Of a stretch of 35,349 bases of DNA, positions 1 through 35,349 are shown piece after piece (the first letter of the stretch is position 1; the number at the start of each line of letters is the position of its first letter). The notes below the pieces were generated by a model. The model ran no database searches. It was not told the DNA's origin and saw only the letters and a list, made by a program, of their open reading frames with translations. The translations under genes were made by a program, and so were the position numbers. Origin of the DNA: an uncultured beta proteobacterium (GTDB lineage: Bacteria > Pseudomonadota > Gammaproteobacteria > Burkholderiales > Burkholderiaceae_C); assembly GCA_903905735.1 (NCBI GenBank), contig CAIVHU010000002.1:1-35349 (forward strand), written 5' to 3'.

Positions 1-264
1 ATCATCAGCTGATGTGGCAGGGCTATGCTTGTTTGCAAATGATGTGCGCCGGATTCGTGCTTGGCGCAGCACGATCTGGATGAAAATAGTTGTGGGTAAA
101 GGGCAGGTCTAGCCCGGTGAAAAGCGGACTCCCTGGCTCAAGGTTCCGGGGTTTACAGGCAGTTGCCACGCTGGGCATTGGGGCGGCGGAAAATGTCCGG
201 CTGCAAAGCCTGCGTGCCTTCCCCAAGGGTGACATGGATGGCACCCTTGGTAAATTGGGTTGAG
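1..264. other. left-edge region without a supported gene
   Basis: No complete gene is supported here. The only stretch with some coding character is on the plus strand, 90-263 (57 codons, TTG start, TGA stop), with a mostly GC-rich third position; its C-terminal end reads RAFPKGDMDGTLGKLG. It matches no family I know and could be the decayed 3' end of a gene lying to the left. Stops at 81-83 and 87-89 separate it from the open frame upstream. It is best left as noncoding or remnant. Confidence 0.3.
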
Positions 265-321
265 TAAAAAATCAGCCTCCAGCCCTTTTCCAGCAAGCGC
301 AAGCAGCTACTGATTAAATAG
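265..321 (-). repeat. dispersed short repeat, copy A (3' end of pldA)
   Basis: Read on the minus strand this contains TAGCTGCTTGCGCTTGCTGG, then AAAAGGGCTGGAGGC and a T-rich end. The same block recurs at 15278-15334, 26154-26215 and 34026-34087, and in diverged form inside pldA and dsbD. The copy directly follows the pldA stop codon, and the stop TAG lies in the TAGCTA at its left border. I do not know an established name for the element. Confidence 0.75.
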
Positions 322-1494
322 CTACCAATCCACCAGACTCAAGCCCACGCCCAGCACGGTGCGGCGGCGGTTGTAGTCGATCAGCGAGTCGCCGTAGCCT
401 GAGAACAGTTGCGTGTGCAGTTGCAGACCACCGGGTTTGCCGCTGCCGTCGGTGTCGTTCAATTTGCGCAGCCATTCCAGCTTGACCGAGCCGTTGGCCT
501 GCGCACGCAGCGAGTGGCGCACGGTCAGACCGAAGGTGTTTTTCAGGTTCGGGCTCCACTGGCCCGACAGCTCGGCGCGGCCAATCAGGTTGCCGATGTC
601 GGGGTTGTCGTCCGAGGCTGCGCCTTCGGGAATGCGGTACCAGAGTTTGCCCGTCACCTGAAACTGCGCGCCATTTTCCAACCCGGCCATCAGGATCACG
701 CGGTTCCAGCTGCGCGACAGCGGCAAGGGCTGGCCGTTGGACTGGTGGTTGAGCGACAGCCCGGTGTAGCGCATGCGCCAGTCGCCGGGTAGGTCCAGGT
801 CGGTGGGGTAGATGTAGATCAGCTCGGGCTCGTGGTCGGTGGTGCGAAACGGGCGCGACAGGTCGCCGCTGAAAATCTGCCAATTGGACTGCTGGGTGTA
901 GGCAAACCACAGCGAGTCACGCTTAAGCGGCTGATTCTGGGTCATCAGGCCTTGGGCGATTTTGGTCCGGATGGAGAGCTGGATGCGCGCCTCGGTGGTG
1001 CGGTAGTCCACGGCGCTGGCGGCGCGGTGGTCGGGCAGGATCGAATCGGGCTGGGTGTTGACGCTGTCCGAGCCGATCACCGACAAGCTGATCGGTTTGT
1101 AGCCACGGATGCCAAAGGTGCCGCAGTCGCTGCCGGCTTCCAGTTCCCAAAAGCGCGACAACTCCGAAAACCGGGGATTTTTGCAGTCATGCACGGCGGG
1201 TGCGACCATGGTGATGACGACGGGCTCGACAGCGGGCGGTGGCACTGGTGTGGTTGCGGTTGTGGCGGCGTCTGCGGCCAGGCTGCTGGCTGAGGCTGCT
1301 TCCACGCGGGGTGTTGGCTGGCTGCCTTGTTGCGCCGCCCAGTGGTCAAAGCACCTCAGGCGGGCGGTATCGTCACTGCTCAGGTCGCTGCATTGCTGCC
1401 AGCCTGAGGTTGAGGTTTGAGGGTCATTTTGGGCTGTAGCCCATGTGGCTGCTGCACAAGCAGCTATGAAAATAAAAGCGTGGTTTGGTGTCAT
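322..1494 (-). CDS. pldA: outer-membrane phospholipase A1 (PldA/OMPLA family)
   Basis: A 390-residue product. OMPLA is a calcium-dependent outer-membrane beta-barrel that hydrolyses acyl chains of misplaced phospholipids in the outer leaflet. The catalytic signature is visible: NHQSNG gives His250 and Ser252, and SRSWNR gives Asn264. The spacing (2 and 12 residues) equals that of the E. coli triad H142/S144/N156. The start at 1494 is chosen because it gives a signal peptide (MTPNHAFIFIAACAAATWATA, cleavage before Q22); the open frame extends 56 codons further upstream without a signal. An Ala/Thr/Pro-rich linker (about residues 60-95) precedes the barrel, making the protein longer than E. coli PldA. 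Most of the signal peptide is encoded by a copy of the dispersed repeat (1425-1476). No operon partner; the divergent neighbour starts at 1653. Confidence 0.9.
   Translation of the reverse strand: MTPNHAFIFIAACAAATWATAQNDPQTSTSGWQQCSDLSSDDTARLRCFDHWAAQQGSQPTPRVEAASASSLAADAATTATTPVPPPAVEPVVITMVAPAVHDCKNPRFSELSRFWELEAGSDCGTFGIRGYKPISLSVIGSDSVNTQPDSILPDHRAASAVDYRTTEARIQLSIRTKIAQGLMTQNQPLKRDSLWFAYTQQSNWQIFSGDLSRPFRTTDHEPELIYIYPTDLDLPGDWRMRYTGLSLNHQSNGQPLPLSRSWNRVILMAGLENGAQFQVTGKLWYRIPEGAASDDNPDIGNLIGRAELSGQWSPNLKNTFGLTVRHSLRAQANGSVKLEWLRKLNDTDGSGKPGGLQLHTQLFSGYGDSLIDYNRRRTVLGVGLSLVDW
1425..1476 (-). repeat. dispersed repeat, copy B, inside the pldA signal peptide
   Basis: The minus strand reads CATAGCTGCTTGTGCAGCAG, followed by CCACATGGGCTACAGCCC. 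This matches the CATAGCTGCTTGCGC core of the intergenic copies and, more closely, the copy at 23857-23906 (ACATGGGCTACAG shared exactly). It is translated as FIAACAAATWATAQ, the hydrophobic core and cleavage site of the PldA signal peptide. Confidence 0.7.
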
Positions 1495-1652
1495 GGGGGT
1501 GGCGCGGTCACGGGCACCAGGCGGTTGGTGAGGCGGTTTGCAACGAAGTCGGATGACATTTTGCCTTGCTGCAACAGGTGCAGCCTGTTGTTGGGATGTC
1601 CTACCCAACGCCGGGCGTAAACTTAAGCTTGGGGCGAATAACAAGGATCCAG

Positions 1653-2174
1653 GTGAAAACAAGCAGGCAGATGGGCGCGCGAGGCATGTTGGAGGGCATC
1701 TTTTTGATGCTTTTCTGCATGGTGACTCTCGCCCAGAGTTTGCCCAAGCCGAAGGGACCGGTGATTTTGACGATCAGTGGCCAGATCACCCATCGCAACT
1801 CACCGGACGGCGCGCAGTTTGATGCCGCCATGCTGCATGCGCTGCCCGCCCTTGCATTCAGCACCCGCACGCAATGGCAAAGCATGCCCATGAAATTTTC
1901 CGGCCTGGCGCTCAAAACCGTGCTCGATGCCGTGGGCGCGCAGGGCAGTAAGCTGCACCTGACGGCGCTGGACCGTTATGAGGCCATGGTGCCGGTCAGC
2001 GATGTCGCGCTGTACAACCCGATGCTGGCGCTGCAGGCCAATGGGCGTGCGCTCAAGGTGCGCACGCTGGGGCCGGTCTTGCTGATGTACCCGTTCGATG
2101 ATTCCCCCGAGCTCAATACCGATGTGTATTACAGCCGCTGCGTCTGGCAGCTCCAGCGCATTGTGGTGGAGTGA
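1653..2174 (+). CDS. secreted sulfite-oxidase-fold (molybdopterin-binding-like) protein
   Basis: About 173 residues. The body resembles the small oxidoreductase molybdopterin-binding domain (SUOX fold), often annotated as a molybdopterin-dependent oxidoreductase. The GTG at 1653 is preceded by AAGGA (1642-1646) and gives a plausible signal peptide (KTSRQMGARG, then GIFLMLFCMVTLAQ). ATG codons at 1671 and 1686 are alternatives. The cysteine that ligates molybdenum in true sulfite oxidases is not evident: the mature part has one cysteine, close to the C-terminus (SRCVW). A ligand-binding or sensory role is therefore as likely as catalysis. The stop (2172-2174) overlaps the ATG of the following hybrid kinase by one base, which suggests translational coupling and a shared job, perhaps as the kinase's periplasmic sensing partner. 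That role is inference. Confidence 0.7.
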   Translation: MKTSRQMGARGMLEGIFLMLFCMVTLAQSLPKPKGPVILTISGQITHRNSPDGAQFDAAMLHALPALAFSTRTQWQSMPMKFSGLALKTVLDAVGAQGSKLHLTALDRYEAMVPVSDVALYNPMLALQANGRALKVRTLGPVLLMYPFDDSPELNTDVYYSRCVWQLQRIVVE

Positions 2175-4069
2175 TGGCGCAGTCGCCGCTGTCCACGGGG
2201 GAACCAGCAGCGACACCGCCCGGACGCTGGTCGGGCTGGCTGCAGGTGTCCCACAAGTCCACACGCTATTTGCTGGTGGTTGTGGCCGCGGCCACCTTGC
2301 TGGTGGTGGCTGGTCTGGGTTGGTTCCAGTATCGGCAGATCGATTCCGTGACTCTGGCCACCATCAAGGGGCAGGGCAACCTGATCTGGGTGTGCTCCAA
2401 GCTCGAACTGCAATTGGGCAGTTACCAGGCAGCGCTGCGCGAGACGGTGGACCAGGGCAGCAACCCGGCCTTGCTGGAGGAGACGACCAACCAGTACAAC
2501 GTCTTCGTGAGCCAGGTGCAGCTTTTGCAAAGCATGGACAGCAACGCCTCCCTGCGCACGCATGAGAGCTTTCAGGCCTTGCTGGCGGCAGTCAACGCCT
2601 ATATCAACCAGGCTGACCTGTATCTGACCGATGTACCCAAACATCTGTCGCCGCAGGTGGCTCGCCAATTGTTTCAGGACAGTCAGGGTCTGCTGGTCAA
2701 AGCGCATCGTCTGACGATGGATGCCTACCATGTCGAGACCTCCCTGGCCCAGGCCTCGCTGCAGGAAATTCGCCGCTTCACCCTGTATTACGGCATCACC
2801 GCCACGGTGCTGATTGTGCTGACCTTGTGGGTGGGCTGGCTGACGATGCGCCGACTGGCCATGGTGAGCCGCCTGCAATTGCAGCACAGCGAGTTTTTGC
2901 GCGCCAAAAAAGAGATGGCTGAGGCCACCAACCGCGCGCAGTCGCGGTTTTTGTCGGCTGCCAGCCACGACCTGCGCCAGCCCGCCCATGCGCTGGGGCT
3001 GTTCATGTCGCAGTTGGCACCCTTGCCGCTGGAGCCCCCAGCGCGCCACCTGGTGGACTGCGCGCAGGAGGCGGTGCACGACATGCAGTCGATGCTGGAC
3101 GGCATGTTTGATCTGGCGCGACTGGACGGCGAGTCCATGCACAGCGAGATCCGTCCCTTTGCCATCAGCGACTTGCTCAACGCCTTGCGCAACAGCTACG
3201 CCGCCGAGGCCAGCTCTCGGGGCCTGCGCTTGCGGGTGCGCCCCAGTCGCGCCTGGGTCCAGAGCGACTCGGTCTTGTTGCGACGCATCCTGTTCAACCT
3301 GGTCAGCAACGCCATCCGCTACACCCATCAGGGCAGTGTGCTGGTGGCTTGCCGCGTGGCCAGCGATGGGCGGCAGGTCCACATCGAAGTGCGTGACAGC
3401 GGCATTGGCATTGCCCCGCAAGACCATGAACGCATTTTTCAGGAGTTTTACCAGGTGGACAACCCTCAGCGCGACCGCCGTCAGGGCCTGGGCGTGGGTC
3501 TGAGCATCGTGCAGCGCTGCTGCCGACTGCTAGATTTGCCGCTGACACTGCGCTCGGGACTGGGGTGTGGCAGCACTTACCGGCTCAGTGTCCCGCTGGC
3601 GACCCATCGGCCCAAGCCAGCAGCCGAGCCGACGGGCCTGCTGGCGGCCAAGAACGATCTGGCAGGTGTCGGTGTTTGGGTGATCGAAGACGATGTGATG
3701 AACCGCGAGGCCCTGACAGGCTTGCTGGCCTCCTGGGGCTGCCGCGTGTCGGTGGCGCAAGACCTGAGCTCGGCGCAGGCACTTCTGGCGCAGCAGCCCT
3801 GGCCCGACCTGATCATCAGCGACTTCCGGCTGGCTGGCGGCTTGAATGGCCTGGAGATCATCCAGCGCCTGCGCGAACAGGCCGGGCGTGAACTTGCGGC
3901 CTGCATCATCAGCGGTGACACCCAGCCACAGGTGTCCCAGCGCGTGCGTGAGGCAGGGCTAGTGCTGCTGAGCAAACCAGTGCGCCCCGCCAAGCTGCGC
4001 GGTCTGCTGCGCCACCTGTTGGCCCCGGTAGAAGCCGTTGCAGGCGATGGCACTGCCACGGTGGATTGA
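2174..4069 (+). CDS. membrane hybrid sensor histidine kinase with C-terminal receiver
   Basis: A 631-residue product. Order: N-terminal membrane segment (about 32-51), helical periplasmic region (about 55-200), second membrane segment (about 205-225), then HisKA with SAASHDLRQPAHALG (His265). The ATPase domain has an N box (NLVSNAIRYT), G1 (DSGIGIAPQD) and G2 (GLGVGLSIV). The C-terminal receiver has IEDD, phospho-acceptor context IISDFRL and a conserved Lys in LLSKPV. The kinase style HDLRQP is common in hybrid kinases of Betaproteobacteria. No DNA-binding regulator is encoded next to it, so phosphotransfer must go elsewhere or the receiver is the output. The gene is coupled to the upstream secreted SUOX-fold gene (TGATG overlap; a GTG at 2171 is an alternative start). 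The stimulus is unknown. Confidence 0.9.
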   Translation: MAQSPLSTGEPAATPPGRWSGWLQVSHKSTRYLLVVVAAATLLVVAGLGWFQYRQIDSVTLATIKGQGNLIWVCSKLELQLGSYQAALRETVDQGSNPALLEETTNQYNVFVSQVQLLQSMDSNASLRTHESFQALLAAVNAYINQADLYLTDVPKHLSPQVARQLFQDSQGLLVKAHRLTMDAYHVETSLAQASLQEIRRFTLYYGITATVLIVLTLWVGWLTMRRLAMVSRLQLQHSEFLRAKKEMAEATNRAQSRFLSAASHDLRQPAHALGLFMSQLAPLPLEPPARHLVDCAQEAVHDMQSMLDGMFDLARLDGESMHSEIRPFAISDLLNALRNSYAAEASSRGLRLRVRPSRAWVQSDSVLLRRILFNLVSNAIRYTHQGSVLVACRVASDGRQVHIEVRDSGIGIAPQDHERIFQEFYQVDNPQRDRRQGLGVGLSIVQRCCRLLDLPLTLRSGLGCGSTYRLSVPLATHRPKPAAEPTGLLAAKNDLAGVGVWVIEDDVMNREALTGLLASWGCRVSVAQDLSSAQALLAQQPWPDLIISDFRLAGGLNGLEIIQRLREQAGRELAACIISGDTQPQVSQRVREAGLVLLSKPVRPAKLRGLLRHLLAPVEAVAGDGTATVD

Positions 4070-4153
4070 ACCGCCGGGTGAACCCGCGCTGCCGGTACGC
4101 TGGCGCACAGACGCAGGCCACCTCCTGCAAATACAACCCGAGAGTGACCTAAC

Positions 4154-4191
4154 CGTGCCCGATAGACGGGCCAGTCGGCACGTCTCTTTTT
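4154..4191 (+). terminator. possible rho-independent terminator after the hybrid kinase
   Basis: CGTGCC (4154-4159) pairs with GGCACG (4177-4182), followed by TCTCTTTTT. The loop is long (17 bases), so the hairpin is only moderately convincing. It lies between the hybrid kinase and the PRC-barrel gene, where a transcription end would be expected. Confidence 0.4.
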
Positions 4192-4211
4192 CAACTCAAA
4201 GGCGCTTCATC

Positions 4212-4889
4212 ATGAAAAAATCTCTCTCCATTCTCACGCTTGCTCTGGCCGGTGCTTTTGTTGCGATCGTTCCAGCCACCGCCCAGGTGGCTGGCGGCAC
4301 CACCACCACGGGTATCAGCGTGGTGGAATCCACCCAACTCGCGCTTGGGTGGAGCGTGAAGAAGAGCTTGCTGGGCAAGACCATCTACAACGAGTCGGGC
4401 AAGAAGGTGGGCAAAGTGGAAGACATCATCATTGCACCGGACAAGTCGGTGTCTTATGTGATTGTTGGTGCGGGTGGTTTTATTGGGATGGGGCGGCACG
4501 ATGTGGCTATTCCTGTCTCGCAGATTCAGGATCAGGCGAGCAGGCTGGTGATGGCAGGTGCCACTCAGGACATGATCAAGGCCATGCCGCAGTTTGAATA
4601 CGCCAATGACAACGCCCGGCGCAATCAGTTTGTCGCTTCAGCCGAGAAAGACATCACCCGGGGCAAAGCCAAGGTGTTCGAGCTGGAGAAAAAAGCCGGC
4701 ACTGCCGATGCTGCAGCCAAGGCAAAGATTGACCTGGACATCACTGCGCTGGAGTTGGACGTGAAGTCTGCCGAGTCCAAACTGTCCGAGCTCAATCAGG
4801 CCACGGCAAACCGCTGGAAAGAATTTGAAGCCGGTGTGAGCGCGGCCACAGCCCGGTTGCGTGCATCCATCGAGAAAAACAAGACTTGA
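4212..4889 (+). CDS. exported PRC-barrel protein with C-terminal coiled coil
   Basis: 225 residues. The start is set by MKKSLSILTLALAGAFVAIV and a signal peptidase site ATA|Q after residue 24. The frame is open further upstream, but without a signal. Residues about 45-112 form a PRC-barrel (KKVGKVEDIIIAPDKSVSYV, then VGAGGFIGMG and VAIPVSQI), a small beta-barrel domain found in photosynthetic reaction centre H subunits, RimM and many stress-related envelope proteins. Residues about 135-225 are charged, heptad-like and probably coiled coil (FELEKKAG, then DLDITALELDVKSAESKLSEL). The location is presumably periplasmic. No partner gene is evident; the function is unknown beyond a likely protein-binding role in the envelope. 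Confidence 0.8.
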   Translation: MKKSLSILTLALAGAFVAIVPATAQVAGGTTTTGISVVESTQLALGWSVKKSLLGKTIYNESGKKVGKVEDIIIAPDKSVSYVIVGAGGFIGMGRHDVAIPVSQIQDQASRLVMAGATQDMIKAMPQFEYANDNARRNQFVASAEKDITRGKAKVFELEKKAGTADAAAKAKIDLDITALELDVKSAESKLSELNQATANRWKEFEAGVSAATARLRASIEKNKT

Positions 4890-4911
4890 TGGCTACCGCG
4901 CGCTGTGTTGC

Positions 4912-5292
4912 TCAGGGCAACACTGGCGTGCCAGCCGTCAGGTCAATCTGAACAAAATAGTTGCAAGCGATCACCACCATCTCGTTCACCGAGGGGTGAC
5001 CCACCACCTCATAACCGGCGATGTGCCTGGCAGTCTGCGGGCGATGTTTGTCCACAAAATGCTGGAAGTCCGCCAGCGCTTGGCGTGCGCCGGTGATCAG
5101 CACCCGGATGATGCCTTCAAGGGCATCGCAGACCTGACCAAAGAACTCATGCTCCGAGCGCACGCCGCTGGCATGCTGGCGCGTCAGGGACAGAGGTTCG
5201 TGAAGCTGGTGCTCGTCTGCCTGTTCGGTGCCAAACTGCACCACTTGTGCATTGTGATGGTCAACAAAAACCACGGCGTGACAGAAGCCCAT
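4912..5292 (-). CDS. eRF1-like 'translational machinery' family protein
   Basis: 126 residues. The pattern is that of a small bacterial family distantly resembling the central domain of archaeal/eukaryotic release factor eRF1: HAVVFVDHHNAQVVQF at the N-terminus, FFGQVCDALEGIIRVLITG in the middle and EVVGHPSVNEMVVIAC near the C-terminus. Its biochemical role is not established; annotations call it a translational machinery protein. It starts 3 bp after the stop of the DksA/TraR-like gene, so the two are almost certainly co-transcribed, which hints at a stress or ribosome-related function. The assignment rests on remembered family patterns. Confidence 0.6.
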   Translation of the reverse strand: MGFCHAVVFVDHHNAQVVQFGTEQADEHQLHEPLSLTRQHASGVRSEHEFFGQVCDALEGIIRVLITGARQALADFQHFVDKHRPQTARHIAGYEVVGHPSVNEMVVIACNYFVQIDLTAGTPVLP

Positions 5293-5295
5293 GGA

Positions 5296-5673
5296 TCAAT
5301 GTGTCCGTTCATGAAGGGCTTGGCAGGCGGTGCAGCGCAGGGCCTGCGGTTCGAGTTGCAGGCGCTCAAAGGCGATGGCCAGATGGCAATCCACGCACAG
5401 CCCATAGTCGGGGCCGTGAATGCGCAGCAGGGCTTGCGTGATGGCGCTGAACTCGCGGCTGTCAATGTCTGCGACAGCATCCTCAACCTCCTCGTCGCCC
5501 GAGTGCAGCGGGGCTTCGTGCATGTCTTGTTGCATCGTCTTGTAAGCATGCTGCGCCTGCGTCAAGTCTTCCAGTTGGGTGTCGCTTTGTTGCTCCAGCG
5601 ACGCCAGTCGCAACCGCAACACGTCCATCAAAGTACTGCGCTGAAGTGGGGAGATGGGCGGGTATATGGACAT
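5296..5673 (-). CDS. DksA/TraR-type C4 zinc-finger protein
   Basis: 125 residues. The N-terminal two-thirds is predicted helical coiled coil (LRLRLASLEQQSDTQLEDL) and acidic (GDEEVEDAVADIDSRE). The C-terminus carries CVDC and, 19 residues on, CTAC, the four-cysteine zinc finger of the DksA/TraR family (YGLCVDCHLAI, then LRCTACQALHE). DksA binds RNA polymerase through the secondary channel together with ppGpp. Short variants like this one may do the same or act independently, and the DxxDxA tip motif is not clearly present. First gene of a probable two-gene operon with the eRF1-like gene. Confidence 0.8.
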   Translation of the reverse strand: MSIYPPISPLQRSTLMDVLRLRLASLEQQSDTQLEDLTQAQHAYKTMQQDMHEAPLHSGDEEVEDAVADIDSREFSAITQALLRIHGPDYGLCVDCHLAIAFERLQLEPQALRCTACQALHERTH

Positions 5674-5712
5674 GATCAGGTACCGGAGATGGCGAAAGAA
5701 CCTGACCTTAGC

Positions 5713-5730
5713 CCACCCTCAAGGGGGTGG
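5713..5730. repeat. intergenic hairpin
   Basis: CCACCC (5713-5718) and GGGTGG (5725-5730) form a 6-bp stem with a 6-base loop between the converging-direction end of the transglutaminase-like gene and the DksA-like gene start. No T-run follows on either strand, so it is not a standard terminator; it may stabilise an mRNA end or be a short palindromic repeat. Confidence 0.4.
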
Positions 5731-5752
5731 TCTGTGTGTTAGCGCACGGAAC

Positions 5753-6640
5753 TCAGCCTGGGGTGACTTCGTCGGCCCAGACGGTGAAGCGCGTCAATGT
5801 GTTGGGTCCAAAAGTGCTGGCCAGCGCCACGTCGCAGGCATCGCGCCCGCGCGCCATCAGTACCCGGCCAATGCGCGGCGTGTTGTTGCGTGCATCGAAG
5901 GTGTACCAGCGGTCACCCAGATAGGCCTCAAACCAGCCCGCGAAATCCATGGGAGCGGGCACCGCCGGGATACGGATATCACCCAGGTAGCCGGTGCAGT
6001 AGCGTGCCGGTATGTTCATGCAGCGGCAAAAGGCAATCGCCAGGTGGGCGTAGTCGCGGCACACGCCCCGGCCCTCGTTGTAGGCTTCCCAGGCGGTGCG
6101 GGTGCGGCGCGCGTGGTGGTAGCCAAACTCGATGTGCTGATGCACAAAATCGCAGATCGCCTGCACGCGCGCCCAGCCGGTGGGGCCGTTGCCAAACAGC
6201 TGCCAGGCGATCCCGGACAACTGATCGGTTTCGCAATAACGACTGCCCAGCAGGAAAACCAGTGTGGACTCCGGCAGCAACTCCACCGGACTCTGCAGGG
6301 CCCACGGGGCGACGATGTCAGGCAGACCGTTGTCGTTGATCAGGGCATCGGTGCTCAGCGCAAAGCGTCCCTGGGGTGCCACGATGCGGCTGCACCAGTT
6401 GCCAAACAGGTCGCGGTAGGCGGTCACGGGCACCGCCGGGTTGGTGAAAAGCAGGTCCGGGCGCACTAGGTCTGGTGCGCGAGAGTGGTGCACATTCAGC
6501 GCCAGGATCATGGGCGTTGGCGCAGGGCAGTCGTATTCCATCTCAAAACCAACGCGTATTTGTAGCCTGGGAGCTTGGGCCGGCAGCGATGTAGGGGATG
6601 GCAGCATATTGTTAAACGGAGTGTGATGATCGTCGTTCAT
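5753..6640 (-). CDS. transglutaminase-like cysteine protease-fold protein
   Basis: 295 residues, cytosolic by sequence (no signal peptide). An N-terminal beta-rich domain (about 25-130) is followed by a transglutaminase-like core. The nucleophile motif GVCRDYAHLAIA (Cys194) and the third-residue motif WYTFDARNN (Asp249) are clear. The segment that normally carries the catalytic His (H-x-W-x-E) reads DFAGWFEAY, with Ala234 at the expected His position. From memory many members of this bacterial subfamily also lack it, so the catalytic state is uncertain; the usual suggested activities are peptidase or amide hydrolase. ATG at 6640 is used; Met12 (6607) is an alternative. It stands alone, divergent from mgtA. 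Confidence 0.75.
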   Translation of the reverse strand: MNDDHHTPFNNMLPSPTSLPAQAPRLQIRVGFEMEYDCPAPTPMILALNVHHSRAPDLVRPDLLFTNPAVPVTAYRDLFGNWCSRIVAPQGRFALSTDALINDNGLPDIVAPWALQSPVELLPESTLVFLLGSRYCETDQLSGIAWQLFGNGPTGWARVQAICDFVHQHIEFGYHHARRTRTAWEAYNEGRGVCRDYAHLAIAFCRCMNIPARYCTGYLGDIRIPAVPAPMDFAGWFEAYLGDRWYTFDARNNTPRIGRVLMARGRDACDVALASTFGPNTLTRFTVWADEVTPG

Positions 6641-6719
6641 AGGGTTTTCTGAGGACAGGTGTGGCGGGCTTTAACATGGCTGTGCGAATAACTCACTGTA
6701 AAAAGGCACGGGTCAAGGG

Positions 6720-6780
6720 TCTGTGCGCCAGCGCACGATGAAGCGGTGTGTTGGACAGCACACAGACTACCGCATTGCGG
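6720..6780 (+). promoter_or_regulatory. hairpin-rich leader upstream of the MgtA-type gene
   Basis: Three inverted repeats lie within 61 bp, 46 bp before the ATPase start: GTGCGC/GCGCAC (6723-6736), GTGTG/CACAC (6746-6763) and CCGCA/TGCGG (6770-6780). In addition TCTGTG (6720-6725) can pair with CACAGA (6761-6766), which would compete with the first two. MgtA leaders are known to control expression by alternative structures; whether this one does is inference, and no M-box was recognised. Confidence 0.3.
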
Positions 6781-6825
6781 CTGAGTTAGTTTGTCCATTT
6801 TTCAACCACTGCGGCCTATTCAGTG

Positions 6826-9640
6826 ATGCAAAAGGTGTTTACCCAGGGTTTTAGTCGTTTCTTGCGCCGTAGCGGGGCCAAGCGGCACTTTGAGCGCCGA
6901 CCTACGCCAGGCGTGTCGAGAATCCAGACCGCCTCGCTGGCGCCAGGTGTGCAAGGGGTAGTGCCTGCTGTCGCGGCAGTTGCCCAAACGGTCGGCCCGG
7001 ACCTGCTGGCCGCCGCGTCAGGTGAGGCGGCCGAGGTTTTGGCGCGGTTGCAGTCGCACCCCGACGGTCTGGATACCGCCGAGGCTACCCGCCGCCTGGC
7101 GCGCGACGGCCCCAACGATGTGGCGCACGAGCAGCCGGTACCCGCTTGGCTGCATCTGTGGCGCTGTTACCTCAATCCGTTCAACCTGCTGCTGACCGCG
7201 CTGGCGGTGCTGTCGTTCATCAGTGCCGATGCCAAAGCAACAGTGGTGATCAGCGTCATGGTCGCGTTGAGCACGGTCATCCGTTTTGTGCAGGAAGGCC
7301 GCTCGCACCGCGCCGCTGAAGGCTTGCGGGCGATGGTCAGCAACACCGCCACGGTGCTGCGCCGCCAGGCGGGCCACACAGGCGAAGTGCTGCCACAGGA
7401 AATTCCCCTGCGCGACCTAGTGGCAGGTGACGTGGTGAAGCTCTCCGCCGGGGACATGATTCCGGCGGATTGCCGCGTGCTCAGTGCGCGCGACCTGTTT
7501 GTGGCGCAATCCGCCATGACCGGTGAGTCGCTGCCGGTGGAGAAATTTGTGCTGGCCGCTCCGACCGCTGCTGGCGTTGCGCCTGCGGGCCTGCTGGAGC
7601 AGCGCAACCTGGTATTTTTGGGCACCAACGTGGTCTCTGGCGCTGCCACCGCGCTGGTGGTGGCCACGGGAGGGCGCAGCTATTTCGGCACCCTGGCCGC
7701 CAGTGCAACGGCGACGGAAGTGGCCCCGAATGCGTTCCAGGCAGGTATTAACAGCGTGAGCTGGTTGCTGATCCGTTTTGCCCTAGCCATGGTGCCCCTG
7801 GTGTTTGTGGTGAACGGCATCACCAAGGGTGACTGGTTGCAGGCTTTTCTGTTCGCCCTATCGGTGGCGGTAGGGTTGACGCCCGAGATGCTGCCGATGA
7901 TCGTCACCAGCACGCTGGCCAAAGGCGCGGTGCTGCTGTCGCGTAAAAAAGTGGTGGTCAAGCGGCTCGATGCGATCCAGAACTTTGGCGCCATGGACAT
8001 CCTCTGCACCGACAAAACCGGCACGCTGACGCAGGACAAGATCGCGCTGGCGCGCCACGCCGACGCTTTTGGGCAGGACACCGACGAGGTGCTGCACTTT
8101 GCCTTTCTCAACAGTTTCTACCAGACCGGCCTGAAAAACCTGCTGGACCACGCGGTGCTGGACCATGTGGAGCTGGCTGCCGAGCTCAAGCTCAAGGAGT
8201 CGTACCACAAGGTCGATGAGATTCCTTTTGACTTTGAACGGCGTCGTATGTCGGTGGTGGTGGCCAACCTGGTGGACGGCCAGGAGCGCCAGCACGAACT
8301 CATTTGCAAAGGCGCGGTGGAAGAGGTGCTGACGGCCTGCACGCACGTGCGCCTGCCCGACCCGGTGGATGCCAGTCTGGACGGTGATCGACCCATGCCC
8401 ACGCAGCCGCTGGACGCTGCCTTGCTGACCCAAACGCAGGCAGTAACCACGGCGCTGGGGGCTGAAGGTTTGCGGGTGGTGGCAGTGGCCGTCAAAAACC
8501 TGCCGCCGGACCAGACGACGTATTCGGTCGCCGATGAAGCGGACTTGACCCTGATCGGCTACATCGCCTTTCTGGACCCGCCCAAAGACACTGCCGGCGC
8601 CAGCGTTGAAAAAACTCGCCGGACACGGCATCACGGTCAAGGTGTTGACCGGAGACAACGAACTGGTGGCACAGCGGGTGTGCCGCCAGGTGGGCCTGCC
8701 CGAGTCCCAGGTGATTTTGGGCGCGCAGATGGAAGGCCTGAGCGACGACGCACTCAAAACGGTGGCCGAGCAAAACGGCATCTTCGCCAAGCTGTCGCCG
8801 CTGCACAAGGAGCGCATCGTGCGCGCGCTGCGGGCCAACGGCCACGTGATGGGGTTCATGGGGGATGGCATCAACGACGCGCCCGCGCTGCGTGCGGCAG
8901 ACATTGGCATCTCGGTCGATTCGGCGGTGGACATTGCCAAGGAGGCGGCCGACATCATCCTGATGGAAAAAAGCCTGCTGGTGCTCGATGACGGTGTGGT
9001 GGAAGGCCGAAGCACCTTCTGCAACATGCTGAAATACATTCGCATGACGGCTAGCAGCAACTTTGGCAATGTGCTGAGTGTGCTGGTGGCCAGCGCTTTT
9101 CTGCCGTTTTTGCCGATGCTGCCGTTGCAGTTGCTGGTGCAAAACCTGCTGTACGACATTGCCCAGACCGGCCTATCGTTTGACAACGTCGATGCCGAGC
9201 TGGTGAAAAAACCCTTGAAGTGGAACCCGTCGGATATCGGTCGTTTCATGCTGTTTTTCGGGCCGATCAGCTCGGTGTTTGACATCCTGACCTTTGCCGT
9301 GATGTGGTGGGTGTTCCAGGCCAACACTGTGGCGCAGCAGACCTTGTTCCAGTCAGGCTGGTTTGTGGTCGGCCTGCTGACCCAGACGCTGGTGGTGCAC
9401 ATGGTGCGCACGCCCAAACTGCCGTTCATCCAGAGCCATGCCGCCGCGCCGCTGATGGCCATGACGCTGGCCATTGTGGTAATCGGCCTGTGGCTGCCAA
9501 TGGGGCCGCTGGCGGACTACTTCAAACTGCAGGCGCTGCCTGGCGCTTATTACGGCTGGCTGGTGGCCATCTTAGTCGGTTACTTCACCCTGACCACGGT
9601 GATGAAACGTTTTTACATCCGGCGTTATGGCTGGCAATAA
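6826..9640 (+). pseudogene. mgtA: magnesium-translocating P-type ATPase MgtA, frameshifted
   Basis: MgtA imports Mg2+ across the inner membrane. The N-terminus and first membrane pair match the family. MTGESLPVEK (A domain), CTDKTGTLT (phosphorylated Asp codon 8011-8013) and GDGINDAPALRAADIGISVD (hinge) are present, as is the C-terminal membrane block. The frame changes near 8596: upstream it reads FLDPPKDTAG, but the correct continuation (PALKKLAGHGITVKVLTGD) is in the next frame. Removing one G at 8596/8597 restores DTAAPALKKL, which fits E. coli MgtA, and yields about 937 residues, near the family's roughly 900. As written, translation stops at 8991 and loses the C-terminal membrane helices. 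This is either a real recent mutation or a one-base sequence error; all other motifs are intact. A GTG at 6823 is an alternative start. Confidence 0.85.
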
Positions 9641-9649
9641 GCTGACCAG

Positions 9650-11806
9650 CTAACGCACCAATGCCCGCGCAGCCGCGCCATCAGCGGCTTTTTGGGCAAA
9701 TTCGGCACGCAGGGCCTTGAGTTTGGCGCGCGGGTCTTCTTTAACCGTGGTCTGGTCTAGCGCCATCTCAGCAATAAATCGGCTAGGCTGTGCGGCCACC
9801 ATCTCGCGGCCTTTTTTGCGTTTGCGCGTCCAGCTCACTGCCAGGCTGCGCTGGGCGCGGGTGATACCCACGTACATCAGGCGGCGTTCTTCCTGCAAAT
9901 GGGCGGTCAGGGTTTCGCTGGCGGCTTCTTGGGCCACGGCTTTTTGGGCAGCCGAGGCTGGCCCCGCCGACTCCGCCTCGGGGTTGTCGCGCAGCTTGAA
10001 GGGCAATATGCCTTCGGTCACGCCCACCAGCATCACATGCGGCCACTCCAGCCCCTTGGAGGCGTGCAGAGTAGAGAGCGTGACCACGTTCTGGTCCTTT
10101 TCCTGCTCGGAAATCGTTGAGATCAACGATACGGTCTGCGCCACCTCCAGCAGTGATTTGACGTCGCCTGCGGCGTTGACACCTGTGGCATCTTCAATTT
10201 GCCCGCCGCAGCGCCCGCTCATCCAGTCGATGAAGTCAATCACATTGCTCCAGCGTGCGGCGGCCACCTGTTCGCTGTCTTCGCCGTCGTACAGGTATTG
10301 CTCGTAACCGATGTCTTTGAGCCAGTCCAGCAAGAAGGTTTTGGCGGCCTCAGCACCCAGCGTGTGGCGTGCGCGGAACTCCAGGTCGTTCACCTCGCGG
10401 CCAAACTCGTGCAGGCTGCCCAGTGCTTTGCCGGAGATCACGCTGCCCAGACTCGAAGAAAACAGCGCGCCAAACATGCTGACCTTGTATTTGCTGGCGA
10501 AGTCACCCAGGTGCGCCAGCGTCTGGTGTCCGATGCCCCGTTTGGGCGTGGTCACGGCGCGCAAAAACGCCGGGTCGTCGTTGTTGTTGATCCACAGCCG
10601 GAACCAGGCGCACAGGTCTTTCACCTCGGCACGGTCAAAAAAGCTGGTGCCGCCCGACACTTTGTAGGGAATTTGCGCCTTGCGCAGCGCCTTCTCGAAT
10701 GGTTTGGCCTGGTGATTGGCACGGTACAACACCGCAAAATCCTTGAATTCCTTGAATTGTGGCCCGGGGTGAGGAATGCCATTGATGCGCAAACTCTGGA
10801 TGCGCGCCACGGCGCGTTCGGCCTCGTGTTCCTCGGTATCGGCATCGACCACGCGCACCGGTTCGCCTTCACCGAGGTCGCTCCACAGGTTTTTCGGAAA
10901 TAACTTGGGGTTGGGGCCGATCACGTTGTTGGCGGCGCGCAGGATGGCGCTGGTGGAGCGGTAGTTTTGCTCCAACTTGATGACTTTGAGGCTGGGGAAG
11001 TCGATCGGCAGCTTTTTCAAATTGTCCAGCGTGGCACCGCGCCAGCCGTAAATCGATTGGTCGTCGTCGCCCACGGCCGTGAATCGCGCCTGATTCGGAC
11101 CGTTGCCGCCCACCAGCAGTTTCAGCATCTCGTACTGCGTGGCATTGGTGTCCTGGTATTCATCCACAAGGAAATGACCCGCTAGCCCTTGCCACTTCTG
11201 CCTGACCTGCTCATGATTTTGGAGCAGCTTGAGCGGCAGGCCAATCAGGTCGTCAAAGTCCACAGCCTGAAAAGCGGTCAGGCGTTCTTCGTAATGCGCC
11301 ATCACGCGGGCAATGATGCGCTCAGAGTCGTTGCTGGCAGCCGCCAGGGCGCGTTCAGAATTGAGCCCCTGGTTTTTCCACAGGCTGATGGTCCATTGCC
11401 AACTGCGCGCGGTGGCCGCATCCACGCTGCCACCGGCATCTTTCAGGATGCTGGTCACGTCGTCACTGTCCAGAATGCTGAAGTTGGGTTTGAGGCCGAG
11501 TGCCGCACCGTCCTCGCGCAACAGGCGCACGCCCAGCGCGTGAAAGGTGCAGATCACTGCATCCTTGGCGGCTTTGCCAATCAACGAGCGGGCGCGCTCG
11601 CGCATTTCGGCGGCGGCCTTGTTGGTGAAGGTGATGGCAAAGATGCGTTTGGCCGGCACGCCTGACTGGATCAGGCGGCCAATCTTGTGTGTGATGACCC
11701 GGGTTTTGCCAGAGCCAGCACCAGCCAGCACCAGACAAGGGCCCTGCAAGTAGTTGACAGCTTCTTGCTGGGCGAGGTTGAGGCCGGTATTGGGTGAGTG
11801 GGACAT
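9650..11806 (-). CDS. rep: ATP-dependent DNA helicase Rep (UvrD/Rep superfamily 1A)
   Basis: 718 residues; a 3'-5' helicase that helps replication forks pass obstacles and restart. The motifs are in order: LAGAGSGKTRV (Walker A, residues 29-35), AITFTNKAAAEM (Ia), VDEYQDTNATQ (II), VGDDDQSIYGWRGA (III), LEQNYRST (IV), LSTLHASKGLEWPHV (V) and RRLMYVGITRAQ (VI). Length and the EQNYRST/YGWRGA wording fit Rep better than UvrD. The C-terminus carries a Lys/Ala-rich tail. Convergent with the mgtA remnant, leaving 9 bp between stops. It diverges from the creatininase-like gene across 59 bp. Confidence 0.92.
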   Translation of the reverse strand: MSHSPNTGLNLAQQEAVNYLQGPCLVLAGAGSGKTRVITHKIGRLIQSGVPAKRIFAITFTNKAAAEMRERARSLIGKAAKDAVICTFHALGVRLLREDGAALGLKPNFSILDSDDVTSILKDAGGSVDAATARSWQWTISLWKNQGLNSERALAAASNDSERIIARVMAHYEERLTAFQAVDFDDLIGLPLKLLQNHEQVRQKWQGLAGHFLVDEYQDTNATQYEMLKLLVGGNGPNQARFTAVGDDDQSIYGWRGATLDNLKKLPIDFPSLKVIKLEQNYRSTSAILRAANNVIGPNPKLFPKNLWSDLGEGEPVRVVDADTEEHEAERAVARIQSLRINGIPHPGPQFKEFKDFAVLYRANHQAKPFEKALRKAQIPYKVSGGTSFFDRAEVKDLCAWFRLWINNNDDPAFLRAVTTPKRGIGHQTLAHLGDFASKYKVSMFGALFSSSLGSVISGKALGSLHEFGREVNDLEFRARHTLGAEAAKTFLLDWLKDIGYEQYLYDGEDSEQVAAARWSNVIDFIDWMSGRCGGQIEDATGVNAAGDVKSLLEVAQTVSLISTISEQEKDQNVVTLSTLHASKGLEWPHVMLVGVTEGILPFKLRDNPEAESAGPASAAQKAVAQEAASETLTAHLQEERRLMYVGITRAQRSLAVSWTRKRKKGREMVAAQPSRFIAEMALDQTTVKEDPRAKLKALRAEFAQKAADGAAARALVR

Positions 11807-11865
11807 GGGGAATAGGTTGAAGGGGGCGAATCATAGTCGGCCCGGTGTTTGGCACAATGTGTCCC

Positions 11866-12699
11866 ATGCCCAAACACTTAACTCAGCTTGTTCGCCGCGC
11901 ACTGCGCTTATTCCTGGTCCTGATGTGCGGCGGATGGGTGGTCGCCATGGCCACCACTCAGCCTGCGACTCAGGTCTTTATGGAAGACATGACCTGGACC
12001 GAACTGCACGACCGGCTGGCGCATGGCTCAACCACCGTGCTGGTTCCCATCGGTGGTACCGAACAAAGCGGTCCCCATATGGCGCTGGGCAAACACAATG
12101 TGCGTGTCAAATTCCTGGCCGGACAGATCGCCGAGCGGCTGGGCAATGCGGTGGTGGCACCGGTGCTGGCGTATGTGCCTGAAGGCAATACCACACCGCC
12201 TACAGCCCATATGCGGTTTACCGGCACCCTCACGATTGCGCCAGACACGTTTGAGGCCATCCTCGCCTTCACCGCCAAAAGCTTCAAACAGCACGGTTTT
12301 CACGATGTCTTTTTCCTGGGCGATCACGGTGGCTACCAGAAGAATGAAGTGCACGTGGCTGACAAGCTCAACAAGGAATGGGCCAAGGACGACCGCTGCC
12401 GTGTGCATGCGCTCACCACCTATTACGAAGCCGCTCAAGAGCCGTTTTCTGCAGCGCTGCGCGCCAAAGGGCTGTCGGAGGCCGAGATCGGCACCCATGC
12501 CGGCGTGGCAGACACGTCCTTGCTGATGGCGGTTGACCCGTCAATGGTCCGCAACCACGCTCTGTTGCAGCCCGCTGGCAGTCGTCTGCCCAACGGCGTC
12601 TATGGTGATCCGGCCAAGTCATCGGCTGAACTGGGACAGATAGGCCTCAAGATCATCATCGACCGGTCGGTTCAGGCGATTCGGGCAGCCGCCCGCTAG
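11866..12699 (+). CDS. secreted creatininase-family amidohydrolase
   Basis: 277 residues. ATG at 11866 gives an N-terminal signal (RRALRLFLVLMCGGWVVAMA). The fold signature is creatininase/creatinine amidohydrolase: VPIGGTEQSGPHMALGKHN, then GDHGGYQKNE and THAGVADTSLL. In the classical enzyme the metal ligands come from an E-Q-H-G-P-H…D pattern and a downstream HAGxxET. Here the first is E-Q-S-G-P-H…H and the second ends in D-T-S, so the metal site is altered. Export plus altered ligands suggests a periplasmic amidase of unknown substrate, not creatininase itself. Same strand as the beta-propeller gene 33 bp downstream; possible operon. Confidence 0.75.
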   Translation: MPKHLTQLVRRALRLFLVLMCGGWVVAMATTQPATQVFMEDMTWTELHDRLAHGSTTVLVPIGGTEQSGPHMALGKHNVRVKFLAGQIAERLGNAVVAPVLAYVPEGNTTPPTAHMRFTGTLTIAPDTFEAILAFTAKSFKQHGFHDVFFLGDHGGYQKNEVHVADKLNKEWAKDDRCRVHALTTYYEAAQEPFSAALRAKGLSEAEIGTHAGVADTSLLMAVDPSMVRNHALLQPAGSRLPNGVYGDPAKSSAELGQIGLKIIIDRSVQAIRAAAR

Positions 12700-12732
12700 T
12701 CGCGCCACGCGTTTTTTTGATTTCAGGTTTTC

Positions 12733-13983
12733 ATGTATTTCACCAAAACTTTTCTTTTGTGCTGTGGCGTGTTCGTTGGCGCGCTGTCCTTGGATGCGTC
12801 GGCCTCGACGGCGGTTGTGCGATCTGGCCCGGATGTGACCGTGCACACAGTGCCGGGTATGCCGCCCGTGGTCAATCCCGACGACATTTACAGCGAGACA
12901 CGGCAGGACCATTTCAGCCCGGCGGTGAAGGACGATCTGTACCGTGTCTATGTGCCCAACCTGCGTGGCAACAGTGTGTCGGTGATCGATCCGCAGACGC
13001 TCAAGGTGCTCAAGACCTTCAAGGTCGGTCGCTCGCCCCAGCACATCGTGCCGTCGTGGGACCTGCGCACGCTGTGGGTGGCCAACAATGCCGAAGGCCA
13101 CAACGATGGCAGCCTGACGCCAATCGACCCGCGCACCAGTGAGCCCGGCAAAGCCATTGCGGTCGATGACCCGTACAACCTGTACTTCACGCCCGACGGT
13201 AAGTCGGCCATCGTGGTGGCCGAGGCACGCCATCGCCTGGATTTCAGGGACCCCAAAACCTTGAAGCTGCAGTACTCGGTTGACGTGCCAAAGTGCGAGG
13301 GCATCAACCATGCCGACTTTTCCATTGATGGCCGCTATGCCATTTTTACCTGCGAGTTCGAGGGCAGCATAGCCAAGATCGACATGGTCAACAAAAGCGT
13401 GGTCGGTTATTTGAAGCTGGCTCTGCCCGCCAGGCGTTTCAAGGACACGGGCAAAGCGTTTAATCCGCTGGATACCGAGATCTGCTCCTCCACCAAAGGC
13501 ATGCCGCAGGATGTCCGGATCTCCCCTAACGGCAAGCTTTTTTATGTGGCCGACATGGAGGCCGACGGGGTGCACCTGATCGATGGTGACGCCTTCAAGG
13601 AAGTGGGCTTCATCGCCACCGGTGTGGCCACGCATGGCTTGTATCCGAGCCGGGATGGCAAATTCCTCTACGCAGCGAATCGCGGTTCGCATGCCATTCA
13701 TGGCTCGCCCAAGGGCCCCGGCGGTGTGGCCGTGATCGATTTTGCAACCAACAAAGTGGTGGCTCACTGGCCGGTGCCCGGTGGTGGCAGCCCGGACATG
13801 GGCAACGTCAGCAACGATGGCAAGTGGCTGTGGCTGTCTGGCCGCTTTGACGACGTGGTGTACCGGTTTGATACCAGCACCGGGGCGGTGGACAAAATCA
13901 AGGTCGGCCTGGAGCCGCATGGTTTGACGGTCTGGCCGCAGCCCGGAAGGTATTCGCTGGGGCATACCGGCAATTTGCGCTAA
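12733..13983 (+). CDS. secreted YncE-like (YVTN family) beta-propeller protein
   Basis: 416 residues with a signal peptide (FLLCCGVFVGALSLDASA, probable cleavage after ASA). Repeated blade motifs are visible: YVPNLRGNSVSVIDPQTLKV, VGRSPQHIVPSWD, LWVANNAEG, YFTPDGKSAIVV, VRISPNGKLFYVADMEADGV, HGLYPSRDGKFLYAANRG and GNVSNDGKWLWLSGRFDDVV. This is the lactonase/YVTN seven-bladed propeller pattern. Such proteins are periplasmic binding scaffolds; many sit near quinoprotein or c-type cytochrome systems, but no such catalytic motif is present here. Cysteines are few (VPKCEG, FTCEFEG, EICSST). Substrate unknown. Confidence 0.8.
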   Translation: MYFTKTFLLCCGVFVGALSLDASASTAVVRSGPDVTVHTVPGMPPVVNPDDIYSETRQDHFSPAVKDDLYRVYVPNLRGNSVSVIDPQTLKVLKTFKVGRSPQHIVPSWDLRTLWVANNAEGHNDGSLTPIDPRTSEPGKAIAVDDPYNLYFTPDGKSAIVVAEARHRLDFRDPKTLKLQYSVDVPKCEGINHADFSIDGRYAIFTCEFEGSIAKIDMVNKSVVGYLKLALPARRFKDTGKAFNPLDTEICSSTKGMPQDVRISPNGKLFYVADMEADGVHLIDGDAFKEVGFIATGVATHGLYPSRDGKFLYAANRGSHAIHGSPKGPGGVAVIDFATNKVVAHWPVPGGGSPDMGNVSNDGKWLWLSGRFDDVVYRFDTSTGAVDKIKVGLEPHGLTVWPQPGRYSLGHTGNLR

Positions 13984-14002
13984 GCAGCCGCGCCGCTGCG
14001 CC

Positions 14003-14357
14003 GTGCTGAAGATATTCACCGTCACCTTTCCGTTTTTTGCGCTGCCGTACCTGTTCTGCCGCTTTGGTGCCAACACGCCCATCGGTCAAATGCTGGCCCC
14101 GTGGGTGGCTGGCACCTGGTTGGTGTGTGGCTTGAGCATGGTGGGCTTCACCGTGGCCACCAGCCGCAATGAGCGCATCGGCTGGAACGACGCGGCTTTT
14201 TGGTGCGCTGGTGGCAGCTTTTCCCAATTCGGGATTCATGGGTGTGCCGCTGCTGGGCGCTCAGGCGGCCGGGCCGACGATTCTGACGATGATGATTGAC
14301 ATGATCATCATCACCTCGCTGTGTATTGCCCTTTCCCGCCTGGACGGCGGCGGCTTT
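14003..14357 (+). pseudogene. decayed AEC-family (auxin efflux carrier/MdcF-like) transporter
   Basis: The fragments read, in order, MLKIFTVTFPFFALP, then FCRFGANTPIGQML, MVGFTVATSRNERIGWNDAAF and, in the next frame, GALVAAFPNSGFMGVPLLGA followed by IIITSLCIALSRLDGGG. Intact AEC transporters have about 300 residues and ten membrane helices; less than half remains. Three lesions are visible. A helix is missing after the first FFAL, about as expected if two FFAL-coding stretches recombined. A one-base expansion of the T-run at 14197-14201 shifts the frame. The C-terminal half is gone. Family members export or import small carboxylates such as malonate. The identification is from remembered family sequence. 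Confidence 0.7.
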
Positions 14358-14469
14358 TGTCGCTCCAAACGCGTTGCTGGCGCATGTATGTCACAAAAAA
14401 CTGACACAACTCAACTATCGCGACCGCAGAACCGGCTAACCTGCTGCTTTGTGACCTGAAAAGCATCGT

Positions 14470-14485
14470 CGATCAGCGTTGATCG
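14470..14485 (+). promoter_or_regulatory. inverted repeat directly upstream of the RquA-like gene
   Basis: CGATCA-GCGT-TGATCG, a perfect 6-bp inverted repeat, ends 2 bp before a strong Shine-Dalgarno (AAAGGA, 14487-14492) that serves the ATG at 14498. A second inverted repeat TGTCA/TGACA lies at 14389-14406. Either may be an operator or an mRNA hairpin limiting ribosome access; this is inference. Confidence 0.3.
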
Positions 14486-14497
14486 CAAAGGAAAAGC

Positions 14498-15292
14498 ATG
14501 TTCCCCTGGATGAGTTATACCGTGTTGGGCGTCGTGGCGGCGCTGGCCAGTTTTGCCCTGTTCTTCTTCACACTGACGCGCGGCGCACTGCTGGTGCGGG
14601 CTGCGCTGGGGCGCATGCAGCGTGACTCGGCGCATGTTTACCCGCTGTATTCGAATATGCGGCTGATCCGGTTTGTGGATTTCCAGCCGGTGATTGCGGC
14701 CATTTTGCTGTTTCAGTACAGCGGCCTGGTGTCCGTCATCACTCAGGGGCTCAAACGCACCGACCTCAGAGGTAAAAAGGTGCTGATCACGTCTTGTGCA
14801 TTTGGCAATGTGATGCCGCGTGTGGTCAAGGCGGCCATGAGCGCCGGTGCACACAAGGTGGTGGTGGCTGACATCATCCAGAATGAGCTTGATCACGCCA
14901 AAGGCAAGCTCGCCGCCTACACCGGCAAGATCGACTACTACCGCGAAAACGCGGTGGCCATGAAGCAGCCTGACGGATCGGTCAGTGCCAACGTCATCTT
15001 TTTCTTGCTGCACGAGTTGCCACATCACCTGAAGGTTGACGCGTTGAGCGAAGCCATGCGTGTGCTGGAGCCCGGCGGCAAGCTGTATCTGGCCGAATTC
15101 CACCGCCCGAGGTCCTGGTTGCTTCGCATGCTGAGCTGGACCTATTTCAAGGTGTTTGAGCCCTTTGGTCTGGCCCTGTGGGACACCCATGACCCGGTGC
15201 GGCAATTGGAAGCCATGCCCGGTGTGAGCTGCGAACGCCACACGGTATTTTTTGGCAACTTTCAGGTGATTGTGGCCGAAAAATCGGCCTGA
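14498..15292 (+). CDS. RquA-like SAM-dependent methyltransferase-fold protein (possible rhodoquinone biosynthesis)
   Basis: 264 residues. An N-terminal membrane segment (about 6-26) and a second hydrophobic stretch (about 64-82) precede a class I methyltransferase fold: GKKVLITSCAFGNVMPR (SAM-site region, residues 92-108), HKVVVADI, FFLLHELPHH (169-177), MRVLEPGGKLYLAEFHRPR (187-205) and FEPFGLALWD. The CxFGxxxPR, FFLLHExP and HRP blocks resemble RquA, the enzyme of Rhodospirillum rubrum that converts ubiquinone to rhodoquinone using SAM as amino donor. The N-terminal half differs from the RquA I remember, so it could be a paralog acting on another quinone or lipid. Rhodoquinone supports fumarate reduction under low oxygen, which would fit the redox genes further right. 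Its last codons and stop lie in a repeat copy shared with priA's end. Confidence 0.6.
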   Translation: MFPWMSYTVLGVVAALASFALFFFTLTRGALLVRAALGRMQRDSAHVYPLYSNMRLIRFVDFQPVIAAILLFQYSGLVSVITQGLKRTDLRGKKVLITSCAFGNVMPRVVKAAMSAGAHKVVVADIIQNELDHAKGKLAAYTGKIDYYRENAVAMKQPDGSVSANVIFFLLHELPHHLKVDALSEAMRVLEPGGKLYLAEFHRPRSWLLRMLSWTYFKVFEPFGLALWDTHDPVRQLEAMPGVSCERHTVFFGNFQVIVAEKSA

Positions 15293-15334
15293 GCCCTTTT
15301 TCAATAAGGGTAGATAGCTCTTAAATCAATAGCG
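15278..15334 (-). repeat. dispersed repeat, copy H, bridging rquA-like and priA 3' ends
   Basis: The minus strand reads AGAGCTATCTACCCTTATTG, AAAAAGGGCTCAGGCC and GATTTTTCGG, the same order of blocks as copies A, F and G. It covers the last codons and stop of the plus-strand RquA-like gene (15290-15292) and the stop of the minus-strand priA gene (15321-15323), so both convergent genes end inside it. Its left part is more diverged than in the other copies. Confidence 0.6.
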
Positions 15335-17576
15335 GATCAACATCCACGGCCCAGCGCAGCAGGCCTTTGCACTGCGGCTGCGCCCGAGTGGCCTGCAGGG
15401 TCGCCTGCCAGGCGCTTAAAAAGCGTTGCAGCGCCGTGCGCGACGGGCTTTCCACCAGCATTTGAGCACGCTCCACATTGGCCACGCGCTGGATACTCAT
15501 CGGCACCGCCGGGTACAGCGTGACGTGGGTCAGCCAGGGCGCCAGTTCGGACGACAGGCCGATGGTGCTGCTGGCCGTGTTCAAAAAGGCTTGTGCGGCC
15601 TCCTGCGTGCGGGCATCGGCGCGCACCAGCGCCTGAAAGCTGAAGGGTGGCATGCCCGCCTGCTCGCGCTCCACGAGCTGCGACTTGGCAAACGCCGGGT
15701 AATCATGTTGTTTCAGGGCGTCATACAGCGGGTGCGTCGGGTGAAAGGTTTGCACCCACATCTCGCTGCGGCTGGAGTTGCCGGCATCGCGCCCGGCGCG
15801 GCCTGCGGCTTGCATCAGCAGGCCAAAGAGGCGCTCCGGCGAGCGAAAGTCGCTGGAAAACAGCGCGCCGTCAGGGTTGATGGCCGCCACCAGGGTGATA
15901 CGGCGAAAGTCATGGCCCTTGGCAATCATCTGCGTGCCCACGAGCACATCCACCTCACCCGAATGCACTTGCGCGAGTTGGCTCTCCAGCGAGCCTTTGA
16001 GTTTGGTGGTGTCGGCATCAATGCGGGCAATACGCACCGCTGAGCCATCCGGGCGGGTGATGCCAGATAGCAGCAGGGCGAGCTGCTCTTCAAGCCGCTC
16101 GGTGCCGCGCCCGACCGGGGCAATGTCCAGGCTGCCGCAGTCCGGGCAGGCGCGTGGCACGCGCTCGGCAAAGCCACAGTGGTGGCAGCGCAGGCTGCGG
16201 TCGATCTTGTGAAACACGCGGAACGCGCTGCAATGCGGGCAGGTGCTTTTCCAGTCGCAGTCGCTGCAACTCAGTACCGGGGCGTAGCCGCGCCGGTTCA
16301 GAAACACCATGCTTTGCTCACCCCGGGCAATGCGCTGACCAATCGCGTCGAGCAGCGGTGGCGAGATCACGCAGCCTTTGGGCTGGTGGTTCATGTCAAC
16401 ACGCCGAACCAGCGGCAGTACCGCATTGGCACCAACCCGGCTGGGCATCTCCAGCCGCAGGTAGCGCCCGCCTTCCTCTGCCGGGCGGCTGTGGTGCCAG
16501 CTCTCCAGCGACGGTGTGGCCGAGCCCAGCAGCACCTTGGCACCGTCGAGCTTGCCCCGGTAAACGGCCAGATCACGTGCCGAGTAGCGCGCGCCCTCGC
16601 CACTTTTGTAGCTCGGATCATGTTCTTCATCGACAACGATGAGTTTCAGGTGCGGCATGGAGGCAAACACCGCCATGCGCGTGCCCAGCACAATGCGGGC
16701 CACACCGCTGTGCGCCGCCAGCCAGCTGGCCAAGCGCTGCGCCGGGGTCAGCCCGCTGTGCATCGACACCACCGCATCGTCACCATAGCGGGCGCAGAAG
16801 CGGGTTTTGAACCGCTCTTCGAGTTGCGGCGTGAGGTTGATCTCGGGCACCATCACGAGCACCTGCGCGCTGCCAGAACTGGACAGCAGGTCAGCCGTGC
16901 AGCGCATGAAGACTTCGGTCTTGCCACTGCCTGTGGCGCCAAACAGCAGGAACGGCCCGGGATGAGCATGAAATTGGTCGATAGCCTTTGTCTGCTCTGC
17001 GGTTAGTGCTATCAAATAAAGAGTATCTGGTGTGCTGTCCAAGGTGGCCAGGGCGGGTTTGCCAGTGGTCTGGGGTGCGGCTAGGGCAGAGGCTGCATCG
17101 AGTGCGGTGGAGCTGGTGTTGGCGGGGGTGCTGGCGCTGGCGGCCTGGGCTTTGGCAGCTGCAGCGGCTTTTTTCTTCAACTTGCGCGCCAGCTGCACGG
17201 TGCTCAGGTCGCGCAGCTGCGGGGGCAGGGCGGCCAGCGCCACTTCGCCCGCCGAGCGCTGGTAATAACCGGCCGCAAAACTGATCAGGGCGCGCCAACT
17301 GGGGCTCAAGGGTGGCAGTGCGGTCAACGCCGCTGCAATCGGGCGCAGCTTGGCCGGGTCCAGGTCTGTCCGGGCCTCCGCGCTCTGAAGAAGTTGGTCC
17401 CACACCACACCCAACAGCTCGCGCTGTCCCAAAGGGACCCGCACCAGAGTGCCGGGGGGCAAGGCACTGTCGCTCAAATAAGTCAGCGCACCGGCCATCT
17501 GGCTGTGCGCTGGGGTGTGAACCAGCACCGTGATGCGGGTGGTGCCGTCGGAGCCTGTTTGGGGTGGTTTGTTCAA
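15321..17576 (-). CDS. priA: primosomal protein N' (replication restart helicase PriA)
   Basis: 751 residues; PriA recognises stalled forks and reloads the replisome. N-terminal DNA-binding domain (TLVRVPLGQRELLGVVW), then helicase motifs LFGATGSGKTEVF (Walker A, 213-220) and VVDEEHDPSYK (DEEH box). Four paired-cysteine zinc knuckles follow (CSDC, CPHC, CHHC, CPDC), then VGTQMIAKGHDF and QAAGRAGRD. The start codon is TTG (17574-17576) within GTTCAAGTGAAC; no ATG or GTG lies upstream before a stop at 17628-17630. Between the N-terminal and helicase parts is a Lys/Ala/Ser/Thr-rich linker (about 133-185). The stretch after it, including the helicase Q-motif-like LTAEQ, overlaps a possible repeat copy. 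The gene lies downstream of hemE, separated by the 326-bp AT-rich region. Confidence 0.92.
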   Translation of the reverse strand: MNKPPQTGSDGTTRITVLVHTPAHSQMAGALTYLSDSALPPGTLVRVPLGQRELLGVVWDQLLQSAEARTDLDPAKLRPIAAALTALPPLSPSWRALISFAAGYYQRSAGEVALAALPPQLRDLSTVQLARKLKKKAAAAAKAQAASASTPANTSSTALDAASALAAPQTTGKPALATLDSTPDTLYLIALTAEQTKAIDQFHAHPGPFLLFGATGSGKTEVFMRCTADLLSSSGSAQVLVMVPEINLTPQLEERFKTRFCARYGDDAVVSMHSGLTPAQRLASWLAAHSGVARIVLGTRMAVFASMPHLKLIVVDEEHDPSYKSGEGARYSARDLAVYRGKLDGAKVLLGSATPSLESWHHSRPAEEGGRYLRLEMPSRVGANAVLPLVRRVDMNHQPKGCVISPPLLDAIGQRIARGEQSMVFLNRRGYAPVLSCSDCDWKSTCPHCSAFRVFHKIDRSLRCHHCGFAERVPRACPDCGSLDIAPVGRGTERLEEQLALLLSGITRPDGSAVRIARIDADTTKLKGSLESQLAQVHSGEVDVLVGTQMIAKGHDFRRITLVAAINPDGALFSSDFRSPERLFGLLMQAAGRAGRDAGNSSRSEMWVQTFHPTHPLYDALKQHDYPAFAKSQLVEREQAGMPPFSFQALVRADARTQEAAQAFLNTASSTIGLSSELAPWLTHVTLYPAVPMSIQRVANVERAQMLVESPSRTALQRFLSAWQATLQATRAQPQCKGLLRWAVDVDPLLI
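16970..17020 (-). repeat. possible diverged repeat, copy C, inside priA
   Basis: The minus strand reads TTTGATAGCACTAACCGCAG, then AGCAGACAAAGGCTATCGACC and AATTT. Compared with the family it keeps ATAGC, GC, AAAGGCTA, GACC and ATTT in order. It is read in the same frame (LIALTAEQ) as the pldA and dsbD copies, and uses codons rare in this gene (ATA, CTA, ACA). Because LTAEQ is also a conserved PriA feature, chance resemblance is possible. Confidence 0.3.
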
Positions 17577-17641
17577 GTGAACTTGCGAAATTGGCCTTAA
17601 GTGGTTGATTCTTTGGGGTTTTAAGAGTCATCCAGTTTTTC

Positions 17642-17650
17642 TGTGGATAA
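17642..17650 (-). promoter_or_regulatory. DnaA box 1 (TTATCCACA)
   Basis: The plus strand reads TGTGGATAA, the reverse complement of TTATCCACA, the canonical high-affinity DnaA site. It lies 66 bp upstream of the priA start, inside the arms of the 12-bp inverted repeat. Confidence 0.6.
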
Positions 17651-17827
17651 CTTTGTTGATAGGTCGTCAATAGGGGCTGGCGAGCCTTGTAAATCAAGGC
17701 TTTTGTTAGCTTGCCCAAAAAAGATGCAAAATTTAAAACCTTTTTAAATCAACCACTTGCGCCTGCTATGCGTTTAATAGTGCTTCAAGCTGGCAATTTG
17801 CTGACCCGCCACTTGCTTCACCATTTT

Positions 17828-17836
17828 TGTGCATAA
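17828..17836 (-). promoter_or_regulatory. DnaA box 2 (TTATGCACA)
   Basis: The plus strand reads TGTGCATAA, the reverse complement of TTATGCACA, which fits the TTATNCACA consensus. It has the same orientation as box 1, 186 bp away, and is flanked by the A/T tract of the second TGCAAAATTT repeat. Confidence 0.5.
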
Positions 17837-17875
17837 GTTGCAAAATTTTTTATTGTTCATTCGTCCAAAACTACT

Positions 17876-17893
17876 AAAAAAGTGCTAGCGCAC
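17876..17893 (-). terminator. possible rho-independent terminator of hemE
   Basis: On the minus strand GTGC-GCTA-GCAC is followed by TTTTTT, 10 bp after the hemE stop codon. The stem is short (4 bp), so termination may be partial. Confidence 0.45.
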
Positions 17894-17902
17894 CGCTGAC
17901 TT

Positions 17903-19015
17903 TTAGCAGGCACCGCGCATCAGGCGCGAGTTTTTGTGCACCGCTTCAACCAGCGCAGCCACATGTTCGGGCGGGGTGTGCTGGCTGATGCCGTGGCCCA
18001 GGTTGAAGATGTGGGTGGTCCCGAAGCCTGGGCCGCTGTGTGGCGTGCCAAAGGCGTTGAGCACCTTGATGACTTCGGCTTCGATCTTCTCGGGCGGGGC
18101 AAACAGCACGTTGGGGTCCAGGTTGCCTTGCAGCGCTTTGCTACCGCCAGCAATGATGCGCGCCTTGGTCAGGTTGGCCGTCCAGTCCAGACCCAGCGCG
18201 TTGCAGTCCAAACCTTCCATCTCGTCGAGCCACAGCGCACCGCCCTTGGTGAAGACGATGCTGGGGATGGTGGCACCGTCCCAGGTCTTGTGCAGTTGGG
18301 CCAGCACGCGACGGGTGTAGGCCAGGCTGAATTCCTGGAACGCGCCGTCGGCCAGCACGCCGCCCCAGCTGTCAAACACCATCACCGCTTGTGCACCGGC
18401 TTCAATCTGGGTGTTGAGGTACAGCGCCACAGCGTCAGCGTTGATTGCCAGAACGCGATGCATTAGGTCCGGGCGGCTGTACATCATGGTCTTGACCAGG
18501 CGGTAGTCGTCACTGCCGGCGCCTTCGACCATGTAGCAGGCCAGCGTCCAGGGGCTGCCGGAGAAACCGATCAGCGGTACCCGGCCATTGAGCGCCTTGC
18601 GGATCGAGGTGACCGCGTCAAACACATATTGCAGCTTGACCATGTCAGGCACTTCGAGTTTGTCCACGGCCGCTTCGTCGCGCACCGAGTGGGCAAACTT
18701 GGGTCCTTCGCCCATGGCAAATGACAGCCCCAGACCCATCGCGTCGGGCACGGTCAGGATGTCGCTGAACAGAATGGCCGCGTCAATCGGAAAACGGTCC
18801 AGCGGCTGCAGCGTGACTTCGGTGGCGAAATCCACATTGGTGGCCAGGCCCATGAAGCTGCCCGCCTTCGCGCGGGTGGCACGGTATTCCGGCAAAAAGC
18901 GCCCGGCCTGACGCATCATCCACATGGGTGTGTAGTCAGTCGCCTGGCGCAAACATGCGCGCAGAAAGGTGTCGTTTTGAAGTGGGGCGAAGGTGGGGGT
19001 GGTTGAAGTAGTCAT
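17903..19015 (-). CDS. hemE: uroporphyrinogen decarboxylase HemE
   Basis: 370 residues, the usual length. HemE removes four carboxylates from uroporphyrinogen III to form coproporphyrinogen III in the cytosol (heme pathway). Conserved blocks: [15 protein letters not shown] near the N-terminus, [47 protein letters not shown] and [15 protein letters not shown] at the C-terminus. The start at 19015 (MTTSTTPTF) is preferred; an in-frame ATG at 19060 would overlap the kinase gene stop. It lies 41 bp after the sensor kinase on the same strand, so it could be read through from the cytochrome/two-component cluster, which would couple heme supply to five heme-c sites. That coupling is inference. Confidence 0.94.
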
Positions 19016-19056
19016 GGCCTGAATTGTCGCATTCTGTCGTGGTAGGTTGACACCTG

Positions 19057-20472
19057 TCACCGCAAAATGGGTGCCTGGCGTTGATCTGGCGCAACTGGCC
19101 AGACCACTTGCACCCGCAAGCCACCCGGATCAGATCGGCTCACCTTGACCTGGGCCTGGTACACCTCGGCAATGCGCCGCACAATGGACCATCCCAGGCC
19201 GCTGCCGCTTTGGGCCGTGCCCAGGCTGCGGAAGAAGCGTTCACCCAGGCGCGCAAGTTCGGCATCGGGCAGGCCCGGGCCGCTGTCGTCCACCTGCAAC
19301 GCCACTTTCCCGTCGGCACAGGCCACGCTGAGGGACACCTGCGCGCCATCCGGGCTGTAGCGCAGCGCGTTGTCAATCAGGTTGCGGATCAACACGCCAG
19401 TGAGCGCGTCGTCGGCCGCGATCAGGGCAGGCAGGGGGGCATCCAGCGTCAGCGCCTGACCACGGGTCAAGGCGAGTGGTGCCAGGTTGGCAGCCATGCG
19501 CTGTGCGATGGCGGCCACGTTGACCACAGCTGCCGGGGTCTGGCTGTAGGTCGCGTCCAGCCGGGACAAGGTGAGCAACTGCGCCACCAGATGCGTGGCG
19601 CGGTCGCAGCCCTCCAGCGTGTAGCGCAAGGCCAGCTCACGCTGGGCTTTGTCACGGCTTGCCCCTAACGCGACCTGGGCCTGGGCGCGAATGGCGGCAA
19701 TGGGGGTGCGCAATTCGTGCGCCGCGTCGGCGGTGAAGCGCCGCTCGGCCTCCAGCACGCCTTCGATGCGCTCAAACAGGGCATTGAGCGAGCGCACCAC
19801 CGGCGCAATCTCTGCCGGGGTGTCTGCTATCACCAGCGGCTCCAGCGCGTTGGGTTGGCGCCGGGTCAGGGCACGACTCAGGCTGCGCAGCGGCTTGAGC
19901 CCCTGGCGCACCGCCAGCCAACCCAGCAGCGTCAAGGCCGGCAGCGCCAGCAGCAAGGGCATCAGCACGCCTTGCATCACCGCCCACAGGATGGACTGGC
20001 GGGACACCATTTGCTCGCCCACAAAGACCTGCACATCACCCTCGTTGCCCTGAGCCCCGAAAACCCGCCAGGATTCGCCGTCTGGCAAGGTCACTGTGGC
20101 AAAGCCGCGCACTTGGGGCGACATCGGGGTCTCGGGCACGTTGCTCGAGTGCAGCGTCAGATCACCTTCGTGAAACACCTGGAACGCCACGCGTGTGGCA
20201 TATTTGTGCAGGGCTGGCGCGTCTGGATGGTTGTCGTCATAGATGCGTTTGCCACGCAGCTTGTGGTCTCGATCAAAACGGTCGGTATTGGTTTGCTGGG
20301 CCACCAGCAGGGCGGCGGATTGGGTCAGGTGGGCGTCAAGCAATTCATCGAGCTCGCGGCGTGTATCGACCCAGGTCAGCCCAGCAGCCGAGATCCAAAC
20401 GGCCGAGATCAGCACCAGCAGCAGCGCCAGCAACCGCGCCTGCAAAGACGTCAGGCGGGCAAATAAACTCAT
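19057..20472 (-). CDS. sensor histidine kinase, QseC/PmrB-like, of the SHP cluster
   Basis: 471 residues. First membrane helix about 14-32, periplasmic domain about 33-165, second helix about 166-188, then a HAMP-like linker. HisKA has [20 protein letters not shown] box [14 protein letters not shown]1 [12 protein letters not shown] and G2 [12 protein letters not shown]. This is the OmpR-partner type of kinase (QseC/PmrB/BasS). Its ATG overlaps the stop of the response regulator gene (ATGA), so the two are translated together. The regulator/kinase pair sits directly behind the cytochrome genes, as in other SHP clusters, so a redox, oxygen or nitric oxide related signal is plausible; the periplasmic domain shows no recognisable ligand motif. 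Confidence 0.9.
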
Positions 20473-21155
20473 GTCAACGTGCTGCTGGACGGGTCTTTGG
20501 CGGCGACCAGCGTGTAGCCCACGCCGCGCACGGTCTGGATAAGATCGGCCTGCAGTTTTTTGCGCAAATGGTGGATATGCACCTCCACCGCGTTACTTTC
20601 CACTTCATAACCCCAGCTGTAGAGCTGCTGCTCCAGTTGCTCGCGCGACATGACGCGCTGGGCGTTGAGCATCAGCACGTGCAACAAGTCGAACTCTCGC
20701 ATCGACAGTGCCACCGGCTGCCCGGACAGGGTGACCGAGCGTGCTGCCAGATTGAGTTGCAGTGCGCCACAGGTCAGCAGGTCTTGCGTGTGGCCGTGGG
20801 CACGGCGCACCAGCGAGCGCAGGCGCGCGCCCAGTTCAAACAGATCCACCGGCTTGACCACATAGTCGTCCGCGCCCAGATCCAGGCCCTGGATGCGGTC
20901 AGGCACCGCGTCGCGCGCTGTGAGCACCAGCACTGGAAGGGTGATTTTTTGTCGCCGCACGGATTGCAGCACCTCCAGCCCGTCTTTGAGCGGCAGGCCC
21001 AGGTCAAGCACCGCGGCCTGGTGGTGCCCGCAGATGATTTCGCGCTCGGCCGCCAGGCCGTCGCGCACCCAGTCCACCAGAAAACCCTGCTGGCGCAAGC
21101 CGGCGCGCAGGCCGTCACCAAGCAGGGGGTCGTCTTCAGCAAGCAGGATACGCAT
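20469..21155 (-). CDS. OmpR-family response regulator, QseB/PmrA-like, of the SHP cluster
   Basis: 228 residues. Receiver: MRILLAEDDPLLGDGL (acidic pocket), AAVLDLGLPLKDGLEVL (phospho-acceptor Asp), LVLTARD and DDYVVKPVDLFEL (Lys). The C-terminal winged helix has LSMREFDLLHVLML, then SREQLEQQLY, VEVHIHHLRKKL and IQTVRGVGYTL. The start at 21155 is fixed by the receiver's first strand; the open frame continues upstream without homology. It lies 68 bp after the cytochrome b561 gene and overlaps the kinase by 4 bp. The likely target is the shp promoter region, where CTTAAG-type repeats occur. Confidence 0.92.
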   Translation of the reverse strand: MRILLAEDDPLLGDGLRAGLRQQGFLVDWVRDGLAAEREIICGHHQAAVLDLGLPLKDGLEVLQSVRRQKITLPVLVLTARDAVPDRIQGLDLGADDYVVKPVDLFELGARLRSLVRRAHGHTQDLLTCGALQLNLAARSVTLSGQPVALSMREFDLLHVLMLNAQRVMSREQLEQQLYSWGYEVESNAVEVHIHHLRKKLQADLIQTVRGVGYTLVAAKDPSSSTLT

Positions 21156-21223
21156 GGCGTGATGGGGTCGTTTGTGGGGACCCCATCGTAGCTGCTGGGG
21201 CGACAAACCGGAGGCCACAGCGG

Positions 21224-22396
21224 CTACTTGCTTGCCGGGACGGCAGGTGCTTTGGGAATTTGCATGGCACCATCCTCGAACGTGCCCGCATCCGCGTCGG
21301 CGTGGCAGGCGGCGCAATTGGCCTTGCTTTTGACCAGCGGGTTGGCCCAGTCGGACGCGGCAATCTCGCGGTGCTTGCGTATCCAGTAAGGGGTCTCGGT
21401 GATGCGCAGCGGTGTCACGTTTTTGGGCACGGACTGGTCGATCTTGAACGCGGCTTCGGTCTGGTGGCCATCTGCCGCGTTATCAACCAGGAATCTCAGC
21501 ACGGCTGCGGTGGTGGGCGCATCCAGGCCCAGGTCGGTGCCAAAGTGGTCGCTCTGATCGGCCATGATTTTTTGCCACGAACGCTTGGGCAGCAGTGCCG
21601 GGTAAAACACCGCGTGGCAACTGCCGCATTCATCGCGCCATTGCGCACTGTCGGGCAGCGCTTTACCCACAAACTTGACATGTGGCTCCTCGGCCGCGCT
21701 GATCTCCTTGCTGCCGTGCCAAGGTGCCTCGTCCACCTGGCGGTCAATGGCGTAGGCAAACCACCAGCCGCCAAAGCCCAGCATGGCCAGCAGCATGACG
21801 CCAGCCATCAGCTTGTGTGCGCTGGCCTTGGGTGTGCCTGCTGCGGCCATTTTGAATCCGGTGACCATGGACCGGGCCAGATTCTCCCTGTGCAGAAAGC
21901 TTTCCACTACCACCCCGGCGATGTGGCCAAACACCACCAGCAGCATCAGGATCGCGCCCGCTTTGTGCACTTTTTTCAGGAGCAGCGCCTGCGAAAAGCT
22001 GAACCAGGTGGCTGCCAGGCCGTGCTGTTCATCCCCGCCCAGCGTGACGATGCCCGTCAACCCGACCAGCACCGCCAGCGCCAGCAAGACATAGATGGCC
22101 AGACTGCCGGCTGGGTTGTGCCCAACATGACGATCGGCGCGCCCGCGGACCACCTGCTTCAGGTAAACAGCGGTCTCGCGCGGGCCAAACCAGAAGGTGG
22201 AAAAACGCGAAAAATGCGAGCCCGCAAACCCCCACGTCAGCCGAAACACTACCAGAGCGAGCATCAGATAACCCACAAAGACATGGATCGAGCGCCACCG
22301 ATCGCCTTCGCTGGTGAGCCAGGCCAGCGCGAAGCTGGTCGCCAGCGTCCAGTGGAACAGTCGGGTGGGCAGGTCCCAAATCAGGGTGCGTTGCAT
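21224..22396 (-). CDS. cytochrome b561-type membrane protein fused to a diheme cytochrome c (DHC) domain
   Basis: 390 residues. The N-terminal half is a four-helix cytochrome b of the b561/hydrogenase type (helices near 12-28, 37-57, 100-119, 144-165) with candidate heme His in LFHWTLATS, SIHVFVGY, VHKAGAI and FGHIAGVV. A fifth helix (196-216) tethers a periplasmic domain with two heme-c sites, CGSCH (257-261) and CAACH (361-365). That domain is homologous to the separate DHC gene next door (LLPKRSWQKIM, HFGTDLGL, PLRITETPYW). The protein likely takes electrons from quinol and passes them through DHC hemes to SHP. It is the third gene of the shp-dhc-cytb order known from Rhodobacter and relatives. 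Confidence 0.88.
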   Translation of the reverse strand: MQRTLIWDLPTRLFHWTLATSFALAWLTSEGDRWRSIHVFVGYLMLALVVFRLTWGFAGSHFSRFSTFWFGPRETAVYLKQVVRGRADRHVGHNPAGSLAIYVLLALAVLVGLTGIVTLGGDEQHGLAATWFSFSQALLLKKVHKAGAILMLLVVFGHIAGVVVESFLHRENLARSMVTGFKMAAAGTPKASAHKLMAGVMLLAMLGFGGWWFAYAIDRQVDEAPWHGSKEISAAEEPHVKFVGKALPDSAQWRDECGSCHAVFYPALLPKRSWQKIMADQSDHFGTDLGLDAPTTAAVLRFLVDNAADGHQTEAAFKIDQSVPKNVTPLRITETPYWIRKHREIAASDWANPLVKSKANCAACHADADAGTFEDGAMQIPKAPAVPASK

Positions 22397-22453
22397 GCGG
22401 GAAAACTCTCAGAAGAAACGGGATTAGACAAGGTGGCGTGTGCGCAAGATGGC

Positions 22454-22939
22454 TTATCTGGGAATGTGAACGTGATCTTCGTCAAAGTCGCCCTGGTTGG
22501 CACCCTGGTGGCAGGCGCTGCAATTGCTGCGGCTCTTGACCGCCGGCCGATTCCAGACCGCCAGGCGAACTTCACCGTGGCGTGACTTCCACCATTGGCT
22601 CTCCGTGATGCGCAGGGGCGCGGCGCTCGAACCCCAGCGGTTGGAGGCATGTTTTTCAAGGAATGCGGCAATTTTTTCGGTCTCTGGCGCAGGCAGGGAC
22701 GCATCGGTGCCAAAGTGCTTGTCCAGCCCGGACATCACCTTTTTCCAGGAGGCTGCCGGTAACAGACCGGGGGCGTAGGCGTCGTGGCAACCGCTGCATT
22801 CGCTATGCCAGGTGGCTTCCACCGTCGCGGGCATGGATTGCTTACTTCGGTTGTCAGTGAGCGTCTTGGCCTGCGCGCCAAGCGCTGCTGCGGTCAGAAC
22901 AACGAGGAGAGATGCGCGGATGAATCGGCTTGATGTCAT
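22454..22939 (-). CDS. dhc: periplasmic diheme cytochrome c (DHC)
   Basis: 161 residues with a signal peptide (ASLLVVLTAAALGAQA, cleavage after about residue 24). Two heme-c motifs: CSGCH (48-52) and CSACH (140-144). Conserved DHC features: LLPAASWKKVMSGL, KHFGTDASL, PLRITESQWW and SRHGEVRLAVWNRPAVKSRS. DHC is the known electron donor of SHP in Rhodobacter sphaeroides. It starts 13 bp after the shp stop, so the two are clearly co-transcribed; cytochrome b561 follows after 57 bp. The closest relative in view is the C-terminal domain of that cytochrome. Confidence 0.9.
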   Translation of the reverse strand: MTSSRFIRASLLVVLTAAALGAQAKTLTDNRSKQSMPATVEATWHSECSGCHDAYAPGLLPAASWKKVMSGLDKHFGTDASLPAPETEKIAAFLEKHASNRWGSSAAPLRITESQWWKSRHGEVRLAVWNRPAVKSRSNCSACHQGANQGDFDEDHVHIPR

Positions 22940-22952
22940 GATGCTTCCCCCT

Positions 22953-23369
22953 TTACTTGACAGACATCAGGTAGGTGATGAAGTCGCCCTTCTCCTGTGT
23001 GGTGCAGGCGCGGCCCAGCGCGTCGTTGCAGTTGCGCTTGAACCATTTCTCGACCTTGGCCGCGTCGGTGAAACGCTTTGGGTTCACGCTGGGGGCCATC
23101 GGGTCGATGGCCTTGTTGGTCTTGGCGTGTTTGCCTTCGTTTTTTGGAGAGTCGGTGTGGCAGGACGCGCAGGCCAACTTGTTCGGGCCTTCAGTGGTGT
23201 AGAGCTTGCGGCCAGCCTCGGCGCTGAAGTCCTTGAAGGCGGGGTTTTCTGCCTTGGCCTGGGTTTTGTAACCGTCCAGGATCGGGTTGGCGCTGGCCGT
23301 CAGCGGCAAGGCGATGGCCACGGCGGTCAGGCTGGCCAGGAGAGCGGTGGTGTGAAGTTGAAATGTCAT
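22953..23369 (-). CDS. shp: SHP, oxygen-binding type high-spin cytochrome c (DUF1924 family)
   Basis: 138 residues with a signal peptide (LASLTAVAIALPLTASA). One heme site, CASCH (67-71). The C-terminal block RFTDAAKVEKWFKRNCND, then GRACTTQEKGDF, matches the diagnostic SHP pattern. In R. sphaeroides SHP an Asn beside a disulfide is the sixth heme ligand and leaves on reduction, letting O2 or NO bind. Here the corresponding Asn is in RNCN (N113 or N115) and the disulfide would join Cys114 and Cys122. Physiological role in any organism is unsettled (oxygen/NO handling or a terminal reductase). First gene of the cluster shp-dhc-cytochrome b561-regulator-kinase. The upstream 109 bp contain a candidate regulator site. 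Confidence 0.88.
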   Translation of the reverse strand: MTFQLHTTALLASLTAVAIALPLTASANPILDGYKTQAKAENPAFKDFSAEAGRKLYTTEGPNKLACASCHTDSPKNEGKHAKTNKAIDPMAPSVNPKRFTDAAKVEKWFKRNCNDALGRACTTQEKGDFITYLMSVK

Positions 23370-23400
23370 GCTTGAGCCTCGTTAATGAACTGGGATCAAG

Positions 23401-23430
23401 CTTAAAAAGGCAGTCTTAAGAAATTCTTAT
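23401..23430 (-). promoter_or_regulatory. candidate QseB/PmrA-type direct repeat upstream of shp
   Basis: CTTAA occurs at 23401-23405 and 23415-23419, and CTTAT at 23426-23430; the last two start 11 bp apart (CTTAAG, 5 bp, CTTATC). OmpR-type regulators of the PmrA/QseB/PreA group bind two CTTAA-like half sites one helical turn apart, and such a regulator is encoded in the same cluster. The location, 32-61 bp before the shp start codon, suits promoter control. Confidence 0.4.
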
Positions 23431-23478
23431 CGCTGCTTTTACCCGCAATATGCCGCTCTCCCGGAGGGCAAGACAGCG

Positions 23479-25638
23479 TTACAAACCCGCAATCGCCGTG
23501 CGAACTTCACCCACAGATAGTATTTCAGACAACACCACCGGCGCCTTACCCGCCTTGTAAAACACATACACCGGTACGCCGTTGCGCCCAAGTTGCGCCA
23601 GCGCTGCGGTGATGGCCGGGTCGCGGCGCGTCCAGTCGGCGCGCAGGGTAAGCACTTTCTTGGCATCCAGGTCGGCCAGTACCCCGGCGTTGGCCAGAGC
23701 GTTTTTCTTGTTGTACTGGCAGGTCACACACCAGGCGGCGGTGAAATCGACAAACACTGGCGCGCCAGAGGCCACGAGTTCATCGACCTTGCCGGGTGCC
23801 CAGGCCTGCCAGCGCGCGCTGCTAGCCGTGCTGCTGCCCGGGTCTGAAAACGTGATGATATTTTTGCCTGTAGCCCATGTGATACCTGCCAGAGCAGCTA
23901 TTGAAAGTGCAGCAATGGGCAGGCGTGCAGCGCCATGCAGCGTGAGCGCCCAGACCACCATCGACACGCCCACCAGCAACGCCAGCAAAGCGCCCGCACC
24001 GTCGATGCCAGTTTGCTGGCCCAGCACCCACACCAGCCAGACCACGGTGGCAAACATCGGGAAGGCCATGGCCCGGCGGAAGGTGTCCATCCACGCGCCG
24101 GGGCGCGGCAGCAGGCGCGCCAGCGCGGGTGACCAACTCGCGGCCAGATAGGGCAGGGCCATGCCGACACCGATCACGGCAAAAATCGCCAAAGCCTGCA
24201 GCGCAGGCAGACTCAGCGCCAAACCAAGTGACGCGCCCATGAACGGTGCCGTGCAAGGCGAGGCAATCACCACCGCCAGAATGCCCGACAAAAAGGCGTT
24301 GACCGCCGGGTTCTTGGCCTCCAGCGTGGCCAGGCTGCCGGGTACAAACTGGCCAAACTCGAACAGGCCCGCCAGGTTCAAGCCAATCACGGTGAACAGC
24401 ACGGCCAGCGCCGCCACGACAGCGGGTGACTGCAGTTGAAAGCCCCAGCCAAGTTGCTCGCCCGCACCGCGCAGCGCCAGCATCAATGCGCCCAGCGCCA
24501 CAAACGACAGCACCACGCCGGCGCTGTAGGCCAGGCCGCTGATATGGTGGCCGCGCCGGTCATCGGCGTGGCGGGTGAAGCTGACCACCTTGATCGCCAG
24601 CACCGGGAACACACAGGGCATCAGGTTCAGTATCATGCCGCCCAGCAGCGCGCCGATGAGCGCCAGCCAGAAGCTGGAGGGCACGCTGGCAGGCGCTGCG
24701 GGCCTTGCCACCTGAGGTGTGGGCGTCGCTGTTTGAGCCGCGCTCATGGCCCCCGCTGCCGCGTCGGCAGGCCAGTTGCCGCTGACTTTGGCGGAGGTGG
24801 CAAAGCCGCTGCGCTGGCCCGCTTGTTCCTTCACCAGCACCAATTCCAGGCTGTCGGGGCTGGCGCTGCGGTGCGCATTGAGGGGCAGGCTGGCCGTCCA
24901 CACCCCGCCCGCCCAGGCTTGCGTCCAGGGGGCACCCGCGTCAATCACCTCGGGAACGTTGGGGAACAACTCGAGCTTCTGGCCTTGCTGGGCGGCGGGC
25001 AGGCCAGAGACCGACACCTTGAGCTGCGAGCCGTCGACCGTGATGCTGCTGGTGCCTGTCAGGGGGACTGGCTGCGCCTTGAACGCCGCCTCAAAGGCGG
25101 CTGCGTTGAGCGCTGTGGAGCTTTTGACCGGCAGGCGCAGCACAAACTCACCGTCCTGCGGCACACATTCCTGCTTGCACACCAGCCAGCTGGCTTGCAG
25201 CTTGATCTCCAGCTCCGGGCTCAGCGGTGAGGGTTTGAAGCCGGGCGTGATGATCAAAGGCACGGGCAGCAGTACCGTGTTGTCAAAGCCGTAGGTCATC
25301 AGCGTGCCGGTGGGCAGGTTTTTGGGGATCGGCCAGGCCGTGTCACCAGCGAGCACGCCGGTAGGCAGCGTCCAGCGCAGTTCGGTGGGTTGGCCGGAGT
25401 CCCCTGAATTTTTCCAGTAGGTGTGCCAGTGCGGCTGGTGGGTGAGTTGCAGCCCGACCCAGACGGTTTTGCCGGGATCGACCCCGTCGGGCGCGTAGGC
25501 CATCAGCTCGGCACGCACCTGCTCAGTGGTGACCACATTTGAGATGCTAGTTTGGGCGTTAGCCCAGATGGGTAAAGCGCTAATAGCTATTAAAAGTAAA
25601 GCAATCAGGCGGCGGAAAAACAGGGATGTTGAGCTCAT
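23479..25638 (-). CDS. dsbD: thiol:disulfide interchange protein DsbD (ScsB-like)
   Basis: About 719 residues. It carries electrons from cytosolic thioredoxin across the inner membrane to periplasmic thiol proteins, including those that keep apocytochrome c reduced. Signal peptide (LIALLLIAISALPIWANA, then Q); large N-terminal periplasmic domain with HWHTYWKNSGDSG. The central eight-helix part has the cysteine motifs LMPCVFPVLAIK and ASPCTAPFMG. The C-terminal thioredoxin domain has DFTAAWCVTCQYNKK (CxxC). The ATG at 25638 is preferred to the GTG at 25644. The gene is upstream of and on the same strand as the c-type cytochrome cluster, a fitting partner for heme attachment. Unusually, two copies of the dispersed repeat are part of the coding sequence: one forms the signal peptide and one a membrane segment. 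Confidence 0.9.
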   Translation of the reverse strand: MSSTSLFFRRLIALLLIAISALPIWANAQTSISNVVTTEQVRAELMAYAPDGVDPGKTVWVGLQLTHQPHWHTYWKNSGDSGQPTELRWTLPTGVLAGDTAWPIPKNLPTGTLMTYGFDNTVLLPVPLIITPGFKPSPLSPELEIKLQASWLVCKQECVPQDGEFVLRLPVKSSTALNAAAFEAAFKAQPVPLTGTSSITVDGSQLKVSVSGLPAAQQGQKLELFPNVPEVIDAGAPWTQAWAGGVWTASLPLNAHRSASPDSLELVLVKEQAGQRSGFATSAKVSGNWPADAAAGAMSAAQTATPTPQVARPAAPASVPSSFWLALIGALLGGMILNLMPCVFPVLAIKVVSFTRHADDRRGHHISGLAYSAGVVLSFVALGALMLALRGAGEQLGWGFQLQSPAVVAALAVLFTVIGLNLAGLFEFGQFVPGSLATLEAKNPAVNAFLSGILAVVIASPCTAPFMGASLGLALSLPALQALAIFAVIGVGMALPYLAASWSPALARLLPRPGAWMDTFRRAMAFPMFATVVWLVWVLGQQTGIDGAGALLALLVGVSMVVWALTLHGAARLPIAALSIAALAGITWATGKNIITFSDPGSSTASSARWQAWAPGKVDELVASGAPVFVDFTAAWCVTCQYNKKNALANAGVLADLDAKKVLTLRADWTRRDPAITAALAQLGRNGVPVYVFYKAGKAPVVLSEILSVGEVRTAIAGL
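23857..23906 (-). repeat. dispersed repeat, copy D, inside dsbD
   Basis: The minus strand reads CAATAGCTGCTCTGGCAGG, then TATCACATGGGCTACAGGC and AAAAATATC. It shares ATAGCTGCT and ACATGGGCTACAG with the pldA copy. It is translated in the same frame, SIAALAGITWATGKN, forming part of the last hydrophobic segment before the thioredoxin domain. Confidence 0.65.
25549..25602 (-). repeat. dispersed repeat, copy E, forming the DsbD signal peptide
   Basis: The minus strand reads TTTTAATAGCTATTAGCGC, then TTTACCCATCTGGGCTAACG and CCCAAAC. It is translated as LLIAISALPIWANAQT, the hydrophobic core and signal peptidase site of DsbD. Same frame and same W-A-x-A-Q ending as in PldA. Confidence 0.65.
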
Positions 25639-25687
25639 GGGCACTTAGGATTCAGACGCGGGCAAAGGGTTCCGTCAGGGCTGGCCA

Positions 25688-26155
25688 TCAGGCCGCATAC
25701 GGGTTCTCAAACCCCAGGCGCGCCATGATGTCGCTTTCGCGCAACTCCATCACCTGCGCGTCTTCATCTTCGTCATGGTCCCAGCCCTGGGCGTGCAAGG
25801 TGCCGTGCACCAGCAGGTGGGCGTAATGTTCTTCCAGGGTTTTGTTCTGCTCGTTGGCCTCTGCCGCAACGACTGGCGCGCACAGCACCAGGTCAGCGGT
25901 GACGATAGGCTCCTGCGTGTAGTCAAAGGTCAGCACGTTGGTGGCGTAGTCTTTCTGGCGGTAGTCGCGGTTCAGCGCCTGGCCTTCAACCGCATCGACG
26001 ATGCGCACGGTGATCTCTGCATCGTCCTGTAGCGCGTGGCGAATCCACTTGGCGACCTTGTGGCGCGGCAGCGCGGCGCGATGGATGGCCGCATCGGGCA
26101 GCTTGCCAAATTGCAGCGAGAGGGTCAGTTGGTTCATGGTGATGGTCTTCGACAT
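25688..26155 (-). CDS. ybeY: endoribonuclease YbeY (16S rRNA maturation)
   Basis: 155 residues. YbeY is a single-strand-specific metal-dependent endoribonuclease involved in 16S rRNA 3'-end processing and ribosome quality control. Signature HLLVHGTLHAQGWDHD supplies the three zinc-binding His. RQKDYATNVLTFDY is the other conserved block. ATG at 26155 lies at the edge of repeat copy F; Met7 (26137) gives the more usual N-terminus (MNQLTLSLQ) and may be the true start. It follows phoH, the usual ybeZ-ybeY order, with a repeat in the 63-bp gap, and precedes dsbD by 49 bp. Confidence 0.92.
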   Translation of the reverse strand: MSKTITMNQLTLSLQFGKLPDAAIHRAALPRHKVAKWIRHALQDDAEITVRIVDAVEGQALNRDYRQKDYATNVLTFDYTQEPIVTADLVLCAPVVAAEANEQNKTLEEHYAHLLVHGTLHAQGWDHDEDEDAQVMELRESDIMARLGFENPYAA

Positions 26156-26215
26156 ATATAAGAAATCGGCCTCTGGCCCTTGATGGACATGCGCAAGTAG
26201 CTATAAATAGTGAAG
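26154..26215 (-). repeat. dispersed repeat, copy F, between phoH and ybeY
   Basis: The minus strand reads CTATTTATAGCTACTTGCGC, ATGTCCATCAAGGGCCAGAG and GCCGATTTCTTATATATG. The right end GATTTCTTATATA recurs almost identically in copy G (ATTTCTTATATAAG). It fills nearly the whole phoH-ybeY gap and reaches the ATG at 26155. Confidence 0.75.
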
Positions 26216-26218
26216 CGT

Positions 26219-27277
<1,059 letters not shown>

Positions 27278-27317
27278 GTTGATAATTCCTTCAGAAGTCA
27301 CCCATGATAGGCAAAAA

Positions 27318-27890
27318 ATGATTGGCAAGTTAACTGGCACGCTGGACCACAAAAACCCGCCCGAGATCATCATCGACTGCCACGGCGTGGGCTACGAGGT
27401 ACTGGTGCCGATGAGCACCTTCTACAACCTGCCTGAATTGGGCTCACAAGTGTCGCTGCTGACGCATTTTGTGGTGCGTGAAGACGCGCAGATTCTCTAT
27501 GGTTTTGCCACAGCGCCTGAGCGCGAGGCGTTTCGCCAGCTTATCAAGATCACCGGTGTTGGGCCGCGCACGGCTTTGTCGGTGTTGTCCGGCATGAGTG
27601 TGCCGGAGCTCTCCCAGGCCATCACTTTGCAGGAAGCGGGGCGGCTCATCAAGGTGCCTGGCATCGGCAAAAAAACCGCCGAGCGCCTCCTGCTGGAGCT
27701 CAAAGGCAAGATGGGTCCGGATATCGGCGTGGTCGCCACTGTCACCAGCGACGCTCAGTCCGACATTCTGCAAGCGCTGCTGGCGCTGGGTTACAACGAC
27801 AAGGAAGCCGCTGCCGCGCTCAAAGCCCTGCCCAAGGACGTGGGCGTGAGCGAAGGCATCAAGCTCGCTTTGCGAGCGCTGGCGAAATAG
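27318..27890 (+). CDS. ruvA: Holliday junction branch migration protein RuvA
   Basis: 190 residues, the family's usual size. Tetrameric RuvA binds the four-way junction and loads RuvB. Start [17 protein letters not shown] with OB-fold blocks ([27 protein letters not shown]). Helix-hairpin-helix motifs [15 protein letters not shown] and [16 protein letters not shown] follow, and a C-terminal RuvB-contact domain ([21 protein letters not shown]). Unlike the common ruvAB operon, ruvB lies about 5 kb downstream, separated by six genes. Confidence 0.94.
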
Positions 27891-27905
27891 CTGCAACGGT
27901 TCTTC

Positions 27906-28478
27906 ATGCCTGAGTGGGTCAGCCCAATGACACCATCGATCAACGTGCTGCGACTGACGCCCCAGTCGGCTACTCAGTACCGCGAGCTGATGCTTGAAGC
28001 CTACACACTTCATCCCGAAGCCTTTACCTCCAGCGCTGCAGAGCGTGCGGCATTGCCATTGACCTGGTGGGAAACCCGGCTTCAGACGACAAACGGGCCG
28101 GGCGACGTGATTTTTGGCGCATGGGATGGCGAGACCCTGGTTGGCGTAGTTGGCCTGTCCCTTGAAAGTCGGGCAAAGGCGCGCCACAAGGTGACTTTGA
28201 TGGGTATGTACGTCAAAGAGCACTGCCGCGGGTGTGGACTGGGCAGCCTCCTGGTCACGACCGCACTGCAGTTTCTTGACACCCGGCCCGACGTCAACGT
28301 GGTTCAACTCACGGTGACGCAGGGGAACACCGCCGCACAAGCTTTGTACGAACGTTTCGGTTTTGTCCAGTTTGGCATTGAGCCGATGGCTGTGGCCGTG
28401 GCGGGCGGCTATGTTGCCAAGGTGCACATGTGGCGAACGACAGGCTCGGCCGCATCAACCGGGCAAACAGGTCTCTGA
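27906..28478 (+). CDS. GNAT-family N-acetyltransferase
   Basis: 190 residues. The acetyl-CoA binding motif is visible: VTLMGMYVKEHCRGCGLGSLL (R-x-x-G-x-G). It is preceded by FGAWDGETLVGVVGLSLE and followed by QLTVTQGNTAAQALYERFGF, the typical strand and C-terminal motif of GNATs. Substrate unknown. Fifteen bp after ruvA, so possibly co-transcribed with it. ATG at 27927 (MTPSINVLRL) is an alternative start. Confidence 0.85.
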   Translation: MPEWVSPMTPSINVLRLTPQSATQYRELMLEAYTLHPEAFTSSAAERAALPLTWWETRLQTTNGPGDVIFGAWDGETLVGVVGLSLESRAKARHKVTLMGMYVKEHCRGCGLGSLLVTTALQFLDTRPDVNVVQLTVTQGNTAAQALYERFGFVQFGIEPMAVAVAGGYVAKVHMWRTTGSAASTGQTGL

Positions 28479-28560
28479 ATTGACGAGCACATTCGCGCTC
28501 ACCCCGAGCTGTAGCAGCGTTATATTGGGGTTTGAAACGCTCACCTCGAAAGCGCTCCTT

Positions 28561-28839
28561 ATGGCGATGCTTTACCGCGATTTTGAATTCCAGGCGTACC
28601 TCACTGCCATGTGCGTGCAAACACCTTGGGTCCAGGACGACGATTTGCCCAACGATCCGTTGGCTGTTGCCGTGCTGGTCCGTGGCATGGATGACATGGT
28701 GCCACGTCGTTACAGCGACCTGCAGCGGCAGATCCAGCTGGAGCAAGCAGACCCTTTCACCGGCATTCACGGCTTTGAGACATCGGACGGCGCTTTAAGT
28801 CAATGGCTGGCGGGCCAGCTCTGCAAACCCTCCATCTGA
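28561..28839 (+). CDS. small uncharacterised protein preceding the B12 operon
   Basis: 92 residues (MAMLYRDFEFQAYLTAMC, then MDDMVPRRYSDLQRQIQLEQ). I do not recognise the family. It has no signal peptide or membrane helix and two cysteines. The middle is acidic (QDDDLPNDP). The frame is open further upstream, but that part overlaps the GNAT gene and reads as noise. No strong ribosome site is visible; Met69 of the longer frame (28567) is an alternative start. It lies 34 bp before the ABM gene and could be the first gene of that operon. Confidence 0.5.
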   Translation: MAMLYRDFEFQAYLTAMCVQTPWVQDDDLPNDPLAVAVLVRGMDDMVPRRYSDLQRQIQLEQADPFTGIHGFETSDGALSQWLAGQLCKPSI

Positions 28840-28873
28840 CCCCTGTCCGCCCCTTGAAACCCTCGGAACTGGC

Positions 28874-29179
28874 ATGCAAACATTTGTGGTCATCAGCAAG
28901 TTCACCATCGCCAACGGGCTTGACGATGCGGTGCATGCCGCTTTTTGCCAACGCCCGCATAGGGTGGACAGTGCGCCCGGCTTTCTGGGCATGGAAGTGA
29001 TGCACCCGGTGGGCAAAACCGCCGACGTCTGGCTGGTGACGCGCTGGGTGGATGAGTCCAGCTACCAGAACTGGCATCGCAGCCACGAGTACCATGCTTC
29101 CCACACGGGCATTCCCAAAGGGCTGAAGCTGGTGCGTGGCAGTACCGAGATTCAATCCTTTCATGTATTTGCGAACTGA
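28874..29179 (+). CDS. ABM-domain monooxygenase, IsdG/HmoB-like
   Basis: 101 residues, a single antibiotic-biosynthesis-monooxygenase (dimeric ferredoxin-like) domain. The block SYQNWHRSHEYHASH places Trp67 and His77 at exactly the spacing of two catalytic residues of IsdG heme-degrading monooxygenases. The third residue, an N-terminal Asn, is not at its usual position (Ile7/Ser8 here). The C-terminal GIPKGLKL segment resembles heme-binding ABM proteins. It may therefore bind or degrade heme or another tetrapyrrole, but other ABM activities remain possible. It is followed after 13 bp by the cobalamin-binding sensor gene. Confidence 0.7.
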   Translation: MQTFVVISKFTIANGLDDAVHAAFCQRPHRVDSAPGFLGMEVMHPVGKTADVWLVTRWVDESSYQNWHRSHEYHASHTGIPKGLKLVRGSTEIQSFHVFAN

Positions 29180-29192
29180 GGATGAGGCAAAA

Positions 29193-30281
29193 ATGTTGGA
29201 CGCAACACTCAAGACACTCGATGCTGCGGGCTTGCAGCAATTTTTTGCTGTGCGCGGCGATGTCATCCAGACGGTGACTGAGCGTTTTTATGCCACCCAC
29301 GGCTCGGCCTACGCCCGTTTTGGCCCCGGTGGCCGCCAGGCCTGCCAGGAAGATTTGAGCTTTCACCTGGAGTTTTTGCGCCCGGTGCTCGAATTCGGCT
29401 TGTTGCAGCCGATGGTGGACTACCTGATCTGGCTGGACTCGGTGCTGGTGGCGCGCGCCATTCCCTCGGAACATCTGGCGCTGTCGCTGGACTGGTTGGG
29501 GGAAGCATTCAAGCAGACCATGGACGTGGGTCCGGGGGCCGTCGTGGTGCAGTCGCTCGCCGCGGCCAGGGACGGTTTTTTGCAGGCTGGTAAATCGTCC
29601 GCACCTGTGCCATTGCCGCAAGCGGTTTGGCCACAGGCCCAGGCGTTTGAAGCCGCCCTGTTGCGTGGTGACCGGCTTGAGGCCCTGGCGGTGATGAACC
29701 GTGCCATGGACGGCGGCCACAATCTGGTAGAGGTGGAAATGCACTTGATCCAGCCCGCGCTCTACCAGATTGGTGAAAAGTGGCAGGCCAACCAGATCTC
29801 GGTGGCGCAGGAGCACATGGCCACCGCCATCGTGCAGATGGTCATGCCGATGGGGCTGCTGCGCTCGCCACCGCCCGCTCAGATTGGCAAAAGCGTGATC
29901 CTGGCCTGTGTGCAGGGCAACCAGCACGCCGTGGGCCTGGCGATGGTGTCGGATGCGTTTTCGCTGGCGGGCTGGCAGGTGCAGTACCTGGGGGCAGACG
30001 TGCCTACCCGGGCGCTGGTGGCGCAAATTGTGGATGCCAGACCCGATCTGGTGGGGTTGTCGGTATCTTTCCCGCAGCAGTTGCGCGTGGTCAAGGAGGT
30101 GATTGGCGAGTTGCAGGAAAAGCTAGGTCCTGGCAGGCCCGCCGTGATGATCGGTGGGCTGGCCGTGAACCGATTTAGCCGCCTGTCCGAGGTGCTGGGC
30201 GCGGATGCCAGCGGTGTCAACGCCCAGGCCGCTGTGATGCGTGCCAGTCAGATGGCTGCACCCGGCGCGGGTCAGCTATGA
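29193..30281 (+). CDS. cobalamin-binding sensor protein with W-x9-EH photoreceptor motif
   Basis: 362 residues. Residues 1-135 form a helical N-terminal domain I cannot assign (RFYATHGSAYARFGPGG, then DLSFHLEFLRPVLEFG). Residues about 145-225 are a B12-binding four-helix cap containing KWQANQISVAQEHMAT: Trp197, nine residues, Glu207-His208. This W-x9-EH arrangement is the signature of CarH-type adenosylcobalamin light sensors. Residues about 232-350 are the Rossmann B12-binding domain with QGNQHAVGL, where His245 is the lower axial ligand (N-x-H-x-x-G instead of D-x-H-x-x-G), and VMIGGLAVNR. There is no DNA-binding domain and no methyltransferase domain. The start at 29193 has GAGGCAAAA upstream. 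The stop overlaps the kinase ATG (ATGA), so the kinase is the likely output. Confidence 0.82.
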   Translation: MLDATLKTLDAAGLQQFFAVRGDVIQTVTERFYATHGSAYARFGPGGRQACQEDLSFHLEFLRPVLEFGLLQPMVDYLIWLDSVLVARAIPSEHLALSLDWLGEAFKQTMDVGPGAVVVQSLAAARDGFLQAGKSSAPVPLPQAVWPQAQAFEAALLRGDRLEALAVMNRAMDGGHNLVEVEMHLIQPALYQIGEKWQANQISVAQEHMATAIVQMVMPMGLLRSPPPAQIGKSVILACVQGNQHAVGLAMVSDAFSLAGWQVQYLGADVPTRALVAQIVDARPDLVGLSVSFPQQLRVVKEVIGELQEKLGPGRPAVMIGGLAVNRFSRLSEVLGADASGVNAQAAVMRASQMAAPGAGQL

Positions 30282-31588
30282 AGGACTTTTTGCTAGAGCT
30301 CTCACCCCTGCTCGGGGTCGTAACGGCCAGCGTGAGCGAATCCGGGGTGTTGAAGCAAGCCAATGCCGGGTTTTTGCGCTTGATTGACGATGCAGAGCCG
30401 GTGTTGGGCAGCACCCAGGTGGCGCGCTATTTCATCCAGCCCGACTTTGCCAGCCTGCTCAAGCGGGTCGCCGATGAGACCGATGAGATTTACACCGGCC
30501 TGCTGACCCTGGGTGACTACGCGGGCAAGACCCGCACGCTCAAGGCCCGCGTCTGGCGTGCCGATGCGCAGTTGCACCTGCTGGCTGAATTTGACATTGC
30601 CGAACTGGAGCATGTGACCGACACGGTGCTGGAGCTCAACCGCAGCTACGCGCAGGTGCAGCAGGAGCTGGCCCAGACCAATTTCAAGCTCAAGCAGAGT
30701 GCTGCCGCGCTGCAACAGTCCAACGCCGAATTGAAAGCCACAAACACCCGACTGGCGCTGGCCCAAAGCCAGTTGCTACAGTCTGAAAAGCTTGCCTCCA
30801 TCGGCTTGCTTGCGGCCGGCGTGGCGCATGAAATCAACAACCCCATCGGTTTTGTCAACGCCAATTTCAGCACGCTCAAAACCTATGTGGGGCATTGTCT
30901 GGAGATCATCGCTGCCTATGAAGTGGCCGAACACTTTGTGGGCAAGGAGCCGATCAAGTGGAACACCCTGGCGGTGCTCAAGAAGCGCATGGATTGGTCC
31001 TACATCAAGGAAGACATCCTGCCGTTGCTCGATGAGTCGCAAGAGGGGCTAGACCGTGTGAAGCGCATCGTGCGCTCGCTCAACGACTTTGCCCGCACCG
31101 ACACCATAGATATCTGGCGGGGTGAGGACATTCACCAGGGCATTGAGAGCACGCTCGGTGTGTTCTGGAGCCAGATCGGGAGCCGCTGCGAGTTGCGTAA
31201 AGAGTACGGTGACTTGCCGGCTGTGGAATGCGTGCTGTCCAAGCTCAATCAGGTGTTTTTGAACCTGCTGCAAAACGCCGCTCAGGCGATTGAAGGCCAG
31301 GGCGTGATCACCATCCGCACCGGCCGCCGGGGCGACGAGGTGTGGGTGGAGGTGGCGGACAACGGCCAAGGCATCGCGGCACAAGATTTGCCGCATATTT
31401 TTGACCCGTTTTTCACCACCAAACCGGTGGGCAAGGGCACCGGGCTGGGTCTGTCAGTGTCCTATGGCATCGTCAGCCAGCACCACGGCCGCTTCGAGGT
31501 CAAAAGCGAACCGGGGCGTGGTGCCACCTTTCGGGTCTGGCTACCCGTCTCGCAGCCTACTGCGCATTGCGAATCGGACGGCCATTGA
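30278..31588 (+). CDS. soluble PAS-domain histidine kinase paired with the B12 sensor
   Basis: 436 residues, no membrane helix. N-terminal PAS-like domain (about 8-108). A coiled coil about 112-172 ([17 protein letters not shown]) is followed by HisKA with [15 protein letters not shown] (His184, the HEINNP class). N box [15 protein letters not shown]1 VADNGQGI, F box [15 protein letters not shown] and G2 [10 protein letters not shown] are intact, so it should be catalytically active. Start codon overlaps the stop of the cobalamin-binding gene by 4 bp. No response regulator is encoded alongside. The 3' end overlaps the convergent carbonic anhydrase gene by 32 bp. Confidence 0.9.
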
Positions 31589-32831
31589 CCGGTTGCACCG
31601 GCCGCGCGTTGCTGGGGTAGAGCTGCTGGAACAGGCGCAACTGGGTCGGGCTGATCTGGGTGGGCTGCTTGATCACCATCCACAGCACATCCTCGGTGCA
31701 CGGCGGTGTGGTCAGTGACCCGAGAAATTGGTAATAACGCTGGTCTTTGGGCAGCAATTCGTTCATGTCCAGCAGGCCGGGCGGCATGCGCACCTCGTCA
31801 CCCACATCGAGCGGCATGTAGGTCCAGACCTTGTCAATCAGTGCGTTGGCCTCACCCGGGTCCAGCAGCACGGCCACCACCGCGAGTTCACCCTCGGCAT
31901 TCTTGTGCACCAGATGCGCCACCATCGCGTAGCTGCGGTAGTTCACCTGCATTTCCGACGGCGTGTGAAAGTGGAACTCCACTAGGTTGTAAACCGAACC
32001 ACGCACGGTGAGCGTGTTGTGGCCCTCGACATTCACCTGAATGGTGTGGCCGTTGTTGACCACGGTTCCCGTGGAAGGCTGGTAGTTGAAATGCAGCGGC
32101 TCGGCCGGCCCTTGCAAGGTGTAAGAGTCTTCGATGTTGATGGGCGATTGCCGATTGCCAATGGCGCAGGTGTTGAATTCGGGTTTCAGTTGTCCCCAGG
32201 CCTGCGGGCCGGTCTTGCCGGAATAGGACCAGTGCACATCGGCGGGATGCTCGTCGACGTGCCGGGGCTCTTCGACCGGATGCCAGGCCAGGCTGGCGGC
32301 CCTGGATTTGATGTAGTCGCGGCTGGCACGCGGGTTGACGACAACTTTGGACGCGTGCTCGCCTGGATGTGGTGCGACAGCTGGTGCACGCATGACCTGG
32401 GCGGGTGCTACATCATCGGGTGCTGCATGAGTCTCTGGCTTGATGTGGGTGTTGGCAGCTGGCTTGGATGCGGCTGCGGTGGGAGTTCCCGTGGGCACTT
32501 TCTCTGGTTTATCACCGACGATCAGGGTGAACTTTTTCTTGCCAAGCATTTGCTCGCGAATTGCCTTTTTGATGTCGGCACCGATGTCCACTGAACCTGT
32601 TGCTTCAGCCGCATCCGAGGCTGCTGCGGCTGGCTTTGCAATGACTTTGGCGGCAGCCGCTTCTGCTGGGGCGGCGTGCTCCGCAGCGTGCGTGACCGAC
32701 CAGGCACCTGCCAGAAACAACACGCAGAAGCCGACTACCCAAGCTTGTTGGGGCCAGCCACGATGGGGTAAGCAAGCAGTCTGCACCTCGCGGCCTTGCG
32801 CGCGGGGCATGGGAGTGGTGCGTGTAATCAT
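31557..32831 (-). CDS. alpha-carbonic anhydrase with long low-complexity N-terminal extension
   Basis: About 424 residues. Hydrates CO2 to bicarbonate, exported. The catalytic domain (about residues 195-415) has HWSYSGKTGPQAWGQL and NRQSPINIED. Zinc ligands come from LVEFHFHTPSE (two His) and MVAHLVHKN (third His), and SLTTPPCTEDV is also present. Before it lie a signal/anchor helix (AWVVGFCVLFLAGAWSVTHA) and about 145 residues rich in Ala, Pro, His and Lys, with one ordered-looking segment (IKKAIREQMLGKKKFTLIV). Typical bacterial alpha-CAs are near 250 residues, so the extension is unusual; it may span the wall region or bind a partner. Start uncertain: ATG at 32870 or 32810 are alternatives. 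Divergent from ruvB. Confidence 0.88.
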   Translation of the reverse strand: MITRTTPMPRAQGREVQTACLPHRGWPQQAWVVGFCVLFLAGAWSVTHAAEHAAPAEAAAAKVIAKPAAAASDAAEATGSVDIGADIKKAIREQMLGKKKFTLIVGDKPEKVPTGTPTAAASKPAANTHIKPETHAAPDDVAPAQVMRAPAVAPHPGEHASKVVVNPRASRDYIKSRAASLAWHPVEEPRHVDEHPADVHWSYSGKTGPQAWGQLKPEFNTCAIGNRQSPINIEDSYTLQGPAEPLHFNYQPSTGTVVNNGHTIQVNVEGHNTLTVRGSVYNLVEFHFHTPSEMQVNYRSYAMVAHLVHKNAEGELAVVAVLLDPGEANALIDKVWTYMPLDVGDEVRMPPGLLDMNELLPKDQRYYQFLGSLTTPPCTEDVLWMVIKQPTQISPTQLRLFQQLYPSNARPVQPVNGRPIRNAQ

Positions 32832-32943
32832 GTCTGATCCGGCGTCGGTACAGCTTGGATAAAGTCTCATGTCATCTTATCGGCATAAATGCCCCGGGTG
32901 TTGAGCGCTATAGTGCCTGTCTTTCCCCGTAACCGAGCCCGCC

Positions 32944-34011
32944 GTGAGTATCCAGACCGACGATTTCGCCCCAGCGCCAGCCAAACGCGTGGTGTCCAAC
33001 GCCCCAGCGTCCCCCAACGAGGAGGCCATTGAGCGTGCCTTGCGACCCAAGCTGCTCGATGAATACGTCGGCCAGACCAAGGCGCGTGAACAGCTGGAGA
33101 TTTTCATCAGTGCCGCCAAGAAGCGAGACGAGGCGCTGGACCACGTGTTGCTGTTTGGCCCGCCGGGCCTGGGTAAAACCACGCTCTCGCACATCATCGC
33201 GCATGAATTGGGAGTCAATCTGCGGCAAACCAGCGGCCCGGTGCTGGAAAAACCCAAGGATCTGGCAGCCCTGCTGACGAATCTGGAAAAAAACGATGTG
33301 CTCTTCATCGACGAAATCCACCGCCTGAGCCCGGTGGTCGAGGAAATCCTCTACCCGGCGCTCGAAGACTACAAGATCGACATCATGATCGGCGAAGGCC
33401 CGGCGGCGCGCTCTATCAAGCTTGACCTGCAACCTTTCACCCTGGTCGGTGCCACCACGCGCGCCGGCATGCTGACCAACCCGCTGCGCGACCGCTTTGG
33501 CATTGTCGCGCGGCTGGAGTTTTATACCGCGGAAGAGCTGGCGCGCATCGTCAAGCGCAGTGCGGGCCTTTTGAACGTGCCGACCGACGAGCAGGGCGGC
33601 TTTGAGATTGCCAGGCGTTCACGCGGTACACCACGCATTGCCAACCGGCTGCTGCGCCGGGTGCGTGACTATGCCGATGTGAAAGGAGTGGGTGAGATCA
33701 CGCTGGATATTGCCAACCGCGCGCTGGCCATGCTGGATGTAGACCCACAGGGGTTCGATCTGATGGACCGCAAGCTGCTGGAGGCGGTGATCCACCGCTT
33801 TGACGGCGGCCCGGTCGGGCTGGACAACATTGCTGCAAACATTGGCGAAGAGCGCGAAACGATCGAGGATGTGATCGAGCCCTACCTGATCCAGCAGGGC
33901 TACCTGCAACGCACCCCGCGCGGGCGCATTGCCACGCTGGCGGCGTACCGGCATCTGGGCGTGACCCCGCCAGCCAACCAGGCGGGCGGTTTGGATATGT
34001 TCAGCGTTTAA
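32944..34011 (+). CDS. ruvB: Holliday junction branch migration helicase RuvB
   Basis: 355 residues, usual length. AAA+ hexameric motor that drives branch migration with RuvA. GTG start ([16 protein letters not shown]). Motifs: [29 protein letters not shown] (Walker A), [15 protein letters not shown] (Walker B), [18 protein letters not shown] (sensor I and arginine finger region), [18 protein letters not shown] (sensor II) and a C-terminal winged helix ([16 protein letters not shown]). Separate from ruvA by about 5 kb. Upstream 112 bp shared with the divergent carbonic anhydrase gene. Confidence 0.95.
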
Positions 34012-34025
34012 AGTGGGTTGGGATC

Positions 34026-34087
34026 TTATATAAGAAATATGGCTCTAGCCCTTTTGTAAAAAGCGCAAGCAGCTACTTTTTATATAG
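34026..34087 (-). repeat. dispersed repeat, copy G, downstream of ruvB
   Basis: The minus strand reads AAAAAGTAGCTGCTTGCGC, TTTTTACAAAAGGGCTAGAG and CCATATTTCTTATATAAG. It is flanked by CTATATA on the left and TATATAAG on the right, and is the copy closest to what looks like the family consensus. It starts 14 bp after the ruvB stop, in opposite orientation to that gene. Confidence 0.75.
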
Positions 34088-34684
34088 TGATTTATTCGCT
34101 CGATAAACCTGGCGCCAGGCGGGTGGTGGGGTTTGCGTTCTCCGGTTTGCTCGCGGGCGTCGGCGTGAGTTGTACTTGTTTCTGAGGCTTTGCCGTGTGT
34201 TCGGGCGCGCAGACTGCAACGCCACGCGAATGAGGCCTGCGCCCACAAACCTCACCACCCGCCTTCAACGAAGTTGGATGCTTTGTTGGCGCGGCGGGTA
34301 GAAACACATTGCCGAAATGCCTGCCAGATAGCCAACGCTGGGGATAGGACTTCGGCATACTCTGTCAAGACCAAGTTCCTATGTTCGGTGGATGCGATTT
34401 TTAAGGGTGCTACCACTGGCTTCAATGCAGCGGGAGCGGGTATAGGTGAATAGCCGCTCCCTGGCAGTTCAATTAGCAGTATCTGGCTGGGCGACCAGTC
34501 GTCGTCCTTTCCTTTCGGCAGCGTGATCAGTGCTCAAGGCCACTGCCGGAGTATGAGTACAGCGGTTGGTCGTCGGGTTTTCAATAGCGTAACCGCCGTT
34601 CAATTTTTGCGATTTTTCACGGGTAAAAATGTCAACTTTCTTTACACCCACGATAGCAATTTATTTGAAGGCTCAACTAACTGA
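34088..34684. other. gene-free stretch between ruvB and the right-end secreted gene
   Basis: About 600 bp without a convincing gene. The short frames present (up to about 88 codons) have no recognisable motif and no ribosome site. An inverted repeat ACCCGCC/GGCGGGT (34257-34263, 34293-34299) is the only structure seen. A 60-codon minus-strand frame at 34469-34651 has a hydrophilic composition and resembles nothing known to me. The stretch may be remnant DNA. Confidence 0.4.
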
Positions 34685-34698
34685 TTGATTTAAATCAA
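34685..34698. promoter_or_regulatory. FNR/Anr-type box (perfect palindrome)
   Basis: TTGATTTAAATCAA fits the FNR consensus TTGAT-N4-ATCAA without mismatch. A TATGGG at 34718-34723 could be the -10 of a promoter with the box near -40, the activating position. The gene it would serve is the secreted protein at 34917, leaving a leader of about 185 bp. Functional assignment is inference from the motif. Confidence 0.5.
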
Positions 34699-34916
34699 CA
34701 TCTAAGTTTGGCATCCTATGGGTACGGATTTTGCTTGGCGATCGAAATGAATGGGTTTATTGCCGAATGCTTGCTGCTTTTGTCCGCTGCAACTCTCTGT
34801 GCTTTCTGTATAGGGGGTCGGGGTTTTTGCTTGGCAATGCGTTTCATCTGAGAAAGTTTTCGATATTTCCAAAATCGCCGTACAAAGCGGTAAACAACCT
34901 AGAGGAGTGGATGATC

Positions 34917-35349
34917 ATGCAGGCTTACGTGCGCGCTTTGCTGGTTGCCGCAATCGCGCTTGGCGCAACGGCGGTTAACGCAACACCCATCGCCGAGGAC
35001 TTCAACTACACCGCCGGAGCGGGGCTCTCATCACAGAATGGCGGCACTGGCCTACTGGGACCTTGGTCAACTGCTTCAACCTTCACAGTCGGTTCGGGCA
35101 GTTTGAACTATCCAGGCACAACTTCTTCCGGCAACAGGGCGGTCTTTGCGCCAAATGACTATTCTTCATCGAGTGCTACCCGGGAATTGTCGATGGGCAC
35201 CGCAGGCACAACCGAATGGTTGAGTTTTCTGATGGACTTCAGCGGCAACCCAAGCGGAATGGTGACGGAAATGTTGTTTGCTCCATCCTCCGGAAACTAT
35301 CTTCGAGTTGGCAAGGTTGATTACACCAATAATAGTTGGGGTGTCCTGC
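34917..35349 (+). CDS. secreted protein, N-terminal part only (cut by window edge)
   Basis: 144 codons are visible with no stop before the edge. ATG at 34917 has AGAGGAG (34901-34907) at good spacing; ATG at 34911 is closer. Signal peptide QAYVRALLVAAIALGATAVN, then ATPIAEDF. The mature start (EDFNYTAGAGLSSQNGGTGL, then GPWS) is rich in Gly, Ser, Thr and Asn and has no cysteine in the visible part. This opening is typical of secreted proteins with a concanavalin-like beta-sandwich that end in a PEP-CTERM sorting signal, but the C-terminus lies outside the window, so that is a guess. Probably under anaerobic control if the FNR box upstream is functional. Confidence 0.7.
   Translation, partial: MQAYVRALLVAAIALGATAVNATPIAEDFNYTAGAGLSSQNGGTGLLGPWSTASTFTVGSGSLNYPGTTSSGNRAVFAPNDYSSSSATRELSMGTAGTTEWLSFLMDFSGNPSGMVTEMLFAPSSGNYLRVGKVDYTNNSWGVL

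Follow-up and report, generated by a model that had tools for sequence, protein, structure and literature searches.

In the window analysed here, a stretch of 35,349 nucleotides from an uncultured beta proteobacterium (contig CAIVHU010000002.1), the genes for a cobalamin-binding protein and a soluble histidine kinase overlap. The locus raises the question of what the first protein senses and how the signal could reach the second. A preliminary description of this DNA had proposed a B12-dependent, possibly light-sensing pair of CarH-type sensor and kinase. Following analysis of the sequence and its relatives, the sensor was assigned to the photocobilins, and probably detects light by means of adenosylcobalamin (AdoCbl) and a bilin, signalling in trans to the kinase encoded by the overlapping gene, whose PAS/helix front end would receive the signal.

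Locus, gene order and source genome

The following features were located, all on the forward strand.

28874..29179, +: ABM-family gene (PF03992), 101 amino acids; Pfam, 3.9e-13
29193..30281, +: predicted photocobilin-type sensor, 362 amino acids; Pfam, homolog alignments and AlphaFold model (pLDDT 93.7, pTM 0.90)
29193..29597, +: putative photoglobin domain, sensor residues 1-135, five helices, with Cys51, Asp54, His58, Tyr77 and Trp80; profile A4 against the PDB, and conservation
29631..30260, +: CarH-like cobalamin-binding domain (helix bundle and Rossmann fold; W197, E207, H208, H245)
30278..31588, +: soluble histidine kinase, 436 amino acids, its ATG overlapping the sensor stop
30278..30715, +: PAS-like domain and start of the signalling helix, kinase residues 1-146; blastp matches to partners at E<=1e-3
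30827..30829, +: His184, likely phospho-acceptor (H-E-I-N-N-P box); sequence and HisKA match over residues 176-202
31238..31552, +: HATPase_c catalytic domain, kinase residues 321-425; Pfam, 5.1e-28

The sensor reading frame runs from an ATG at 29193 to a TGA at 30281. Starting instead from a GTG at 29136, in the same frame, would lengthen the protein by 19 residues; the ATG was favoured because homolog P0001 (362 amino acids) and the 25 rows of alignment A1 start near it. Sensor and kinase genes share four nucleotides, ATGA, read directly in the DNA, and the overlap of stop and start given in the preliminary description was thereby confirmed. Its two-gene unit was incomplete, since the ABM gene, which ends 13 nucleotides before the sensor start on the same strand, had been missed. 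Further upstream lie ruvA, an acetyltransferase gene and a small open reading frame (ORF), and downstream a carbonic anhydrase gene on the opposite strand and ruvB. The small ORF (28363-28839, +) gave no Pfam match and ends 34 nucleotides short of the ABM gene; a portion of it is similar to longer ORFs located 5′ of ABM in the related loci L039 and L040, and elsewhere in L041. Positions 28301-29200 contained no TGT-N12-ACA site, a PpsR motif, and the sensor had no match in PHROGs.

The source genome (G000, approximately 5.26 Mb, 99.97% complete) contains photosynthetic reaction-centre genes, which makes a phototrophic lifestyle likely, and encodes a cobalamin adenosyltransferase. Two more B12-binding proteins (G000:C72:32446-32766 and 65466-65801) are encoded on the contig that also carries, at 41.7-43.4 kb, the reaction-centre genes, and are candidates for AerR- or LitR-like regulators.

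Cobalamin-binding domain of the sensor

Pfam families B12-binding_2 and B12-binding both scored above their cut-offs in the sensor. Among 7998 candidates scored, 728 proteins matched it at E <= 1e-3, 120 of which were listed; alignment A1 was built from 25 of these 120. A further alignment (A3, 78 rows) combined the window protein, 19 listed proteins and 58 of the 80 loci described below. Trp197-x9-Glu207-His208 and His245, pointed out in the preliminary description, are invariant in A3 (78/78 rows). That description had held that homologs keeping neither W197/E207/H208 nor the gene pairing would speak against it; the residues are kept throughout and the pairing recurs in relatives. The published signature of light-responsive B12 proteins comprises GxxW, EH, GxxH and GxxxP, and exemplars picked by it proved light-responsive (PMC11796333). 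It is complete in the sensor (G194-W197, E207-H208, G242-H245, G267-P271), with G242 missing in 9 of the 78 rows.

The residue following W197 is Gln in 73/78 rows, where CarH has His; Gln is likewise reported for the standalone photocobilin SasPcob (PMC11796333, PMC10979010). An E/DxH motif, found in both characterised photocobilins, is descriptive and does not define the class in the account consulted (PMC10979010); the sensor has N243-x-H245 instead, and this position is N in 59, E in 12 and D in 6 of the 78 rows. Using phmmer against the PDB, photocobilins ranked first, the cobalamin domain matching them better than CarH. The NCBIfam CarH score was 61.2 bits against a cut-off of 400. No MerR-type domain was found in the Pfam scan of the sensor, in line with the DNA-binding domain earlier described as lacking.

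N-terminal domain of the sensor

No Pfam family exceeded its cut-off over residues 1-135, which the preliminary description had left as an unassigned helical domain. The sensor itself gave a faint match to the globin of 8j2y, as the second match in phmmer. A profile of 49 N-terminal domains (A4) matched 8j2w (4.4e-10), 8j2x (4.9e-10) and 8j2y (3.8e-8), in each case on the C-terminal globin, followed by allophycocyanins and phycocyanins from 1.4e-5. On this evidence the domain is assigned as a photoglobin, the type of globin with which photocobilins bind a bilin. The assignment comes from the sequence profile, the VIA-align structure list being occupied by the B12 domain. The AlphaFold model has five helices here, at high confidence, the number described for the photocobilin globin (PMC10979010). 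B12-binding and photoglobin domains thus occur within one protein and, given the N-terminal photoglobin, the sensor is classed by sequence as a photocobilin-type protein with permuted domains, photoglobin first and B12 second.

Asp54 is kept in 75/78 rows and Trp80 in all 78. These residues align with SasPcob chain positions 264 and 290, and H245 with position 102 (counted by hand). Published SasPcob numbers, Asp270 and Trp296 for the biliverdin contacts (PMC10979010) and His108 for the lower ligand, are each 6 above the chain positions, so that D54, W80 and H245 correspond to Asp270, Trp296 and His108. Cys51, kept in 60 of the 78 rows, is paired in the alignment with the Cys within CLRD of allophycocyanin alpha. 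The corresponding Cys is reported to carry the chromophore in phycobiliproteins, and as a CXQD motif is already described for photoglobins (both PMC10151467), a Cys at position 51 is not new by itself. Cys was found in 30/37 rows with an adjacent ABM gene and in 11/22 without, the 22 including two loci with short upstream sequence.

Histidine kinase

HATPase_c was found above the Pfam cut-off (98.2 bits) and HisKA slightly under it (25.2 against 26.9 bits). The kinase has no transmembrane stretch by hydropathy (highest 19-residue Kyte-Doolittle mean 1.23), and the membrane-free kinase of the preliminary description therefore stands. Its PAS domain has to be reworded as PAS-like: Pfam gave no PAS match in the window kinase, the AlphaFold model has PAS-like secondary structure in the N-terminal domain, and sub-threshold PAS_4 matches were obtained in homologs. 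A search of the surrounding genes with a single receiver domain gave no response regulator adjoining the kinase. Residues 1-146 are likely to be the receiver of the sensor signal, judging from the distribution of this front end in relatives.

Partner genes in related loci

A scan of 84,980 species genomes yielded 301 relatives, the best 80 loci of which were kept. A separate search found a full-length sensor homolog in 5 of 99 other genomes (G002, G010, G023, G037 and G055; G100 duplicates G023 and G102 duplicates G010, with identical places). Among the 80 loci, 79 have a same-strand candidate partner gene downstream by a mechanical rule, under which some short frames are likely spurious. The four-nucleotide overlap of sensor and partner was counted in 29 of these 79, an approximate figure as the scripted choice of partners and starts also takes spurious short frames. 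For alignment A6, the window and 64 loci were used, and 16 loci were dropped as cut, short or without clear partner. Pfam analysis of these 65 partners gave HATPase_c in 36, including that of the window, GGDEF in 28, a receiver domain in 6, EAL in 2 and ABM in 2. The pairing whose recurrence the preliminary description had suggested checking is thus found in relatives; its sensor-kinase combination fits the 36 and misses the GGDEF partners of the same sensor family.

Kinase residues 1-146 matched the partner in 56 of the best 80 loci (blastp, E<=1e-3); of these partners 21 had a kinase core, 27 had GGDEF and 8 were cut or unclassed. The other 24 loci lacked a front-end match or a testable partner. 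Partners in the deeper part of the tree have no match to the window front end, and the receiver model covers 56/80 loci. As an example, the partner in L049 is 56% identical over the front end and ends in GGDEF. At least three different kinase cores were distinguished by eye in alignment A2. For a quick tree of 71 rows, 11 of the 80 loci were dropped (broken or partial frames) and L012 and the window were added; output type changes nine times along it, at least three of these changes being forced by starred branches. A front end that is kept while the output is swapped is the pattern expected of a receiver domain with exchangeable outputs. This pattern is the main support for signalling in trans, and suggests direct contact between sensor and partner.

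One Propionivibrio metagenome-assembled genome carries two sensor-kinase pairs (L048 and L050) with different kinase cores, one with an upstream ABM gene and one without. The pair also occurs, without ABM and 50-52% identical, in Candidatus Symbiobacter mobilis (L012, G037:C1:2825143-2826210), the motile partner of the phototactic consortium Chlorochromatium aggregatum. The consulted part of its genome paper gives bacteriophytochromes as photosensors and names cobalamin for metabolism only (PMC4053972). The L012 pair is possibly an extra light sensor of this consortium.

ABM companion gene and biliverdin supply

The best PDB match of the ABM protein was MhuD, at about 1e-8, and the ABM profile matched TT1380, HmoB, MhuD, IsdI and IsdG. 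In NCBIfam, HmuQ and heme oxygenase models scored best, each of them well short of its cut-off. At the positions of the IsdG-type Asn-Trp-His triad the window protein has Ser8, Trp67 and His77, kept in 45/49, 48/49 and 47/49 ABM rows, respectively (some partial; 42 of the 49 form alignment A7). Since the triad Asn is described as required in all characterised family members (PMC5557675), the protein, with Ser in its place, was not classed as a heme oxygenase.

Of the 75 loci that could be tested among the best 80 of 301 relatives, 46 have an ABM gene immediately upstream of the sensor, with -16 to +193 nucleotides between the last ABM codon and the point where the sensor match begins. In two Nitrospirales loci (L102 and L114) ABM instead forms the N-terminal part of the kinase encoded downstream, and in the remaining 27/75 none was found. 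Loci L043, L055, L080, L091 and L093 have too little upstream sequence and were omitted from the count. Judging by database labels, the carriers presumably span Alpha-, Beta- and Gammaproteobacteria, Mariprofundus, Nitrospirota, Gemmatimonadota, Bacteroidota, Acidobacteriota, Planctomycetota, Verrucomicrobiota and Myxococcota. Of the 99 other genomes, 3 contain a member of the window ABM subfamily (>=59% identity), always beside the sensor; of the other two genomes with a sensor, G037 has no ABM and the contig of G002 ends there. In five further genomes the match was partial (G061, 51% over 57 amino acids) or weak (33% identity or less). A role of the ABM protein in handling heme or a bilin for the sensor is likely, an interpretation weaker than that of the sensor itself.

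Searching the source genome with PF01126 gave no heme oxygenase. A wider profile built from homologs (A8) detects one at G000:C133:75630-76166, and the notion that this genome has none was rejected; some heme oxygenases of the window genus can thus escape PF01126. This gene lies approximately 1 kb from a phytochrome domain (region about 75630-77683). PF10615, another heme-degrading family, is absent from the source genome and present in 3/50 genomes. With A8, heme oxygenase was found in 7/26 genomes with an adjacent ABM gene and in 14/23 without (Fisher p 0.022); when strong matches only were counted, the former became 5/26 (p 0.004). These figures supersede PF01126 counts of 18/50 genomes, 4/26 with adjacent ABM and 14/24 without, the last becoming 14/23 once L093, with its cut upstream stretch, is left out. 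Phylogenetically independent pairs (PF01126 counts) gave the expected direction, not significant (median p 0.25), and the source genome, which has ABM and heme oxygenase together, goes against the trend. No heme oxygenase gene found by PF01126 lies within the sensor loci. Among six window-genus genomes with a full-length sensor (G000, G002, G010, G023, G037 and G055), heme oxygenase is present in all except G055, so biliverdin is mostly available. Given the reaction-centre genes, the cobalamin adenosyltransferase and the heme oxygenase, light, AdoCbl and biliverdin are plausibly available in the source organism.

Proposed mechanism and alternatives

Protein families, motifs, gene order, conservation and output swapping were observed directly; from these we infer cofactor binding, a light response, protein contact and a switch, as follows. 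AdoCbl would be held in the dark between W197, E207/H208 and the lower ligand H245, at the interface of a head-to-tail dimer, and green light would break the Co-C bond. A bilin held by Asp54 and Trp80, possibly tethered by Cys51, would add a red-light response as in SasPcob. The changed state of the sensor would alter its contact with the kinase N-terminal domain and, with it, autophosphorylation at His184. By analogy with SasPcob and AbDPcob, the dark AdoCbl form may hold the partner in one state, which photolysis would change. SasPcob with AdoCbl only acts opposite to the form also holding biliverdin (PMC10979010), so the direction in which light would switch the kinase cannot be predicted.

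The sensor could instead be a photoreceptor for green light only, its photoglobin having lost bilin binding and serving as a structural or protein-contact module. Such a role is suggested for AbDPcob; AbPcob retains the fold yet binds biliverdin weakly (PMC10979010), and Cys51 is not universal. We consider this unlikely here: the biliverdin-contact Asp, which is His in AbPcob, and the Trp are conserved as given above, and biliverdin is mostly available in the window genus. A sensor of cobalamin or redox status, reporting AdoCbl level or oxygen with light as an incidental effect, would also fit the signature, which binds AdoCbl regardless of use, and the homologs labelled Paenibacillus, Adhaeribacter and Accumulibacter, which are not known as phototrophs. 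As the W-x9-EH cage and the photoglobin are typical of light-responsive proteins, and exemplars found by the signature respond to light, this seems quite improbable. That the protein is an ordinary corrinoid methyltransferase subunit beside an unrelated kinase is hardly credible, despite its fold, NCBIfam matches to MtbC/MtgC and homologs named MtbC1 in some sources: those matches are all under curated cut-offs, no methyltransferase was found by Pfam among ten neighbouring ORFs scanned, and such subunits are not known to have a photoglobin or W-x9-EH.

A further proposal, compatible with the photocobilin reading, concerns ABM as a dedicated chromophore maker, converting heme to a bilin for the photoglobin in IsdG fashion and replacing heme oxygenase. 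It draws on the upstream position and the two fusions, on the heme-degrading enzymes among the closest solved relatives and on the lower frequency of heme oxygenase beside ABM. It is doubtful in view of Ser8 at the triad Asn, the non-significant independent-pairs test and the co-occurrence of both genes in the source genome. Bolder and improbable is a three-gene, two-colour cassette spread across phyla, in which ABM would make or load a special bilin, Cys51 would tether it covalently beside AdoCbl, and the photocobilin would switch a PAS-helix receiver with kinase or c-di-GMP outputs. If true, this would be the first B12/bilin photoreceptor signalling by phosphorylation and the first photoreceptor operon with its own IsdG-fold bilin protein.

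On the photocobilin reading, the locus suggests a partner, the kinase, whose first 146 residues are a candidate for docking, and adds ABM as a companion gene. What standalone photocobilins act on, and where their bilin originates, could thus be tested with three small soluble proteins. A receiver whose outputs can be exchanged would be of interest to optogenetics.

Comparison with known systems

Photocobilins were described as a class in 2022-2024. The naming paper characterises two members and regards the role of the standalone one as less clear. It reports a more than 10-fold rise in activity upon illumination for the one fused to a diguanylate cyclase, and finds that photocobilins also alter, in trans, how active a separate diguanylate cyclase domain is; the word kinase is absent from its main text (PMC10979010). 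Literature searches returned no paper on ABM with B12-binding and histidine kinase, nor on heme-degrading monooxygenase with photoreceptor and bilin, and on adenosylcobalamin light sensor kinases one paper, on HbpS-SenS-SenR. In the parts consulted of the photocobilin and photoglobin literature (PMC10979010, PMC11796333, PMC10151467) there is no description of the pairing with a kinase, of a receiver shared between swapped outputs or of ABM as a companion.

The CarH-type comparison of the preliminary description remains valid for the B12 photoreceptor signature; with a photoglobin present, the closest systems are SasPcob and AbDPcob. SasPcob (8J2W/8J2X) resembles the sensor in its CarH-like B12 domain with W, EH, lower His and Gln after the Trp, in its photoglobin with Asp270/Trp296 equivalents, and in being standalone and able to act on a partner in trans. 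It differs in its C-terminal photoglobin, which is N-terminal here, both orders occurring among relatives (PMC10979010), and in having Thr (aligned chain) in place of Cys51 and E/DxH in place of NxH; the window sensor furthermore has an overlapping-gene kinase as partner and an upstream ABM gene. AbDPcob (8J2Y) likewise controls a signalling enzyme, and many homologs of the window sensor are paired with GGDEF, whereas AbDPcob is fused to GGDEF in one chain, has the opposite domain order and His at the biliverdin-contact Asp, and has lost most biliverdin binding (PMC10979010).

Unlike CarH and LitR, the sensor has no MerR DNA-binding domain and no H132 equivalent, and has a photoglobin and a partner kinase. 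The photoglobin family, reportedly defined by Schneider et al. 2022 (CSBJ 20:261), is alike in containing globin-B12 fusions. ABM belongs to the same sequence family as IsdG, MhuD and HmoB and keeps W67 and, ten residues on, H77, differing in the Ser at the catalytic Asn. By its architecture the sensor class is known; what appears to be new at this locus is the front end common to kinase and GGDEF partners, together with the ABM companion.
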